64,000 nt of DNA from Gemmatimonadales bacterium (GCA_019637315.1 JAHBVU010000005.1:1-64000); one strand, 5' to 3'. Positions 1-64,000 are shown, counted from the first letter of the stretch. Made by a program: numbers and translations. Notes: generated by a model not told the origin, from the sequence alone.

Positions 1-1692
1 CTCTCTGAATGCAATCTGGCTCAGATCTGGTGAGGGGGCCGCCGTCACGCCGTTCGGGAACTTGACCAGCACAGCCTCCCCGGCGCCATCGATTCCAATC
101 CGCTTGAGCACCAGGGTGTCACGCTCGAACTCGGTGAAGATCAGCTGCAGCCCGTCGGCAGTGAACGTCACGCTGGGCGGAATCTTGGCCGCGATGTCGG
201 CATAGACGAGAGGTTGCGCAGAGATGCCCGTCACACGCTGCTCGCTGCCAGCGGGACTGCGAAGCACCAGCTCGAACTCTCCCTCGTTGGAGAGCAGGGT
301 GCCGCGCTCGATGCCGTCGACGCCACGGACATATGCGATGGCGCCGCCGCTGGGCGCGATCGCGATACTGCCGTACTGCGCAGGTACTGCCGTGAGTCGC
401 TCCGCTGGTCCGCCGGGCTTGGCCATCCGATAGACGCCGCCGAGGCTGTCGTCCGACCAGGAGGCGTAGTAGAGGGCACCGCTGCGCGGGTCGAAAGTCG
501 GACTCGTCTCGTGCGCAGGCGAGCGGGTCAGGTTGCGGGCGACGCCCTTTGCATCCTGGAGCCAGAGGTCGCCCAGGGCTTCGAAGAGGATACCCTGGGG
601 CGTGCGGGTACCCCAGCGATGGGTGCGGGTCCTGGCAGTGCGGTCGGGTTCCTTGCTCGCGAATCGAAGCGTGGTCGATGCCTGGCGGTCGACTGCAGCA
701 CGAAACGGCACGATCGTTCGTTCGCCTGTCGTGACGTCAACGGCCACGATCTGGCCGCCGGTATTGAGAAAGAGGCGCTGTCCATCGGGGTGCCAGGCGA
801 TGGCGGGATACGGTCCATACCCGGTTCGGCTCGACTGTCGGTCGGGGTCGATTGCGCCAGGGAGAACCCGCTCGCGATGCGAGGACAGGTCGCGCACCAC
901 GATACGAGTGGTATCGATGTGGCGATTGAGATAGGCAAGCAGCTTGCCGTCGGGCGAGAGCGTCGGCGCAAAGGCGCCGCCCGGGCGCTGAATCAGCGTC
1001 GAGGTCCCCCCGGAACCGAGGTCGATCCGTTCGATCGTGCTGCCGCCGGCCGGTGTGAGGTACGGATTGAACCCGAACGGGTACACCGGGCGGGCGAGTC
1101 GCTCGAACAGGATGCCCGCACCGCCCGGCTCGAAGGCGCCGGCGTTGACGGTGCCGGGGCCGCGTGCCAGTAGCGTCGCGTTGCCTTGCAGGTCGATTCT
1201 CGAGAGGCCGCTGCCGTTGGCTGCGAGCAGGCTCTGGCCGTCGAGCGCCCAGACTGCGCGGTAGGTGTTGTCGCCCGGAGCGTACAAGCTGCGCAGTGAG
1301 CCACCCTGCCGGTCCATCAGCCAGATCCCGTGACTGCCGCTCCGGTCCGACGAGAACGCAATCGTCTGGCCATCGGGACTGTAGCGAGGCATCAGATTCC
1401 ATGACCGCCCGCTGGTCAGCTGGCGGGCAGCGCCACCCTCGATCGGCAGCTCGTAGATGTGACCCAGCAGGTCGAAGGCGAGGTGGCGACCGTCGGGCGA
1501 GACCGCGAGGCTCATCCACGTGCCCTCGGTTGCCTCGAAGGAGATAGCGTGGTCCGGGCCGGTCGGGGTCTCGACGCTCCAGCGGGGCTGCTGGGCGAGT
1601 GCGACGTCGGTGCCGAATGCGAGGGTCGCGGCAAGGCCCAGGAATACAGCGGCCATCCGGCGGGAGCTGGATCGTGCGATCAGCGGAATCAT
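1..1692 (-). CDS. TolB-like beta-propeller protein, C-terminus beyond window (probable amidohydrolase)
   Basis: The frame stays open for 564 codons from the ATG at 1692 to the window edge, so the C-terminus is missing. An N-terminal signal peptide (hydrophobic stretch ending ALAQ, about residues 1-31) points to export. Repeated SPDG-type PD40/TolB blades follow, for example LAVSPDGRHLAFDLLG and PRYSPDGQTIAFSSDRSG. The first blades match those of the two proteins encoded at 23840-30789 (shared G-T-W-x-S-L-x-V-S-P-D-G and FDLLG), so this is a third paralogue. Those proteins carry an amidohydrolase domain after the propeller. I infer one here, but the region is outside the window. It lies 94 bases downstream of the NAD(P)-binding gene. 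Confidence 0.85.
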   Translation of the reverse strand, partial: MIPLIARSSSRRMAAVFLGLAATLAFGTDVALAQQPRWSVETPTGPDHAISFEATEGTWMSLAVSPDGRHLAFDLLGHIYELPIEGGAARQLTSGRSWNLMPRYSPDGQTIAFSSDRSGSHGIWLMDRQGGSLRSLYAPGDNTYRAVWALDGQSLLAANGSGLSRIDLQGNATLLARGPGTVNAGAFEPGGAGILFERLARPVYPFGFNPYLTPAGGSTIERIDLGSGGTSTLIQRPGGAFAPTLSPDGKLLAYLNRHIDTTRIVVRDLSSHRERVLPGAIDPDRQSSRTGYGPYPAIAWHPDGQRLFLNTGGQIVAVDVTTGERTIVPFRAAVDRQASTTLRFASKEPDRTARTRTHRWGTRTPQGILFEALGDLWLQDAKGVARNLTRSPAHETSPTFDPRSGALYYASWSDDSLGGVYRMAKPGGPAERLTAVPAQYGSIAIAPSGGAIAYVRGVDGIERGTLLSNEGEFELVLRSPAGSEQRVTGISAQPLVYADIAAKIPPSVTFTADGLQLIFTEFERDTLVLKRIGIDGAGEAVLVKFPNGVTAAPSPDLSQIAFRE

Positions 1693-1786
1693 GGGGCTCT
1701 ATGTGATGGGAACCCTGATATGATCGCCTGTTTGCAGGGAAAAGTCGATCCGTGCCGCAACAGACGGCGTGACCGGTGGCGGCGCC

Positions 1787-2431
1787 CTAAGCGCTGATAT
1801 CGGGATTCTCGATTATCTGCACCCCGGGCCGATCCTCCACCGCTGCATCGACCAGTGCCCGGGCCACGTCGCGTACATGGACTGCCCGATACTTGCGCGG
1901 CAACGCCCACGCGAGCCGTGCAGCGATGGCCTCGCCCAGACGGAACTCGTTGCGGTCGCCCAGTAACAGGGACGGACGCACCACAGTAATCGACGGGAAG
2001 CCCAGGGCCAGGATTGCCTCCTCCAGCTCCCCTTTCACCCGGAGATAGAATGCTCGCGACGCGGGGCTGGCGCCCACGCTGCTCACCAGCAGGAGGTGGC
2101 GCGCGCCTGCCGCCCGGGCCAGCTCGGCCACCCGCACGGGATAACCAAAATCCACCTGTCGGAATCGTTCCCGGCTGCCAGCTTGTTTGATGGTGGTGCC
2201 CATGGCGCAGAACACGTGACTGGCCTGAAACACCCCGGGCCGCTCGTCGAGGCGCTCGAAGTCGATCAGGGCGGTCTGCAGCTTGGGATTCTGCAGGTCG
2301 TCCGGCAAGGGCCGACGGATTGCCGCAGTGACCCTCTCGAACTCGGGCCGGGCGACGAGTTGCTTCAGGATCTCACGGCCCACCAGCCCGGTGGCGCCGA
2401 TCACGACCGCGGAGTGAGACGCCAGTGCCAT
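1787..2431 (-). CDS. NAD(P)H-binding protein of the atypical SDR / TIP30-like family
   Basis: The product is about 214 residues. It opens with a Rossmann dinucleotide-binding loop, VVIGATGLVGREIL (GxxGxxG), near residue 10. Later motifs are VFCAMGTTIKQAG and LLVSSVGAS, then the YLRVKGELEEAI segment typical of atypical short-chain dehydrogenases of the HTATIP2/TIP30 and nucleoside-diphosphate-sugar epimerase type. It should bind NAD(P)H in the cytoplasm; the substrate cannot be read from sequence. I chose the ATG at 2431, which has GGGAG upstream, although an in-frame GTG at 2443 is possible. No operon partner is obvious. Confidence 0.75.
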   Translation of the reverse strand: MALASHSAVVIGATGLVGREILKQLVARPEFERVTAAIRRPLPDDLQNPKLQTALIDFERLDERPGVFQASHVFCAMGTTIKQAGSRERFRQVDFGYPVRVAELARAAGARHLLLVSSVGASPASRAFYLRVKGELEEAILALGFPSITVVRPSLLLGDRNEFRLGEAIAARLAWALPRKYRAVHVRDVARALVDAAVEDRPGVQIIENPDISA

Positions 2432-2512
2432 TGACACTCCCACTCCGCGATCAGTCGGGGTTACGCATCACGGCTGGCGGTCAACTCCCGGTTGGGTCCG
2501 CCCTGCCAGAGG

Positions 2513-3757
2513 TCACTGCGGAGCAAGTTTCCAAAGCTCACCGTTGGTCTGATCGGTCACCATATAGAGGGCACCGTCCGGACCTTGCTTGACGTCGCGA
2601 ATTCGCTGGCGGCGGTCGACCAGCAGGTGTTCCTCTCCGATGACACGGCCGTTGCTAAGCACGAGGCGCACCAGCCGCGCATCCCGCAAGCCACCTACGA
2701 ACAGGCTGCCCTGCCAGGCGGGGAAGGCGCTGCCGGTGTAGTACTCCATGCCGGAGGGGGCAATGACCGGATCCCAGTAATAGACAGGCTGCTCGGTGCC
2801 CTCATACGTGGTTCCCGCATCTGGCACCGGGCGACCGGAATACTCCCGACCATAGGTCGCGAGTGGCCAGCCGTAATTCTTCCCCTTCTCGACCAGGTTG
2901 AGTTCGTCGCCGCCCTGCGGACCGTGCTCGACTTCCCAGAGCCGACCTTCGCTGTCGAAGGTGGCGGACTGAATGTTGCGATGTCCGTAGCTCCAGATCT
3001 CCGGCAGCGCGCCCACCTGGCCGACGAACGGATTGTCGTCCGGTGCGCCGCCATCAGGCTTGATGCGCAGTACCTTGCCGAAGTGGCTGCCCAGGCTTTG
3101 TGCCTGCGGACGGGTCTGAATACTGGAGCGCTCGCCGGTGGTAACGTAGAGCATTCCATCCGGACCGAACGCCAGACGGGAGCCGTAGTGCATGTTGTTC
3201 TCGTAGGTGGGCATGGTCTGCAGAATGACCCGGACCCCCTCGACCTGACGACGGTCTTCCGACAGCACGCCCTTCGCAACGCTGGTGCCGTTTCCGCCCG
3301 TGCGCGGCTCGGTATAGCTCCAGTAGACCGTACGATCGGTCTCGAAGGTCGGGCTCAGCGCCACGTCGAGCAGCCCGCCCTGGCCTCGCGGATCGACCGC
3401 AGGAATGCCACCCAGCGGCTCGCCGATCACCCCGGCCGCGGAGACGATTCGCATCCGCCCGGGCTTTTCTGTGACCAGCAAGTCTCCCCCGGGTAGCGGC
3501 TCCACCGCCCAGGGGTGCTCGAGTCCGGTGGTAATCACCGTGACCGTGAAGGCGACGTTGGATGGCGCGGCGCAGGCTCGCGTCTGATCCGGGTACGCCG
3601 GTGGCCGGCCGGGCGCACTGCGCTCACGCGTTTCGAGCGGCGGACAGTCTCGACCGGCATCTGCGGCGGCCGCAGCTTCCTGGGGCTTCTGCGCGCAGGC
3701 GCTGCTCCCAAGGAGGAGAAAGACGGGTACAGTCGACAATGCTCGGAAGGTCTTCAT
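2513..3757 (-). CDS. PQQ-dependent sugar dehydrogenase family protein (soluble aldose/sorbosone dehydrogenase type)
   Basis: A 414-residue exported protein with a signal peptide ending near Cys21 (LLLGSSAC; the lipobox is imperfect, so it may be secreted or lipid-anchored). The GSDH propeller starts about residue 72 with LEHPWAVEPLPGGDLLVTEK. Family motifs follow: GQGGLLDVALSPTF, NNMHYGSRLAFGPDGMLYVT, YGHRNIQSATFD, EHGPQGGDELNLVEKGKNYG and PVIAPSGMEYYTG. Family members oxidise aldose sugars with PQQ in the periplasm, though many have unknown substrates. No PQQ biosynthesis genes are in the window. A second family member lies at 57188-58345. Confidence 0.88.
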   Translation of the reverse strand: MKTFRALSTVPVFLLLGSSACAQKPQEAAAAADAGRDCPPLETRERSAPGRPPAYPDQTRACAAPSNVAFTVTVITTGLEHPWAVEPLPGGDLLVTEKPGRMRIVSAAGVIGEPLGGIPAVDPRGQGGLLDVALSPTFETDRTVYWSYTEPRTGGNGTSVAKGVLSEDRRQVEGVRVILQTMPTYENNMHYGSRLAFGPDGMLYVTTGERSSIQTRPQAQSLGSHFGKVLRIKPDGGAPDDNPFVGQVGALPEIWSYGHRNIQSATFDSEGRLWEVEHGPQGGDELNLVEKGKNYGWPLATYGREYSGRPVPDAGTTYEGTEQPVYYWDPVIAPSGMEYYTGSAFPAWQGSLFVGGLRDARLVRLVLSNGRVIGEEHLLVDRRQRIRDVKQGPDGALYMVTDQTNGELWKLAPQ

Positions 3758-3908
3758 AGTCAGGCTCGCGGTTCGGGCATGGGGGACGGCGCTCTCTCCG
3801 TGAGACGCTCATTCGCAATCTCGGCCACACCTCCGCCATTATCCAGCCCCCACGGCGACCTATTATTGTGCTGGTCTCCCAGTGATATCACCCGAACAGG
3901 ACGTGCCC

Positions 3909-5507
3909 ATGGCCCGATTGCTCCTTCGCGCGCTGCTGATGGCTGTTTGTCTTGGGAGCCTGGATGGCGCCGGTCGGGTTCTCGCTCAGCAGTATGAGGT
4001 CGTGCTCCGCGGTGGCACGGTGGTCGATGGATCAGGGGGCCCCCGATTCCGGGCCGACGTCGCGTTGCAGGGTGACCGGATCGTCCGCGTGGCTCGGGAC
4101 GGGATTGCTCCGGGCAGCGGGCAGGTCGAGTTCGATGTGGCGGGACTCACGATCGCGCCGGGCTTCGTCGATCATCATGCGCACGTAGCAACCGATATCC
4201 ACAACCGTCCGCTGGCCGAGAACTTTCTGTTCCAGGGAATCACCACGCTGCTGACGCCGGTGCACAGCGGTGATACGCCATGGCCGCTCGGTGCGTATCT
4301 CGACCGGCTCCGGACAGCCCCGAACGTCGGGTACTTCGCGGGGCACACCTCGATTCGCCGGGCAGTGATGGGTCTTGCCAACCGCGCCCCGACGCCAGGG
4401 GAGCTGGAGCAGATGAAGGCGATGGTCGAGGCCAATATGCGTGACGGCGCGCTCGGCCTGAGCACCGGGCTCCTGTACGTGCCCGCCAACTACGCCCGAA
4501 TCGAAGAGGTGATCGAGCTGGCCAAGGTCGCGGCTCGGCATGGCGGGATCTACGTGACGCATATGCGCGATGAAGCCCGCGGCCTGCTGGTCTCGGTGCG
4601 GGAGACGATCCGCGTGGCCGAGGAGGCCCGAATCCCGGTGCAGATCAATCACCACAAGGCCGCGGGCGCCGGTCAGTTCGGTTGGACCCGCACCACGCTC
4701 GCCATGATCGACTCGGCGCGGGCCCGCGGCCTCGATGTCAAGCACGACGTCTATCCATATACTGCGGGCAGCACGCATTCGGGTGTGCTCTTTCCGGGCT
4801 GGGCGCTGGCCGGCGGCGTCGACTCACTCAGGGCTCGCGTCGACGATCCGCGGATTCGGCCCAAGCTCGAGGCCGAGATGCTGGAACGGATGCGGCTCGA
4901 CTGGGCCGGCGACGAGCTCGAGCGGATTCAGTTTCGCGTGCTGCCGTCCAACTCGGCGTACAACGGCAAGACCATGGCGGACCTGGCGCGCGATCGTGGC
5001 CTTGCGGTCAATGCCGTGAACGGGGTCCAGCTGGCCATCGAGTTGCAGCTGGCGGGAGGGTTCAGCGCCATCTATCACATGATGGATGAGGCCGACGTCG
5101 TCCGGGTGCTGCAGCATCCCTTTGCGATGATCGAAACCGACGGTGATTCGGTCGGCTACGGGCGCGGCTTTCCCCATCCGCGCAGCTATGGTGCCTTTCC
5201 GCGAGTCCTGGCCCGGTATGTTCGCGAGCAGAAGGTGCTCTCGCTCGAAGAGGCGATTCGGCGGATGACGTCGCTGTCGATGGAGCAGATCGGGCAGCGG
5301 GAGCGCGGCCTCGTCCGGGAAGGGTTGTTTGCGGACTTGGTGGTGTTCGACGCCGACCGTATTGCGGACCTGGCAACCTATCAGGATCCCCACCGGTTCT
5401 CGGTGGGCATGGTCCACATCTTCATCAACGGCGTCCCCGTCCTCCGCGACGGCTCACTCACAGGCGCCCTGCCTGGGCGCGTGCTTCGCGGTCCGGCCCG
5501 ACCTTGA
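3909..5507 (+). CDS. Exported amidohydrolase of the D-aminoacylase / N-acyl-D-amino-acid deacylase family
   Basis: About 532 residues. The start at 3909 (MARLLLRALLM) gives a good signal peptide ending near VLAQQ and has AGGA 7 bases upstream. An in-frame ATG at 3882 would only add a hydrophilic tail. The start of the catalytic domain reads VVLRGGTVVDGSG and GFVDHHAHVATD (metal-binding HxH). GALGLSTGLLYVPA, THMRDEARGLL, QINHHKAAG and KHDVYPYTAGST follow. All are typical of D-aminoacylases of the urease-like amidohydrolase superfamily, which hydrolyse N-acyl-D-amino acids or related amides. The substrate cannot be fixed by sequence. It is transcribed away from the sugar dehydrogenase gene. Confidence 0.87.
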   Translation: MARLLLRALLMAVCLGSLDGAGRVLAQQYEVVLRGGTVVDGSGGPRFRADVALQGDRIVRVARDGIAPGSGQVEFDVAGLTIAPGFVDHHAHVATDIHNRPLAENFLFQGITTLLTPVHSGDTPWPLGAYLDRLRTAPNVGYFAGHTSIRRAVMGLANRAPTPGELEQMKAMVEANMRDGALGLSTGLLYVPANYARIEEVIELAKVAARHGGIYVTHMRDEARGLLVSVRETIRVAEEARIPVQINHHKAAGAGQFGWTRTTLAMIDSARARGLDVKHDVYPYTAGSTHSGVLFPGWALAGGVDSLRARVDDPRIRPKLEAEMLERMRLDWAGDELERIQFRVLPSNSAYNGKTMADLARDRGLAVNAVNGVQLAIELQLAGGFSAIYHMMDEADVVRVLQHPFAMIETDGDSVGYGRGFPHPRSYGAFPRVLARYVREQKVLSLEEAIRRMTSLSMEQIGQRERGLVREGLFADLVVFDADRIADLATYQDPHRFSVGMVHIFINGVPVLRDGSLTGALPGRVLRGPARP

Positions 5508-5579
5508 CCGCGAAGTTTAGGATGTATCCCTGTTAGACACCGCAGCTATCGCGATGGTTGCCTGCCGCCCCAGCGCCAT

Positions 5580-5819
5580 TCAGGTACGGTCGAAACCTGG
5601 TGCCCGGGTCGCCTCGATGCCGTAGGCTTCCACGCAAGCCGGGCAGATGCAGGCCAACCCGGCCAGCTCGGGCGGAACCCGGCTGAGCAGACCTGCCGGA
5701 ATGGTGGCCCCGGTACACCAGCAGGGGTTGCCGGCCGTTTCGGGCCGAGCCATGACGCACTCGTTGCCGGACTGGCAGAGCGGGCAGAGCGAGGTGTCAG
5801 GCGAGTCTGGCGCGGTCAT
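5580..5819 (-). CDS. Small cysteine-rich CWC-family protein
   Basis: About 79 residues and rich in cysteine. Pairs are spaced as CPLCQSGNEC, then NPCWCTG (the CWC signature), then CICPACVEAYG at the end, as in the Cys_rich_CWC family. The arrangement suggests a small zinc-binding protein of unknown role; no catalytic residues are evident. The ATG at 5819 is preferred because AAGGTG sits just upstream; an ATG at 5831 in the same frame is the alternative. It diverges from the SARP-type promoter at 5857-5934. Confidence 0.7.
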   Translation of the reverse strand: MTAPDSPDTSLCPLCQSGNECVMARPETAGNPCWCTGATIPAGLLSRVPPELAGLACICPACVEAYGIEATRAPGFDRT

Positions 5820-5856
5820 GGTCACCTTCATCGGTACGATTGCATCGGTTCAGGGC

Positions 5857-5934
5857 GTAATCTGTCCTCGTAAGACGTTGCAGGTCAACGGGTTGCGGCG
5901 TCGTAAGCGGCCGGTAAGTGGGTCCGGGTAGACT
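5857..5934 (+). promoter_or_regulatory. Predicted SARP-type promoter with GTAA direct repeats (site 1)
   Basis: GTAA occurs in the same orientation at 5857, 5870, 5903 and 5914. The last two copies (CGTAAGCGG and GGTAAGTGG) are 11 bases apart, and 5870 to 5903 is three 11-base steps. A -10-like TAGACT at 5929-5934 starts 8 bases after the heptamer GTAAGTG (5914-5920). In streptomycete SARPs, heptamer repeats at 11-bp spacing with the last repeat 8 bp from the -10 box are the known operator layout. The gene pair starting at 5962 encodes such a regulator, so autoregulation is inferred. Confidence 0.6.
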
Positions 5935-5961
5935 GGTGGCAGAACGGAACCGGAAGCTGCG

Positions 5962-6483
5962 ATGATGACCGACGACAATAACGTGAGCCGCACCGGAAAC
6001 TTCCGCGCCGTCGTGCGCGTGGGCAAGACGGCGACAGAATACGTCCGCTCCGGCTCCGGCCGGCCGGTGGTTCTGCTGACTCGGACCGCGAGCCCGCTGT
6101 CGCTCTGGAACGCTGTGATCGAAGCGGTGGCGGCTCGTTACCGGCTGATCGCGCCCGATGTGACTCCGGGTGCCGAGGATTTCGCAGGCTGGCTGGGGCC
6201 GTTTCTCGATGGGCTCGGCCTCTGTCGAGTCTCGATTCTGGCCGATGGCCCGATGTCGGCGCCGGCGATCGGGTATGCCATGCTCGATCCGGACCGGGTC
6301 GAGCGGCTGATCGTCATCACGCCGGCCGCCTCGTCCGTCGCCGAGCCGCTGACGGACGCGCCGGGGTCGCCCATGATCATTGGGGAGGGCCGGCCGATCC
6401 CGACCATCGTGGATGACGTGCTTCAGTTCCTGGAGGGGCCGGTCATGGCGGCTGCCCGAGGTGTTCGGACTGCCGACGCGTGA
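5962..6483 (+). CDS. Alpha/beta-hydrolase-like protein, short and lacking the usual nucleophile
   Basis: The product is 173 residues. It shows early alpha/beta-hydrolase strands (VVLLTRTASPLSLWNAVI, then YRLIAPDVTPG) and the helix after the nucleophile elbow (AIGYAMLDPDRVERLIVI). The elbow itself reads LADGPMSAPA, where active homologues have G-x-S-x-G, so the catalytic serine appears to be Gly. The protein also ends before the lid and the catalytic histidine region. I infer a non-catalytic ligand-binding or partner protein. It lies 22 bases upstream of the SARP-type regulator and shares its promoter. A second ATG at 5965 is possible. Confidence 0.65.
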   Translation: MMTDDNNVSRTGNFRAVVRVGKTATEYVRSGSGRPVVLLTRTASPLSLWNAVIEAVAARYRLIAPDVTPGAEDFAGWLGPFLDGLGLCRVSILADGPMSAPAIGYAMLDPDRVERLIVITPAASSVAEPLTDAPGSPMIIGEGRPIPTIVDDVLQFLEGPVMAAARGVRTADA

Positions 6484-6505
6484 GCGGCCCGACCTGAGAT
6501 ACGAT

Positions 6506-9397
6506 ATGTTACCTGCCTCGGCTGTCATGACCCCGACATCGTCGCCCGAACCAGCACCGCGGTTACCCCCGACGCCGCTCAGTCAGTTCATCGGTCGCGA
6601 GCATGAGCTCGACGCCATCGATGAGCTGCTCGGCGCCAACCGCCTGCTGACCCTGACCGGCGCCGGTGGCAGCGGCAAGACCCGGCTTGCCCGGGAAGCG
6701 GCAGTGCGCCTGGCCGCTCGGCGGGACGGCGTCGTCTGGGTCGATCTGGCCGCGGTGGTCGACGCCGATCAGGTGGTGCAGGGGCTGGTCCTGGCACTCG
6801 GCATGTCGGAGCAGGCGCCGGACGTCGCCTACGAACGAATAGCGGCGGCCATCGGGAACCGGGCCCTCCTCGTCGTCTTTGACAACTGTGAGCACCTGGT
6901 CGATGCCGCAGCCCAGGTGACCGAATGGCTGCTGACGCAATGCGCCAACGTCGTCGTCCTCGCCACCAGTCGGGAGGCGCTTGGCGTGATGGCGGAGACG
7001 GCCTGGCTGGTGCCTCCGCTCGCCATGGCTGAGGCGGTGGAACTGTTCGTGAGCCGGGCCCGCGGTGTGGTGCCGAACTTCACGCCGAGCGAACGGCATC
7101 GGGCCGTGATCGCGGACATCTGTCGGCGGCTCGACGGTATTCCACTGGCCATCGAGTTGGCTGCGGCCCGAGTTCGCGTCCTGTCGGTCGAGCAGATTGC
7201 GGAGCGGCTGGGCAGCGCGCTCAACTTGCTCAGTGCTGCCAGCCGAACCACGGTACCTCGGCATCGGACCCTGCGAGCCGCCTTCGACTGGAGTCATTCA
7301 CTCCTGAGCGAGCCTGAGCAGATCCTGCTCCGGCGGCTGGCCGTATTCCCGGCGGATTTCTCGCTCGATGCCGCGGAAGTCATCGGCAGCCTCGCGCCGC
7401 TCGGTTCGTTTGACATCCTGGACCTTCTGGCCGGGCTGGTCGACAAGTCGCTGGTGGTGCTCGAGTCGGCCGACAACGAGGCGCGCTATCGGTTGCTGGA
7501 GACGGTGCGCCAGTATGCGCAGGAGCACCTCGAAGCGGCAGGCGAGGGCGAAGCACTCCGTCGGCGCCACGCGCAGTATTTCCTGTCCATTGCCGAGGAA
7601 GCGGCTCCGGTAATCTTTGGCGGTCCGCCGAATCGCGAGATCGTCGATCGCTTGCTGGCCGAAGTGCCCAACTTTCACGCCGTGGCCGAGTGGTCGCTGC
7701 GGTCGGAGGAGGGCCCGGCCTATGCCTTCCGGCTGGTCTGGGCCCTCCACTGGTTCTGGTGGTCGCGGGGGCCGTCGGAGGAGAACTGGCGCCTGGCCGT
7801 GCTGCTGCAGCGCCCGACGGCTGTATCGCTGGTGACACGGGTGCGGGCACAGGTGGCGTTTGGTCATCTGGCGCTCTGGCAGTCGAAGATGGACCAGGCA
7901 TTCGGCTACCTGAACGAGGCCCTCATCAGCGTCCAGGATCTCGACGAGGATCGTGAGCTGCTGGCCTACATCCTGATCATGCGCGGGGCGGCCTTTGCCA
8001 TTGCCAGCGAGTTCGACGCGGCGGCCCGCGATCTCGAACGCGGAGTGGCCCTGGCCCGGGAGCACAGTCGCACCGTCATGGCCTGCATCGGCTGCCATTT
8101 CCTTGCGCTCTGCGCCGACCACCGTGGTGATCTCGATCAGGCCATCGAATGGCACCGGCTGGAAAGCGTCTATGCCAAGGAGGCTGCGCATCAGGGTGGC
8201 ATCGGCCATGGTCTGAGCGGCATGGCGCTGATGCTGGCGGTGGCCGGGCGACAGGGCGAGGCGCTGCCGCTCTATCGGCAGTCGCTTGCTCTGCACGCGG
8301 CGATCAGCGACGGATGGGGCATTACCAAGGGCGTCGAGGGCATCGCAGCCTGCCTCGTCGACGCCGACCCCGACTTGGCCGCCCGCCTGCTGGGGGCTGC
8401 GGAAGCTGGTCGGGAGCGGATGGTCTATCCGATGTGGCCCAAAGAAGCCACCCTGCGGGATCGTGCGGTGGCAGCCATCCTGCCCCAGGTCGGCGACCGC
8501 CTGTCGGCGCTCTGGGCCGAGGGGCGGGCGCTCTCGATGGATGCGGCCGTCGCACTTGCGCAGCAGGAAACGGTGGCCGACCTGCTGCCGCGGACGGCGG
8601 CCGTCGATCCGGTCTTGGCCGAGATCGAGCCCGCTGCGGCTCCGCCGACTCCACTCGTGGTGCGTGCGCTGGGGCACCTCGAGGTCCGGCTCCATGGTCA
8701 GCCGGTCGAGCCGGCGGCGTGGGGCTCTGCGCGGGCTCGCGAGCTGTTGCTGATGCTGCTCACCAATCCGCGGGGTCTGACCAAGGAGCAGGTCGGCACG
8801 GCCCTTTGGCCTGAGGCGTCCTCGGCGCAGCTCCGCAACGCGTTTCATGTCACCCTCCACCGCCTGCGCAAGGCGCTGGGTGGTACCGATCGAGTTGTCA
8901 GTGTCGACGAGCGGTACCGGCTCTCGCCGTCGCTGGAGGTGGAGTTCGACGCGATCAGCTTTGACCGTCAAATGTCTGCTGCATTGACGGCGGCTCGGCG
9001 GTCGGCGGCCGATGCGCCCAGGCTCCTGGAGGGCGCCCTGGCCCTGTATCGTGGCCCCTTCCTCGAAGGCGAGTCCGTGGGCGACTGGGCGCTCGAGGAT
9101 CGCGACCGGATCGAACGCCTGTTTGTTGACGGCGCCATGATGTATGCCGAATTGCTCCTCGCCGAAGGGCGTTATCAGGAAGTCGAAACGGTCTGTCTCC
9201 GCTTGCTCGAGCGTGACGGGTTGCATGAAGCGGCTTGGCGCTTGCGGATGACGGCGCACGCTCGTCGGGGCGCGCGGTCACATGCGCTTCGACTTTATCA
9301 GGAGTTGACAGCGCTCGTCGAGCGCGAACTCGACACCGAGCCTGACGATGATACGACCGATCTGTACCAGCGGATCCAGGCTGGCGAAGGAGTTTGA
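6506..9397 (+). CDS. Large ATPase transcriptional regulator with C-terminal SARP-type winged helix and BTAD domain
   Basis: About 963 residues from the ATG at 6506; ATG 6527 is an alternative. The N-terminal NB-ARC/AAA-like ATPase has Walker A GAGGSGKT at residues 52-59, Walker B ALLVVFDNCEHL near 130, and the GIPLAIELAAARVR motif near 220. A helical TPR-like region follows, about 330-680. From about 715 comes an OmpR-type winged helix (RALGHLEVRLHGQPV, then LLTNPRGLTKEQVGTALWP), then a bacterial transcriptional activation domain to the end (LYRGPFLEGE, ERLFVDGAMMYAELLLAEG, RLYQELTALVERELDTEP). AfsR-type SARPs place the DNA-binding part at the N-terminus; here it is C-terminal. It probably activates the two repeat-bearing promoters that flank it. 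Confidence 0.85.
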   Translation: MLPASAVMTPTSSPEPAPRLPPTPLSQFIGREHELDAIDELLGANRLLTLTGAGGSGKTRLAREAAVRLAARRDGVVWVDLAAVVDADQVVQGLVLALGMSEQAPDVAYERIAAAIGNRALLVVFDNCEHLVDAAAQVTEWLLTQCANVVVLATSREALGVMAETAWLVPPLAMAEAVELFVSRARGVVPNFTPSERHRAVIADICRRLDGIPLAIELAAARVRVLSVEQIAERLGSALNLLSAASRTTVPRHRTLRAAFDWSHSLLSEPEQILLRRLAVFPADFSLDAAEVIGSLAPLGSFDILDLLAGLVDKSLVVLESADNEARYRLLETVRQYAQEHLEAAGEGEALRRRHAQYFLSIAEEAAPVIFGGPPNREIVDRLLAEVPNFHAVAEWSLRSEEGPAYAFRLVWALHWFWWSRGPSEENWRLAVLLQRPTAVSLVTRVRAQVAFGHLALWQSKMDQAFGYLNEALISVQDLDEDRELLAYILIMRGAAFAIASEFDAAARDLERGVALAREHSRTVMACIGCHFLALCADHRGDLDQAIEWHRLESVYAKEAAHQGGIGHGLSGMALMLAVAGRQGEALPLYRQSLALHAAISDGWGITKGVEGIAACLVDADPDLAARLLGAAEAGRERMVYPMWPKEATLRDRAVAAILPQVGDRLSALWAEGRALSMDAAVALAQQETVADLLPRTAAVDPVLAEIEPAAAPPTPLVVRALGHLEVRLHGQPVEPAAWGSARARELLLMLLTNPRGLTKEQVGTALWPEASSAQLRNAFHVTLHRLRKALGGTDRVVSVDERYRLSPSLEVEFDAISFDRQMSAALTAARRSAADAPRLLEGALALYRGPFLEGESVGDWALEDRDRIERLFVDGAMMYAELLLAEGRYQEVETVCLRLLERDGLHEAAWRLRMTAHARRGARSHALRLYQELTALVERELDTEPDDDTTDLYQRIQAGEGV

Positions 9398-9502
9398 CCG
9401 GTCGTCACCAGTGATACCCTCGTGCAGATCAGGCCTCCGTTCCTGCGGCCGGGTTCGGAGTACCCGTCAGTTCCACCCCTCCCCAAATCGCCCCTCACTC
9501 CG

Positions 9503-9587
9503 GTAAGCAGTTGTAATCCACCCCCCGATCCGGTAATCAGGCTCGCGCGCGACCGGTAATCGCCCGGTAAGGTCGGGCTCCTAGGTT
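9503..9587 (+). promoter_or_regulatory. Predicted SARP-type promoter with GTAA direct repeats (site 2)
   Basis: GTAA occurs in one orientation at 9503, 9513, 9533, 9556 and 9567. Four of the copies have the longer core CCGGTAA (9500, 9530, 9553, 9564), and the last two copies are exactly 11 bases apart. A -10-like TAGGTT at 9582-9587 begins 8 bases after the heptamer GTAAGGT (9567-9573). This matches the geometry at 5857-5934, including the shared CCGGTAAG core. It precedes the 63-residue gene and the RCC1 lipoprotein, which I infer to be targets of the adjacent SARP-type regulator. The rest of 9398-9627 holds nothing else I recognise. Confidence 0.6.
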
Positions 9588-9627
9588 GGCATGGTCGGTA
9601 GCAATGCTAACGAAACAGGGGCCGCCC

Positions 9628-9819
9628 ATGTCGAAGGTTATTCGATTCTCCCAGGTCACCAAGGCCTATCTCGAATCCAAGCCGAACGACGTTATCGAGG
9701 TCCCGATGGCGCAACGGTACCGCCGCGCCGGGGTGTATTCCAAGGCCTACGCCGTCCGATACATCGAGGCAACCAGCCGCTATGAAGTGGCGCTGGTCAA
9801 CCTCGTTCACCGCAACTGA
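9628..9819 (+). CDS. 63-residue hypothetical protein
   Basis: I do not recognise this protein. From the ATG at 9628, with a short purine-rich stretch upstream (ACAGGGG), it encodes 63 residues starting MSKVIRFSQVTKAYLES and ending VNLVHRN. It is basic, with many Arg, Lys and Tyr, no signal peptide, no membrane segment and no cysteine, so a cytoplasmic protein is likely. It is the first gene after the second SARP-type promoter and lies 33 bases upstream of the RCC1 lipoprotein, suggesting co-transcription. Upstream in-frame ATGs at 9586 and 9604 overlap the -10 region and are unlikely. Confidence 0.6.
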   Translation: MSKVIRFSQVTKAYLESKPNDVIEVPMAQRYRRAGVYSKAYAVRYIEATSRYEVALVNLVHRN

Positions 9820-9852
9820 CCCGCACACTCTCTCTGATCGAGGATTGGAACT

Positions 9853-12126
9853 ATGTCCACCCTGCACTATTCGTGGCGAGCCGCTGTGCTGGCCCTGGCG
9901 CTGGCCGCCTGTGGCGACAGCGGTACGAACCCGAATCCGAATCCTCCGCCGCCACCGCCGCCCGCGCCCGTTGCGCAGGTTGACGTTGCGGGAGCTGCCG
10001 ACCTGCTGGTAGGCCAGTCGGCCCAGTTCACCGCAACAACCCGTGACGCCCAGGGTCAGCAGCTCACGGGGCGGACGGTCGTCTGGTCGACTTCGTCCGG
10101 CGCGGTTGCCGCCGTCTCGGCTGCAGGGATCGTGAGCGGTGTTGCCCCAGGTGCTGCAACCATTACCGCCACCTCTGAAGGCAAGACGGCCAGTCTGGCA
10201 ATCAACGTGAGCAGTGTTCCGGTGGCGGCAATCGTCGTGACGCCGGCCGCCCTTACACTCCAGCACACCCGGGACAGCGCGCTCGTGTCCGTCATAACCG
10301 CCGCCGATGGCACCGTGCTCGACCGGCCCGTGGCCTGGAGCAGCAGCGCACCGACCACGGTGCGAGTGCAGGCCGAGACGGGCGTGGTGACGGCGCTCGC
10401 GCTCGGCGAGGCAACCATTACGGCGCTGGTCGAGGGCAAGACGGCAACGACAACGGTGACCGTGGTGCCGCGTGCCGTTGCATCGGTTGAGATTGCCGTC
10501 GACGCGTTGACCCTGAAACTCGGCGCCGATACCACGTTCACCGCTGTGGCTCGCGACGACCGTGGCGTACCGATTACCGGTGCGGCTAAGACGTGGAGCA
10601 GCAGCAACCCCGCTGTCGTGACGGTCGATGCCGCGACCGGCGCTGTGAGCGCCGTCGAATCCGGTACGGCAACGATTTCGGCAACGTCGGCTGGCAAGAG
10701 CGCCCACGTCGTGGTCACTGTGGTGGCCCCGGTGGCGTCGGTGACGATTCAGCCGGTCCTCGATACCCTCGAAGCCTGGACCCAGCCGACCCTGGTGGCT
10801 GAGCTGCGTGACGCAAAGGGTCGCCTGCTCACCGGTCGGGAGGTGACATGGACCTCGTCCGATCCCGCCATCGCATCAGTACAAAACGCTGGCGCTGCGG
10901 GGAGCCCGTGGACCGTTCTCGGGCGCGACCGCGGAACCGTGACGGTCACGGCAACCAGCGAGGGCATCTCTGCGACGGCCACCCGCGTCGTCGTGATCAA
11001 GTACTACTCGGTATCCGTCGGTACCATGCACGCGTGCAATATCGCGAGCGGCGGCATCGTCTGGTGCTGGGGCCTGAACAGCGATCAGGGTCGGATCGGC
11101 AGTCCGGTGCTGGGGCCGACCGAGTTCAGCAGCAGGCCGATCCAGCTTACCGGTGGGCACAAGTTTGCCAAGATCTCGACCTATGCGCGCACCAGCTGCG
11201 GCATCACGATCGACGGCGAGGCCTTCTGCTGGGGCACCAACGCCTGGGGCGCTCTCGGTGCCGGGTCGAACGTCAGCGGAAGCTACCTGCCGCTCCGGGT
11301 GGCGGGTGGGCATCTGTTCGTGGACATCGCCACGGGCAGCGATCACTCCTGCGCAATCGACGACTCCGGCAAGGCATACTGCTGGGGGCACAACGATTGG
11401 CGCCAGCTTGGCACCGGCAACGCGACTGCCTCGAACGTACCGGTTGCCGTTGCTGGTAACCTCACCTTCCGCTCGATCGCTGCCGGGTCTGGCGCGGTCT
11501 GCGGTGTGGCAGTCTCCGGCGCATCCTACTGCTGGGGTGCCAACAGCATCGGTCAGCTCGGTGACGGCGGCAAGATCAGCTACGGCAACACCTTCATCTC
11601 GCTGCCCAACCAGGTCGTTGGGGGCCACAGTTTCGCGTCGATCGATCTCGGTAATCAGTTCACCTGTGCCGTCACCACGGGCGGCGCCGGCTACTGCTGG
11701 GGCAGCAACAGCGGCAAGCTGGGCATCGGCAGCGGCACGGAGTACTCGAGTCCGCAGGCGGTCGCGGGCGGGCACCTGTTCGAGCGGATCTCTGCCGGCG
11801 CCAACCATGCTTGCGGTGTTACCACCGTCGGTGATGTGTATTGCTGGGGCTCGAACGGCAACGGTCAGCTTGGCAACCCGATTGCCAACGGCTCGAGCCT
11901 GCCGATCAAGGCAGCAGGTACGCTCAAGCTGAGGGAAGTGGACGCGGCCGGTATCGGCACGGGTAGCGGGGCGCACACCTGCGCCATCAGCCGCGACCGG
12001 CTGACTACCTACTGCTGGGGTCGCAACGACGTCGGCCAGCTGGGCAACGATGCGACGACGGCGCCTGCGATCAGCAACCCGACTCCGTCGATTGTCTTCC
12101 AGCAGCGGCCCTTGCCCTGGAGCTAG
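9853..12126 (+). CDS. Lipoprotein with Big_2 Ig-like repeats and RCC1 propeller repeats
   Basis: A 757-residue surface or periplasmic lipoprotein: the signal peptide ends in lipobox LALAAC and is followed by a Pro-rich linker. Four bacterial Ig-like (Big_2) domains cover about residues 35-375, each with the W-S-S-S-x-P pattern and ending G-x-A-T-I-T-A-x-x-x-G-K-T. From about 380 to the end come RCC1/BNR-type blades recognised by repeated C-x-x-x and YCWG motifs (WCWGLNS, FCWGTNAWGALG, YCWGHNDWRQLG, YCWGSNGNGQLG). Paired cysteines in each blade suggest disulfides outside the cytoplasm. Ligand unknown. AGGATTGGAAC precedes the ATG. The IS element sits one base after its TAG stop. Confidence 0.85.
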   Translation: MSTLHYSWRAAVLALALAACGDSGTNPNPNPPPPPPPAPVAQVDVAGAADLLVGQSAQFTATTRDAQGQQLTGRTVVWSTSSGAVAAVSAAGIVSGVAPGAATITATSEGKTASLAINVSSVPVAAIVVTPAALTLQHTRDSALVSVITAADGTVLDRPVAWSSSAPTTVRVQAETGVVTALALGEATITALVEGKTATTTVTVVPRAVASVEIAVDALTLKLGADTTFTAVARDDRGVPITGAAKTWSSSNPAVVTVDAATGAVSAVESGTATISATSAGKSAHVVVTVVAPVASVTIQPVLDTLEAWTQPTLVAELRDAKGRLLTGREVTWTSSDPAIASVQNAGAAGSPWTVLGRDRGTVTVTATSEGISATATRVVVIKYYSVSVGTMHACNIASGGIVWCWGLNSDQGRIGSPVLGPTEFSSRPIQLTGGHKFAKISTYARTSCGITIDGEAFCWGTNAWGALGAGSNVSGSYLPLRVAGGHLFVDIATGSDHSCAIDDSGKAYCWGHNDWRQLGTGNATASNVPVAVAGNLTFRSIAAGSGAVCGVAVSGASYCWGANSIGQLGDGGKISYGNTFISLPNQVVGGHSFASIDLGNQFTCAVTTGGAGYCWGSNSGKLGIGSGTEYSSPQAVAGGHLFERISAGANHACGVTTVGDVYCWGSNGNGQLGNPIANGSSLPIKAAGTLKLREVDAAGIGTGSGAHTCAISRDRLTTYCWGRNDVGQLGNDATTAPAISNPTPSIVFQQRPLPWS

Positions 12127-12127
12127 A
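12122..12127. repeat. Left copy of 6-bp target-site duplication (GCTAGA)
   Basis: GCTAGA at 12122-12127 is repeated at 13162-13167, directly outside the two inverted repeats of the IS element. It is the expected target duplication and contains the TAG stop codon of the lipoprotein gene. Confidence 0.85.
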
Positions 12128-12154
12128 TGTAATTGATGAAGAGGTTGTTCACTG
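12128..12154. repeat. IS481-family left terminal inverted repeat
   Basis: 27 bases starting TGTAATTGATGAAGAG. They match the reverse complement of 13135-13161 except at positions 5 and 16. Confidence 0.93.
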
Positions 12155-12216
12155 AGCCGTAGCGCTGCAGAATGGGGTTTGTCGAGAACACACACCGGCA
12201 AACGCCAGAGGACTCA

Positions 12217-13140
12217 GTGAACCAGCATAAGTTAGCACGCTTAACGCCGCGGGGGCGGCAGCAGATGGTCGACCGGGTCGCCGACGGGGAGCCGGTCGCC
12301 GAAGTGGCGCGGCAGCTTCGCCTCAGTACCGTCACCGTCTGGCGCTGGTGGCGCCGCTATCAGGCGGAGGGGGCGGCGGGGTTGCAGGATCGATCGAGCC
12401 GGCCGCAGCGCTCCCCGCGCGCCACGCCGCGGTGGCGGCGACGCCAGATTGCCCGGCGGCGCGCGGCGGGCCGCAGTTCCCTCGAGATCGCCGCCGAACT
12501 CCAACTCCCCGTCTCCACGGTGGTGCAGGTGCAGCGGCGGCTCGGGTGGCGGCGCTTGCCCCCCCGGGAGCCGCCCCCGCCGATCCGCCGGTATGAGCGA
12601 CGGGTGCCGGGGGCGCTGGTCCACCTCGATATCAAGAAGCTGGGCCGGATCGGGCGGGTCGGGCACCGGATTCACGGGGATCGGCGGCAGCGGGTTCGGG
12701 GCATCGGCTGGGAGTACTTGCATGTGGCGATCGACGACGCGACGCGGCTCGCCTACGCCGCGCTGCTGCCCGATGAGACGGCGGCGAGCACGACCGCATT
12801 TCTCCAGGCGGCGGTCACGTGGTTTGCCCGGCAGGGGGTGCGCTGGCGGGCGCTGATGACCGACAATGGCGGGGGCTATCGGAGTCGGGTGTTTCAAGCG
12901 GCACGTCGGCAGCTGCGGATCCGGCACGTGTGGACTCGCCCGTATACGCCGCGGACCAACGGGAAGGCCGAGCGCTTCATTCGGACGACCTTGGCTGGCT
13001 GGGCGTATGCGGCGGCCTATCGGACGTCGGCGGTGCGGGCGACGTTTCTGCCCCAGTGGTTGCGGTATTACAATCAGGAGCGCCCGCACACGGCGCTGCG
13101 CTTTCAAACCCCGCAGCAGCGACTGGCGGCCAAACAGTGA
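12217..13140 (+). CDS. IS481-family transposase (DDE integrase core)
   Basis: About 307 residues from the GTG at 12217, preceded by AGAGGA. This start gives the family-typical N-terminus NQHKLARLTPRGRQQMV; an ATG at 12172 would add an unlikely tail. Two helix-turn-helix segments cover about residues 1-130 (EVARQLRLSTVTVWRWWRRY). The rve integrase core has Asp in GALVHLDIKKLGRIG, Asp in LMTDNGGGYRS and Glu in RTNGKAERFIRTT. It catalyses cut/copy-and-paste movement of its own element. The gene ends inside the right inverted repeat. No frameshift or stop is seen. Confidence 0.95.
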   Translation: MNQHKLARLTPRGRQQMVDRVADGEPVAEVARQLRLSTVTVWRWWRRYQAEGAAGLQDRSSRPQRSPRATPRWRRRQIARRRAAGRSSLEIAAELQLPVSTVVQVQRRLGWRRLPPREPPPPIRRYERRVPGALVHLDIKKLGRIGRVGHRIHGDRRQRVRGIGWEYLHVAIDDATRLAYAALLPDETAASTTAFLQAAVTWFARQGVRWRALMTDNGGGYRSRVFQAARRQLRIRHVWTRPYTPRTNGKAERFIRTTLAGWAYAAAYRTSAVRATFLPQWLRYYNQERPHTALRFQTPQQRLAAKQ

Positions 13141-13161
13141 ACAACGTCTTCATCAACTACA
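13135..13161. repeat. IS481-family right terminal inverted repeat
   Basis: 27 bases ending CATCAACTACA, complementary to the left end with two mismatches. The transposase TGA stop (13138-13140) lies within it. Confidence 0.93.
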
Positions 13162-13167
13162 GCTAGA
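13162..13167. repeat. Right copy of 6-bp target-site duplication (GCTAGA)
   Basis: Identical to 12122-12127. Removing the element and one copy restores a continuous sequence through the lipoprotein stop codon. Confidence 0.85.
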
Positions 13168-13218
13168 ACCTGAAATTGGCCTCGGGGTATGGCGATGGAC
13201 CATGTCCCGAGTTCCCTG

Positions 13219-13314
13219 ATGGAGTGCACGATGAAACGACTGGCCCGACGGGTGCTCGAAGCCGACTACGTCAACGGCGTGATGGTTGGATTCCGCATTG
13301 CCTCCGGTGACTAG
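13219..13314 (+). CDS. Possible 31-residue peptide
   Basis: A short open frame starts MECTMKRLARRVLEADYV and ends RIASGD before a TAG at 13312-13314. A start at the second ATG (13231), with GGAG 7 bases upstream (13221-13224), would give 27 residues. I recognise no family. It lies between the IS element and the convergent RND operon and may once have followed the lipoprotein gene in one transcript. Nothing else is visible in 13168-13362. This could be chance. Confidence 0.25.
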   Translation: MECTMKRLARRVLEADYVNGVMVGFRIASGD

Positions 13315-13362
13315 CCGGACCTGCCACAACTCCGCGTTACCCAATGGGTCGGTATGACAGCG

Positions 13363-16300
13363 TCATGCCGACCCTCCCTCCATCTGGGGAGCCGGCGGAG
13401 TGCCGGCAGGCTGCCCCTTGCGTGCCTTCCGTCGCTTCGGCGTCGTTCGCTTTCCAAGCAGCATGGCAGGCAGGACCCAGAGTGCGCCGATCGTGCCGGT
13501 CACCGTCCCGCCAGCCGTTGCCAGCGCAATCGAGCCGAACAGGCTGTCGACCTCGGTGCCGACCGCGAGCGGAATCAGGCTGGCCATGGTCGTCAACGTC
13601 ACCAGCATGATCATGGCCGAGCGGTCGCGGGCGGCGTAGACGATATCCGCGCCGCTGAGTCGGCGTCCAACGAGATTGGCGCGACGGCGACGCTCGAGGG
13701 CGCCGTCGATAATCAGAATGGCCTGATTGGTGGCGAGGCCAATGACCAGAATGACGCCCACCGCAGCCTCCCGCCCAAATGAGGTGCCGGTGGCCCAGAA
13801 GATCGCGGCCACCCCCGCCAGCGCCATCGGCAGACTGGCAAAGACGAGCACCGCCGCCCAGGTCGAGTTGAACACGAAGGCCACCGACAACACGACCAGC
13901 GTCAGGCCGAGTGCCAGGACCAGCCAGAGTCCCTTGGTGCTGTCGTCTTCGGCCCACGAGAAGCGTTCGTCGTCGACCGTATAGCCGGCGGGCACACTGA
14001 TCGAACTCATGAATGACTCATGAGTTCGCTGCGCCAGCCGCGCCGGCCCGCGGAAGTCGTAGCTCACGATCCGAACGTACTGCTGATCCTCGCGCGTGAT
14101 CACGCTGAGGCCTTCGCGCTCCGAGACGAGCGAGAGATCCCCGATGCGCACAGGCGCCTGGGCTTCGTTCGGCACGATCGCGTCGCGCAGCTCGTCGAGC
14201 GCACGCTCCTGGGCACCCCGTGCCTTGACGTTGACCGTGAGCTCGTCGCCCTCGAGCTCCAGGCGCTGCCCGGCGCTGGCGCCCTGGACCTCCCGAGCCA
14301 CGGCGCGGCTGAACTCGGTCGTTGTCATACCGGCGCGGGCCAGGGCCGGTCGGTCGGGCGTCAGTGCGACGCTCACGGCCCGCTCGGAGCGGAAGAAGGA
14401 TCCGGCGTTGATGTTGACGTCACGGACTCGGGGAATTCGTTCCAGCCGAACCTGCAGATCACGGGCCAGCTGTTCGACCCCTGAGAACGAGTAGCCCAGC
14501 AGCTTGATGCGGAAGGCAACCGACATACCTCCGCCGCCGCTGAAGAAACCGGGCCCCTGACCGCGAACCCCGATCGATGCGCCACCGATGAAGACGGCAC
14601 GCTGGGTCATCTCTTCTTCCATCAGCGCCGGGATGATGCCGTAGCTTTCTTCGCGGGTAAAGGTGACCCGGAGTCTCCCCATCATGGGTAACCCGAACGC
14701 CTCGACCCGATCGACGCCATGCCTGCCAACCGCGATCCGCTCAAACTCCTGCATTGCTCGATCGACACTTTGTGGATCGGAGCCGTGGGGAAAGGTGATG
14801 CTCACGAAAAGCTCGGATCGCTGGCCGAACCAGTTGCCGAACGAACTCTTGGGTACCTGCTTGATGAAGCCCCACGTCAGCGTACCGAGCAGGGCAAGGG
14901 TCAGAACGAGGGTAACGGGTCGCCAGCGAACGGTGCCGATCACGCTTCGCGTATACCAGCGAACGGTCCGCCGGTAGGTGGTGCGCTGCATTCCGTGGCC
15001 AGACCCCACAGCGGGTATCATCACGACCGCGCTGAGCACCGACCAGGCCAGCGCGAGCAGGAACGCGGCAGCGAAGGGCAGGAAGGCGGCGCGGGCATTG
15101 CCTTGCAGGTAGAGAAATGGCATCAACACCACCGCCGTCGTCAGACTGGCGCCGATGACTGCCGGCATGATCCGACTTCCCGCTTCGGCGCGGCCCTCCG
15201 CCGTGTCCGGCGCATGTCGCAGCCGCTCCACGACGACCAGCCCGTTCTGCACCAGGACACCGATGCCCATGGCCAGTCCTGCAAGCGTCAGCAGGTTGGC
15301 GGGGATCTTGAGCACATACAGACCGAGTGCCGTGCCGGCAATGGCCACGGCCGCGCTGCCCATCACCAGCCACACCGACGTGAAGTTGCGCAGCATGACC
15401 GCGAGCACCAGCATCACTGCGGCAAAGGCAATCGCGCCGCGAAGCAGCAGGTCGTTGAGCTGCTCCTGGAGGTCGCGACTTTCATCGTTCTCGACTCGGA
15501 ACGTGATGCCCTCCGGCAGGATCCGCCGGATGTCCGCCATCGTCGCTTTGACCTGCTGAGCAGTCCGAATCGCATCGGCGCCTGCCAGACGGGACAGCTG
15601 CAGCGTGACGGTTGGCACTCCATTGATCCGCGCAAAGCGGCCCCGATTGTCTTCCTCGGGGCGAATCGTCGCGATCTCATCGAGGCGGAAGACGCGCCCG
15701 CTGGGCGCTCGCACCACGAGCCGACCGAGATCCTCGAGCGCGTGGGGCTGATCTCGCAGCGCGACCGTCACGACATTGGCGCCGCGGCGCTCGCGGCCGA
15801 GAGCCTCGACGACCCGGGCGCCCTCGATGGCCTGGCGAATCAGGGCAGGGTTGATCCCCAGCTGACGCAAGCGAAGCGGCTCGTAGACGACCGCAACCCC
15901 GGGCTCGGCGGTTCCCGAGAGCTGCACACCTGCGACGCCCGGCACGGCGGTGATCCGCGGCTCGATCTGATCCCTGGCGAGCTTGGTCAGAGTGCCGGCG
16001 GTGTAAGGCCCGATGATCGAATAGGTCAGGAGCGGTTGCTCTTCGAGTTCCTCCGGGGTGTAGTTCGCCACGGTTGGCGGAACCACCCCAATCGGAAATC
16101 GGGTGCGCAGCAGCTCGAGCCGTTCGTTGATCTCGAGTCGGGCCAGAGTCACGTCCGCTTTGGGCTCCAACTCCACCGTCAGGGACGACGACCCGTCCCG
16201 CGACTCGCTCGAGACCTTCTTGACGCCGCGAACTCCCTGGATCACCTCTTCGATCGGTGAGGTAACGTAGCTCTCGACCAGTTCTGGCGACGCGCCAAAC

Positions 16301-16446
16301 CAAGTGGCCGCAACCCGCAGACGCGGCAGCTCGACGGCCGTGCGCGTAGCGAGCGGCAGCTTGGTAAACGCGACACCGCCCGCGAGGATCAGGGCAGCGC
16401 CGAGCGCCCAGATGACGGCCGGTCGGCCCGCAGCCCAGCGGATCAT
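13363..16446 (-). CDS. RND efflux permease, second subunit (TM4 proton-relay Asp replaced)
   Basis: A 1027-residue inner-membrane RND permease of the AcrB/HAE type, with 12 expected membrane segments and two large periplasmic loops. N-terminal family signatures are YVTSPIEEVIQGVRGVKKV and ELEPKADVTLARLEINERL. The TM4 motif near residue 400 reads GIGVLVQNGLVVVE, whereas proton-coupled family members have Asp here (LLVDDAIVV in AcrB). The C-terminal repeat reads GLATNQAILIIDGALERR. The start overlaps the stop of the first permease by 4 bases (ATGA), so the two are translationally coupled and could form a mixed trimer like MdtB/MdtC. It is the last gene of the efflux operon. Confidence 0.9.
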   Translation of the reverse strand: MIRWAAGRPAVIWALGAALILAGGVAFTKLPLATRTAVELPRLRVAATWFGASPELVESYVTSPIEEVIQGVRGVKKVSSESRDGSSSLTVELEPKADVTLARLEINERLELLRTRFPIGVVPPTVANYTPEELEEQPLLTYSIIGPYTAGTLTKLARDQIEPRITAVPGVAGVQLSGTAEPGVAVVYEPLRLRQLGINPALIRQAIEGARVVEALGRERRGANVVTVALRDQPHALEDLGRLVVRAPSGRVFRLDEIATIRPEEDNRGRFARINGVPTVTLQLSRLAGADAIRTAQQVKATMADIRRILPEGITFRVENDESRDLQEQLNDLLLRGAIAFAAVMLVLAVMLRNFTSVWLVMGSAAVAIAGTALGLYVLKIPANLLTLAGLAMGIGVLVQNGLVVVERLRHAPDTAEGRAEAGSRIMPAVIGASLTTAVVLMPFLYLQGNARAAFLPFAAAFLLALAWSVLSAVVMIPAVGSGHGMQRTTYRRTVRWYTRSVIGTVRWRPVTLVLTLALLGTLTWGFIKQVPKSSFGNWFGQRSELFVSITFPHGSDPQSVDRAMQEFERIAVGRHGVDRVEAFGLPMMGRLRVTFTREESYGIIPALMEEEMTQRAVFIGGASIGVRGQGPGFFSGGGGMSVAFRIKLLGYSFSGVEQLARDLQVRLERIPRVRDVNINAGSFFRSERAVSVALTPDRPALARAGMTTTEFSRAVAREVQGASAGQRLELEGDELTVNVKARGAQERALDELRDAIVPNEAQAPVRIGDLSLVSEREGLSVITREDQQYVRIVSYDFRGPARLAQRTHESFMSSISVPAGYTVDDERFSWAEDDSTKGLWLVLALGLTLVVLSVAFVFNSTWAAVLVFASLPMALAGVAAIFWATGTSFGREAAVGVILVIGLATNQAILIIDGALERRRRANLVGRRLSGADIVYAARDRSAMIMLVTLTTMASLIPLAVGTEVDSLFGSIALATAGGTVTGTIGALWVLPAMLLGKRTTPKRRKARKGQPAGTPPAPQMEGGSA

Positions 16447-19400
16447 GAGGCCCGAGCTGCCCGCGCCAGCTTGCGCCGCTCGACCATCGCGTACACCGTC
16501 GGCATCAGGAAGAAGGTGACGAGGAGCGCGGTAATCGAGCCACCGATGACGCTGGCTGCCAGCGGCTGATAGAGCTCGCCACCGGCACCCCAGCCAAACA
16601 CCAGCGGAAGCACGCCGGCAATCGTGGTGATGGAGGTCATGGCAATGGCGCGCAACCGCTGCTGCCCGCCAAGCACGATGGCCTCTTCGATCGAGTGCCC
16701 CAGCTCGCGGAACCGACCGATCGCGTCGAGCTTGACGATGGCCTCATTGTCTGCCATACCGATCATCACCACGATGCCAATCAGTGCCACCGCATTGATG
16801 CTCTGACCGGTCAGCCAAAGAAGCAGGATGCCGCCAGCTCCCGCGAGGGGGACGGTGAGGAGAACCACAAGGGGTGTTGTGAACGAGGCGAACTCGCCGG
16901 CGAGCACCAGGAACACCAGTGCCACCGAGAGAACAGCGACCAGCATCAGCTGGTTGGTGGTGCGCCGCTGCTCCGCCTCGGCACCGCCCAGCGTGACGTC
17001 GACCCCGGGAGGCAGATCGACGCCTTCAAGAGCGCGTCGAACGTCGCGCGTGGCACGGTTGAGCCCCCCTTCCTCGGCCACTGCCTCGACCACGCTGACG
17101 GGCCGCTGGTTGATACGCACCACCTCGATCGGGGCACGAATATCCTTGACGGAGACCAGTTGTCCGACTGGAACACCCCTGATCGGAATTGCCAGCGCGG
17201 TCTGGAGGTCTTCGTTGAATGAACCGGTAAACCGGACCCGGATGGGGGTCCGCCGGTCGGTCTCCCGAAAGTCGCCCGAGTTGACGCCGCCCAGTCCGCC
17301 CGCCAGCGTGTTGGCGACCTGGCTGGCCGTGATGCCGAGCCGGGCCATCTGCGCCCGGTCGAGGGTGACTTCGATCGTCGGCTGGGTGCCGGCGTAGGCA
17401 TCGCGAACGTCTGCCAGGCTGGCGACTCCAGCCAGCTTGGCTCTGATCGCGTCGGCCCAGCGTGCTGACTCGTCGAGTCTGGGACCTGCCACCTCGACCC
17501 GCACCAGGCGCCCCTCTCGCCCGATCAGGCTACCGAACTCCGACTGACCCGCGAGATCGATGGCCAGACCGCCTTGGGCCAGGTCCGGCACCGCCTGGCG
17601 AAGCCGCTCGGCGAACGCGGCCGCACCCATCCGGTCCGGTACCGGCAGAAGCAGCTGCGCCGATGCGGAGGTACCAGGATCTGCGCCCGCCAGCACTTCC
17701 TCGTCCGTGGCAACGCCGATCCGGCTGTAGATCCCTGCGGACCCCAGAGTCATGGCCGCCTCCTCGAGCCGGCGCGCCTGGCGGGCCGTTTCCTCGATCG
17801 CGGTGCCTTCGGGCAGACGCAGGTAGGCCACCGCGATGCCCTCGTCGACCCGCGGCAGGATCTCTCTCGGCATCCGGCTCGCAACCGCAATCGTGCTCAG
17901 CGTGACCACAGCCGAGATCGCGATCACGGCGAAGGGGTGCTGCAGTGACCAGCGCATCCCGGCCTCGTACAGCCCCTCGAGACGATGGCCGACCCGGTCG
18001 GCGGCGCCGAGGAAACCGGTCGACGGACGCGGCGCCTTCGCGTTTGGCACTTTGCCGCGCGTCAGCAGGACGGGCATCAGGGTCAGGGCCAGAACGAGCG
18101 ATGCGCCGACGGACATCACGACACTGAGCGAGAGGTCGCGAAAGAGCGCAGCTGCCAACCCTTCGACGAACACGATCGGACCGAAGACGAGCAGTGTGGT
18201 GAGCGTACCTGCAATCAGCGGACCGGTGACTTCCTCGGTGCCGAGGCGGGCCGCTTCGAAGCGCCCCAAGCCCCTCTCGATATGCCGATTGGTCACCTCC
18301 GCTACCACGATGGCGTTGTCGACCAGCAACCCGATGCCGAGGGCCAGTCCGCCCAGCGAGAGAATGTTGATGGTGACGCCCATCAGCTGCAGCAGGGTCA
18401 GGGCGACCATGACCGAGAGCGGCACCATCAGCCCGATGGTGAGCGAGCTGCGCCAGTCACGCAGGAACAGCAGGATCACCAGCAAGGACAGCGCGCCGCC
18501 GATGAAGATCTCCTGGGTCAGGTTCGAGAGCGCGTCGTTGACGAACTCCGCTTGCGCAGCCACCACCCTGATCTGGAGGTCAGGGAACTCCTCGCGGAGG
18601 AGGTCGATGGCGCGGTAGATGTCACGAGTCACCGCCACCGTGTTGGCGCCGGCGTCCTTGTAGACCACCAGGCCCACGGCCGGCTTGGAGTCGAGCGTGG
18701 TGATCGTCGTCGGGTCGGCAAGGCCGAGCGAGACGGACCCGACGTCGCGGAGCGTGATACCACTGCGAGTCGGGCCTACCGGTGTGCTGGCAATCTCCTG
18801 CACGGTCTGAAACTCGGTCAGCGCACGCAGCGAGAAGCGGAACTGCCCCCGACGAACCGTACCGCCCGGAGCCTGCGGATTGGCGGAGCGGACGGCGGAT
18901 GCAACGTCATCCGGCGTGATGCCCAGCGCGCGGGTGCGCTCCGGATCGATCTCGACCCGGATCTCGTCCTCGGGCTCGCCGGCCACCGCCACGCTGGCAA
19001 CCCCGGCCAGTTGCTCCAGCCGGCGCGCATGCACGTCCCGCGCGGTGCGGGCAATGCTGCGCAGATCGCCGCTGCCCGTCAGGCCGAGCACGGCAATCGG
19101 ACGCTCGCCGGGGTCGCTGGTCAGCAGGGTGGGGCGCTCGGCGCGTTCGGGCAGCTTGCCGCGCGCATTGTCGAGCCGTTCGCGCACTTGAAGCACCGTG
19201 GTTGGCATGCTGGTGCCCCACGCAAAGCGCAGCGTGGTCGTCGCTTCGCCGGTCCGGCTGACTGATTTGAGCTCGACCAGTCCCGGCGTGGCCGCGACCG
19301 CCTCTTCGATCTGCTCTGCAATGAAACGCGAGACTTCTTCCGGCGCTGCGCCAGGATAGGCTGTTCTGATCGTCAGGACCGGCAGCTGGACGTCCGGCAG

Positions 19401-19508
19401 CAGCGAGACCGGAAGCTTGCCCAGCGACACCGCACCAAGCAGCACCATCGCCAGGACGGCGGCAATGGTCGTGACAGGCCGTCTGAGGGCCGAGGCGGCA
19501 ATCGACAT
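16443..19508 (-). CDS. RND efflux permease, first subunit
   Basis: A 1021-residue RND permease of the AcrB/HAE family. The N-terminus is typical: LRRPVTTIAAVLAMVLLGAV, then LPVSLLPDVQLPVLTIRTAY and PGAAPEEVSRFI. The TM4 motif near residue 394 reads LGIGLLVDNAIVVAEV and keeps the first proton-relay Asp, unlike its partner. The C-terminal motif is IGMADNEAIVKLDAIGRF. It should drive drug, metal or lipid export by proton antiport together with the adaptor and TolC proteins encoded just upstream, 15 bases after the adaptor gene. The substrate is not predictable; there is no metal-binding Met triad I can identify. Confidence 0.92.
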   Translation of the reverse strand: MSIAASALRRPVTTIAAVLAMVLLGAVSLGKLPVSLLPDVQLPVLTIRTAYPGAAPEEVSRFIAEQIEEAVAATPGLVELKSVSRTGEATTTLRFAWGTSMPTTVLQVRERLDNARGKLPERAERPTLLTSDPGERPIAVLGLTGSGDLRSIARTARDVHARRLEQLAGVASVAVAGEPEDEIRVEIDPERTRALGITPDDVASAVRSANPQAPGGTVRRGQFRFSLRALTEFQTVQEIASTPVGPTRSGITLRDVGSVSLGLADPTTITTLDSKPAVGLVVYKDAGANTVAVTRDIYRAIDLLREEFPDLQIRVVAAQAEFVNDALSNLTQEIFIGGALSLLVILLFLRDWRSSLTIGLMVPLSVMVALTLLQLMGVTINILSLGGLALGIGLLVDNAIVVAEVTNRHIERGLGRFEAARLGTEEVTGPLIAGTLTTLLVFGPIVFVEGLAAALFRDLSLSVVMSVGASLVLALTLMPVLLTRGKVPNAKAPRPSTGFLGAADRVGHRLEGLYEAGMRWSLQHPFAVIAISAVVTLSTIAVASRMPREILPRVDEGIAVAYLRLPEGTAIEETARQARRLEEAAMTLGSAGIYSRIGVATDEEVLAGADPGTSASAQLLLPVPDRMGAAAFAERLRQAVPDLAQGGLAIDLAGQSEFGSLIGREGRLVRVEVAGPRLDESARWADAIRAKLAGVASLADVRDAYAGTQPTIEVTLDRAQMARLGITASQVANTLAGGLGGVNSGDFRETDRRTPIRVRFTGSFNEDLQTALAIPIRGVPVGQLVSVKDIRAPIEVVRINQRPVSVVEAVAEEGGLNRATRDVRRALEGVDLPPGVDVTLGGAEAEQRRTTNQLMLVAVLSVALVFLVLAGEFASFTTPLVVLLTVPLAGAGGILLLWLTGQSINAVALIGIVVMIGMADNEAIVKLDAIGRFRELGHSIEEAIVLGGQQRLRAIAMTSITTIAGVLPLVFGWGAGGELYQPLAASVIGGSITALLVTFFLMPTVYAMVERRKLARAARAS

Positions 19509-19523
19509 ATGGAGCTGGCCCCT

Positions 19524-20663
19524 TTACCGCGTGCCGCGTTCCTGGCGGGCAACCATCCGCACCGGCGCATCGTGCGTCAGCGTCAGATGCCCTTCGATCA
19601 GCACGGTGTCGCCCGCCGCGACGGGGATCTGGCCGGTCGCGCTGTCGGGCAGAACTTCGGTTTCCAGGCCGTTGCTGCGACCGGGGAAGATGTAGACCCA
19701 CTGCGCCCGACCGTCGCGTGCGACGAACACGAGCGGCCGGCCGTCGCGCTCGATCACCGCGGAGGACGGCACCACGACGCGGCCGGGCAGCCGGGTCGCT
19801 TCGAGGCGGACGTCGGCGTACATCCCGGGGCGAAGCACGCTGTTGCTTCCGATCCGCACCACGGCGCGACCGGCCCGGGTGGTGCTGTCGACCATGGGCA
19901 GGATCGCCGCGATTCGTCCGCTGATCGGACGGTCGGCCACGGCAGCGGCGGTGACGGTTGCGTCACCTCCGATCCGAATCAGCGGCAAATCGTGTTCGAG
20001 GACCGACGCCTCGACTCGGAGGTTCGAGAGGTCGACGATCCGCCCGATGTCCTGGCCCTGGCTGAGTCGCTCACCGACCGCGACCCTGACCTCGTCGACC
20101 ACCCCGCTGAACGGCGCGACGATGGTGGCGCGTTCCCGCTGCAGCTTGGCGCGCTCGAGCTCTGCTTTGGCGCGATCGAGGCCGGCCCGAATCTCGGCGC
20201 TGCGCAGCCGCTCGCCCGTTACCGCGCGGCCGGTCACGATGGAGTCGCCGATGATGTTGTCGAGCACTTTGAGCTTGGCGTCATCGAGGGAGGCTTGGGC
20301 TTGCTCGACTGCCAGGTCGAGTTCGCGCGGGTCGACTTCGACCAGTACCTGGCCCTGGGTGACCCGATCGCCGGGACGAACCTTGACCGCGGTGATCGGC
20401 CCGGTGGTTTCGCTCTTGAGCATCGCGACCCCGTCGGAGCGCACCTGGCCCGTGGTGACGATCGAGAGCACCAGGTCGCCTTGACGGACCGCCTGGCCCA
20501 CCACGGGAAGGGTGACGCTGCCGGTGCTCGACTCGCCACCATCCTCGCCGTCGCCGCTGCCGCTGTCCGGTTCGGCTTTCTTACAGCCGGCCACGACGAA
20601 CAGCGGCAGCGCGACGGCAATCATGGTGCGCAGCAGCGCCGCGCCCGCTAGGCTTCGCTTCAC
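19524..20663 (-). CDS. RND periplasmic adaptor (membrane fusion) lipoprotein
   Basis: A 379-residue lipoprotein with signal peptide ending VVAGC at Cys27. The adaptor architecture is clear: a biotinyl-lipoyl-like half (ITAVKVRPGDRVTQGQVLVE near residues 93-112), a short alpha-hairpin (DPRELDLAVEQAQASLDDAK to LERAKLQRERATI), the second lipoyl half (VAPFSGVVDEVRVAVGERL), then beta-barrel and membrane-proximal domains (RPGMYADVRLEATRLPG). It links the inner-membrane RND pump to the outer-membrane TolC channel. The start overlaps the TolC gene stop by 4 bases. Confidence 0.92.
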   Translation of the reverse strand: MKRSLAGAALLRTMIAVALPLFVVAGCKKAEPDSGSGDGEDGGESSTGSVTLPVVGQAVRQGDLVLSIVTTGQVRSDGVAMLKSETTGPITAVKVRPGDRVTQGQVLVEVDPRELDLAVEQAQASLDDAKLKVLDNIIGDSIVTGRAVTGERLRSAEIRAGLDRAKAELERAKLQRERATIVAPFSGVVDEVRVAVGERLSQGQDIGRIVDLSNLRVEASVLEHDLPLIRIGGDATVTAAAVADRPISGRIAAILPMVDSTTRAGRAVVRIGSNSVLRPGMYADVRLEATRLPGRVVVPSSAVIERDGRPLVFVARDGRAQWVYIFPGRSNGLETEVLPDSATGQIPVAAGDTVLIEGHLTLTHDAPVRMVARQERGTR

Positions 20664-21964
20664 AACGTCCTCCCGATCAGGGCTTCGATCTCGGCTTTGG
20701 CAAGTATGTACTCGAACCGGGCCCGTACCGCTTCGGCCTCGGCCGCGTCGAGCTGCTCCTGTGCCCGGCTCAGCACATCGATGGTCAGGGACCCGATCCG
20801 GTACCGCTCCAACTGGACCCGAACGAGGGCGCGGGCGGCATCGAGGTTGGCCAGCGCCGTGGTCACTCGAATCTCCGCCGCGCGGAGCGCTGCAAGCTGC
20901 GTCGTCAGGGTGGCGCCCACCTCGCGACGGGCGTCAGCGGCCTGAGCCGCGGCCGACTCATAGTCGCTGCGGCGCGTGGCAATCTGCTGCTCGCGCTGAA
21001 AGCGATTGAACAGCGGGTAACTGAACCCGAGATTCATCGAGCGGCTGTTGTAGAGCTGATACTCGTTGAGACGGCTGCCGGCAAACGAGGTGTTGGCCGT
21101 CAGATTGAGGCTCGGGAAGTAGAGCGACTTGGCAGCGCTCAGGTTGGCCGCAGCCGCGTCCTCGGCGGCTTCGGTCCGCAGCACGTGCGGGGCCTGCCGC
21201 AGCGCCTCGGCGCGCAGGGCATTGGTGTCGGCCACGTTCGCGGCGCCGAAAAGCGACGAATCGATTACGGCGCTGACCCGGCCGTCCTCGCCAATCAGCC
21301 GACCCAGCCCCGCCTCACTCGCGGCAAGTTGTCGTTCCTCGGAGGCCAGCCGAAGCCGGGCCTCGTTCAGCGTAACCGTGGCGGTCAGCGAGTCCGCGAC
21401 GTTGGCGGCGCGGGTCGCCAGCCGGGCAATCGCGATCTGAAACTGCTCCTCGGCGCGTCGGATGGCCTCCCGCCGCACCGCGACGAGCTGCGCCGTCTGC
21501 GCCGCGTCGATGAACGCTCTCGTGGTGCGGAGGCGGTTCTGGGCCCGCTGATAGTCGACGGCGGCGTCGGCCTGGGCGCGTGATGCTCTTGCAGCAGTCA
21601 GGTCGCGTCCGCGGCGGAAGCCGGTGAACAAGTCGTAGGTCGCGCTGGCACCGAGGCTCAAGCTCGAATTGGTGGAGCCGCCAGGCAGAATCTCGTTGGT
21701 CGTTGGGTCGAGGCGGGACGGACCGTCGGAAAAGCTGGTGCCCCAGGTCGCCGTCGCGCGGAGGTCGGGGAGAAACTGCCCGTAGGCGGTTCGTACCGCG
21801 GCCGACGTGTTGCGATAGGTACCGAGCGCCTGGATGACCTGGGGGTCGACCCGTTCGGCCCGGTCCAGGGCCTCCTGGAGGGTCATCCGCCGCTCCTGCG
21901 CATGAGCTGGGTGCAGGATCACGACGCCGAGGGACGCGGCAAGAATGATATGTCTTAGAGCCAT
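20660..21964 (-). CDS. TolC-family outer membrane efflux protein
   Basis: About 434 residues from the ATG at 21964; a GTG at 21979 is possible. A signal peptide ends at AHAQ. Two OEP repeats form the long helical barrel: first repeat MTLQEALDRAERVDPQVIQA and AVRTAYGQFLPDLRATATW; second repeat starts VLRTEAAEDAAAANLSAAKS with LYFPSLNLTANTSFAG. It gives the outer-membrane exit duct for the RND pump and is the first gene of the four-gene efflux operon. No regulator gene is adjacent. The 248 bases upstream show no promoter I would trust. Confidence 0.9.
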   Translation of the reverse strand: MALRHIILAASLGVVILHPAHAQERRMTLQEALDRAERVDPQVIQALGTYRNTSAAVRTAYGQFLPDLRATATWGTSFSDGPSRLDPTTNEILPGGSTNSSLSLGASATYDLFTGFRRGRDLTAARASRAQADAAVDYQRAQNRLRTTRAFIDAAQTAQLVAVRREAIRRAEEQFQIAIARLATRAANVADSLTATVTLNEARLRLASEERQLAASEAGLGRLIGEDGRVSAVIDSSLFGAANVADTNALRAEALRQAPHVLRTEAAEDAAAANLSAAKSLYFPSLNLTANTSFAGSRLNEYQLYNSRSMNLGFSYPLFNRFQREQQIATRRSDYESAAAQAADARREVGATLTTQLAALRAAEIRVTTALANLDAARALVRVQLERYRIGSLTIDVLSRAQEQLDAAEAEAVRARFEYILAKAEIEALIGRTL

Positions 21965-22212
21965 GGGGCCTTGGGCCACGGGTCAGTTAGGTTCGCCAAA
22001 TGGAAGCGGTGCTGCAAGGATGCGCCAACCCTGAAAAGGGACGCAGGCCAATCTTTTCAATCTTGGGAACGCGGGTGGCAGCCCCATGACATCAACATTA
22101 CGGGGCGATGACAGTCCGGCGTAGCTCAGGAGCGTCCCCACGCAGGGCTATGGCCAGACCTTCGGTGCCTCTGACATGGGCTTAGGCTCGGTCGGGCATC
22201 GGCACGGTCGGG

Positions 22213-23181
22213 TCAGTTGTCCCGGTCGTTGGCGCTCCCGCGGCGACCGGTGGCGCGTGCCAGCTCCGCTTCCGCTGCGATGTATCCAAAGGCGCCCCAC
22301 TGCGGGGTCGTCAGCACCTGCTCGAAGGTTCGGCGAGCCTGGGCCCGGCGCCCGTTGTAGAGATGCCAGTTGCCGATGCCGTACCCGACGCCGGCATCCT
22401 GGATTGCATCCTGCGTACCAGACCATCCCAGCACCGAGTCGGCCGACAACTCGCCCTTGTACACCAGCAGGAGGCGATGATACGCGCCGTTCTCGATGAT
22501 GTCCATGTCCGCCCGGATCGGCTCGAGCACTTTGGCGGCGTCGGCCGTTCTGCCGAGCCGGCGGAGCGTCATGTAGAGCCAGTGGCTCGTGGCGACGACC
22601 ATGTCCGGATTGACCGCCGCGGCAACATCCTCCTGATAGTATGGCAGCGCCTTGGCGAACTCCCCCTTGAGGTAGTGGGCCAGACCGAGATGGTATCGGA
22701 TGTTGGTGTTGAGCGTGCTGATCGGGATGCCACGGGCGTTCGGAATGCCATCAGGCTCGACCTCGTCGCGTCGTCCCCGGATCAGGCCGTAGGCGTGCTC
22801 GAGGTCCTTGATGGCGGCATCGAAGCGCCGGATCGTGATGAAACGATGCCCTCGATGCCGGTACAGTCGCGGGTCCATGGGATGCTGCGCAATGCCCCGC
22901 GAGAAGATCTCGATGGCCTCGGCGTGGCGACCCAGGTAAGCCAGGCGACGCCCCAGCCAGATGATCGAGTCGGCGTTGGCCGGTGTGCGCTCCCATGCGG
23001 CGCGCGCGGCCGCATAGTTCTTCTCGTACACGGCTTGGACCTCGGGCGGCAGCACGGGGCGCCGGAGGGGCTTGCCGAGGAGTGACATGGCCTCGACCGG
23101 CGGCTCGGCCGCCTGCGCAACGAGCGTGGCGGGCGGAGCGCCCGCCGCGGTCAGTGCCGCGAGCAGCAGGGCATAACGCAT
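22213..23181 (-). CDS. Exported TPR-repeat protein
   Basis: A 322-residue protein with a signal peptide ending LVAQA (about residue 24). TPR-like helices run through most of it: ADSIIWLGRRLAYLGRHAEA, RLYRHRGHRFITIRRFDAAI, RYHLGLAHYLKGEFAKALPY and YGIGNWHLYNGRRAQARRTF. It is probably a periplasmic scaffold; no enzymatic motif is present. GGGAGATC precedes the ATG. It stands alone between the efflux operon and the histone-like gene, on the same strand. Confidence 0.75.
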   Translation of the reverse strand: MRYALLLAALTAAGAPPATLVAQAAEPPVEAMSLLGKPLRRPVLPPEVQAVYEKNYAAARAAWERTPANADSIIWLGRRLAYLGRHAEAIEIFSRGIAQHPMDPRLYRHRGHRFITIRRFDAAIKDLEHAYGLIRGRRDEVEPDGIPNARGIPISTLNTNIRYHLGLAHYLKGEFAKALPYYQEDVAAAVNPDMVVATSHWLYMTLRRLGRTADAAKVLEPIRADMDIIENGAYHRLLLVYKGELSADSVLGWSGTQDAIQDAGVGYGIGNWHLYNGRRAQARRTFEQVLTTPQWGAFGYIAAEAELARATGRRGSANDRDN

Positions 23182-23279
23182 GGTGATCTCCCGAACTTCG
23201 AGACGGCGAGCGCCCCACAGGCTCGGCGAACCTTGCGGGACGCCGGCCGGAGGGGCGCTCGGAACAAACCCGCGATCAA

Positions 23280-23600
23280 CTAACGAGCGGCGCGCTTGGC
23301 CTTCCGCACCGTCCGCTTCACGGCCTTCTTCGCCCGCTTGGTCCCGCTCGCCGCCTTGGTCTTGGCGGCCTTGGCCTTCGCGGCAGCGCGCGCCCGAAGC
23401 GTCCGGACGCCCGTCGTCGCGGCCACGGCGGCCAACGCGCCAGCGCCGACGGCCGCCGCACCCTTGGCTGCCGACTTGAGACCCCGTTTGATCTTCCGCT
23501 TGCGAATCTCGCCCTTCACTTTGCTCTCGACCTTCGAGGCCGCCTTCTTGATCTTCTTAATCGCGTTCCGAGCGGCGCTGCCGAGCTTGGATCTCGCCAT
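23280..23600 (-). CDS. Histone H1-like Lys/Ala-rich DNA-binding protein
   Basis: The product is 106 residues and extremely basic; Lys, Arg and Ala make up most of it. It starts MARSKLGSAARNAIKKIKKA and ends KRAKKAVKRTVRKAKRAAR. Segments resemble the AAKAKAAKTKAA and KKAVKRTVRKA repeats of eukaryotic histone H1 tails and of bacterial H1-like proteins (chlamydial Hc1, AlgP, Lys-rich HU tails). A central Ala/Gly stretch, GAAAVGAGALAAVAATTG, could be a hydrophobic helix or hinge. Likely role: nucleoid compaction or nucleic-acid binding, inferred from composition only. The Shine-Dalgarno is strong (AAGGAG six bases upstream), indicating good translation. Confidence 0.75.
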   Translation of the reverse strand: MARSKLGSAARNAIKKIKKAASKVESKVKGEIRKRKIKRGLKSAAKGAAAVGAGALAAVAATTGVRTLRARAAAKAKAAKTKAASGTKRAKKAVKRTVRKAKRAAR

Positions 23601-23839
23601 GGTGACTCCTTGGGTACCGGTCTAACTGCGTAGGCCCGATGGCCAACCATAGGTTGGTGACGCAAAATCTGGCCTGATCCGCACAGGAACGGTACCCATG
23701 ATGCCCTAATCCCGCCCGCTCAGCCATTGGGAGTTACCTTTCACTTCCCGGCCCCCCTCTTGGAACACGGAGACGGTCGGGCTCGTAGACTTCTCAGAGT
23801 CTTCGATTCGCTCGACACTCGGATCAGGGAGTTGCTTGG

Positions 23840-26800
23840 ATGAAACGTCTGCGCATGGCGTTGCTCGTGCTTGGCGGTCTTGCGTCAAGCCACGCGGCAG
23901 CGGCCCAGGATCGGTCGGACAGCCTGCCGCTCAAGTCGGCTCGTGTGGCCCGGTTCACTACGACACAGGGAACCTGGATTTCCCTCGATGTGAGTCCGGA
24001 CGGCCGACGGATCGTCTTCGATCTGCTCGGCGATCTGTACACCATCCCGATCACCGGCGGCAAGGCTACCCGCCTCACCAGCGGCCTTGCCTATGACGCG
24101 CAGCCTCGTTGGAGCCCCGATGGTTCCAAGCTCGTGTTCGTTTCCGATCGGAGTGGCGGTGACAACATCTACGTCGCGAACGCTGACGGATCCGGCATCC
24201 GACGCCTGACTCACGGCAACCACGGTTGGCATATCTCGCCGGCCTGGTTGCCGGACGGGCAGTATATCGTGGCGTCGTCATCCGGCACGAACTTCGGGTC
24301 GCCCAAGCTCCACCTCTATGACGTCTCGGGCGGCACCGGGCTGCAGCTGACTCGCGCCCCGGGTCCGCTGGCGTACTTTGGTGCGGCGCCGTCTCCCGAT
24401 GGTCGCTACATCTACTACGCCGCACGACAGGGGATCTGGCAGTACAACGCCGCCATGCCCCAATTCCAGATTGGCGTCTATGACCGCCAGGCGGGCACCA
24501 CGACGACGCTGTCGAGCCGGCTCGGCTCGGCGGTCCGTCCGGCAATCTCGCCCGACGGCAAGTGGCTGACGTATGGCAGCCGCGACGGGCAGGAGACCGG
24601 TCTCCGGATCCGCGAACTGGCCACCGGCGTCGAGCGCTGGTTGGCCTTCCCGATTCAGCGCGACAACATCGAAGCGATTCCCGATCACGACGCGCTGCCC
24701 GGCTATGCCTTTACCCCGGACTCCCGCGCCGTCGTGCTTTCCTACGGCGGCGAGATCTGGCGCGTGCCGGTCGACGGCACGGCGCCGACCAAGATCCCGT
24801 TCAGCGTCGACGCCGAGGTGGCGATTGGTCCGCAGGTGGCGTTCGAGTATCCGATCGAGGATACCCCGACCTTCACCGTCCGTCAGATCCGCAATGCGGT
24901 GCCTTCCCCCGACGGGCGTCGGGTGGCGTTCACGGCCCTCGACCGCATCTATATCGCTGAGCTGCCCGACGGCGCACCGCGCCGGGCCACCAGCAGCGAG
25001 GTGGGCGAGTACTATCCCGCCTGGTCACCCGACGGTGGTTCGCTGGCCTATGTAACCTGGGATGGTCGTGACGGCGCGCTGATGCGGGTCAGCGCCAGTG
25101 GAGGGCAGCCGACTCGCCTCAACCCCGAGAGCGCCTTCTGGCAGACGCCGGCGTTCTCGCCCGACGGCAGCCGGATCGTGGCGGTCCGCGCCGAGCGGCG
25201 CAACCTGGTCGAGCAGATCGGCCCCTTCATCGGAGACGGGCACGGCGCCGAGTTTGTCTGGGTCCCGGCTGCCGGCGGTGCAGCGACGGTGATCCGGCCC
25301 ACCGGCGGCAACCTGCGCATGCCCCATTTTGCGGCTGATACCGGGAGGATCTACCTGTACGGATTCTTCCCGCCGCCGCCAGGACAGCCGCCGGTATCCT
25401 TTACTGCGGCGCTCTCGTCGATGCGCTGGGACGGCACCGATCTGCGGCAGCACCTCCAGGCAACCGGGCCGTTGCCCGTTGGCTTTGGAGCACCCCACAA
25501 TGGCCCGGAGTACCGAGCCCCGTTTGCTCCGCGAGACGAACACAACCATATCCTGCCGCCCAACTTCTTCGATGCGCGGGAGCCGACCGTGGTCGGGCCG
25601 CGCGCCGATGCCATCCTGATGGCGCCGCGCGGTGATCTCGCGCTGGCCGCGTTTGGCCCGGACATATACCTCATTCGAGTGCCCCAGGTCGGTGGCGTGG
25701 TGCCGACGGTCTCGGTTGCCAGGCTGGACAGCGCTGCGGTACGGATTCTCCGGCTCACGGACATCGGCGGCGAGTTCCCTGCCTGGAGTGCCGACGGGCG
25801 CACCGTGCACTGGTCGATCGGCAACGCCTTCGTGTCGTACGACGTGCAACGCGGCCTTGCCGTGGACGACAGCCTGGTCGCGGCCGGTGCCGACACCACG
25901 GTGCGGTTCCAGCACCAGTACCGACCGGTCGAGCGGCGCATCCGCGTCGCGGCGGAGCGCGATGTGCCGCAGGGCACCGTCGTGTTGCGAGGCGGACGGG
26001 TCGTGACCATGCGGGGCGATGAGATTCTCGAACGGGCCGACGTGGTCGTTCGCAACAACCGGATCGTCAGCGTCGGCGCCGCGGGAAGCGCGCCGGCCGA
26101 TGCCCGGGTCGTCGATGTCAGCGGCAAGACGATCGTGCCGGGATTCGTCGATACGCATGCCCACATGTGGCCCGCCTGGGGCATTCACTGGCGCCACAAC
26201 TGGCAGTACGACGCCAACCTGGCCTACGGTGTGACCACCACGCGCGACCCGCAGACGAGCACCACCGATGTGCTCAGCTATCAGGACCGTGTCGACGCCG
26301 GATTGATGAACGGGCCGCGGGTCTACTCGACCGGACCTGGCGTCTTTGGCGGCTCTCGGATTACCTCGCTGCAGCGCGCTCGCGATGTGCTCAAGCGGTA
26401 CAGCGAGTACTGGGACACCAAGACGTTCAAGATGTACATCGCGGGCAATCGGCAGGCGCGCCAGCACCTCATCATGGCGTCGCAGGAGCTCAAGCTGATG
26501 CCGACGACGGAGGGCGGTCTCCAGTTCGCTCTCAACATGACCCACGCCATCGATGGCTATCCGGGCATCGAACACACCCTGCCGATCTATCCGATCTATG
26601 ACGATGTGATCCAGCTGTTCAAGGCTTCGGGTACCGTCAACAGTCCGACCCTGCTGGTGACCTATGGTGGACCGTGGGCGGAGAACTACTTCTACGCCAC
26701 GGAAAACACCCTGGGCGACCGAAAGCTGCGCCACTTCACGCCCCCCGCGGAGTTCGATGCCAAGACCCGCCGCCGGACGGCTGGCCCCGGGCCGAGCGGT

Positions 26801-27235
26801 TGGGCCCACGAGTCGGAGTACATGTTCCGCAAGCATGCCGAGTTCGGCAAGCGGCTGATCGAAGCGGGCGGCTGCAGCGGGGTCGGCAGCCACGGACAGC
26901 TGCAGGGCCTGGGCTATCACTGGGAACTCTGGGCCATGCAGAGCGGCGGGATGAAGAACCACGACGCACTCCGGATTGCTACGCTCTGCGGTGCCCGTGC
27001 CATCGGCCTCGGGCGCGATCTCGGCTCGATCGAGGCCGGCAAGCTGGCCGACCTCGTCGTGCTCGACCGGAATCCGCTCGACGACATTCGCAATACCAAC
27101 TCCGTCCGCTACGTCATGAAGAACGGACGGCTCTATGAGGGCGATACGATGGACGAAATCTGGCCCCGTCAGCGGGCGGCGGCAGATGAACCGTGGCGAC
27201 GGACGGCCCCGGCCGTAACGTCGGGAATCCGGTGA
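23840..27235 (+). CDS. Exported TolB-propeller / amidohydrolase fusion protein (paralogue A)
   Basis: The product is 1131 residues with a signal peptide ending HAAAAQ. Residues about 35-690 form TolB/PD40 propeller blades with repeated SPDG (LDVSPDGRRIVFDLLGDLY, PRWSPDGSKLVFVSDRSGGD). From about 710 an amidohydrolase-superfamily domain starts (VVLRGGRVVTMRGDEIL, then GFVDTHAHMW with metal-binding HxH). GVTTTRDPQT, KMYIAGNRQARQHLI, GSHGQLQGLGYHWELW and the terminal LADLVVLDRNPLDDIRNTN follow. The domain resembles imidazolonepropionase/prolidase-like amidohydrolases. The substrate is unknown; a periplasmic peptidase or amidase role is plausible. It is followed after 8 bases by a paralogue. Confidence 0.9.
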   Translation: MKRLRMALLVLGGLASSHAAAAQDRSDSLPLKSARVARFTTTQGTWISLDVSPDGRRIVFDLLGDLYTIPITGGKATRLTSGLAYDAQPRWSPDGSKLVFVSDRSGGDNIYVANADGSGIRRLTHGNHGWHISPAWLPDGQYIVASSSGTNFGSPKLHLYDVSGGTGLQLTRAPGPLAYFGAAPSPDGRYIYYAARQGIWQYNAAMPQFQIGVYDRQAGTTTTLSSRLGSAVRPAISPDGKWLTYGSRDGQETGLRIRELATGVERWLAFPIQRDNIEAIPDHDALPGYAFTPDSRAVVLSYGGEIWRVPVDGTAPTKIPFSVDAEVAIGPQVAFEYPIEDTPTFTVRQIRNAVPSPDGRRVAFTALDRIYIAELPDGAPRRATSSEVGEYYPAWSPDGGSLAYVTWDGRDGALMRVSASGGQPTRLNPESAFWQTPAFSPDGSRIVAVRAERRNLVEQIGPFIGDGHGAEFVWVPAAGGAATVIRPTGGNLRMPHFAADTGRIYLYGFFPPPPGQPPVSFTAALSSMRWDGTDLRQHLQATGPLPVGFGAPHNGPEYRAPFAPRDEHNHILPPNFFDAREPTVVGPRADAILMAPRGDLALAAFGPDIYLIRVPQVGGVVPTVSVARLDSAAVRILRLTDIGGEFPAWSADGRTVHWSIGNAFVSYDVQRGLAVDDSLVAAGADTTVRFQHQYRPVERRIRVAAERDVPQGTVVLRGGRVVTMRGDEILERADVVVRNNRIVSVGAAGSAPADARVVDVSGKTIVPGFVDTHAHMWPAWGIHWRHNWQYDANLAYGVTTTRDPQTSTTDVLSYQDRVDAGLMNGPRVYSTGPGVFGGSRITSLQRARDVLKRYSEYWDTKTFKMYIAGNRQARQHLIMASQELKLMPTTEGGLQFALNMTHAIDGYPGIEHTLPIYPIYDDVIQLFKASGTVNSPTLLVTYGGPWAENYFYATENTLGDRKLRHFTPPAEFDAKTRRRTAGPGPSGWAHESEYMFRKHAEFGKRLIEAGGCSGVGSHGQLQGLGYHWELWAMQSGGMKNHDALRIATLCGARAIGLGRDLGSIEAGKLADLVVLDRNPLDDIRNTNSVRYVMKNGRLYEGDTMDEIWPRQRAAADEPWRRTAPAVTSGIR

Positions 27236-27243
27236 GGCCGGCC

Positions 27244-30200
27244 ATGAAGAATTCTACCGCAGTCATCGCCGCGCTTGCCGTGTTTTCGGGTGCCGTTCCG
27301 GCCGCACTGGCTCAGGCGCCGGGCGCCCCAGGCGCTCCGCCCGCCAAGCCGCTGCCGCTCGAGGCGTCCCGCAAGGCCGAGTTCACCGCCACGCGCGGCA
27401 CCTGGATCTCGCTCGACGTCAGCCCGGACGGTCAGACTATCGTCTTTGACCTGCTGGGCGACCTCTACACCATGCCGATCGGCGGCGGCAAGGCAACCGC
27501 GCTGACCACCGGGCTGGCCTACGATGCGCAGCCGCGCTTCAGTCCGGACGGCAAGAAGGTGGTGTTCACCTCCGACCGTAGCGGGGGAGACAACGTCTGG
27601 ATCATGTCCCTGGACAAGAAGGACACGACCCAGCTGACCCAGGGCAACAACTTCCAGTACATCTCGCCCGCGTTTTCACCCGATGGCAAGTACGTCGCCG
27701 TCAGTCGGGGCAGCGGCACGTTCCCCACGGCAAAGCTGATGATGTTTCACGTCGATGGCGGCGCCGGTCTGCCGCTGATTCCGCCGACGCCGCAGAATGC
27801 CCAGCTCAAGACCATCGGTGCTTCCTTTACACCTGATGGCCGTCGCGTCTGGTTTGCGGCGCGCAGTGGCGACTGGCACTACAATGCGATCTTCCCGCAG
27901 TATCAGGTCGGCTACTATGATCGGGAAACCGGTGCTCTGACACCCATGAGCGGTCGGTACGGATCGGCGGTACGTCCGCAGGTCTCACCCGACGGCAAGT
28001 GGCTGACCTATGCCTCGCGCCACGAGACCCAGACCGGTCTTCGGCTTCGGGATCTGACCACCGGCGACGAGGATTGGCTGGTCTTCCCGATCCAGCGCGA
28101 TGATATGGAGGCGCGTGCCACGCTCGACGCGTTGCCCGGCTACGCCTTCACCCCTGACTCGCGCGCGGTCGTCATCTCCTACGGCGGGGAAATCTGGCGC
28201 GTGCCGCTCGACAAGAGCGGACCGTCGAAGATTCCGTTCAGCGCCGATGTGAAGCTCGACGTCGGCCCCGAGGTCAAGTTCGTCTATCGGATGGACACGA
28301 CGGCGACCTTTACGGCGCGGCAGATCCGCAATCCCGCCGTGTCACCCGACGGGAAGCAGCTGGCCTTCGTAGCCCTGAGCCGGCTCTACCTGATGGACCT
28401 GCCCAACGGCACCCCCCGCCGGGTCACCTCCGCCGAGGTGGGCGAGTATCAGCCGACCTGGTCGTCGGATGGCAAGTCGCTGGCCTGGATTACCTGGGCC
28501 GATGCGGCAGGTGGGCAGATCATGACCCTGGCCCTGGGCACTCGGAACGCCCGACCGGTGGCCGCGACCCGGGTGGCGGCGCTCTACACCAACCCGGTGT
28601 TTTCGCCCGACGGCAGCCGGATCGTGGCTACGCGTCAGGCGGCACGGGATCTGATCGATGCCACCGGACACGGCGGCGGCGTGCTCGGCGGAGACTTCGT
28701 CTGGGTACCGGCGGCGGGGGGCGATGTCACGGTCATTGCACCGACCGCAGGGCGCGATGTCGCTCACTTTGTCCGCAACCAGCCTGATCGGATCTATGCC
28801 TCGCATCCGTTCGAGGGCCTGGTCTCGTTCCGCTGGGATGGCACCGACGTCAAGCAGCATGTTCGAATCGTCGGCCCGATGCCGTTCTTCTCCGCCGCGT
28901 TCGACGCCGGCCACGAAAGCCCAACCTTTCTGCCGCGCCGAGTGGCACCGCTTGCCGCGGATGTGCTGGCTGTGTCGAACAGGGGTGGAACCCATCTCGA
29001 CGGCCCGACCGAGCCGAACCCGACTCCGACGCCAGCCGGGGTCGTGCTGATGTCGCCGACGGGCGGTGAGGCCGTTGCGCAGATCAACACCGACGTCTAT
29101 CACGCCGTGGTGCCCGTCGTCGGCGGTGCAGTGCCCACGGTCAACGTTGCCATGGGCGGGTCGGTGCCCACCCGGAAGCTGTCGGATATCGGCGGCGAGT
29201 CGCCCTCCTGGTCGGCCGATGGTCGAACCGTCTACTTCGCGCTCGGCAACGCCCTCTTCAGCTACAATCTGGATCGGGCCAAGGTCGTTGCCGACAGCCT
29301 CAAGGCAGTCGAACGCGCCAAGGCCGACAGCGTCAGGAGGGCCGCGGCCGATACCACCAAGCCCAAGCCGCCGGCAGTCGACTCTGCTGCGGTGCGGGAC
29401 TCGACGGCGGCCAAGGACACCACCAAGGCCAAAACCCCTCCGGTCAAGCCCGGCTACCGGCCGGACGAGCTGCGGATCAAGGTCGAAGTGCGCCGCGATC
29501 TGCCGACGGGTTCCGCCGTGCTGCGCGGCGGTCGTGCCATCACCATGAAGGGCAAGGAAGTCATCGAGAATGCCGACGTGGTGGTGCGCAACAATCGCAT
29601 CGTTGCGGTCGGACCGCGGGGCTCGGTGCCGGTGCCCTCTGGCGCGCGAATCATCGACGTGTCGGGTAAGACGCTGATGCCCGGGATGGTCGATGTCCAC
29701 TACCATGCTCAGTGGCTGATTCCTGAGATTCATCCGGGCCAGGTCTGGCAGTACCTCACCACGCTGGCCTACGGTGTTACCACCACCCGTGATCCGCAGA
29801 CGGCGGTGAGCGATATCGTGAGCTATCAGGACCGGGTTGAGACCGGGGACCTGATCGGGCCGCGAATCTTCTCGACGGGCCCGGGCGTTGGTCTGCCCAA
29901 CAACGAGCCGATGAACAGCCTCGAGGACGCCAAGCGTGTGCTCCGGCGCTACAGCGACTACTGGGGCACCAACACCCTCAAGATGTATATGTCCGGCAAC
30001 CGCCAGCAGCGGCAGTGGATCATCATGGCCGCCAAGGAACTCGGCATCATGCCGACCACCGAAGGCGGACTCGACTACCGGCTCGACATCACGCACGCGA
30101 TGGACGGCTATCCCGGGATCGAGCATGCGCTTCCGATCACGCCGATCTATGAAGATGTCGTTCAACTCTTCAAGGCCAGTCAGACCACCAACGCCCCGAC

Positions 30201-30789
30201 GCTGCTGGTGTCCTACGGCGGGCCGTTCGGTGAGGAGTACTTCTACACCACCGAAGACGTGATGGGCGACAAGAAGCTGGCGACCTTCATGCCGAAGGGT
30301 CAGATCCAGCGTCGCGCACTTCGGCGCGGAGGAGAGAACTACCAGCAAGGCGGCTGGTTCCACCCGGACGAGCACGTGTTCTCGAAGCACGCCGAGTTCT
30401 CGAAGAAATTGATCGAGGGTGGGGCGCGGGCAGCGGTCGGTGCGCACGGACAGATCCAGGGCATCGGCAACCACTGGGAGCTCTGGGCCATGGCGTCGGG
30501 CGGCATGTCGAATCACGATGCCCTCCGCGTGGCCACCATCTATGGCGCCGAGGCGGTCGGTCTGGGCGAGGATGTCGGCAGCCTCGAGCCGGGCAAGATG
30601 GCGGACATCCTGGTGCTCGATGCCAATCCGCTCGAGAACATCCGGAACACCAACACGATCCGGTATGTCATGAAAAACGGCCGGTTGTACGATGGCGACA
30701 CGCTGCGGGAAACGTATCCCAGAGCTCGTCCTCGGGCCGGTACCTGGTGGGATGGCGGACCGCCGACCGCTGCGGCCGGCGTTCGCTGA
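27244..30789 (+). CDS. Exported TolB-propeller / amidohydrolase fusion protein (paralogue B)
   Basis: About 1181 residues from the ATG at 27244, where the signal peptide MKNSTAVIAALAVFSGAVPA begins; a longer frame from 27193 would overlap the previous gene. The layout is as in paralogue A: propeller blades (LDVSPDGQTIVFDLLGDLY), then amidohydrolase from about 755 (AVLRGGRAITMKGKEVIENA, GMVDVHYHAQW with HxH, GVTTTRDPQTAVSDIVSYQD, EGGARAAVGAHGQIQGIGN). It differs by a low-complexity Lys/Ala/Asp/Thr/Pro linker near residues 680-740 between the domains. Paralogues A and B form a tandem duplication, and a third copy starts at 1692. The operon ends at a strong terminator. Confidence 0.9.
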   Translation: MKNSTAVIAALAVFSGAVPAALAQAPGAPGAPPAKPLPLEASRKAEFTATRGTWISLDVSPDGQTIVFDLLGDLYTMPIGGGKATALTTGLAYDAQPRFSPDGKKVVFTSDRSGGDNVWIMSLDKKDTTQLTQGNNFQYISPAFSPDGKYVAVSRGSGTFPTAKLMMFHVDGGAGLPLIPPTPQNAQLKTIGASFTPDGRRVWFAARSGDWHYNAIFPQYQVGYYDRETGALTPMSGRYGSAVRPQVSPDGKWLTYASRHETQTGLRLRDLTTGDEDWLVFPIQRDDMEARATLDALPGYAFTPDSRAVVISYGGEIWRVPLDKSGPSKIPFSADVKLDVGPEVKFVYRMDTTATFTARQIRNPAVSPDGKQLAFVALSRLYLMDLPNGTPRRVTSAEVGEYQPTWSSDGKSLAWITWADAAGGQIMTLALGTRNARPVAATRVAALYTNPVFSPDGSRIVATRQAARDLIDATGHGGGVLGGDFVWVPAAGGDVTVIAPTAGRDVAHFVRNQPDRIYASHPFEGLVSFRWDGTDVKQHVRIVGPMPFFSAAFDAGHESPTFLPRRVAPLAADVLAVSNRGGTHLDGPTEPNPTPTPAGVVLMSPTGGEAVAQINTDVYHAVVPVVGGAVPTVNVAMGGSVPTRKLSDIGGESPSWSADGRTVYFALGNALFSYNLDRAKVVADSLKAVERAKADSVRRAAADTTKPKPPAVDSAAVRDSTAAKDTTKAKTPPVKPGYRPDELRIKVEVRRDLPTGSAVLRGGRAITMKGKEVIENADVVVRNNRIVAVGPRGSVPVPSGARIIDVSGKTLMPGMVDVHYHAQWLIPEIHPGQVWQYLTTLAYGVTTTRDPQTAVSDIVSYQDRVETGDLIGPRIFSTGPGVGLPNNEPMNSLEDAKRVLRRYSDYWGTNTLKMYMSGNRQQRQWIIMAAKELGIMPTTEGGLDYRLDITHAMDGYPGIEHALPITPIYEDVVQLFKASQTTNAPTLLVSYGGPFGEEYFYTTEDVMGDKKLATFMPKGQIQRRALRRGGENYQQGGWFHPDEHVFSKHAEFSKKLIEGGARAAVGAHGQIQGIGNHWELWAMASGGMSNHDALRVATIYGAEAVGLGEDVGSLEPGKMADILVLDANPLENIRNTNTIRYVMKNGRLYDGDTLRETYPRARPRAGTWWDGGPPTAAAGVR

Positions 30790-30793
30790 AGGC

Positions 30794-30830
30794 AAAGGGG
30801 CGGGCCGATACTGCCCGCCCCTTTGTTTTT
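30794..30830 (+). terminator. Strong intrinsic terminator
   Basis: A perfect 12-bp stem (AAAGGGGCGGGC at 30794-30805, complement at 30813-30824) with a 7-base loop, followed by GTTTTT. It starts 4 bases after the stop of paralogue B and closes the two-gene operon. Confidence 0.92.
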
Positions 30831-30846
30831 GCTCGCCGGTACCTGA

Positions 30847-30878
30847 TCTGGCACTTTCGGGTGCGCGGCAGTGCCAGA
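30847..30878. terminator. Inverted repeat, possible terminator of the nos operon
   Basis: TCTGGCACT at 30847-30855 pairs perfectly with AGTGCCAGA at 30870-30878 across a 14-base loop. It lies between the forward terminator and the end of nosY on the other strand. There is no clear U-tract on either side, so this is only a candidate. Nothing else is visible in 30790-31002. Confidence 0.35.
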
Positions 30879-31002
30879 AGGTTCGCCATCATTGGAGCGC
30901 CGCAGACCGCTTCGGTCTTCGGTGGGTACACGGCCCGCTATCGACGTATTGGTGGAGACCATGCAAACGATGCCGGGTTCTCAGGGTCGCCACGCCAGCT
31001 GA

Positions 31003-31788
31003 CTACAGATCGCGACGGACGAACCGCCGCATCGCGAGCCAAGCCGGAACCGCGATCCACAATCCCAGGGCGCCTGCCGAGACAAGCAGACCGCGCCCGC
31101 TGCCGAAGAAGCGCTCGAAGACCGCGCCCGTATAACCCATCAGCGCGGCGATGTCGATCTTGAGCAGCAGGAGCACTCGCGCCAGGTCGATCGGATTGAG
31201 CACCACCGCCGTCAGTACCGGCTTCTCGAGTGGATAGTTGGCCAGCAGAGCGGTGCCGATCAGGATCAGTCCGTCGTAAATGACGGCGAGAAAGAGCCAG
31301 ACGAGGATCGCAGCACCGAGCCCCGCAGCACGATCCTGGAAGGAGACGGCCAGCAGGTACGCAATTGCCGTAAAGACCCCCGTGAGCGCCGCCCCAGCCA
31401 GGAGGAGTGTGACGAGCGTTCCTCCGGCGCCGCCTGCCCCCTGCCAAAGGAACGGGAGGCCCACCCCCGCCACGAAAGCCAGCGCCATCGGCACTGTCAG
31501 CCCGAGCCACAGCGCCGCAAACAGCGACCGCCGGCCGACCGGCTGTGCCAGCAGCAGCTCGATGAACTCGCGCGACTGATAGACGTGCATGGTGCCGACC
31601 ACGATGCTCACCAGCGGTACCAGGAGCAGGACGGCGTTGAGCAGGCTCAGGAGCACGCGGTCGCCGCTCGCCCCGAAGCGGAACAGCAGGTCGGTCAGCA
31701 GCAGGAAGAGCAGGGCATAGCCCGGCAGCCATCGGCTGCGCAGGACGTCGCGGACCTCAGCGCGGAGGATCCTGAGGAAGGCGGTCAC
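31003..31788 (-). CDS. nosY: NosY-like ABC transporter permease
   Basis: A 261-residue membrane protein with about six hydrophobic segments (LLLVPLVSIVVGTMHVYQSR, ALTGVFTAIAYLLAVSFQD, IAVPAWLAM near the end). VYQSREFIELLLAQPVGRRS is the recognisable ABC-2/NosY motif after the second membrane segment. With NosF it forms the ABC transporter that supplies a sulfur species or works with NosD in building the CuZ centre of N2O reductase. It overlaps the nosF stop by 4 bases and is the last gene of the operon. Confidence 0.85.
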   Translation of the reverse strand: MTAFLRILRAEVRDVLRSRWLPGYALLFLLLTDLLFRFGASGDRVLLSLLNAVLLLVPLVSIVVGTMHVYQSREFIELLLAQPVGRRSLFAALWLGLTVPMALAFVAGVGLPFLWQGAGGAGGTLVTLLLAGAALTGVFTAIAYLLAVSFQDRAAGLGAAILVWLFLAVIYDGLILIGTALLANYPLEKPVLTAVVLNPIDLARVLLLLKIDIAALMGYTGAVFERFFGSGRGLLVSAGALGLWIAVPAWLAMRRFVRRDL

Positions 31789-32504
31789 GCCGCCTCCGTC
31801 GTGAGCCGAGCCACCGCCCGCTCCAGCTTCGCCTCGCCAGTGCGCTGGCGCAGCTCATCCACACTGCCGTGGAAGTGGATCCGGCCCTCCAGCAGAAAGA
31901 CGATCCGGTCAGCGAGTTCCTCGACCTCGCCCATCAGATGGGAGGTGAGCAGTACCGTGGTGCCCTTGGATCGGGCGTCGAGCACCTTGTCCTTGAACTG
32001 TCCGCTGGCAACCGGATCCAGCCCCGCCGTCGGCTCATCGAGGATCACCAGCGCCGGCCGGAACAGGAAGGCAACGATAGCGTTGAGTTTCTGTCGCGTG
32101 CCGCCCGAGAGCGTCCGCACCGGCTTGTGCAGCTGGCTGCCCAGGCCAAAAGTGTCGATCAACTCGCGATCCTGACTCTCAGGATGACCTCGCAGTCCGC
32201 TCAGGAGCTGCAACACCTCGTTCCCGGAGAGATTCTCGGGAAAGCGAGCCGTTTGAGGCATGTATCCGACCCGGGCGCGATAGCTGTCACCGTCACGTGG
32301 GTCGGCGCCGAGTACGCGAAGCTGTCCGCTGTCCGGCCGCACCAGGCCAAGCACCGACTTGATAAAGGTGGACTTGCCGGCGGCGTTTGGTCCCACGATG
32401 GCGGTCACGACGCCCGCCTCGATGGCAACATCGAGGCCCTGCAACACCTGCAGTCGACCGAACGTCTTGCGCAGGCCGACGGCCTCCACCGCAGGGGCGG
32501 TCAT
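31785..32504 (-). CDS. nosF: NosF-like ABC transporter ATPase
   Basis: A 239-residue ATPase with Walker A VGPNAAGKSTFIKSVL (about residue 38), Q-loop in VGYMPQTARFPENL, ABC signature LSGGTRQKLNAI and Walker B LVILDEPTAGLDPVASG followed by the switch His in LLTSHLMGEVEEL. It powers the NosFY transporter needed for CuZ maturation of N2O reductase. Start and stop each overlap the neighbouring nosD and nosY genes by 4 bases, showing tight coupling. Confidence 0.9.
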   Translation of the reverse strand: MTAPAVEAVGLRKTFGRLQVLQGLDVAIEAGVVTAIVGPNAAGKSTFIKSVLGLVRPDSGQLRVLGADPRDGDSYRARVGYMPQTARFPENLSGNEVLQLLSGLRGHPESQDRELIDTFGLGSQLHKPVRTLSGGTRQKLNAIVAFLFRPALVILDEPTAGLDPVASGQFKDKVLDARSKGTTVLLTSHLMGEVEELADRIVFLLEGRIHFHGSVDELRQRTGEAKLERAVARLTTEAA

Positions 32505-33709
32505 CGTCGGACCTTCATCAGCGGTGAACGGTCCACCAGTGTCTCCGGGGAAAGCACCGGCAGCACCCGCTCCGCAGCGTCGAGCAGATCGACAAAAAGG
32601 CTGCGCTGCAGCACCAGAGTCGCCTCGTGCCGGGCCACCAGATAGGCGAAGAGTCGCACCGGACGGAATGGCACGTCACCTACGCCGTCGCCATCGAGGT
32701 CGTAACCCTGGTACTGGTCCCAGAAGTTGCCGTCGAACTGGCTGGTGTGCTGCCGACCGTTGGTGGTGACGTCGAAGCTGTTGCCATGGAACCGGTTGCC
32801 GGTGAACGTGTTGTTGGTGGCGTTGGCCATCAGCTTCACGGCCCAGCCGTTCCGCTCGATCAGGTTGCCAGTCACCGATACCCGGTCAGAGCCCTCGAGG
32901 TAAAGCCCGACCGTGTTGGCGACGATCCGGTTGTCCTCGATCCGGCTGTCGCTGATGTCCTTGAGGAGCAGACCGAAGGCAGCCTGCCCGCGGTTGTTTT
33001 CGAAGTGATTGGCCGCCATCACGACATGCCGCGTGTACATTACGGCCACCCCGGCGCCATTGTCACGAAAGCTGTTGCTCCGAAACTCCGAGCTGTCCGA
33101 GAACATGTAGTGCAGGCCATAGCGCAGGTTGCCGTGACTGGAGTTGGCGGTGATGACGGAGTGGCGCGCAAACTCGAGGTAGATCCCGTCGCGGTGGCCG
33201 CGCAGGGTGTTCTCGGCAATGACGATGTCCCGGCTGTTCCAGAGGTGGATGGCGTTACCGGACAGCGCCTCGCTCAAGCCGGTACCCACGATTCGATTGT
33301 TGCGCACGATGCAGCCCTCGGTTCGGGCCACATAGATACCGAAGAAGGTGGCGTCGAGGTGGTTGTCCTCCACTCGGCAGCCATGGGCCTCGTCGAGCCG
33401 AATCCCGGCCCGGTCCTCGACCGAACTCCGGCCGGTGTTGCGAATCGCGAAGCCGCGGATGGTAACCCCCGGCGCGGTGACCGCGAAGACCTGCCCGCGA
33501 TTCCGGCCATCCACCACCGGACGCCCCACGCCGATGAGTTCGAGCGATCGATCCAGCACGATTCCCGATTCACGGTAGGTCCCTGCCTGAACCACGATCC
33601 GCGCCCCGACCGGCGCGCTGCGCACCGCCTCGGCTATGGAGCCGATCGTCCCGCCGGGTGCCACCGTGATGGTGGTGATCTGAAAGAGGAGCGCAAGCAT
33701 GGCTAGCAC
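32501..33709 (-). CDS. nosD: NosD-like periplasmic protein (right-handed beta-helix)
   Basis: About 402 residues, mostly right-handed parallel beta-helix repeats: GFAIRNTGRSSVEDRAGIRL, VEDNHLDATFFGIYVARTEG, IVIAENTLRGHRDGIYLEFA and LRYGLHYMFSDSSEFRSNSF. The last is the diagnostic NosD/CASH signature. The end, YQGYDLDGDGVGDVPFRPV, is also typical. It acts in the periplasm with NosFY and NosL in CuZ assembly. The start is uncertain: GTG 33709 or ATG 33700 gives a short signal peptide (MLALLFQITT), and no better start exists before the nosL stop. Confidence 0.9.
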   Translation of the reverse strand: MLAMLALLFQITTITVAPGGTIGSIAEAVRSAPVGARIVVQAGTYRESGIVLDRSLELIGVGRPVVDGRNRGQVFAVTAPGVTIRGFAIRNTGRSSVEDRAGIRLDEAHGCRVEDNHLDATFFGIYVARTEGCIVRNNRIVGTGLSEALSGNAIHLWNSRDIVIAENTLRGHRDGIYLEFARHSVITANSSHGNLRYGLHYMFSDSSEFRSNSFRDNGAGVAVMYTRHVVMAANHFENNRGQAAFGLLLKDISDSRIEDNRIVANTVGLYLEGSDRVSVTGNLIERNGWAVKLMANATNNTFTGNRFHGNSFDVTTNGRQHTSQFDGNFWDQYQGYDLDGDGVGDVPFRPVRLFAYLVARHEATLVLQRSLFVDLLDAAERVLPVLSPETLVDRSPLMKVRR

Positions 33710-33730
33710 CCGCGGTATGAGTCGGGCATT

Positions 33731-34171
33731 TCAGTGCCTGTGGCCGGTGTCATCCTGCACCGCCTCCCAGCGTACTACGGTTCCCCCAAGCTCTTCGGCC
33801 AGGCTACGCGCCTGCTCAGACGAGCGGACGGCTGCCAGCCCGCTTCCCATCGGGGTGTGTACCGCATCGGAACGGACAAACCAGGCGCCTTCCGCGGCGA
33901 TCAGGCTGCCGGTGTCGAGATAGTCCGTCACCCAGATGGAGCGGATCCGATCGCGCGCAACCTCACCATCACGGAGCGCGTTCGCGAGGCAACCGGGGTC
34001 GTCGTAGATCAGTACCTTGCCCGTCGTTGTCACGACCTGCGCAATGAAGCGATCATCGCTGACCGTCATGTGGCAGTGACCGCAGAGCTCGCTGCCCAGG
34101 GCCACCGGTCGCGGCCCGGGTACACTGCACGCAGCGTGCAGCAGCGCCAGCGCGGCAAGGGCGGCTCTCAT
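33731..34171 (-). CDS. nosL: NosL-like copper-binding lipoprotein
   Basis: 146 residues from the ATG at 34171; upstream frame space belongs to the membrane protein gene. The signal peptide ends ALLHAAC (lipobox Cys). The copper-binding region reads ELCGHCHMTVSDDRFIAQV, a variant of the NosL C-G-M-x-V motif, and is followed by VLIYDDPGCLAN and IWVTDYLDTGSLIAAEGAWF, both characteristic of NosL. It is a Cu(I) chaperone for the CuZ site of NosZ. The start shares a base with the previous stop (TGATG). Confidence 0.88.
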   Translation of the reverse strand: MRAALAALALLHAACSVPGPRPVALGSELCGHCHMTVSDDRFIAQVVTTTGKVLIYDDPGCLANALRDGEVARDRIRSIWVTDYLDTGSLIAAEGAWFVRSDAVHTPMGSGLAAVRSSEQARSLAEELGGTVVRWEAVQDDTGHRH

Positions 34172-34746
34172 CACGTCACCCTTCGCGCCAGGCGGCGCTC
34201 CCGCAGAATGAGGGCCAGCCCGACCAGCATGACCGCAAGGGCGATCCACCCGCCAGCTGCCGGGAGCGACGTCGCTTTGAAGTTGAGTAACTCCTTGGTG
34301 CCCAGTACCGGCGGCTGGTACGTCATGCCAGGCACCTTGATCGCCGCAGTCGGGTCGAGGTTGCGACCGTAGTCGTACCCCCACCGGTAAAAGTCGGCGA
34401 GGCCAATCAGGCTGCCACCGGCCAGCAGGGCTACCCACATCGTCAGCGCCACCCGTCGGCCCCATGCAGCGGCGACCAGGCCGGCCGCCACGAGAGCGCC
34501 GAGCGCCCACGGCATGAACCGCAGCTCGGGAATCGATTCCGGCACGATCGCTTTCATCCCGATGTAGTGGTTCAAGCCGTTGATGCTCTGCAGGTCGCCG
34601 CTCATCCGGTCGACCCAGATGTAGAACCCGAGGCCCTCCGGGTACTGCGGTGCGATCAGCGCCACATGCCAGAGCGGCACGGCGTAGAGCGCCAGGAGGG
34701 CCAGGGCCAGGACGGCGAGTGCCGCGCGGGACGATCCGGACATCAT
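34171..34746 (-). CDS. Membrane protein following nosZ, NosB-like
   Basis: A 191-residue membrane protein with about four hydrophobic helices (ALAVLALALLALYAVPLWHV, WALGALVAAGLVAAAWG, ALTMWVALLAGGSLIGLADF, GGWIALAVMLVGLALIL). Between them it has an aromatic periplasmic loop, YPEGLGFYIWVDRMSGD, and a conserved-looking FYRWGYDYGRNLDP. In clade II nos clusters a membrane protein called NosB lies right after nosZ. Position and topology fit, but I cannot align it, so the name is not assigned. It starts 1 base after the nosZ stop. Confidence 0.7.
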   Translation of the reverse strand: MMSGSSRAALAVLALALLALYAVPLWHVALIAPQYPEGLGFYIWVDRMSGDLQSINGLNHYIGMKAIVPESIPELRFMPWALGALVAAGLVAAAWGRRVALTMWVALLAGGSLIGLADFYRWGYDYGRNLDPTAAIKVPGMTYQPPVLGTKELLNFKATSLPAAGGWIALAVMLVGLALILRERRLARRVT

Positions 34747-34747
34747 G

Positions 34748-36712
34748 TTACCTCAGCGTGCCGTTGGGGCCGTTCCAGGCCAGCGGGACGTTCGCGCCGC
34801 GTTCGGAGACGCGAACGTAGCCTTGCATCTCCTGGTGCAGCGCCGAGCAGAAGTCGGTGCAGTAGAACGGGTAGACCCCGACCCGCTGAGGTACCCACAC
34901 CAGCGTCCGGGTGCGACCAGGCATGATCAGCAGCTCGGCATTGCGGTTGCCCATCATCGCGAAGCCGTGCGGCACGTCCCAGTCCTGCTCGAGATTGGTC
35001 ACGTGGAAGAAGACTGAGTCGCCGAGCTGGATCCCCTCGATATTGTCGGGCATGAAGTTGCTGCGAATGGCCGTCATGTAGACGTCCACTCGAGTGCCGC
35101 GGCGCTGAACGCGGGTGTCCTGCACCCGCTTGGTGGCATACGGATCGTTGTTCTCGGCAATCGCAAACACCCGCACCTGTCGGTCCTTGATCAGCTTGGC
35201 CGGCAGGGCCTGGGCGTAGTGCGGCTCGCCCACAGTCGGGAAGTCGAGCAGTAGACGCATCCGTGGGCCGCTGATGTCATAGAGCTGGGCGGACTGCGTC
35301 AGTTCAGGCCCCGTCGGCAGGTAGCGGTCCTTGGTGATCTTGTTGAGTGCGATGACGTACTTGCCGTACGGGGTCTTCGTGTCGCCCCCGGGCACCATGA
35401 GGTGACCAACCGAGTAGTAGGTGGGCACCCGGTCGACCACGGTGAAGGTCTCGGTGCTCCACTTGACGATCTCGGAGCTGATGAACACGGAGGTGTAGGC
35501 GTGGCCGGTGCCATCGAACTCGGTGTGCAACGGACCGAGCCCCGGGTTCTGCACCTCACCCGCGATCGTTGCTTCGTATTTCAGCACCGGCACGCCGCCG
35601 ATTTCGCCGTCGAAGTCCCGCGCCTCGATGGCCGCGATCATCTTCGAGAAGGAATGCACCGGTATCACCGTGGCCAGCTTGCCGCCTGCGACGATCAGCT
35701 CGCCGGTGGGGTCGATGTCGGTGCCATGAGGAGACTTCGGCGTGGGCAGGAAGTAGACCATATTCGGGCAATCGCCGGCGTTCAGCATGACCGAGGAGGC
35801 CTGCATGTGCGTAGTCGCGACTCCCGAGGAGTGATCCATCACGTTGTGCGCGTACCGGGCTGGAATCGTCTTGGCCTTGCCCTCGGCCACGCAGGCCTCG
35901 GCGCGCTTCCAGTTGATCGCCGCGATGAAGTCCTTGTCGGCCTGTGAGGCGCCGATTTCCTTCATCGTGGATGCCTGCTCGCTGTTGTAGGACGTGAAGA
36001 ACGCCCAGCCGTGGGAGCGACCCTTGCCGGCGCGGGCCAGGTCGTAGTCGAACCCGGGCATCATCACCTGGAAGGCGAGCGACATGCGGCCATGCTCCGG
36101 ATCCAGCCGCACAAAGCTCAGGACGCCCGCGAACTGTTCCTTGTAGGCCCGGATCGAGACATCCCGCTGAACGGTCGGGACACTGAAGCGGGTGGCGCTG
36201 ACCAGGTATTCGCTGTTCTCGGTCAGGAACGGCGAAGCATGCGAGCCAGCCGTGTGGGGCAACTCCAGGATCTCGTCGGTTTCCATGGTGGCCAGATCGA
36301 TGCGGGCCACGCGCGGCGTGTTCATCCCGTTGATGAAGAGCCAGCGGCCGTCCTGCTCGCCTCCGGTTACCGATAGCTGCGGATGGTGCGAGTCGTCCCA
36401 GGGGATGAATCCCCAACTCGTCTCGAGCAATGCCTTGGTCTGTTCGCTGTACCCGTATCCCTTTTCGGGATACTGCGAGAAGACGGGGATCTGCTGCAGC
36501 AGCCGACCCGACGGCAGACCGTAGACGGAGACATTGCCGCTGAAGCCGCCGGACATGAAGGCGTACAGCTCATCATGGTCCCCCGGGGCAACATAGACGG
36601 ATTGGGCGGCGTCGGCGTCAACCGTCATACGGGCGCCGCCTCCGCCGCAGCCGGCGATCGCGACAGCCGCGATCACTCCGACTGCACGGGCGATAGTGGA
36701 TTTGCGCAACAT
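34748..36712 (-). CDS. nosZ: Nitrous oxide reductase, clade II (Sec/lipoprotein type)
   Basis: The product is 654 residues and reduces N2O to N2 in the periplasm. The signal peptide has no twin arginine and ends AVAIAGC, a lipobox, so export is Sec-dependent with a likely lipid anchor, the mark of clade II enzymes. The seven-bladed propeller carries the CuZ histidines, first in WDDSHHPQLSVTGGEQDGR (about residue 107), others in LPHTAGSHASPF, YAHNVMDHSSG and the HTEFDGTGHAYTS region. The C-terminal cupredoxin holds CuA: HGFAMM and YCTDFCSALHQEMQGY (C-x3-C-x3-H-x2-M). All key residues appear present, so the enzyme should be active. Confidence 0.96.
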   Translation of the reverse strand: MLRKSTIARAVGVIAAVAIAGCGGGGARMTVDADAAQSVYVAPGDHDELYAFMSGGFSGNVSVYGLPSGRLLQQIPVFSQYPEKGYGYSEQTKALLETSWGFIPWDDSHHPQLSVTGGEQDGRWLFINGMNTPRVARIDLATMETDEILELPHTAGSHASPFLTENSEYLVSATRFSVPTVQRDVSIRAYKEQFAGVLSFVRLDPEHGRMSLAFQVMMPGFDYDLARAGKGRSHGWAFFTSYNSEQASTMKEIGASQADKDFIAAINWKRAEACVAEGKAKTIPARYAHNVMDHSSGVATTHMQASSVMLNAGDCPNMVYFLPTPKSPHGTDIDPTGELIVAGGKLATVIPVHSFSKMIAAIEARDFDGEIGGVPVLKYEATIAGEVQNPGLGPLHTEFDGTGHAYTSVFISSEIVKWSTETFTVVDRVPTYYSVGHLMVPGGDTKTPYGKYVIALNKITKDRYLPTGPELTQSAQLYDISGPRMRLLLDFPTVGEPHYAQALPAKLIKDRQVRVFAIAENNDPYATKRVQDTRVQRRGTRVDVYMTAIRSNFMPDNIEGIQLGDSVFFHVTNLEQDWDVPHGFAMMGNRNAELLIMPGRTRTLVWVPQRVGVYPFYCTDFCSALHQEMQGYVRVSERGANVPLAWNGPNGTLR

Positions 36713-36736
36713 TTGGTGTTGACCTCCAAGCTTGGG

Positions 36737-37213
36737 TTACTTGGTGCGGAGATACTCGAGGATCGCCCGCGCCTCTTCGCGCGTGACCCCCTGATTCGGC
36801 ATGAACGACATGAACTGGGCCAGCAATTCCTTACCGACTGGGTGCTCTTCGATGTTCTCCTGAGGATTCAGGATGAAGTTCATGATGAAGGCCGGACTGC
36901 GCCGCTCCACCACGTCGCCGAGAGCCGGACCGACAAAGCGCTGCTCCATCTGATGGCATGCGGCGCACTTCATCTCGAAGACGTCCTGCCCCTGCTTGGC
37001 CATTGCCGGGTCGATTGCGGCGGGAAGCTCCACGACGTCGGTGACCGGTCCGATACCATGCTCGAGCTGAAACGCGCTGAGGCCGCCGCCAGCCGAGGCC
37101 GCCGGTGTTCCCCCGGCCGCCGGAGGCGACGCCTCCTTGCCTCCGCATGCCGCGATCCCAAGCAGCGCGATCAGTATCCAACTCCTCGTGCCAACCCCCT
37201 GCTTGCCAGACAT
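36737..37213 (-). CDS. Lipid-anchored cytochrome c upstream of nosZ
   Basis: About 158 residues from the ATG at 37213; an upstream in-frame start at 37267 overlaps the palindromic promoter region. The signal peptide ends ALLGIAAC (lipobox). A single haem-binding site, MKCAACHQME, lies at about residue 87, with a likely Met axial ligand in QFMSFMPNQGVT near the end. It probably passes electrons to NosZ, taking the role that NosC cytochromes play in other clade II clusters. It is the first gene of the nos operon, 24 bases before nosZ. Confidence 0.88.
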   Translation of the reverse strand: MSGKQGVGTRSWILIALLGIAACGGKEASPPAAGGTPAASAGGGLSAFQLEHGIGPVTDVVELPAAIDPAMAKQGQDVFEMKCAACHQMEQRFVGPALGDVVERRSPAFIMNFILNPQENIEEHPVGKELLAQFMSFMPNQGVTREEARAILEYLRTK

Positions 37214-37274
37214 CGTCGTATCCTTGTCCTGAGTTGATCGGTTCGGCTGCTGTCTTGCTTGACGCATAATATCA

Positions 37275-37290
37275 TATTATCATGATAATA
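37275..37290. promoter_or_regulatory. 16-bp perfect palindrome in the nos / rrf2 divergent promoter
   Basis: TATTATCATGATAATA is a perfect 16-bp palindrome in a strikingly AT-rich stretch (37267-37306). It sits midway between the cytochrome/nosZ operon start and the Rrf2 regulator start. A -10-like TATTAA follows at 37296-37301 on the + strand. The placement fits an operator through which the Rrf2 protein controls both directions, though FNR/CRP-type binding cannot be excluded (half-site TTAT rather than TTGAT). Confidence 0.6.
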
Positions 37291-37318
37291 GCAAGTATTA
37301 ACTTAAAGGGGGCTCCTG

Positions 37319-37777
37319 GTGACGGACTTCACTCCCGAAAATGGCAGGCCAATGCTCTCCCAGACCGCTGAATACGCGCTCCGCACCGCGATCTATATGG
37401 CCGAGCATGGAGACGCCGAACCCTACCGGGTTACCGTCCTCGCCAAGGCGCTCAAGATCCCGCAGAACTACCTCAGCAAGACGATGCACGCCCTTGCGCG
37501 CAGCGGCGTCCTGACCTCCTCGCGAGGTAAGCATGGCGGCTTCCGCCTGGCCCGACCGGCTAACGAGATTCCGCTGCTGGACGTCATTCGTCCCTTCGAC
37601 CAGCTCGAGGCGCGCAGACAGTGTCTGCTGGGCCGGCCCTCGTGCAGCGACGCGACACCCTGTGCGGCCCACGCCCGGTGGAAGGACCTGGCGGATCGAA
37701 ACACGTCGTTTTTCCGAGACACGACGCTGGCGGAGATTACCACCCCTGAACGGCGGCCGGTTCGTCTCAAGCGCTAG
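37319..37777 (+). CDS. Rrf2-family transcriptional regulator with three-cysteine cluster site
   Basis: The product is 152 residues. GTG 37319 is favoured by AAGGGGG six bases upstream; the ATG at 37352 (MLSQTAEYALR) is the core start. The N-terminal winged helix is typical: TVLAKALKIPQNYLSKTMHA, then SRGKHGGFRLARP. Three cysteines in CLLGRPSCSDATPC (spacing x6, x5) match the Fe-S ligands of NsrR/IscR-type members. Beside a divergent N2O reductase operon, a nitric-oxide- or redox-sensing NsrR-like role is the best guess. Confidence 0.85.
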   Translation: MTDFTPENGRPMLSQTAEYALRTAIYMAEHGDAEPYRVTVLAKALKIPQNYLSKTMHALARSGVLTSSRGKHGGFRLARPANEIPLLDVIRPFDQLEARRQCLLGRPSCSDATPCAAHARWKDLADRNTSFFRDTTLAEITTPERRPVRLKR

Positions 37778-37850
37778 CAGGGCGGGCGAAGGTCGGTTGG
37801 CTACGGGTAATCATTGCGTGTAATTCATACTTTCACAGGAGAATATCATC

Positions 37851-38399
37851 ATGACATCCTCCGTACGTTCCCCGGTCCTCGGCGGCCTTGTCTTGGCGGT
37901 GGTCGCGTGTGCCCCTTCCAGCGATGAATCCCGGGCGGCCGGCGGTACCGGGGCTCCGGCGCCTGGTCAGGCCCTGGTGGTTGATGAGACCTCCACGCCC
38001 AACGTGGTTCGCGTGGCCGTCGGCTCGGCGGACCATACGACGCTGGTCGCCGCGTTGCAGGCTGCAGAGCTGGTGGATCCGCTGGCCAACGTGGGGCCAT
38101 TCACGGTCTTTGCCCCGACCAACGCGGCGTTCAGCCGGCTGCCTCCGGGTACTGTCGAGAGCCTCCTCAAACCTGAGAACCGCAGCCAGCTCGTCCAGGT
38201 TCTCTATCACCACGTGACGACCTCCGCGCTCGAACTCTCGTTCTTCAGCGAAGGTCAGTCGCTGAACATGGTGAGTGGAGGGCAGGTCGTCATCACCCGG
38301 CGCGATGGCGACACCTACATCAACGACGCCAAGGTGCTCGGTTCGGTTCGCGCCTCGAATGGCTGGGTGCACGTGATCGACGGGGTGCTGCTGCGATAG
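37851..38399 (+). CDS. Fasciclin (FAS1)-domain lipoprotein
   Basis: A 182-residue lipoprotein with signal peptide ending LAVVAC. One FAS1 domain spans about residues 55-180: LVAALQAAELVDPLANVGPF, then TVFAPTNAAFSRLP and LVQVLYHHVTT (the conserved YH), ending WVHVIDGVLL. Such domains mediate adhesion or protein contacts at the cell surface or periplasm. AGGAGA sits 9 bases before the ATG. It follows the Rrf2 gene on the same strand; any tie to denitrification is only positional. Confidence 0.88.
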   Translation: MTSSVRSPVLGGLVLAVVACAPSSDESRAAGGTGAPAPGQALVVDETSTPNVVRVAVGSADHTTLVAALQAAELVDPLANVGPFTVFAPTNAAFSRLPPGTVESLLKPENRSQLVQVLYHHVTTSALELSFFSEGQSLNMVSGGQVVITRRDGDTYINDAKVLGSVRASNGWVHVIDGVLLR

Positions 38400-38512
38400 G
38401 GCACCTCCCCTTCTGTACCGAGGGGGACGGTGAAGCGACCTCGCGCCCTTGAGAGCCGACAGGTCTGGCTGCCCATCGGGCGCACCGTTGGGGCGCTGGC
38501 GTGCGTTCGCTT

Positions 38513-39673
38513 TCAGGGAATCGTTGCGCGCCAGCCTGGATCGGCCATCTCGGCGGCTCGGACCGGGGCAGCCGAACCTGGCGCTGACACCACGGGAGCG
38601 GCTACCGCGGACAAATCGCTCGCTCGAGGGCGCTGACTGACCCTCACGCCAAAGACATTCTGCATGACGAACAACGCCACGAAGCTGAGCAGGCCGGCCA
38701 CCACCGGAGTGACGAGCCAGCCGACGGCAATCCGGCCGAGCACGCCAGCTCGGATGCCGGCTCCGCCTCCCTTGACGAGCGCTACTCCGAGGATCGCGCC
38801 GATGATTGCCTGAGAACTCGAGACCGGCACCAGGGGCAGCGTAGGCAATCCGGCCCGTATCAGCAGGGCCTGCAGTCCCGTCGACGAAAATACGAACAGG
38901 GAGATCGAGTGTGCCAGGACCACGACGAGGGCAAGGATGGGGGTGAGCTTGAAGACCTGGGCTCCAACAGTTGTCATGACCCGGTAGGAGTTGGTCCAGA
39001 TCCCGAGAGCAATGGCGAGCCCGCCCAGGAGAAAGAGTTGCTGGGTGCCGCTCACGGTCAACCCGGCGAGCTCCTGATCATCAAACGGCGACGCTTGCGC
39101 AAATGTGCCCATCACGTTGCCGATGTTGTTGGCTCCCAGGCTGTACGCCCCGAACGCCCCCGCAACGACCAGCCCGGCCCGGGTGAGCGCGTCGAGTTCG
39201 AGCAGGTGAATGTGGTACCTGCGCAGCAGCAGGCGAACCAGGAGATACAGCAGGATCGCAACTACCGCAGCGATGAACGGCGACGCGACCCAGGCGGTGA
39301 CGATATGGCGCAATACCCTGAGATCAGTGGGCGAGCCGGTGAAGAAGTTCCAGCCAATGATGGCGCCGACCACGGCCTGGGAGGTGGAGACCGGCAGCCC
39401 CGAGCGGTTCATCCAGGCTACGCTGAGCCCCGCCATCAGCGCCACGGTAAACGACCCGCCGAGAGCGTTGACCGCTCCGAGGGCCCCGACCGTGTTCGTC
39501 GTTCCAGCACCCCCCGCGACCGCGCCCAGGACGACGAAGAGACTGGCTACCAGCGCAGCGGTACGGAAGCGTACCATGCGGGTGCCCACGGCGGTTCCGA
39601 AGATATTGGCCGCGTCGTTGGCGCCGAGCGACCAGCCGAGGAACAGGCCGCTCAACAGGAAGAACCAGATCAT
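38513..39673 (-). CDS. PiT-family inorganic phosphate transporter
   Basis: A 386-residue inner-membrane protein with the PiT repeats. The N-terminal GANDAANIFGTAVGTRMV and the second-repeat SLGANNIGNVMGTFAQ are the duplicated G-A-N-D/N signatures. LPVSTSQAVVGAIIGWNF and LVPVSSSQAIIGAILGVALV are the matching re-entrant motifs. It imports phosphate with a cation (H+ or Na+). A 40-residue polar tail of unknown role follows the last helix. It lies 15 bases after the DUF47 gene, its usual partner, and is the last gene of the phosphate cluster. Confidence 0.9.
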   Translation of the reverse strand: MIWFFLLSGLFLGWSLGANDAANIFGTAVGTRMVRFRTAALVASLFVVLGAVAGGAGTTNTVGALGAVNALGGSFTVALMAGLSVAWMNRSGLPVSTSQAVVGAIIGWNFFTGSPTDLRVLRHIVTAWVASPFIAAVVAILLYLLVRLLLRRYHIHLLELDALTRAGLVVAGAFGAYSLGANNIGNVMGTFAQASPFDDQELAGLTVSGTQQLFLLGGLAIALGIWTNSYRVMTTVGAQVFKLTPILALVVVLAHSISLFVFSSTGLQALLIRAGLPTLPLVPVSSSQAIIGAILGVALVKGGGAGIRAGVLGRIAVGWLVTPVVAGLLSFVALFVMQNVFGVRVSQRPRASDLSAVAAPVVSAPGSAAPVRAAEMADPGWRATIP

Positions 39674-39688
39674 GGCAGCTCACCGACC

Positions 39689-40336
39689 TCAGACGTACCG
39701 CTTGATCGTGGCGATGGCCAACCGGTCGCAGACATCCTCGGCCTCCTCAGCGATCCTCTCCGTGTGGGAGACGAAGTAGCGCAGCTGATTCTTGTGGCTG
39801 AGCCGGAGGTCCCGGCGGAACACCGTCCGGGTGTAGCGCTCGGCAATGCGGTTGGTCTCCTCGCGGTGTCCCTGGGCCCGGCTGATGTGGTCGCGGACTG
39901 CCGCCAGGTCGCGGAAGTAGGATCGCGTTCCGCTGACCATCGCCTCGGCGGTGGCGATGGTGTTGTCCGCCAGGTCTTGAAACAGCGGATTGAGGTCGTC
40001 CTGCAGCTCAGGCACCTCTACCGAGAAGCGAAGCAGCGTGGATGTAATGAGGTTCAGGACTTCGTCTGCGTGTTCCAGCAGTCCCAGCACGTCGCCGCGG
40101 GCGTCGGGAATCAGGGTGTGCAGGTACAGCTTTCCTTCGATGGCCCGGCGGAGGTCGTCGGCTCGCTGCTCGATGGCGCGCAGTTCAGTCAGTCGCTCCT
40201 CAAATTCCTCCATTCGGTGCTCGAGGAAGCACTTGACTCCCTGCCTGAAGAGCATCCCGCCCTGAATGATCCGATCGAGATACTCATCGATCTGGGCTTC
40301 GAGCTCCCGGCTCTGCTTGAACAGCAGTGTCATCAT
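39689..40336 (-). CDS. DUF47 / PhoU-like phosphate transport regulator
   Basis: A 215-residue all-helical cytoplasmic protein with the pattern of the DUF47/TIGR00153 family: HRMEEFEERLTELRAIEQRA, then EGKLYLHTLIPDARGDVLGL, LEHADEVLNLI and the final SHTERIAEEAEDVCDRLAI. Acidic and His residues in repeated three-helix bundles resemble PhoU metal sites. Family members lie next to PiT transporters and tune their activity. It precedes the PiT gene by 15 bases. Confidence 0.88.
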   Translation of the reverse strand: MMTLLFKQSRELEAQIDEYLDRIIQGGMLFRQGVKCFLEHRMEEFEERLTELRAIEQRADDLRRAIEGKLYLHTLIPDARGDVLGLLEHADEVLNLITSTLLRFSVEVPELQDDLNPLFQDLADNTIATAEAMVSGTRSYFRDLAAVRDHISRAQGHREETNRIAERYTRTVFRRDLRLSHKNQLRYFVSHTERIAEEAEDVCDRLAIATIKRYV

Positions 40337-40366
40337 GCCTCCAGATCGGATCGCCCGGATAACGGC

Positions 40367-41989
40367 CTAGAAGATTCCGAACACTCCGTTCGGCGTGATC
40401 CCCAGGAGTCGGAACCAGGTTTCTCCAGCTATGACGTTGACCATCCAGGCGATCAGCATCATCGTGAACCCGAACCGGAAGGCGTCGGGCAGTGAGTAGC
40501 GGTCGGTCTCGTAGAGTAACGCCGCCGGCTTGCTGTTGAAGGGCAGTACGTAAACATGTTCGATCATGAAGGCGACCGGCAGGGCCAGGCTGATCACCGG
40601 GTATCCGAAGCGACCGGCCACGCCGATGGTGATCGGAATGAAGATCATCGCGCGCATGGTCTTGGACTGGAAGATCAGGGCGCTCAGGATCATGACGCCG
40701 GTCAGCAGCAGGTAGAGAACCCAGAACGGGGTTTCCTGCCCGATGCCGAGGTGGTCGAAGAAGGCGTTGACTGAGATCGATGGGAGATCCGTCGCGTCGA
40801 GTCCCGCCCCCAGCGCGTACGCACCTGCCGAGAACAGCATCAGATGCCAGGGAACGTCGACCTGGTTCCACTCTACGATCCCGACGCGTGGCAGGAGAGC
40901 CACGATGGCGCCGACGAAGGCCACGGCGGTCGGGCTTACCCCGTGCCACCTATCAGTGGCCCAGAGCCCGAGGATCACGAGAAAGAGGACGACCGCGCGA
41001 ATCTCGCGCCAGCTCATACGGTGCAGCGATTGGTACTCCTCACGCAGCCGCTCCATGCCGCCTGCGATCTGGGGCAGCCGCTCGTTCGGCCCAAGCGGAA
41101 AGAAGACCTTCATGGCGAGCAGGTAGCCTGTCAGCATCAGCCCGACCATGATCGGGAACATCGCCATCATCCAGTCGCCAAAGTAGATCGTGCCGCCGAT
41201 GGCTCCACCGATCAGCGCGGCGGCCAGGAGGTTCGCTCCGGATCCGGTCAGGAAGGCCCCGGCACCGAGGTTGATGTTCAGCAGGTTCTGGAGGACGATG
41301 CTGCGACCGAAGTTGGTCCGCCCCTCTCCGGGTCTGGCGCCGTAGATTGCCGCGATAACCATGAAGAGCGGCAGCAGAATCGCCGCCTTGGCGGTTGTCG
41401 CCGAGACGAAGGCAGACAGCAGGATGTTCAGAACGAGGAAGACGAGGAAGACCGAGGAGGCGGTGCGCCCGAACTTCAGGAGCAGCCAGAGTGCTACCCG
41501 CTTGGCGAGCCCGGTGGCCACCAGCATACTCGCCAGTACGAACGACATGATGTTGAGCCACATCACCGGATGGCCAAGCTGGGCATAGGCCCGCTGCTCG
41601 GTGAGTACCCCCGTCAGCACCAGGGCGATGATCACCATCAGACCGGTGAGGTAGTTCGGCAGCGCTGCCGTCATCCACAGGACGATCGATGCCAGGAAGA
41701 TTGCCAGCATGTAGGCGTTGGCCTGGCTGAACCACGCCGCACCTTTGGCGGCCAGTTCCGCCTTGGCGGCCGCCGACACGATCGAATCGGGGTTCACGCC
41801 CTGGAGGTAGGGCAGCTCGATCACGAAGGCAAAGAGCAGGAATATCAGAGGGGCGAGGACGAGTCCCGCTCGCGCCAGTTGTTGCTCAAAGGCGGTGCGC
41901 TGCCGGACCGGCAGCTGCTCGATCCGGTACTGGCGCATGTCCAGCGAGTCATGCACCGTGCCGACTTTCACCTCCGGCTGCGCGCTCAT
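40367..41989 (-). CDS. DASS-family (SLC13) sodium/anion symporter
   Basis: A 540-residue membrane protein of the divalent anion:Na+ symporter family, about 12 membrane segments. Typical features: LNIMSFVLASMLVATGLAKR, FVSATTAKAAILLPLFMVIA (the SNT-like motif region), GAGAFLTGSGANLLAAALIG and the second-half LPFNSKPAALLYETDRYSLP. Family members carry di- and tricarboxylates, sulfate or phosphate; yeast Pho87/90/91 are phosphate-carrying relatives. In this cluster phosphate or another phospho-anion is the likeliest cargo. It overlaps the CYTH gene by 4 bases. Confidence 0.88.
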   Translation of the reverse strand: MSAQPEVKVGTVHDSLDMRQYRIEQLPVRQRTAFEQQLARAGLVLAPLIFLLFAFVIELPYLQGVNPDSIVSAAAKAELAAKGAAWFSQANAYMLAIFLASIVLWMTAALPNYLTGLMVIIALVLTGVLTEQRAYAQLGHPVMWLNIMSFVLASMLVATGLAKRVALWLLLKFGRTASSVFLVFLVLNILLSAFVSATTAKAAILLPLFMVIAAIYGARPGEGRTNFGRSIVLQNLLNINLGAGAFLTGSGANLLAAALIGGAIGGTIYFGDWMMAMFPIMVGLMLTGYLLAMKVFFPLGPNERLPQIAGGMERLREEYQSLHRMSWREIRAVVLFLVILGLWATDRWHGVSPTAVAFVGAIVALLPRVGIVEWNQVDVPWHLMLFSAGAYALGAGLDATDLPSISVNAFFDHLGIGQETPFWVLYLLLTGVMILSALIFQSKTMRAMIFIPITIGVAGRFGYPVISLALPVAFMIEHVYVLPFNSKPAALLYETDRYSLPDAFRFGFTMMLIAWMVNVIAGETWFRLLGITPNGVFGIF

Positions 41990-42468
41990 CCTGCGCCTGT
42001 TGCCCAGGTGGTGTAGGGCTGCTTCATCAGCATGCTGTTGTAGTAGCGAGCATCACCGGTGACCTCTGACCCGAGCCACGCCGGGCGCTCGAAGCTCTCA
42101 TCCTCGGCCGACAGCTCGATCTCGGCCACCACGAGTCCGTCGTTCTCGCCGTGGAACTCATCCACTTCGTAGGTGTGGCCGCCTGCCCGGACAAGATGCC
42201 GGACCTTGTCGATGACGCCCGGTTCGCAGATGGCCAGAAGCTGCTCGGCTTCCGCTGCCGGAATCTCCCGCTCCCACTCGAACCGGCTTGCTCCAGACGC
42301 GTTGCCGATGCCCTTGATCGTGAGGAACCCTTTCTCACCTTTGAGCCGAACGCGGACCGTGCGCTCAGGTATGGAGGAGAGGTAGCCCTGGACGATGCGA
42401 GTGCTTCGCTCAATCTGATCCTTGAAAGCGCCCTTCACCAGGAACTTCCGCTCGATTTCCTGTGCCAT
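41986..42468 (-). CDS. CYTH-domain triphosphate tunnel metalloenzyme (inorganic triphosphatase-like)
   Basis: The product is 160 residues, the usual length of short bacterial CYTH enzymes. It opens with EIERKFLV (the E-x-E-x-K signature). Tunnel-wall residues follow: RTVRVRLKGEKGFLTIKGIG, RFEWEREIP, KVRHLVRAGGHTYEVDEFHG and VVAEIELSAEDESF. Such proteins hydrolyse tripolyphosphate or other triphosphates with Mg2+ or Mn2+; some act on thiamine triphosphate. It is cytoplasmic. The neighbours are phosphate transporters and an OprP-like porin, which supports an inorganic tripolyphosphatase role. Confidence 0.9.
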   Translation of the reverse strand: MAQEIERKFLVKGAFKDQIERSTRIVQGYLSSIPERTVRVRLKGEKGFLTIKGIGNASGASRFEWEREIPAAEAEQLLAICEPGVIDKVRHLVRAGGHTYEVDEFHGENDGLVVAEIELSAEDESFERPAWLGSEVTGDARYYNSMLMKQPYTTWATGAG

Positions 42469-42481
42469 CGCTCCTCCAGGG

Positions 42482-43126
42482 CTATGCGTTGGCCAGCGGC
42501 GCCGGGCTGATCCCGAGCACCCGCTTGATGGATTGAAGGTAGTTGATATTCTCGAGACCGGTCATTCCAGTGTCCACAATCGTGCGCTGCAGATCGGCAA
42601 CCTCGGTCGATTCGGTCGCCACGCTCACGACTCGGGCGCCGTTGATCAGGACGACGGCGTACTCGCAAATGGTATCATGCACCATGTAACCGAATCGCTG
42701 CTTGTGGACCCGGACCGCCGCGAGGTCCGGGTGGGTCCGGATCAGCTCCAGGAATGCATCGTAGCTGCAGTCGCCGGGTGGCAGGGGTGGCAGGGGTACC
42801 TGGAACGCCGGGAACACTTCGTTGCGGAGGACGTCGGGTGGCAGAGGAAACTCGCCCTTCATGAGCGGATTCCACTGCTCGAGCCCGTCGACAGCCTGAA
42901 CGAAGGTCTTGATGTCCATTTTGCCGTCGCGGATCTTGGTGTTGTTCACGTCGTTGGTGCGTGAGACGATGTAGATCTCGTCCGAGTGCCGCTCCCAGAC
43001 CTTCTCAGGTATCGGCACGGAAAACCGTGACATCCGGTGGTGAATTCGGTCGAAGTTCTGCCCAAACGATCGGAACTCGAACCGGGGCTTCGACAGCACC
43101 CCGATTTGCATTGTCTCCTTACCCAT
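42482..43126 (-). CDS. Uncharacterised protein, possibly a divergent CYTH-fold protein
   Basis: About 214 residues from the ATG at 43126 (GGGAGG six bases upstream). I do not recognise a named family. By eye it follows the CYTH strand order: RFEFRSFG at residues 15-22, EIYIVSRTNDVNNTKIRDGK with DIKTF at 50-75, VRVHKQRFGYMV, then CEYAVVLINGARVVSVATES with paired acidic residues. That layout resembles the E-x-K, R, K, E-x-E tunnel residues of CYTH enzymes and VTC polyphosphate polymerases. No signal peptide, so cytoplasmic. It is 13 bases upstream of the clear CYTH gene. Confidence 0.6.
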   Translation of the reverse strand: MGKETMQIGVLSKPRFEFRSFGQNFDRIHHRMSRFSVPIPEKVWERHSDEIYIVSRTNDVNNTKIRDGKMDIKTFVQAVDGLEQWNPLMKGEFPLPPDVLRNEVFPAFQVPLPPLPPGDCSYDAFLELIRTHPDLAAVRVHKQRFGYMVHDTICEYAVVLINGARVVSVATESTEVADLQRTIVDTGMTGLENINYLQSIKRVLGISPAPLANA

Positions 43127-43180
43127 TGCTGACCTCCCGCGCTTGGTGGAAGTCGCGCGCACCACGCCGGGAGCGTCGCG

Positions 43181-43822
43181 TTACTGCGGAACGCCTTCGA
43201 TAATCAGGTTGTCGATCCGGTGATTGCCGGAGGTTCCCGCCGCGGCTGGGCCCTGGAACAGGATCCGGAAACGGAGGTTGGCATTGTTGCTGACCGCGGC
43301 CACCGTCTCGAGGTTGAAGTACTTCCGTTCCCAGTTCGGGTCAATCGCCGTGAGGTCATACGCCGGCGCCACATTCACCCAGGTCGTACCACCGTCCGCA
43401 GAGTATTGCAGCAGCTGCTGTTCGGCGCCTGCCGGGGAGCTGCGCTGCAATGCATAGCTGATCTCCAGCTTCTCGTAGCCCGTCGACGGCGCCACGATCA
43501 GCAGTTCCCGCGTGTTCGACGGATTCCGCGGTCGCAGCCCGAAGCCTGCCGGTATCCCGGAGAGGGCATTGAGATCGGTGCCGGGGTCGACCCGGTCCAT
43601 ATAGCCGTTGCCGGTGCCGGGATAGGTGATTCGCCCCGTACCCACCGTGCTCGCGCTGGCGAGTGCCTCGGTCAGCTGGCCGGTGGGCAGGGCGTTGAAG
43701 TTCCAGTGGTGGACTACCTCGGCCTCCTTCGGGGGCGGAGGAGGTTCTACCGCGTCGGTTACGCAAGCTGCCATGGCGAGGCCGATGAGTCCCAGAGCGG
43801 CCATCTTCAGTTGCTGTCTCAT
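43181..43822 (-). CDS. Lipoprotein of unknown function in the phosphate cluster
   Basis: About 213 residues from the ATG at 43822, with GGAGG 8 bases upstream. The signal peptide ends GLAMAAC, then a Pro-rich linker. The rest looks like a beta-sandwich (VVHHWNFNALPTG, YEKLEISYALQRSSPAGAEQ, LLQYSADGGTTWVNVAP, NLRFRILFQGPAAAG, then HRIDNLIIEG), resembling the jelly-roll modules that end in a D-N-I/L motif in surface proteins. Function unknown; it may bind a substrate or polymer for the adjacent porin. Confidence 0.75.
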   Translation of the reverse strand: MRQQLKMAALGLIGLAMAACVTDAVEPPPPPKEAEVVHHWNFNALPTGQLTEALASASTVGTGRITYPGTGNGYMDRVDPGTDLNALSGIPAGFGLRPRNPSNTRELLIVAPSTGYEKLEISYALQRSSPAGAEQQLLQYSADGGTTWVNVAPAYDLTAIDPNWERKYFNLETVAAVSNNANLRFRILFQGPAAAGTSGNHRIDNLIIEGVPQ

Positions 43823-43858
43823 GATCAAGTCCTCCAGATTGCCAGCGTCGGGTGTCGG

Positions 43859-45445
43859 TTAGAACGAGACCTGCACCCGGAACGAAAATGAGCTGAAATC
43901 CTCGCCCGCCTTCCCCTCCGGTGTGACGATCAGCAGCGGATTGGCGGTCGGGTTGCCCTGCGCGTCGAGGCCAGTGGGCAGGCGGTTCCGCCCGTTTGCC
44001 CAGCGATCGTGGTTCACCCAGCCGTAGTTCATGCTGAGCTTCACGTTGCTGATCGGGTAGAAGTTCACGCCGACGGTGATGCCCTCACCCTCGCCACCCA
44101 TGACGCCGTCCTTGCGGCTGTTGAGATCGAGGTACTCGTAGCGCACGGCCAGTTCGAGATCACCCCAGCCCCGGCCCAGACTGGGCTGGGTGAACTCACC
44201 ATCCGCCGTGCTGTAGCGGTACTTGCCGCCGAAAAGCATGGTGCTGCCGAAGACGTAGAACCCCTGGAAGTTTTCCTTCCCCAAGCTGGCGTCTTTGTAG
44301 GCGACCCGAGCCGTATTGTACTCGCCTTGGATCCGGAAGTTCCGGTAATAGGCCGCTCCTTCGAGCCCGGTCAGGACGGTGCTGCTCACATTCTGGAGCC
44401 GGTCTGTGTCCAGATACTTGCGGCGGTTGATGTTCGAGATTCCCCGGGTGTCGAACCGCACCGTGCCAATCTGATCAGTGGTTTTTGGAGTGCGGTAGGA
44501 GGCGGCCGCACCCAGGTGCAGGCCCTTTTCGGTATCATGATAGAACGGCATCAGTACCAGCTTGCCGGTCAGCGAGTAGCCTTCGTCCGCGCCGAACGCG
44601 CTGTTGTTGTCCTTGCGTATCTGCACTTCTTCCCAGCCGTCCACGATCTGAAAATGCAGGCCGCCTGCGAGGAGCACGTAGGGCCTCCCATACACCGCCT
44701 GGAAGCCGACGTGCCGAGACGGCGTCATTGCGCGGGTCACCATCGGCCGCTCCAGGAACGTCAGGTAACGGCTGGTCGTGTTCTGCTCAATCGAAAAAAT
44801 TTCCTTGAAGTTGCCGGCCCTCACGTCGAACCCCGGCGTCGGCGTGTATTGCAGGTACGCATCCTTCAGGTCGGCGCGGGAGTCGGCGAAGTCCATATCG
44901 ATCTCGGCGTACCACTTGCGGGCAAACTCGCTCTTGAAGGCCATGCGCGCCCGGCGCATCTCGATGCCGTTGCCGATCGGGCTCAGCGTCTCGCCGAAGA
45001 AGTAGCCGCCGTCCATCTGGACCCGCAGGTCGTACCAGAGCTTGAAGGAGCCGTCCGCCGCCTCGAAGACCAGCAGGCCGTCACGGGCTTCGCCCGCCAC
45101 CGGCTTACGGGGCACTGCGACACCATACTGGTTGTACCGGATGTTGGAGCGCAGTTCGATCTCCACGCTCGTCCGGCCCAGCAGCTCCACCTCGGCCACG
45201 TCATAGTCAGGATGGCTTACTACCAGAATGTCGGTGGATGCGGCCGGCACCTCGATCTGGAATGCGCCAGCTGCGGAGGTGCGCACACTGGTGATTGCGC
45301 CCCGAAGGCGCACCGTCACATCGGCCAGGGGGGCGCCATCGGCTTGAGCGCGAACGGTGCCGGACACCGTTCGGGGTTGTGCGTGGAGCGGTCCTGTTGC
45401 CACCAGCAGCAGAACCGAAGTGAGAAAACCGAACAGTGCTCTCAT
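43859..45445 (-). CDS. OprP/OprO-like phosphate-selective porin with N-terminal CarboxypepD_reg-like domain
   Basis: A 528-residue outer-membrane protein. The signal peptide ends PLHAQ. Residues about 25-105 form a carboxypeptidase-regulatory-like Ig fold (TVSGTVRAQADGAPLADVTV, LRGAITSVRTSAAGAFQIEV), unusual for this porin family. The OprO/P barrel begins near 130: FKLWYDLRVQMDGGYFFGE, MRRARMAFKSEFARKWYAEI, DFADSRADLKDAYLQYTP, AGNFKEIFSIEQNTTSRYLT, then barrel strands to a terminal Phe (FRVQVSF). It should pass phosphate or polyphosphate across the outer membrane. It is the first gene of the seven-gene cluster. Confidence 0.88.
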   Translation of the reverse strand: MRALFGFLTSVLLLVATGPLHAQPRTVSGTVRAQADGAPLADVTVRLRGAITSVRTSAAGAFQIEVPAASTDILVVSHPDYDVAEVELLGRTSVEIELRSNIRYNQYGVAVPRKPVAGEARDGLLVFEAADGSFKLWYDLRVQMDGGYFFGETLSPIGNGIEMRRARMAFKSEFARKWYAEIDMDFADSRADLKDAYLQYTPTPGFDVRAGNFKEIFSIEQNTTSRYLTFLERPMVTRAMTPSRHVGFQAVYGRPYVLLAGGLHFQIVDGWEEVQIRKDNNSAFGADEGYSLTGKLVLMPFYHDTEKGLHLGAAASYRTPKTTDQIGTVRFDTRGISNINRRKYLDTDRLQNVSSTVLTGLEGAAYYRNFRIQGEYNTARVAYKDASLGKENFQGFYVFGSTMLFGGKYRYSTADGEFTQPSLGRGWGDLELAVRYEYLDLNSRKDGVMGGEGEGITVGVNFYPISNVKLSMNYGWVNHDRWANGRNRLPTGLDAQGNPTANPLLIVTPEGKAGEDFSSFSFRVQVSF

Positions 45446-45511
45446 GACCTCACCTCGTTGTCCGAGTCAGATCACGGGCTCCAGATTCGGGAACGGCGCC
45501 CGGAGGTCCAT

Positions 45512-45535
45512 GCACCCTTCGCCCTGAAGGGGTGC
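45512..45535 (-). terminator. Hairpin between tetR and the porin operon
   Basis: GCACCCTTC at 45512-45520 pairs with GAAGGGGTGC at 45526-45535 with one bulged G and a 5-base loop. On the minus strand it falls after the TetR stop and before the porin start, so it may end tetR transcription or sit in the porin leader. There is no U-tract. The rest of 45446-45670 shows nothing I recognise; I see no Pho-box-like repeat. Confidence 0.35.
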
Positions 45536-45670
45536 CCACGAACCTCCGGTAAGGTGCCAGTCGAGGGGCAAACCGATCATGAGCCCTGCTGGAAGGTTCC
45601 TTCACGAAGCCTCGGCACGATTTGTCGAGTGCAGACAGCAGGACTTCGAGTGAAGTTCGGGGCGCTGCGA

Positions 45671-46174
45671 CTACTCGATCAGTGAGAGCCAGAGCCGATC
45701 GAAGGTGGCCCGGACCGCGCCGACGGGCGTGCCGCGAACCAGTTGCAGTTCGACTCCTTCCAGCATGGCGGTCAGGGCCAGCGGCGCAGCCAGCGAGTCG
45801 GGTGGGATGCCCAGGCAGAGGGCCATTGCGGCATGCAGGTCTGCCGGATCGCCCGGCCTGCGGCTGGGGATGCCGTGACTGGCCAGGGCCAGGGCGGCCG
45901 CTGTCGTTCCCATCGCTGCGTCGTCAGCGATGACTTGCCAGAGCCGATCGATGCCTGCGGTGCCACGCGTCCCGACAGCCTGGAGCCGGCGTTGGGCTCT
46001 GATGGCCGCGATCCGCTCACCGGTCTCGAGGAGTAAGGATGCCTTGGTCCCGAAGTAGTGAATCACCAGTCCCTTGGCACAGCCAGCCGCCGTCGCGACC
46101 TGCTGAAGCGACCATCCCTCCAGGCCAGCAGCCGTCAAGGTTCTGACGGAAGCGTCGATGATGTTGTCTCGCAT
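45671..46174 (-). CDS. TetR-family transcriptional regulator
   Basis: About 167 residues from the ATG at 46174; a longer frame reaches 46246 but would cover the palindromic operator. The N-terminal TetR helix-turn-helix is clear: DNIIDASVRTLTAAGLEGWS, LQQVATAAGCAKGLVIHYFG, TKASLLLETGERI. The ligand domain is variable. A 14-bp palindrome lies 40 bases upstream of the start, consistent with autorepression. The effector and other targets are unknown. Confidence 0.85.
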   Translation of the reverse strand: MRDNIIDASVRTLTAAGLEGWSLQQVATAAGCAKGLVIHYFGTKASLLLETGERIAAIRAQRRLQAVGTRGTAGIDRLWQVIADDAAMGTTAAALALASHGIPSRRPGDPADLHAAMALCLGIPPDSLAAPLALTAMLEGVELQLVRGTPVGAVRATFDRLWLSLIE

Positions 46175-46213
46175 AGCGTTGACGGGTTGGGGAGAGTCTA
46201 ATCTGAACCCGAC

Positions 46214-46227
46214 TGACCGGACGGTCA
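46214..46227. promoter_or_regulatory. Probable TetR operator
   Basis: TGACCGGACGGTCA at 46214-46227 has 6-bp arms (TGACCG / CGGTCA) around a GA spacer. It is a common form of TetR-family operator and lies between the tetR start and the divergent PAS-Fis gene. Confidence 0.6.
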
Positions 46228-46366
46228 AGGTGGTTCGTGTACGCATTCAGCTCAAGCCGGAAGGTGAATCGCAGCACTCTTTTTTGTCCGTCCGTGCTGT
46301 TCTGGGTATCTTGTCGACATCGTCTCTGTTCGAAACCTTTTGCAACGTATCGACGTTATCTCAACC

Positions 46367-46816
46367 ATGACGACGAACCCGTCTTCTCCGCCAATGCCGT
46401 CGGTGTTCTCACCCCTCGCGAAGACATTGCTCGACGCTTTTGCAGAGGGCGTGGTGGTGTTCGACACCCAGGGTAAGGTGCTCTATGCCAATGAGCACGC
46501 CCGAGATCTGGGACTCGATTTCAGCCAGACATCGCGGGAACTGATGCCGCAGCTCGCCGAGCTGGGCGGGAGGCTCAAGCCACTCAAGGTCGGCACCATT
46601 GATCTTGGCGAGGCCATGTTCCTGCCTGGCACGGTCGGACCCAAGACCCTCGCAGAGCGGGAAAAAGAAGCGATCGTCCGCTCCCTCGACGCCAACGGAT
46701 GGCGCCTGGCCGAAACGGCCAAGAGTCTTGGCATCAGTCGAACCACCCTGTGGCGCCGGCTGCGCGCCTATGGCCTCCACCGCGATGGCCGGAGCAAGTG
46801 GGCCCAGGCCTCCTGA
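46367..46816 (+). CDS. Small PAS-like / Fis-type HTH regulator
   Basis: About 149 residues from the ATG at 46367; ATG 46340 is possible. The N-terminal half resembles a PAS sensor (LLDAFAEGVVVFDTQGKVLY, ANEHARDLGLDF). The C-terminal half is a Fis/NtrC-type helix-turn-helix: TLAEREKEAIVRSLDANGWR, LAETAKSLGISRTTLWRRLR, then AYGLHR. The sigma-54 AAA+ domain that normally sits between these parts in NtrC-type activators is missing, so it cannot act as a classical enhancer-binding activator. It is divergent from tetR. Confidence 0.75.
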   Translation: MTTNPSSPPMPSVFSPLAKTLLDAFAEGVVVFDTQGKVLYANEHARDLGLDFSQTSRELMPQLAELGGRLKPLKVGTIDLGEAMFLPGTVGPKTLAEREKEAIVRSLDANGWRLAETAKSLGISRTTLWRRLRAYGLHRDGRSKWAQAS

Positions 46817-46914
46817 ACTCCACAGCAGGATGCATTGAAGTCACAGGCCGCCCGGATCAGCCCTCGATTCGGGCGGTCGCCTTTAGGGTCCGATTGGCCT
46901 AGCTTCCCTTCCGT

Positions 46915-47445
46915 ATGCGTCTCTGGTTTCTTGGCCTGGCCGTGGCGGCCGGTGCGTGCGTCAAACCGGTCCCTCCGATCGAGCGGGGGACCGGCCTTGT
47001 TTCCGTCGAATGGGACGGGGTGACTCAGGGCGGTAACACGGCCCGGGCCGAAGGGCTCTGGTGTGCCGCGGACTCGCTCCTTGAGGTGCTGGCCATCAAA
47101 GACGACTTCGGGGTTGGCTTTACCGTCCTGCCAGTCGATACCCTCGCGCCTGCCCAGCACCCGATCGTGGCCGGGTCGATTCCGGTCGGCTGGCGGCCGC
47201 TGGCCTTCGGCGCCCTGCGATGGATTTCCGACACGGCCCTCCGCGGCTACGAAGCCACCGGTGGGACGGTCAACGTCACGGCGGTCACGGCCGCCGGCAT
47301 CTCGGGTACGCTCGACTTCCGCCTCAAACAGAGCGACGGCTTCGACACGCTGCGCCTGTCGGGCACGTTCACGGATGTGCCGGTGCTGCCGGCCCCCGAA
47401 GGGTGCGGACGGGTCTTCCGACCGAAAGCGAGTTCGGGTGACTGA
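46915..47445 (+). CDS. Hypothetical lipoprotein upstream of ispH
   Basis: The product is 176 residues. A short signal peptide (MRLWFLGLAVAAGAC) ends in a lipobox Cys at residue 15. The mature part is beta-rich (LVSVEWDGVTQGGNTARAEG, WRPLAFGALRWISD, VTAVTAAGISGTLDFRL, DTLRLSGTFTDVPVLP) with two further cysteines, C50 in LWCAAD and one in APEGCGRVF, that could pair. No family recognised. Its stop overlaps the ispH GTG start by 8 bases, so the two are probably translated together. Confidence 0.65.
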   Translation: MRLWFLGLAVAAGACVKPVPPIERGTGLVSVEWDGVTQGGNTARAEGLWCAADSLLEVLAIKDDFGVGFTVLPVDTLAPAQHPIVAGSIPVGWRPLAFGALRWISDTALRGYEATGGTVNVTAVTAAGISGTLDFRLKQSDGFDTLRLSGTFTDVPVLPAPEGCGRVFRPKASSGD

Positions 47446-48646
47446 CGCGACCTACTACCGCAAAGGGTTCGGCCTCAAGGGCGCCATCGAACACGTCCTG
47501 ACTGCCGACTACCACAGTGCCCTGATCGAGTCGTTCAAAGCCAACGACTATCGCGTTCGAGCCGGCGATCTCGAGTTCCGGCTCGCTCGCGAGTTCGGTT
47601 TCTGCTATGGCGTCGATCGCGCCGTCGAGTATGCCTACGAAACCCGGGCCAAGTTTCCCGATCGCCAGTTGATCCTGGTCGGCGAGATCATTCACAACCC
47701 TCACGTCAACCGCAAGCTCGAGGACATGGGGATCCGTTTCATCCTGCGCGATGAGTCCGGTGCGTTCGACTTTTCGTCCGTCACGCCTGACGATGTCGTC
47801 ATTCTGCCGGCCTTCGGCGTCACGGTTCAGGACTTCACGACGCTGCGCGGCATCGGTTGCGTGCTGGTCGACACGACCTGCGGATCGGTGCTCAACGTCT
47901 GGAAACGGGTCGAGAAGTACGCGCGCGACGGCTACACGGCCGTGATTCACGGCAAGCACTGGCATGAAGAGACCAAGGCCACCGCGAGCCAGGTGACCAA
48001 GTATCTCGAAGGCCGGTACCTGGTCGTCTTCGACATGGCTGAGGCGGATGAAGTCTGTCGTTTCATCGAAGAGGGCGGTGAGGTCGAGCCGATTCGCGCC
48101 AAGTACGAGTCCCGGGTTTCCGAGGGCTTCGATTTCGGACGCGATCTCGTCCGGGTCGGTATTGCCAATCAGACGACGATGCTGTCCAAGGAGTCGCTGG
48201 CGATCGCCGAGCGGTTCCGCCAGGCCATGATTCGACGCTACGGCGCCGAGCACGAAGCCGACCATGTCCGCACCTTCGACACGATCTGCTCGGCAACCCA
48301 GGAGCGACAGGACGCGGTGGTGCAGCTGCTCGAAGAACCCCTCGACCTCATGGTCGTCGTCGGCGGGTACAACTCGAGCAACACCTGTCACCTGGCCGCT
48401 CTCTGCCACCGGCGCGGTGTGCGGACCTATCACATCGAAGACGCCGATTGCATCGATCCCGACTCCGGTTCGATTCGTCATCAGCCGGTTGGTACCAAAG
48501 CAGAGGTCGTCGATGCCGGCTGGCTTGGCACGGCGCGTCGGATCGGATTGACCGCAGGCGCCTCGACCCCCAACAACAAGATCGGCGACACCGTCGCACG
48601 GATTGCCGCGACTGCCGGCTACGATCCCGTCGCTCTGGTGCGATAA
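47438..48646 (+). CDS. ispH: 4-hydroxy-3-methylbut-2-enyl diphosphate reductase, long form
   Basis: 402 residues from the GTG at 47438, which overlaps the previous stop; a longer in-frame reading upstream is out of character. It catalyses the last step of the MEP isoprenoid pathway, making IPP and DMAPP with a [4Fe-4S] cluster. The three cluster cysteines are in EFGFCYGVDRAVEYA, LVDTTCGSVLNVWKRV and FDTICSATQERQDAV. Substrate residues appear in GEIIHNPHVN, IHGKHWHEETKATAS and GYNSSNTCHL. The length (about 400 rather than 310-320) matches the extended IspH forms of plants and cyanobacteria. Confidence 0.96.
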   Translation: MTDATYYRKGFGLKGAIEHVLTADYHSALIESFKANDYRVRAGDLEFRLAREFGFCYGVDRAVEYAYETRAKFPDRQLILVGEIIHNPHVNRKLEDMGIRFILRDESGAFDFSSVTPDDVVILPAFGVTVQDFTTLRGIGCVLVDTTCGSVLNVWKRVEKYARDGYTAVIHGKHWHEETKATASQVTKYLEGRYLVVFDMAEADEVCRFIEEGGEVEPIRAKYESRVSEGFDFGRDLVRVGIANQTTMLSKESLAIAERFRQAMIRRYGAEHEADHVRTFDTICSATQERQDAVVQLLEEPLDLMVVVGGYNSSNTCHLAALCHRRGVRTYHIEDADCIDPDSGSIRHQPVGTKAEVVDAGWLGTARRIGLTAGASTPNNKIGDTVARIAATAGYDPVALVR

Positions 48647-48667
48647 ACTCCCTCCCGGAGGATTCTG

Positions 48668-50131
48668 ATGGACAGACGCGGTTTCGTGGCGACCTCGGCC
48701 ACGGCCATGGCCGGTGTCGTGGGTGTGCCGAGCCTGGGTGCGCGACGGTTCGGGGCGTCGGGCCTGCGGAGCCTCGATCCGAAGCGGCTGCAGACGCTGC
48801 TCGATGATACGGCTCGCTCGCTCGGCATCGTCGGGGCCCAGCTCGCCGTCTTCGACGGCGAGGCGGTGCATGAGTTTGCCACCGGCCAAGCCAACCGCGA
48901 GCGCGGCCTGGCGGTCACCACCGACACGCTGTTTCAGATCGGGTCCACCACTAAGGTCTTCAACGCCGCGCTGGTGATGAACCTGGTCGACGAAGGCAAA
49001 CTCGACCTCGATGCGCCGGTCACGAAATGGATCCCCGACTTCCAGGTCGCTGATGCGGGTGGCGCCGAGAAGATCACGCTGCGCCAGCTGCTCTCGATGA
49101 GCTCGGGCCTCGATAACGGGTCATATCAGGACCACGGCCGCGGCGACGACGCCGTGGCGCGCTACGTCGCTGCGCTTGCCAAGGTTCCCCTCGTGTACGA
49201 GCCCGGCACCGCCTACGGCTACTCCAACGCCGGCAGCACGGTGGCCGGTCACGCTGCGCAGCTCGTGACCGGCCGTACCTGGGAGAGCCTCCTGACAGAA
49301 CGGATTCTCCGGCCGCTCGGCTTGACGCAGTCCGCCATGTTTGCGGAGGACCTGTTGTACCATCCGGTGGCGCTCGGGTATCGTGCGAGTCCGAACGGCC
49401 CGGTCCGCGGCCGCAACTGGAGCCTGCCCAGATCCATCGCGCCGGCCGGCTCGACCCTCTGCTGCAGCGCCGGTGACATGGTCCGGTTTGCGCGAATGTT
49501 CATGGCCGATGGCAAGTCCGCCGATGGCAAGCAGGTGCTGACGCCTGCGGCGGTGCGCACCATGCACACGCCGGTCGCCACGCTGCCTGCCAAGCTGATC
49601 GCGCAGCGCTGGTGCTGCGGTCCGTACTGGAAACAATGGGGCGGGGTGGAGCTGTTCGGGCACAGCGGCACCGCCACCAGCGGATCGTCGATGCTGCTCT
49701 GGTCGCCCTCCAAGCGAATGGCGATTGCGACGATTGCCAACGTGCCCAACCAGGGATATCCGCTCTCGGATCGGATCTTCGACGCGGTGCTAGGCGACAT
49801 GTTCGGAATCGCGAAGCCCAAGCTGCCCACGGCCGCCACCGTCAAGCGGGTGCCCGTCGACCTCAAGCGGTATGTCGGTCGGTTCGAGTCGCTGGGCAAT
49901 CGAGTGACGATGACGGATGAAGGCGGCAAGCTCGTGGCCCGCACCTTCAGCGGGCGGAACGAGCAGCCGAACCTGACCTCGGAAATCGTGTCGATGGGTG
50001 AAGATCGCTTCTTACCAGTCGATCCGGCCATGGGCGGCAATCGGGGTTGGGACGTTGCCTTCTGGGGCAATGACGGCGGCAAGGCAACCCACTTCCTCAA
50101 CGGCGTCTTTGCGATGCGACGGACCGGCTGA
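48668..50131 (+). CDS. Tat-exported serine hydrolase, class C beta-lactamase / PBP4 fold
   Basis: A 487-residue protein with a twin-arginine signal (DRRGFVATSATAMAG), so folded export is likely. The serine-hydrolase triad motifs are intact: S-x-x-K in FQIGSTTKVFNAAL (about residue 98), Y-x-N in TAYGYSNAGSTV and H-x-G in LFGHSGTATSGSS, the place of KTG in class C enzymes. A C-terminal lipocalin-like extension follows (VDLKRYVGRFESLGNRVTMT). Likely activities: D-peptidase or esterase; true beta-lactamase activity cannot be inferred. CGGAGGAT precedes the ATG. Confidence 0.88.
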   Translation: MDRRGFVATSATAMAGVVGVPSLGARRFGASGLRSLDPKRLQTLLDDTARSLGIVGAQLAVFDGEAVHEFATGQANRERGLAVTTDTLFQIGSTTKVFNAALVMNLVDEGKLDLDAPVTKWIPDFQVADAGGAEKITLRQLLSMSSGLDNGSYQDHGRGDDAVARYVAALAKVPLVYEPGTAYGYSNAGSTVAGHAAQLVTGRTWESLLTERILRPLGLTQSAMFAEDLLYHPVALGYRASPNGPVRGRNWSLPRSIAPAGSTLCCSAGDMVRFARMFMADGKSADGKQVLTPAAVRTMHTPVATLPAKLIAQRWCCGPYWKQWGGVELFGHSGTATSGSSMLLWSPSKRMAIATIANVPNQGYPLSDRIFDAVLGDMFGIAKPKLPTAATVKRVPVDLKRYVGRFESLGNRVTMTDEGGKLVARTFSGRNEQPNLTSEIVSMGEDRFLPVDPAMGGNRGWDVAFWGNDGGKATHFLNGVFAMRRTG

Positions 50132-50186
50132 CGGCTCAGCCGGCCCCCATCGACCGATCCTTCCTGCCGACCGGCCCCCCGGTCGG
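50124..50186 (+). terminator. Two tandem GC-rich hairpins after the serine hydrolase gene
   Basis: CCGGCTGA (50124-50131) pairs with TCAGCCGG (50136-50143) across a 4-base loop that includes the stop region. CCGACCGG (50167-50174) pairs with CCGGTCGG (50179-50186) across another 4-base loop. No U-run follows, so termination would be of the hairpin-only kind, or the structures protect the 3' end. Confidence 0.45.
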
Positions 50187-50248
50187 TAGCAGCCCCATTC
50201 GACACCCGGCATGGCCCATTTGGCCGTGCCTGCCCCGATCTGTCGCGT

Positions 50249-50289
50249 AACCTCCAACGGCGGTGTGCGCCGAGCTTCGTTTGGAGGTT
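50249..50289 (+). promoter_or_regulatory. Leader hairpin that encloses the ribosome-binding site of the Gly-rich lipoprotein gene
   Basis: AACCTCCAA (50249-50257) pairs perfectly with TTGGAGGTT (50281-50289). The second arm contains the Shine-Dalgarno GGAGG (50283-50287), 7 bases before the ATG at 50295. An inner stem CGGCG (50258-50262) / CGCCG (50268-50272) extends the fold. In this structure the ribosome-binding site is buried, which suggests control by temperature, a ligand or a trans-acting factor. Confidence 0.5.
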
Positions 50290-50294
50290 GACCG

Positions 50295-53150
50295 ATGCGA
50301 CGGATCTCATGGGGCCGATGGGTGGCCATCCTGTTGGCGGCAGGGTGCGGCGGGGGTGACACTGGTGGGCCGGACGGTCCAGACACCACCAGGAACCTCG
50401 CCATTCAGGACGGTAATAATCAGACGGTCGCGGTGGGGCAGCCGGTTGGCGTCCCGCCGTCGGTCCGAGTCACCAACAGCACCGGGTCCGGGGTATCAGG
50501 CGTCGCCATCACTTTCGCTGTCGCGTCGGGCGGCGGTACCCTGACGGGCGGAAGCCAAACGACCAATGCGCAAGGCGTTGCCACCGTCGGCGGCTGGGTG
50601 GTCGGGACTGCACCCGGGGCCAACACGCTTACCGCGTCGATTCAAGGCACCTCGAGTTCCGTCACCTTCACAGCAACCGCGGCAGCCGGAGCCCCGGCAA
50701 CGCTGGAGAAGGCGGCGGGGGACGGGCAGACCGCCGCAGTCAAGACCGCGGTGGCCGTGAAGCCCTCGGTTCGCGTGCTCGATCAGCACGGCAATCCCGT
50801 CGCCAGCGCCACAGTGGTCTTCAGCGTGACCGGGGGAGGCGGGTCGGTTGCCGGCGGTACCCAGCAGACGAATGCCTCCGGTGTCGCTACGGTGGGTGAC
50901 TGGATCCTCGGCCCGACCGATGGAGCCAATGCGCTCTCTGCAACGGTGCAGGGCACGGCGCTTACCGCGGCCGTCTTCGCAGCAATCGGCAAGGAAGTCG
51001 TGCTGCAGCCGTCACAGGACACTACGCTCGCGGCTGGCACCATCAACCTGACTCGGCTCGTGATTCCGGCCGGACGGACCGTGACCCTTGCCGGCGACGT
51101 GACGATCAACGCCGACAGCGTGGTCGAGATTGCCGGAAAGATCGTGGGCGATTGCCGCGGTCTCACCGTCGTGAGCGAGCAGACGGTCACCGTCACAGGC
51201 TCGATCGACAACAGCTGCGCAGTACCGGGCGACACTCCGCCAGGGCTTCTCATCGTCGGTCGCGAAGGCTATCTCGTCACCGGAACCGACAGTCTTGCCA
51301 CCTCCGGCGACGGTCGGATCACCAACGATCCCGATCTCAGCGACGAAGATTTCCCAGATGCGGTCTCTCCGGCGGCGGTCCGGTCTCGGCCGGTGGCGCT
51401 TGCGCAGCAACAGCAGCAGGGCTGCCGGGTAGTGGGGAAGGCCTTCGTGACCAAGCCCGTTCGCGCCAAAATCGGGGCCAACGGCAAGACCGGCGGGAAC
51501 GGAGCCGATGCCAAGACCTGGACCCTCTCGTGCCGAGGTGCCGATCTCGATCTCGGCGCCGGCGTTCGCGTCCTGGGCCAGGATGGCGGCCACGGTGGCG
51601 TGGGTGCCGACCTGAACGGCGACCCCGGGGACGCCCGAGGCGGCAACGGCGGCAAGGGCGGCCTGATTCGGGTGCTGGCCAAGACCGGTCGCGTGATCTT
51701 TTCCGGTGCGGTCCAAATCACCTCCGGCGACGGGGGCGACGGCGGAGACGCCCGCGCCACCGCTGTGGCTTCGAAAGCCGGGCAGAAGGCGGCCGGCGCC
51801 AAGGCGACCGGCGGCAACGGCGCGGAACCCGGCCTCGTCCAAGTCATCGGTGAACAAGGCATCGTCGGCGGTCAGAACCTGACCATCATCCTCGGCAGCG
51901 GCGGGCGTGGCGGTGACGCCGAGGCGGATGGCGCGAACGGGGTGCCGGGCCGGGCGCCGGCGGGCAGCGACCGGGAGCAGGACGGCGGGGATGCCGAGGC
52001 GATCGGCGGCGTCGGTGCCGGGTCGCCCGCCAATCAGTTCCGGATCACGGGCAATGCCGGCGGGATGCCCACCTTGCAGGGCGGCGACGGGCGGCGCGGC
52101 GGCAACGCGACCGCAACCGCCGGCAACGGCTCATTCGCACCAACCGAGGAGGTGCCCGACGGCGGCCATGGCGGAGCCATCAAGGCCACGGGCGGCGAGG
52201 GTGGCCATGCTCGCGCCACCTTTCCCCCGCCGGTGGGCGGACTGATCGGAGACGGCGGCGACGGCGGCTTTGCTCGTTTCCTCGCCGGCATCGGCGGTGA
52301 CGGCTGGAACGACTGCGGGGTCGAGCCCAAGCAGGGTGGGGCGGGAGGCAACGGCGGAGATGCTACCGGAGCGGACGGTGTCGGTGGAACCGGGTTCTTT
52401 GCCGGGGATGACGGCAACGTCTTCGTGGAGACCGCCGGAAACGGAGGCAAGGGCGGCAACGGGCAACCGGTCGGGGCGGGTGGTCTCGCCGGTGCAGACG
52501 GAATAACGGTCAACGGAAACCGCACCGATGTCGAACCGGCGTTCGAGCCGGGCGTGCCCGGCAATCCTTGTGCGCCGGCGCCCAAGCTCTTTGTCAGTCT
52601 GACGGAAATTCTCTTCAATCACATCGTCGGTGAGTCGCCCTGTCCGACCCTGGGGCCGCCGCTCATCTATCGCAACGACGGCGACGAAGCGATCGAGGTG
52701 CAATCGCAAGTGGTCGGGACCTCGCTGTACCAGGTTGGCTCGGCGGGGACAGGAGTCCTTCAGCCGGGCCAGCAACGGACGGTGCCGCATTCGTTCAACT
52801 GCGCACAAGCCCGGTCCGTTGCGGCCGAGCTCGTCATCAGCGTCAAGCCCGTCGGCTCGGCGGCGCCTCCGGTGGTGCAACGAATCCCCGTCACGGTGAA
52901 TACTCAGACCCGGGCCCTCAAACTCAACCATGCCGTCGGGGGCTTCTCGGCCGGCACGGTGATTCCGCTGGCCAATATCACCGGGGCGGTCAGGGTTGCT
53001 GCGCATCCACCGTTCTGCGCCTATGAACACGTGCACGAGGCCGTGCCGGGCAGCGGCATCCGAATTCAGGGCGGGGCCCCGGTGCTGGATCCCGAGCCGA
53101 CCGGCTGCGGCTTCGGTGAAGTGGTGCTGATGACCTTGCCGCCGCCCTGA
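50295..53150 (+). CDS. Large lipoprotein with Ig-like repeats and a Gly-rich PGRS-like region
   Basis: A 951-residue lipoprotein; the signal peptide ends ILLAAGC. Two Big_1-type Ig-like domains come first (about residues 35-130 and 132-235, each with the pattern G-V-A-T-V-G-x-W). A beta-rich stretch with Ser/Thr follows (VTLAGDVTINADSVVEIAGK). From about 395 to 760 the chain is dense in Gly, Ala, Asp and Asn (GGNGGKGG, GDGGDGGDA, GGAGGNGGDATGADGVGG), like PGRS or other Gly-rich surface repeats. The C-terminal part resembles an ASPM/Hydin-type beta-sandwich (LIYRNDGDEAIEVQSQVVG). Likely a surface structural protein. Confidence 0.8.
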   Translation: MRRISWGRWVAILLAAGCGGGDTGGPDGPDTTRNLAIQDGNNQTVAVGQPVGVPPSVRVTNSTGSGVSGVAITFAVASGGGTLTGGSQTTNAQGVATVGGWVVGTAPGANTLTASIQGTSSSVTFTATAAAGAPATLEKAAGDGQTAAVKTAVAVKPSVRVLDQHGNPVASATVVFSVTGGGGSVAGGTQQTNASGVATVGDWILGPTDGANALSATVQGTALTAAVFAAIGKEVVLQPSQDTTLAAGTINLTRLVIPAGRTVTLAGDVTINADSVVEIAGKIVGDCRGLTVVSEQTVTVTGSIDNSCAVPGDTPPGLLIVGREGYLVTGTDSLATSGDGRITNDPDLSDEDFPDAVSPAAVRSRPVALAQQQQQGCRVVGKAFVTKPVRAKIGANGKTGGNGADAKTWTLSCRGADLDLGAGVRVLGQDGGHGGVGADLNGDPGDARGGNGGKGGLIRVLAKTGRVIFSGAVQITSGDGGDGGDARATAVASKAGQKAAGAKATGGNGAEPGLVQVIGEQGIVGGQNLTIILGSGGRGGDAEADGANGVPGRAPAGSDREQDGGDAEAIGGVGAGSPANQFRITGNAGGMPTLQGGDGRRGGNATATAGNGSFAPTEEVPDGGHGGAIKATGGEGGHARATFPPPVGGLIGDGGDGGFARFLAGIGGDGWNDCGVEPKQGGAGGNGGDATGADGVGGTGFFAGDDGNVFVETAGNGGKGGNGQPVGAGGLAGADGITVNGNRTDVEPAFEPGVPGNPCAPAPKLFVSLTEILFNHIVGESPCPTLGPPLIYRNDGDEAIEVQSQVVGTSLYQVGSAGTGVLQPGQQRTVPHSFNCAQARSVAAELVISVKPVGSAAPPVVQRIPVTVNTQTRALKLNHAVGGFSAGTVIPLANITGAVRVAAHPPFCAYEHVHEAVPGSGIRIQGGAPVLDPEPTGCGFGEVVLMTLPPP

Positions 53151-53221
53151 CCGCCGTCGGGCTCGGTTTGCCCGCGATCCGGCCCGGTGCTAAGCTCCGA
53201 GGTCTTCGATCGCGAAGGGCT

Positions 53222-53884
53222 ATGGCCGAAACCGATCGGCGTGACGAGCCTGGCGAGATCACGGGGCTCCTGCGTCAGGTATCCGACGGGCGGGAGGAGT
53301 CGTTCCACCGGCTCCTGCCGCTCGTTTACGACGAGCTGTCTCGCATCGCACATGGGCGTTTGCGATGGGAGCGGTCAGGGCATACGCTCGACACGGCGGC
53401 TCTGGTTCACGAGGCCTACCTCAAGCTTGCCGATCAAACTCGGGCCGCCTGGCAGAGCCGGGAACATTTTTTCGCGGTGGCCTCCGAGGCGATGCGCCGG
53501 ATTCTGATCGATCATGCGAAGCGCCGAACTGCCGCCAAGCGAGGTGCGGGCGCTGCGCACGTGGGCTTGGACGACGCAGGCGATCTGCCGGACGCCCAGC
53601 TCGTTTCCGACGATCAGGCTGCGGAGCTGCTGGCCCTCGATGCCGCGCTGCAACGGCTGGCCCTGTTCAACCCCGAAGGCGCCCGGGTAGTGCAGTACCG
53701 ATTCTTCGGGGGGTTGTCGAACCCTGAGGTTGCGACCGTTCTTGGTCTCTCTGAGCGAACCGTCCGACGGATCTGGACGATGGCCAAGGCCTGGCTCCGC
53801 CGGGAAATCGAAGGAGTGAAGGACGGCGGGGTGCCGCCCCTTTCGCCCGCCCCAGACCGAGATCGCAAGTCGCAACCATCCTGA
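53222..53884 (+). CDS. ECF-type RNA polymerase sigma factor
   Basis: About 220 residues from the ATG at 53222; an upstream in-frame ATG at 53168 is less likely. Sigma2 region: EITGLLRQVSDGREESFHRL, then LPLVYDELSRIAHGRLRWE and HTLDTAALVHEAYLKLAD. FFAVASEAMRRILIDHAKRR follows. Sigma4: VQYRFFGGLSNPEVATVLGL, SERTVRRIWTMAKAWLRREI. It matches the TIGR02999-type ECF group found with large kinase genes. There is no anti-sigma gene; the kinase 19 bases downstream may control it. Confidence 0.92.
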   Translation: MAETDRRDEPGEITGLLRQVSDGREESFHRLLPLVYDELSRIAHGRLRWERSGHTLDTAALVHEAYLKLADQTRAAWQSREHFFAVASEAMRRILIDHAKRRTAAKRGAGAAHVGLDDAGDLPDAQLVSDDQAAELLALDAALQRLALFNPEGARVVQYRFFGGLSNPEVATVLGLSERTVRRIWTMAKAWLRREIEGVKDGGVPPLSPAPDRDRKSQPS

Positions 53885-53903
53885 CTTAAAACGTCGAGGC
53901 ACT

Positions 53904-56207
53904 GTGGATCCCGCCCGCTGGCAGCGACTCGAGCACCTCTGCTTCGCGGCGCTCAGCCAACCGGCCGAGACCCGGGGGGCGTATCTCGATTCGGCCTGCT
54001 CGGGCGACTCGGCGCTGCGTCGCGATGCCGACGAGCTACTCGCGCAGCTGGAGCTCGATCCGGGGTACCTCGAAGCGCCGCTTGCCGTTCTGCCCGAGCC
54101 GTCCGCTGCACTGCTCGATGTCGCACCACCGGATCGGATCGGACCCTATCGAGTGATCGGCCGCATCGGCCGGGGCGGGATGGGTGACGTACTGCTGGCG
54201 CTTCACGAATCGGAAGACCTCTGCCGCCGGGTTGCGATCAAGCTGATTCGGCGCGGCATGGACACCGACGAGGTGCTCAACCGGTTCCGGCTCGAACGTC
54301 GCATTCTTTCCTCGCTCCATCACCCCAACATCGCCGCTTTGCTCGACGCGGGCGCAACCGACGACGGTCGGCCGTACTTCGTGATGGAGTATGTCGAAGG
54401 CCGGCCTCTGACCGAGTACTGCGATGCGCATCAGCTTTCGATCGACGACCGGCTGACGCTCTTCCGCACCGTCTGCGCAGCGGTTCAGCGTGCCCACCAG
54501 AGCCTGATCGTTCACCGCGACCTCAAGCCGGGCAACATTCTGGTCAGCGCCGATGGCGTCCCCAAGCTGCTCGATTTCGGAATCGGCAAGGTGTTGATGC
54601 CGACCGAGACGCTGAGTCCGATCGAGACCCGCACCCGGGTTCGGAGGATGACGCCGGAGTATGCCGCACCGGAGCAGATCACGGATGCCTCGATCACCAC
54701 GGCCACCGACGTCTATGCGCTCGGCTTGCTGCTCCACCAGCTCCTGACCGGCCGGCATCCGTACCTTGAGGGCGGCGAGAGTGTTGCCGCGATCGAGCAG
54801 GCTGTTCTCACTGCGTCGCTGCGACGTCCCAGCGACATGGCGGGATGCGTCGGATCGGAATCCGTGGCGCTCGCCGCTGCCCGACGCTCCGACCCGGCCC
54901 GGCTCCGACGTCGCCTGGCCGGCGAGCTCGACACCATCGTGCTCGAAGCCTTGCGCAGGGAACCCGAGCGCCGCTATCAGTCTGCCGCCGCGCTTGCTGA
55001 GGACATTCGACGCCACCAGGGCGGGCTGCCGATCATGGCGCGGCCCGATACCGCCGGCTACCGGCTGCGCAAGTTCGCCCGGCGCCATGCAGCGGGGCTC
55101 GCGGTGGCCGCCAGCGCGTTTCTAGGCCTGGCGGGCACGACCATCGTGTCCCTGCTGCAGTCTCGCCGGGTGGCCCACGAATCCGCCCGGGTCCGCCAGG
55201 AACGAGACAAGGCGGTCGAGGTGCGTGGCTTCCTGATGGAGATGTTCGGGGCGAGCGGGGCCGACCAGGCGGTGGGCGACACCGTCACGGCTCGCGGCCT
55301 GCTCGATCGACAGGCGGCCCGGCTGGCCGAGGCTTATTCCGGTCGCCCTGAACTCGAGGCTGAGATGACCGAGGTCCTGGCCGACGGCTACGATCGGCTG
55401 GGCCTCTACGCCGCCGCCGAGCCGCTGGCCCGCCGCGCCCTCGATCTTCGTGACTCGTTGCGGGGGGCGGATCACCTCGATGCTGCCTCACCGCTCAACC
55501 TGCTCGGCTGGATTCTCCACGAGCGGGGCCGATCTGAGGAGGCGGTGCCGCTGCTCGAGCGCGCTATTGCGATTCGGCGCGCTGCCGGCCCTGATGCAGC
55601 GCGAGACCTCTCGCGCTCGCTCAACGATCTTGGCGTCGTTTTGAATGCCTTGAAGCGATACCCGGATGCTCAGGCCGTGCTGTCCGAGGCGCTCGCGGTG
55701 CGCCGAACCCAGTTCGGCGACGGGCATCGCAGTGTCGGCATCACCGCCAACAACCTCGCTGCCGCGCACTACTTCCAGCGCCGCCTCGACTCGGCTATCG
55801 TCGTTCAGGATCTGGCCGTTCGCGCGCTTGAAGCCTCGGTCGGGCCGGATCATCAGCGAAGCGTGGTGGCACTGGGCAACCTGGCTGCGTTCAGGGCGGC
55901 CCAGGGCGAACGGGAGGCGGCCGAGGCCGACTATCGTGAGTTGCTGGCCCGTCAGGGCCGGTTGCAGGGCGATGACCATCCTGTCACCGCACGCGTGATG
56001 CTGGCGCTGGCTACCCTGCTGACTGATCGCGGAATGCGCTCTCGGCAAGACTCGGTGCTGCTCGAAGCGGAGACGCTGCTGCGACGCGCGCTCGGCACTT
56101 TGGAAGCCCGGCTCGGTCCCGAGCATCCGCAGGTAGCATCGACACGCGGTCGCCTTGCGGCACTCGCCGCTGATCGAGGCCGGCTGCGCGACTCACTGAA
56201 CCCTTGA
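53904..56207 (+). CDS. Serine/threonine protein kinase with C-terminal TPR domain
   Basis: The product is 767 residues from a GTG start. The kinase domain covers about residues 80-350 with all key residues: glycine loop IGRIGRGGMGDVLL, Lys in VAIKLIRRGM, HRDLKPGNILV, DFG in LLDFGIGKVL and YAAPEQI. A single membrane helix follows near 400-425 (LAVAASAFLGLAGTTIVSLL). TPR repeats run from about 480 to the end (ADGYDRLGLYAAAEPLARRA, LSRSLNDLGVVLNALKRYPD, HRSVGITANNLAAAHYFQRR). The N-terminus (WQRLEHLCFAALSQPAETRG) is typical of ECF-linked kinases. It is likely co-transcribed with the sigma factor. Confidence 0.93.
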   Translation: MDPARWQRLEHLCFAALSQPAETRGAYLDSACSGDSALRRDADELLAQLELDPGYLEAPLAVLPEPSAALLDVAPPDRIGPYRVIGRIGRGGMGDVLLALHESEDLCRRVAIKLIRRGMDTDEVLNRFRLERRILSSLHHPNIAALLDAGATDDGRPYFVMEYVEGRPLTEYCDAHQLSIDDRLTLFRTVCAAVQRAHQSLIVHRDLKPGNILVSADGVPKLLDFGIGKVLMPTETLSPIETRTRVRRMTPEYAAPEQITDASITTATDVYALGLLLHQLLTGRHPYLEGGESVAAIEQAVLTASLRRPSDMAGCVGSESVALAAARRSDPARLRRRLAGELDTIVLEALRREPERRYQSAAALAEDIRRHQGGLPIMARPDTAGYRLRKFARRHAAGLAVAASAFLGLAGTTIVSLLQSRRVAHESARVRQERDKAVEVRGFLMEMFGASGADQAVGDTVTARGLLDRQAARLAEAYSGRPELEAEMTEVLADGYDRLGLYAAAEPLARRALDLRDSLRGADHLDAASPLNLLGWILHERGRSEEAVPLLERAIAIRRAAGPDAARDLSRSLNDLGVVLNALKRYPDAQAVLSEALAVRRTQFGDGHRSVGITANNLAAAHYFQRRLDSAIVVQDLAVRALEASVGPDHQRSVVALGNLAAFRAAQGEREAAEADYRELLARQGRLQGDDHPVTARVMLALATLLTDRGMRSRQDSVLLEAETLLRRALGTLEARLGPEHPQVASTRGRLAALAADRGRLRDSLNP

Positions 56208-56276
56208 CGAGCCGGCTGGAGTCGGCGCCCCGACTCACTGATCACACCGGCCCCCGGGCAACGTTTTCAAACGGAG

Positions 56277-56744
56277 ATGATGCGATACTTCGCGTACGGG
56301 GCGAACATGGATCGAGCCCACATGGGTCGAACCGCTCCAGGTGCATCGATGCTTGGCCCGGCCACGCTGATGGGGTATCGAGTCGCGATTGGCCGGGCCG
56401 GATACGGCACGCTGATTCCCGATGACCACGCCAGGGTTCACGGGGTTCTCTGGCAGCTCACCGACCAGGACGAGGCGGCGCTGGACCAGTTCGAGGCGGT
56501 CGATCAGGGCATCTATCACAAAGCCTGTGTGACAGTTCGGCGCGCCGGCTCGGAAGACCGGGCGATGGTCTATCTGGCGGTCGACGGGAGTCCGGGCGTT
56601 GCGAACCCCGACTACGTTCGGCAGGTCGTTGCGGCTGCGCGTGCTTCAGGTCTGCCGGTCGATTACGTCGACTCGCTCACGCGGCTTCCCCAGGATGAGT
56701 CTACTGAGCCCTGGGTGCCGCCTGTCGCTCGCGTCAGGAACTGA
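56277..56744 (+). CDS. Gamma-glutamylcyclotransferase-like protein (AIG2/GGCT fold)
   Basis: The product is 155 residues. The GGCT signature is at the start (MMRYFAYGANMDRAHM, the Y-G-A-N substrate loop). The catalytic Glu lies in AALDQFEAVDQGIYHK, and HGVLWQLTDQDE is the typical strand before it. Family members release 5-oxoproline from gamma-glutamyl peptides such as glutathione products. CGGAG precedes a double ATG (56277 and 56280); the second gives better spacing. It stands alone between the kinase and a TfoX-like gene on the same strand. Confidence 0.88.
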   Translation: MMRYFAYGANMDRAHMGRTAPGASMLGPATLMGYRVAIGRAGYGTLIPDDHARVHGVLWQLTDQDEAALDQFEAVDQGIYHKACVTVRRAGSEDRAMVYLAVDGSPGVANPDYVRQVVAAARASGLPVDYVDSLTRLPQDESTEPWVPPVARVRN

Positions 56745-56831
56745 AGTCATCGAGTTCCCGCCGCAGCGCCATTCAGTAACGATTCCGGCCACCATGTAGC
56801 GGGGGCGCGTTTCGGGCGATACAATCTCCCG

Positions 56832-57179
56832 ATGTCTGGCTCGATTCGTGAACAGTTGAGGGCGCTGCCCCACGTTACCGTGCGGCGGATGGGCGCCCGG
56901 GATGGCTTCTTTACGGCAGGTCGGATGTTTGCCCTCCTGGGTGAGGCCACGGTCTGGCTCCGCCTTCCGGTCCCGGTGGCGCGCGCCGAGGCCGAGCGCG
57001 GGCAGGCGGCCATCGGGGCGGTGATACCGGCCGCGCTGGGGTGGGTTGCGGTCGAGCTGGCATCGAATCAGGCGGCGGACTTGCCTCAGCTCACCCTGGC
57101 TGCTCATCAGGCGGTCCGCTCCTTCAGCCGCCGCTCCGGGTCGCCGCCGCGCCGGCGTCGCGTCCGCCCGGTTTCCTGA
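56832..57179 (+). CDS. Small TfoX_N / YjbR-like protein
   Basis: The product is 115 residues. The core, VTVRRMGARDGFFTAGRMFA and LLGEATVWLRLPVPVAR, resembles the TfoX N-terminal or MmcQ/YjbR fold (the pattern of a conserved G-G-F-F/M-F-A followed by a W-L-R-L strand). A basic C-terminal tail (SRRSGSPPRRRRVRPVS) could bind nucleic acid. No catalytic residues are evident. It converges on the sugar dehydrogenase gene, whose stop is 8 bases away. Confidence 0.55.
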   Translation: MSGSIREQLRALPHVTVRRMGARDGFFTAGRMFALLGEATVWLRLPVPVARAEAERGQAAIGAVIPAALGWVAVELASNQAADLPQLTLAAHQAVRSFSRRSGSPPRRRRVRPVS

Positions 57180-57187
57180 ACGCGCTC

Positions 57188-58345
57188 TTACGGCGCCGCG
57201 ACGATTCGGGCAACTCGACCGTTCTGGCCCAGGACGTAGAGCTCTCCGGCAGCATCCTCTCCGAAGCTGACCAGCGCGCTGCCCGGGTTGAGCGCGGTCC
57301 ATTCCTGTCGGTCGGTTGCTGCGCCGCCGCTCCAACGAAAGCTGCGCACCCAGCCGCGACAGTAGTCGCCGTAGAAGTAGGTTCCCGCCAGTCCGGGAAT
57401 CTGGGTGCCCCGATAGACAAAGCCTCCCGTCACCGAGCAACCATCGCCCCGCGGATAGTCGAGCACAGGAAGGGTCAAGCCCGTCTGATTGCAGCTGGAT
57501 GCCTGATAGCAGATCATCCCTTCCATCGTCTTCCAGCCGTAGTTGGCTCCTCGACTGCCGGCACCACTGGTCACATTGATCTCCTCGCGCGCATCCTGCC
57601 CGACGTCGGCGATATAGAGATCGCCGGTTTGCCGATCGAAGCTGAAGCGCCAGGGATTGCGAAGGCCCAGACTCCAGATCTCGGGACGGGTGCCGGCCTC
57701 GGATACGAACGGGTTGTCGGTCGGGATGGACACCTGGCCGCTTGCACTGACGCTGAGTCGAAGCATCTTGCCGAGCAGACTATTGCGGCGCTGCGCATGG
57801 TTCTGGGGGTCACCGGCCGAGCCACCATCGCCCATGCCGATGTAGAGCCGACCGTCCTGCGGGCCGAACGCCAGCATGCCACCATTATGGTTGGTGAACG
57901 GCTGCGGCACTTCCAGGATGACCCCCTCGCTGTTCGGATCGGCGATGTCGGGGTTCGCCCCGACCCGAAAGAGCGAGATCTTGGTGTTACCGCCGGTGTC
58001 GGTATAGTTGACGACGAAGAGGCCGTTGGTGGCATAGTTGGGATGAAACGCCATGCCCAGCAATCCCTGCTCGCCACCGGTGGAGATCCGGCCGGCCAGG
58101 TTGAGGAAGGGTGTGGCGAGCGTTGCGCCGTTCTTGATGATCCGGATGGCGCCGCCTTTCTGAACCACGAAAAGGCGAGGATCTCCCGGCGGCGCCGTGA
58201 GCAGGATGGGGAAGCTGAAGTTCCCGACGTCCTCGAGGCGCAGGCCGGTTGCCGGATCGGGTGGGTCATCCGGGCCGCCGCTATCGGTGCACCCCACCAG
58301 GCCGGCGCTGAAGAGGCCGACGAGAGCGATATCACGTAGTCGCAT
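57188..58345 (-). CDS. PQQ-dependent sugar dehydrogenase family lipoprotein
   Basis: About 385 residues from the ATG at 58345, where the signal peptide MRLRDIALVGLFSAGLVGC ends in a lipobox; an upstream in-frame start at 58387 would spoil it. The GSDH propeller is clear: PRLFVVQKGGAIRIIKNG, GGEQGLLGMAFHPNYATNG, FTNHNGGMLAFGPQDGRLYI, GMGDGGSAGDPQNHAQRRNS, WSLGLRNPWRFSFDRQTGDL, YIADVGQDAREEINV and ANYGWKTMEG. This version resembles the HHIP-like branch, with a Cys-containing loop (GMICYQASSCNQTG) and YFYGDYCRGWV. The substrate is unknown. It is a distant relative of the protein at 2513-3757. Confidence 0.9.
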   Translation of the reverse strand: MRLRDIALVGLFSAGLVGCTDSGGPDDPPDPATGLRLEDVGNFSFPILLTAPPGDPRLFVVQKGGAIRIIKNGATLATPFLNLAGRISTGGEQGLLGMAFHPNYATNGLFVVNYTDTGGNTKISLFRVGANPDIADPNSEGVILEVPQPFTNHNGGMLAFGPQDGRLYIGMGDGGSAGDPQNHAQRRNSLLGKMLRLSVSASGQVSIPTDNPFVSEAGTRPEIWSLGLRNPWRFSFDRQTGDLYIADVGQDAREEINVTSGAGSRGANYGWKTMEGMICYQASSCNQTGLTLPVLDYPRGDGCSVTGGFVYRGTQIPGLAGTYFYGDYCRGWVRSFRWSGGAATDRQEWTALNPGSALVSFGEDAAGELYVLGQNGRVARIVAAP

Positions 58346-58423
58346 GTAGTATCCGAGTCCGGGTGCTGGAGCAGTGCCAGAGCGCACCCCGGCAACCGTT
58401 CAATCTGAAGGGAGACGAGTGGC

Positions 58424-59416
58424 ATGGCCGGGTTGACACCTGGGATGATGCGAGTGGTGCGGCACCGGGGCGCCGGCGGCCGTGAAGTGCTCGCCATCGA
58501 CGAAGTAGACCGACCGGAGCCAGGGCCGGACCAGGTGCTTGTCAGGGTCGCAGCTGCCGGGCTCAATCGAGCCGACGTGATTCAGCGGCGCGGGCAGTAT
58601 CCGGCGCCTCCGGGCTGGCCGCCCGACATTCCCGGGCTCGAGTATGTCGGGGTGGTCGCACTGTGCGGACCTGGCGTCACCCGCTTGCAACCGGGCGCGC
58701 GCGTCATGGGGCTGGTCGGGGGCGGGGCGCACGCAGAGTATCTCGTCGTGCACGAGCGGGAGGCCATGCCCGTGCCCGCCCGGCTCGGCGACATCGAGGC
58801 CGCCGCCATACCCGAAGCGTTTCTCACCGCCTACGACGCGCTGGTGACCCGGGGTCGAGTGGCGCCGGGAGAGCGCGTCCTGATTCACGCCGTCGGGAGC
58901 GGCGTCGGAACCGCGGCAGTGCAGCTTGCGAGGTGGCTGGGTGCCACGGTGCTGGGCACCTCGCGGACGGCAGACAAACTCTTCCGCGCCAGGGCACTCG
59001 GTCTCGATCTCGGCCTCGACACGTCCGAGCGCAGCTTTCGCGAAGGTTTGGACGCGCCGGTCGACCTGATTCTCGACTTCTTCGGTGCCGGCGCACTGGC
59101 CGACAATCTGGCATCTCTCGCGCTCCGCGGACGATTGGTCCTGCTGGGCACGATGCAGGGCGCCGAGGCGGAGCGAGTCGACCTGGGCCGGATTCTCCGC
59201 GGCCGGCTCGAGGTAATTGGAACGGTGATGCGATCGCGGCCCCGCGAGGAGCGAGTCGCGCTGGCCGATGAATTCACCGCGAGGGTGCTGCCTGAAATTG
59301 CCGCGGGCCGACTTGCCCCGATTGTTGGCGCCGTGTATCCGATGACGGCAATTGCCGATGCGCACGCTGCCATGGAAGCCAACGAGGTGTTCGGCAAGAT
59401 CGTGCTGGCGTGGTGA
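58424..59416 (+). CDS. NAD(P)H quinone oxidoreductase (zinc-free MDR family, PIG3-like)
   Basis: A 330-residue cytoplasmic enzyme. The N-terminal GroES-like domain has VAAAGLNRADVIQRRGQYP and PPDIPGLEYVGVV, the quinone oxidoreductase/PIG3 signature without zinc ligands. The Rossmann part has VLIHAVGSGVGTAAVQLARW (usually A-x-G-G-V-G). DLILDFFGAGALADNLASLA and LVLLGTMQGAEAERVDLGRI complete the PIG3 pattern. It likely reduces quinones with NADPH. AAGGGAG 9 bases before ATG 58424 supports this start. It is divergent from the sugar dehydrogenase gene, 78 bases away. Confidence 0.9.
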   Translation: MAGLTPGMMRVVRHRGAGGREVLAIDEVDRPEPGPDQVLVRVAAAGLNRADVIQRRGQYPAPPGWPPDIPGLEYVGVVALCGPGVTRLQPGARVMGLVGGGAHAEYLVVHEREAMPVPARLGDIEAAAIPEAFLTAYDALVTRGRVAPGERVLIHAVGSGVGTAAVQLARWLGATVLGTSRTADKLFRARALGLDLGLDTSERSFREGLDAPVDLILDFFGAGALADNLASLALRGRLVLLGTMQGAEAERVDLGRILRGRLEVIGTVMRSRPREERVALADEFTARVLPEIAAGRLAPIVGAVYPMTAIADAHAAMEANEVFGKIVLAW

Positions 59417-59519
59417 GCCCAGCGCAACTGGTCTCCCCCGGTTCCGGCTCGCGTCTTTCCAGGCTCGCCACCGCAGCGCTCGACCGGTGCCCTACCGACC
59501 TTCGACCCGTGCTCCGCAG

Positions 59520-60569
59520 TCAAGGCATCAGGGTGAGATTCGGCTGCAGGGTCGCTCCGCGGCGGTTCTCAACCGACAACTGCCGCTCTGCTGATCGGTG
59601 GCTGAAGTTTTCTGGAAAGCCGTGGATTCGCTGCAGAGTGCGGAGCCGCTTACCCAGAGCCTCGAGATAGTCTCGGCCGGCATCGTGCCGGCGCGCGTAG
59701 CGGCGGCGGTACCGATCGAGCAGCTTCGGAAACTCGCGTTCCAAAGCGGGAAGAAAACCGGAACGCGCCACCGGTCCGAGTCTGAGCGCAGACCCGTCGG
59801 CAAAACGCGCTCCGGCCTCCTTCGCCGCTGCCATCAGCCCACCAAGGGCTCCCCATCCGTCTGTCAGGCCTGGAATGATCGGTGCGATCATCAGCCCGGC
59901 TTCGATGCCGGCATCGGTCAGTGCCTGCAAGGCGCGCAACCGGGCGTGCGGCAGTGGCGTTTTCGGCTCGAGCCGGCGGATCAGCTCAGGATCCAGCGCG
60001 ATGAGCGAGATGTTGACCGAGACCTGATGGCGCCGGCGGAGTTCGAGCAGGAGGTCGATGTCGCGCGCAACCAGCGGAGACTTGGTGGTGATGTGGATCG
60101 ACAGACCACGGTAGCCGCGGAAGGCCTCCAGAATCGATCGGGTGACCCCGAATCGGCGCTCGGCTGGCTGGTAGGGATCGGTGGCCGTCCCGATGGCAAT
60201 GGGGTTGTGCCCAACCTTACCCGGGTCCAGTGTCTGCTGCAGCATCAGCGCCGCGTTCTGCTTGACGAAGATGCGGCGCTCGAACTCCTCGGCCGGCAAC
60301 CGTTCGCGGGTCAGCTCGTTACGCTCCGACGTCCACCGATGGGTGTCCCGCGCGTAGCAGTAGCTGCAGCCGAACTCGCAACCGATATATGGGTTGATCG
60401 ACCAGAACGGCATCCCGGTCGACTCCGGCGCGTTAGCCAGCCGCGTGACCTGCATCCCGATGAAGTCGGTGCCGCGCTGGCGCCGATCGAGGGTAGGCAG
60501 TGGTGCCCGACCGGACGGAAGCTCGAGGCCGATCTGATCTGAGGCTAGCCGCATCGGGCCCAGCCGCAT
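59520..60569 (-). CDS. Radical SAM protein (SPL-like / Rv2578c type)
   Basis: About 349 residues from the ATG at 60569. The radical SAM cluster motif is NPYIGCEFGCSYCYARDTHR (C-x3-C-x2-C). GTATDPYQPAERRFGVTRSI, LSIHITTKSPLVARDIDLL and VSVNISLIALDPELIRRLEP are the typical strands of the spore-photoproduct-lyase-related Rv2578c group. The C-terminal half has no extra cluster that I can see. The reaction is unknown; DNA repair is possible by relation. Its start overlaps the small zinc-ribbon gene by 25 bases, suggesting coupled translation. Confidence 0.85.
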   Translation of the reverse strand: MRLGPMRLASDQIGLELPSGRAPLPTLDRRQRGTDFIGMQVTRLANAPESTGMPFWSINPYIGCEFGCSYCYARDTHRWTSERNELTRERLPAEEFERRIFVKQNAALMLQQTLDPGKVGHNPIAIGTATDPYQPAERRFGVTRSILEAFRGYRGLSIHITTKSPLVARDIDLLLELRRRHQVSVNISLIALDPELIRRLEPKTPLPHARLRALQALTDAGIEAGLMIAPIIPGLTDGWGALGGLMAAAKEAGARFADGSALRLGPVARSGFLPALEREFPKLLDRYRRRYARRHDAGRDYLEALGKRLRTLQRIHGFPENFSHRSAERQLSVENRRGATLQPNLTLMP

Positions 60570-60667
60570 TGAAGGCACGAGACGCAGGCGGACCCGTGCA
60601 TGATCGGGCCGGCACATTCGGGGCAGACCCGGACTGCGGACGGCTTGGATGACGATTCGATAGGCAT
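60545..60667 (-). CDS. 40-residue zinc-ribbon protein overlapping the radical SAM gene
   Basis: From the ATG at 60667 this encodes 40 residues ending SCLQCGWARCG. Five cysteines form a ribbon: VCPECAGPIMHG, then SACVSCLQCGWARCG. The C-P-x-C and C-x2-C-G-W-x-x-C-G pattern matches the zinc ribbon at the C-terminus of B12-dependent ribonucleotide reductases and similar small stand-alone ribbons. An upstream ATG at 60727 would add 20 residues but covers the predicted promoter. It could assist the radical SAM enzyme or bind nucleic acid. Confidence 0.6.
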   Translation of the reverse strand: MPIESSSKPSAVRVCPECAGPIMHGSACVSCLQCGWARCG

Positions 60668-60698
60668 AGTCGGGCTTCCGTTGCCAGGAACTCTGCCC

Positions 60699-60727
60699 AA
60701 TTTTCGGTTTTTATTCGGGTTTGTCAA
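60699..60727 (-). promoter_or_regulatory. Candidate promoter for the zinc-ribbon / radical SAM pair
   Basis: On the minus strand TTGACA (60722-60727) is followed 17 bases later by AAAATT (60699-60704), in a locally AT-rich patch. The -35 is a perfect consensus match; the -10 agrees at only three of six positions. It sits 31 bases upstream of the ATG at 60667. Confidence 0.4.
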
Positions 60728-60750
60728 GACCCCGAACTAGGGAGATGCGG

Positions 60751-61854
60751 TCAGGGTCGAACGTTGTACTCGACCGACAAGATCTCGAACTCGCCGTAGG
60801 CAAAGTCGCCCCCGCCCGGTAGAGACCAGCGGCCCTCGCCAAAGCTCGGCAGCCGCATCGGACCGAAGGTCCCGTAGGCTCGGATCGGGGTGGAGAACCG
60901 CGCCGGCTCGAAACGTTTCCCATCCTCGGACAGCCGGGCGCGGTCGTCCGACAGGAAGTCGACCAGCCGACCGTCGGGGTCGATGGTCAGGGTCGCCGAG
61001 ACGGTATCCTGGCCGTGGGTGAACCGGAGCAGAACGTGCTGATCGTCGACTGCTTCCCATCGGACGGCCGGGTCGAGCAGGGTAGCTGGCGCCATCAGCA
61101 CCATGTCATTCAGGAGCGTGACCGATTCGGTCCGGTTCATTTCCCGGCCCTCGGCGTGCACGATCGGGATGGCTCCCAGCAGCCGGACCTGCATAGTGGC
61201 TTCGCCGTCGGCGAGTCGATGGAACGCTTCGATCGGAAGCCCAAACCTCCGCGCGTGCATCAGGAAGAAACGGGCTGGTTGGTCGGCAAAGCTCTGCTGA
61301 TCGGCGGTGAAAGGCATCCAGCCTGCTTCTGGGGTGCCCCTGATGCGACCGCGGAAGCGGATCCGGTAGTTGCGCACCCTGGGTTGGCCGACTACGCCTG
61401 CGGCCGTCAGGAATCGTCGGGCAGGCTCCGGCAGTCCGGCGAGATCGCGTGCGTCAATCGTTGCAGGTGTTGCCGAGTCGAAGCGCGCGGCCGTGTCGCG
61501 ATCCATCGCTCGGCGAAAACTCGTCGGTCCATAGAGGAGCCAGCCCAGCAGCACGGCCAGCAGCAGCACCACATTGCCGACGGTGCCGGCCCACGCTTGG
61601 GGCCAGGCTGAAATAATCAGGATCTGCGACAGCACGAGGGCGACGCTGCCCAGCAGCCACCAGCCGGGCAGCCGGAGCGCCGACATCAGGGCCGTTCCGA
61701 TCAACAGGATGCCGCCGAGCAGCCACCACCATCCCATGCCGCGCGAAACTGTCAGCGGCAGGGTCGGAATCGCGTCCGGGTTGACCGCTTTGGCAAATCC
61801 GAGCAGGTGAATCAGGCCGTGCAGCCCGATCAGGACTCCGACGATCCATCGCAC
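60751..61854 (-). CDS. Membrane protein with C-terminal DUF6544/DUF6920-like domain
   Basis: The product is 367 residues. Four hydrophobic helices occupy residues 1-110 (RWIVGVLIGLHGLIHLLGFA, GWWWLLGGILLIGTALMSAL, WLLGSVALVLSQILIISAW, GNVVLLLAVLLGWLLYG). The rest is a soluble mostly-beta domain beginning LPEPARRFLTAAGVVGQP (the signature start of this uncharacterised family), with QPARFFLMHARRFGLPIEAF and a lipid-binding-like layout. Function unknown. I assign the family from memory of that motif, so the label is tentative. Confidence 0.7.
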   Translation of the reverse strand: MRWIVGVLIGLHGLIHLLGFAKAVNPDAIPTLPLTVSRGMGWWWLLGGILLIGTALMSALRLPGWWLLGSVALVLSQILIISAWPQAWAGTVGNVVLLLAVLLGWLLYGPTSFRRAMDRDTAARFDSATPATIDARDLAGLPEPARRFLTAAGVVGQPRVRNYRIRFRGRIRGTPEAGWMPFTADQQSFADQPARFFLMHARRFGLPIEAFHRLADGEATMQVRLLGAIPIVHAEGREMNRTESVTLLNDMVLMAPATLLDPAVRWEAVDDQHVLLRFTHGQDTVSATLTIDPDGRLVDFLSDDRARLSEDGKRFEPARFSTPIRAYGTFGPMRLPSFGEGRWSLPGGGDFAYGEFEILSVEYNVRP

Positions 61855-61938
61855 TGTGCGCTCCCGAGCCGCTGGATCTGGACAAGATAGCGCCCGGTCC
61901 GGGCGGGGGCCGGTGAAACAATGACAGGCAACCGTTCG

Positions 61939-61961
61939 TTACCATAGAGTGTCTATGGTAA
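61939..61961. promoter_or_regulatory. PadR-type operator, perfect 10-bp inverted repeat
   Basis: TTACCATAGA (61939-61948) and TCTATGGTAA (61952-61961) are perfect complements around a GTG spacer. The site sits 14 bases upstream of the PadR start, overlapping the region where -10 and Shine-Dalgarno signals should be. Autorepression by PadR, relieved by a ligand, is the likely logic. Confidence 0.75.
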
Positions 61962-61975
61962 GGGAGAGGATTCCG

Positions 61976-62314
61976 ATGAGTCTGGATCTGTTGCAGGGTA
62001 CCCTCGACATGCTGGTCCTGAAGGCCCTGTCGTGGGGGCCGAACCATGGCTTCGGTGTGGCCCGGTGGATCGAGGCACGGACCGGGGACGCCCTGACCAT
62101 CGAGGAGGGGTCCCTCTATCCGGCGCTTCACCGGATGACGCGAAAGCGCTGGCTCCGAGCCCAGTGGGGCATCACCGCCAACAAGCGCCGAGCCCGGTAC
62201 TACGAGCTGACGCCGGCGGGTCGGGAGCAGTTGTCCACCGAAAGTCGGAACTGGAGCCGATTCACCCAAGTGGTCGGCCTGGTCATGGCGAGTGAACCGG
62301 GACAATCGACCTAA
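61976..62314 (+). CDS. PadR-family transcriptional regulator
   Basis: 112 residues from the ATG at 61976, with GGGAGAGGA upstream; an in-frame ATG at 61949 lies inside the operator. The winged helix is typical: LDLLQGTLDMLVLKALSWGP, HGFGVARWIEARTG, EEGSLYPALHRMTRKRWLRA and RRARYYELTPAGREQLSTES. The C-terminus is short, as in the PadR group linked to ADOP permeases. It lies 15 bases before the permease gene and probably represses it. Confidence 0.9.
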   Translation: MSLDLLQGTLDMLVLKALSWGPNHGFGVARWIEARTGDALTIEEGSLYPALHRMTRKRWLRAQWGITANKRRARYYELTPAGREQLSTESRNWSRFTQVVGLVMASEPGQST

Positions 62315-62329
62315 ACCAGGAGCGTTGCC

Positions 62330-64000
62330 ATGGCTTGGCTGCCGGATAAGTACCAGTCGCTGCGGGACCTGCTTCGCCGGGGGGACGTCGAGGCCGACCT
62401 GCGGGACGAAATGACCCACCATCTCGAGGCCCAGGTCGAGGCCAATCTCGCCGCCGGGATGACGAAGGCGGAGGCCGAGGCCGAAGCTCGCCGGCGCTTC
62501 GGCGATGCCGTGCGCTACCAGCGCGAGGCCAGCCGCGAAGATCGCTCGCTTCGCCGCAGCGACCGACGGCAGGAGTCCTTCACGGTTGCTCGGCAGGAAA
62601 TACGTCGGGCCTGGCGATCCTTGCGCCGGACACCGAGCTTCAGCCTGGTGGCGGTGCTGACGCTTGCGGTCGGGATCGCCACCAGCGTGGCGGTTTTCAC
62701 GGTGCTCGACGCGGTGGTGCTGCGCCCGCTGCCGTACCCGGATGCCGACCGTCTGGTTCGCATCATGCATCCGGTTCCCAAGATCGGCCCCGGACACGAG
62801 TGGAATATCTCGACGGCCGAGTTCGAGCTGTTTCAGCGGGAAGCCGGGAGTCTGGCCGCAGTGGCGCTCCACGGCGCCCAGCGGCTCACGGTCTCGATCG
62901 ACGACCAGGCCAGCCGTGTCAACGCCGGCATCGTGACGGCCGGTGCGCTTCCGCTGCTCGGCGCCTCGCCCTTGCTGGGCCGCCTGCTGCTCGAGACCGA
63001 CAACGATGTGGCGTCGCCGGGAGTCGTCGTGCTCAGCGAGGCGTACTGGCGCAGCCGATACGGCGCCTCTCCCGATGTGCTGGGTGCCTCGATTCGGGTC
63101 GAAGGGGCGACAGCGGAGGTCGTCGGCGTCGCGGCCGGGAGCGCGGGTCTTCCGGACTGGCCGGTCGATCTCTGGGTTCCCGAGCGGTATCAGCCAGGCG
63201 GGCCCGCCTACAACAATCACGTCTATCGGGCCTTTGCGCGGCTGGCAGACGGCGCGACGCCGGAAACGGCGTCGCGCGAGCTCGCCGCTCTCGCGGCCAC
63301 CTACATCGAGCGCTTTCCCTCGGCGTACTCGCCGCGTTTCATGGAGAACACCGGCTTTACCACTCGGGCAGTGCCCTGGAAAGACACCGTAATCGGCGAG
63401 GCGCCGCGTACCCTCTGGGTCCTCTTTGCGGCCTCGATCCTCGTTCTCCTGATTGCAGCGGCCAATGTGGCGAATCTGTTTCTGGTGCGAAGCCAGACGC
63501 TGAGGCGTGAGGTGGCCGTTCGGGCGCTGCTCGGCGCCAATCGTCGGCAACTCGCCTGGCATCACTTCGCGGAGGCGGTTCTGATTGCCGGAGCAGGCAT
63601 GCTGCTTGGCCTGGGCCTGGCGTGGGGAGGGCTCGAACTCCTGGTTGCTGCACTGCCGGGTGGGGCAGGTCAGGGCGTCACGCTGCCTCGGCTGACCGAG
63701 GTGTCGCTCGAATGGCGAGGGGTCGGGTTTGCCGCGACCGTTGCACTGCTTGCCGGACTCGCGTTTGTGGCGATTCAGTTCACCATCGACCCCAGGGGCG
63801 GCGAGGCCGTGCGGGCAGCCCAAGGAACTACCCCGTCGCGACGCGAGAACGCGACCCGTCACGTGCTCGTCGTCGCCCAGGTGGCGGTGGCGATGGTGCT
63901 GCTGGCGGCAGCCGGTCTCCTGACCCGGAGTCTGCAGTCGCTTCGCGACGTGAAGCCCGGCTTCGATCCCTCCGGCGTGCTGGTCGCCGACGTGTCGCTG
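62330..64000 (+). CDS. ADOP-type MacB-like ABC permease, truncated by window end
   Basis: The first 557 codons are present and the frame is open to the last base. AGGAG lies 8 bases before the ATG. The N-terminal permease-prefix domain (LRDEMTHHLEAQVEANLAAG, then EAEARRRFGDAVRYQ) marks the ADOP family. The FtsX/MacB fold follows: LRRTPSFSLVAVLTLAVGIA, a periplasmic domain (SEAYWRSRYGASPDVLGASI), then LLIAAANVANLFLVRSQTLR and RREVAVRALLGANRRQLAWH. The second half (HVLVVAQVAVAMVLLAAAGL) begins before the edge. No ATPase gene is in view. Role: probably lipid or peptide export or stress mechanotransmission. Confidence 0.9.
   Translation, partial: MAWLPDKYQSLRDLLRRGDVEADLRDEMTHHLEAQVEANLAAGMTKAEAEAEARRRFGDAVRYQREASREDRSLRRSDRRQESFTVARQEIRRAWRSLRRTPSFSLVAVLTLAVGIATSVAVFTVLDAVVLRPLPYPDADRLVRIMHPVPKIGPGHEWNISTAEFELFQREAGSLAAVALHGAQRLTVSIDDQASRVNAGIVTAGALPLLGASPLLGRLLLETDNDVASPGVVVLSEAYWRSRYGASPDVLGASIRVEGATAEVVGVAAGSAGLPDWPVDLWVPERYQPGGPAYNNHVYRAFARLADGATPETASRELAALAATYIERFPSAYSPRFMENTGFTTRAVPWKDTVIGEAPRTLWVLFAASILVLLIAAANVANLFLVRSQTLRREVAVRALLGANRRQLAWHHFAEAVLIAGAGMLLGLGLAWGGLELLVAALPGGAGQGVTLPRLTEVSLEWRGVGFAATVALLAGLAFVAIQFTIDPRGGEAVRAAQGTTPSRRENATRHVLVVAQVAVAMVLLAAAGLLTRSLQSLRDVKPGFDPSGVLVADVSL

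Follow-up and report, generated by a model that had tools for sequence, protein, structure and literature searches.

SARP-style operator geometry at promoters around a STAND–BTAD regulator in Gemmatimonadota

Genes and proteins at the locus

The window (the whole 64-kb stretch of DNA that was analysed) contains a two-gene operon, followed on the same strand by the genes for a small protein and a lipoprotein; both gene pairs are preceded by a promoter with repeated GTAA motifs (Table 1). The second gene of the operon encodes the regulator, with its start codon at either 6506 or 6527. A Pfam search places NB-ARC/AAA at its N-terminus and BTAD at its C-terminus (4e-24). MalT and other LAL-type LuxR regulators likewise have an N-terminal STAND ATPase and a C-terminal DNA-binding domain, in the same order as here; unlike the present protein, in which the Pfam search found no GerE match, they bind DNA through a LuxR-type (GerE) HTH. 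Instead, an OmpR-type winged helix is followed by BTAD, which is a feature of the SARP family. The predicted structure of this C-terminal domain has a pLDDT of 95, and its only PDB matches at E ≤ 0.001 are AfsR and EmbR, with TM scores of 0.74–0.81 (normalised by query). EmbR (Mycobacterium tuberculosis) shares the winged helix and BTAD fold, but differs from the regulator in carrying an FHA domain at its C-terminus and lacking a STAND ATPase. Among the DNA-contact residues of AfsR, Q81, R92, R94 and K95 are kept, whereas T88 and R87 are changed (to V and H); this replacement fits recognition of a different heptamer.

The first gene of the operon, which the earlier note did not mention, encodes a conserved protein with an α/β-hydrolase fold in its predicted model. 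Foldseek relates it to haloalkane dehalogenases and epoxide hydrolases (E 4e-9), with about half of the target covered. Members of this family have 130–190 residues, i.e. about half the normal hydrolase length; they lack the catalytic features of true hydrolases (GXSXG nucleophile elbow and catalytic His), in that their C-terminal part is short and the GXSXG motif is absent from all 12 members (12/12). The gene precedes that of the regulator in operons with an upstream site, and the pseudo-hydrolase is perhaps a sensor or adaptor of the regulator.

Several neighbouring features are of separate interest. A divergent gene for an 83-residue, Cys-rich CWC protein occupies positions 5580–5831 (minus strand), and the extra GTAA copies at 5857 and 5870 sit between this gene and operator 1. 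The 63-residue protein has no relative among the loci searched. At the end of the lipoprotein gene lies an IS481-type element (12123–13166; transposase 12172–13137) with 32-bp terminal inverted repeats (12123–12154 and 13135–13166, 91%). Its left repeat holds the lipoprotein stop codon (12124–12126), so the gene may have been shortened by the insertion. Downstream of the element, positions 13363–21979 (minus strand) hold genes judged from their ORF sequences to encode two adjacent RND-type pumps, a periplasmic adaptor and probably an outer-membrane factor.

By its GyrA the genus groups with Gemmatimonadaceae, and the genome is therefore treated as Gemmatimonadota. Identity to the GyrA of a Gemmatimonadaceae MAG is 68%, rising to 83% within a short N-terminal stretch; actinobacterial and chloroflexal genomes give 44–54% along most of its length, and 70% is reached in one short fragment, from a Rubrobacter MAG.

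Table 1. Positions of the operator elements and genes discussed; coordinates refer to the window unless a locus is named.
Feature	Position	Strand	Basis or remark
Extra GTAA copies before operator 1 (two: 5857, 5870)	5857..5873	+	
Operator 1, heptamer 1, GTAAGCG	5903..5909	+	sequence, genome-wide pattern, relatives
Operator 1, heptamer 2, GTAAGTG	5914..5920	+	11 bp after heptamer 1
Operator 1, −10 element TAGACT	5929..5934	+	8 bp after heptamer 2
Truncated α/β-hydrolase-like protein, 173 aa, first gene of operon	5962..6483	+	no GXSXG
Regulator: STAND NTPase (NB-ARC/AAA), helical/TPR region, C-terminal winged helix and BTAD	6506..9397	+	
C-terminal SARP domain (winged helix and BTAD)	8666..9394	+	recognition helix AQLRNAFHVTLHRLRKAL
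Extra GTAA copies upstream of operator 2 (three: 9503, 9513, 9533)	9503..9536	+	
Operator 2, heptamer 1, GTAATCG	9556..9562	+	sequence, genome-wide pattern, relatives
Operator 2, heptamer 2, GTAAGGT	9567..9573	+	
Operator 2, −10 element TAGGTT	9582..9587	+	8 bp after heptamer 2
63-aa protein of unknown family	9628..9819	+	first gene after operator 2
Lipoprotein with Big_2 Ig-like domains and RCC1 repeats	9853..12126	+	predicted target
GTAATCG-N4-GTAATG element	L149:1501-1532; L150:1501-1532	L150: reverse	regulator not nearby

Operator geometry

The earlier note had described GTAA repeats before and after the regulator operon, phased as in streptomycete SARP promoters, and the positions are as it gave them: all nine copies are present (5857, 5870, 5903 and 5914; 9503, 9513, 9533, 9556 and 9567), and the last two are exactly 11 bp apart at both promoters (5903/5914 and 9556/9567). 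The 8-bp gap also holds, from the end of GTAAGTG at 5920 to the start of TAGACT at 5929 in operator 1, and from the end of GTAAGGT at 9573 to the start of TAGGTT at 9582 in operator 2. The Poisson tails for such clusters are 4e-7 (four GTAA in 61 bp) and 8e-9 (five in 68 bp). No other GTAA pairs at 11 bp occur in the window; dinucleotide shuffles yield 0.05 such pairs per 64 kb, and 0.0 for a pair plus TAG. The pattern GTAA-N7-GTAA-N10..12-TAG has three matches in the whole 3.9-Mb genome, two of them at these promoters. A sigma-70 consensus scan detected neither an ordinary promoter nor a consensus −35 at operator 1 or 2. The GTAA at 5870 lies 33 bp (three turns) 5′ of heptamer 1 of operator 1; the spacings of the extra copies (13 and 33; 10, 20 and 23) are not a conserved feature among relatives, and with no conservation behind it an auxiliary role for these copies is not supported.

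SARP promoters are described as carrying direct repeats at a spacing of 11 or 22 bp, the −10 lying 8 bp from the 3′ repeat (PMC10936776). Both properties recur at the regulator loci of related genomes. There, GTAA pairs number 16 at 11 bp (in 13 loci), and no other spacing has more than four; GTAA and TAAG rank top of the 256 tetramers. The negative control, 80 loci (845 kb) of distant STAND homologues from named genomes, is without the motif, with one GTAA pair at 11 bp in the 845 kb. Loci that lack a GTAA pair show nine TAAKC pairs at 11 bp, four at 12 bp and no more than two elsewhere, against one at 11 bp in the control loci. Of 17 sites, 13 have a NANNNT −10 at a gap of 8 bp and three at a gap of 9 bp; the last is an upstream pair whose neighbour serves instead. 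These 17 sites were picked solely on GTAA-N7-GTAA, so that the −10 played no part in their selection; they are partly orthologous (L156 and L158), and thus not all independent. In seven of 11 operons the start codon comes 6–9 nt after the −10, a distance in keeping with leaderless transcripts that also supports the −10 assignment. If −12 to −7 is assigned to the −10, heptamer 1 spans −38 to −32 and heptamer 2 spans −27 to −21, a placement near that of the AfsR repeats (−40 to −30 and −29 to −19; PMC10936776). The operator covers the −35 to −20 region.

The claim of a new repeat sequence stands in that the heptamer is distinct; its consensus is GTAAKCG (more widely [GT]TAAKCG), not CCGGTAAG as had been proposed. 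The preceding CCG is not conserved. Neither CGGCAAG of PimR nor CGTT[TC]ATCG of AfsR matches the consensus. The PimR heptamer (PMC5930380) is one base from the window's CGGTAAG; among the relatives the CGG part is not conserved.

Sites in the genome and in relatives

In its own genome, the pattern GTAAKCG-N4-GTAAK-N11-ANNNT has five exact matches and none at one mismatch; with two mismatches there are 16, about the control level. The looser form TAAKC-N6-TAAK-N11-ANNNT matches seven times, versus zero in the reversed control. Two of these seven sites are those in the window, before the regulator operon and before the 63-aa/RCC1 gene pair. The third precedes the operon of a paralogous regulator (contig C7), the fourth and fifth two lipoprotein genes adjoining a paralogue, one with Big_2 and PD40 domains (C14), the sixth a further lipoprotein gene (C30), and the seventh a gene for a cupredoxin-like secreted protein (C22); the lipoprotein, cupredoxin and secretion assignments were judged by eye from the sequences. 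On its own, GTAA-N7-GTAA shows no enrichment over the genome (10 versus 17 in the control), so only the position and the extended form of the pair are informative.

The genome thus holds three regulators of the clade and seven sites, some on other contigs, and the idea of a closed regulon falls. Comparative genomics otherwise upholds the combination that had been put forward, namely SARP-style geometry beside a BTAD regulator, outside Actinobacteria, with the regulator operon and a lipoprotein; the closed regulon and the repeat consensus are the parts that do not survive. The three paralogues keep nearly the same recognition helix, so that any of them may be the one that binds a given site, and paralogous regulators may share targets.

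A search of related genomes, which had been suggested as a check, finds the element phased at 11 bp beside orthologous regulators. In orthologues and paralogues of the genus and family it is placed either upstream of the operon or between the regulator and the next gene. Within the genus, sites occur in all three genomes that encode a full-length orthologue and in none of the three that do not. A scan of the family (102 genomes) gave 13 matches versus three controls, and other families of the class also carry the element. When 287 genomes of the order were scanned without bias, eight exact matches were returned versus one control; six of the eight precede a pseudo-hydrolase/regulator operon, one a Big_2 lipoprotein gene and one a gene of unknown function. 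One relative (L162) has three sites, serving its own operon, a divergent lipoprotein gene and a downstream lipoprotein gene.

The distribution is patchy. About half of the class-level homologues have no recognisable site within 1.5 kb, and most of them keep the recognition helix. Site-bearing regulators do not form one clade on the protein tree, where site presence is scattered and needs at least eight changes.

Some further loci were noted in passing. An exact site in L198 (reverse strand 1501–1532) lies upstream of a gene for a Met/His-rich secreted protein, possibly metal-related, which is a possible target. The sites in L147 and L148 were taken as chance, having no fitting downstream gene. 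Two genomes of another genus (g16) have a conserved GTAATCG-N4-GTAATG between an ECF-sigma-like gene and the next gene (L149 and L150); the regulator is absent nearby, and these sites were left uncounted. In the relative G002:C35, a Ser/Thr protein kinase with TPRs is encoded directly after the regulator (L156:465-2768, minus strand), an arrangement reminiscent of the AfsK–AfsR pair.

Proposed mode of action and its alternatives

Very probably, the regulator is a large SARP of reversed domain arrangement (STAND-TPR-SARP) that activates its own operon and nearby surface lipoprotein genes via sigma adaptation, using the new heptamer [GT]TAAKCG; the case is built from comparative sequence analysis and structural models. 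Two protomers would occupy adjacent heptamers that are spaced at 11 bp and share one face of the helix. The first heptamer would stand in for the −35 box and the second would end 8 bp before the NANNNT −10, so that the regulator, like AfsR, could present the promoter to sigma region 4. In this way it would turn on its own operon (pseudo-hydrolase and regulator) and the neighbouring surface lipoprotein gene, presumably under the control of ATP and the pseudo-hydrolase partner. We infer that the regulator binds the predicted operators; the geometry appears compatible with activation via sigma region 4 and RNA polymerase, and together with the fold it points to activation instead of repression.

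Repression or autorepression by the same regulator is suggested by the overlap of the element with the promoter core, and the −35 to −20 region covered by the sites is indeed one where repressors bind too. A repressor, however, needs no fixed gap to the −10, whereas here the gap is fixed at 8 bp, and the lack of a consensus −35 together with an AfsR-like fold fits activation of weak promoters; repression is therefore improbable. Still less probable is that another factor, such as an alternative sigma factor or an unrelated regulator, reads the element and that its targets merely happen to include these operons. The bipartite sites of g16 between an ECF-sigma-like gene and its downstream gene indicate that similar sequences can arise without this regulator, but sigma-factor motifs do not consist of tandem direct heptamers phased at 11 bp, the sites are missing from those genomes of the genus that lack a full-length orthologue, and most of the unbiased matches precede the regulator operon. 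It is scarcely credible that the GTAA copies cluster by chance and that a reader then singled out the geometry. Patterns chosen by a reader do invite selection, and the bare pair shows no genome-wide enrichment, yet this explanation is refuted by conservation across genera, families and the class, by the spacing test in further loci and by the independent −10 test.

Activation by the regulator, as preferred here, has its closest parallel in AfsR, a large SARP of Streptomyces coelicolor that binds the afsS promoter. Both combine a winged helix and BTAD fold with STAND/NOD and helical repeats, and both have 11-bp direct repeats near −35, a weak −10 and no good −35 (PMC10936776). In AfsR the SARP domain is N-terminal, whereas here it is C-terminal, behind the STAND and helical regions; further differences lie in the repeat, here [GT]TAAKCG, in the phylum, and in what is predicted to be activated, namely surface lipoproteins and the own operon. 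PimR and other SARP-LAL regulators resemble the present case in having heptamer direct repeats with 4-bp spacers; unlike here, the main operator of PimR comprises three heptamers and does not overlap the −35. SARPs have been stated to be found only in actinobacteria (PMC10972967; PMC7040171); the host here has a Gemmatimonadaceae-like GyrA, and the gene neighbours encode lipoproteins, not an antibiotic cluster. Literature on SARP or BTAD with Gemmatimonadetes, Gemmatimonadota or Gemmatimonas yielded nothing relevant.

A wider reading is more tentative and somewhat doubtful: Gemmatimonadota would have a class-wide signalling system in which a truncated, catalytically dead α/β hydrolase acts as ligand sensor for a STAND-SARP switch, and this switch would use sigma adaptation to turn on its own operon together with a surface lipoprotein.

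If this wider reading is true, activation of the SARP type would belong to bacteria in general and not to actinobacteria, and its altered DNA code could be read from the recognition helix. The operator geometry on which SARP action depends is conserved here in a second phylum, with a different heptamer, reversed domains, and surface lipoproteins as predicted targets versus antibiotic genes. The analysis yields a predicted set of seven promoters in one genome and a testable DNA code, and so offers a handle on gene control in Gemmatimonadota, for which the literature searched describes no such regulon.
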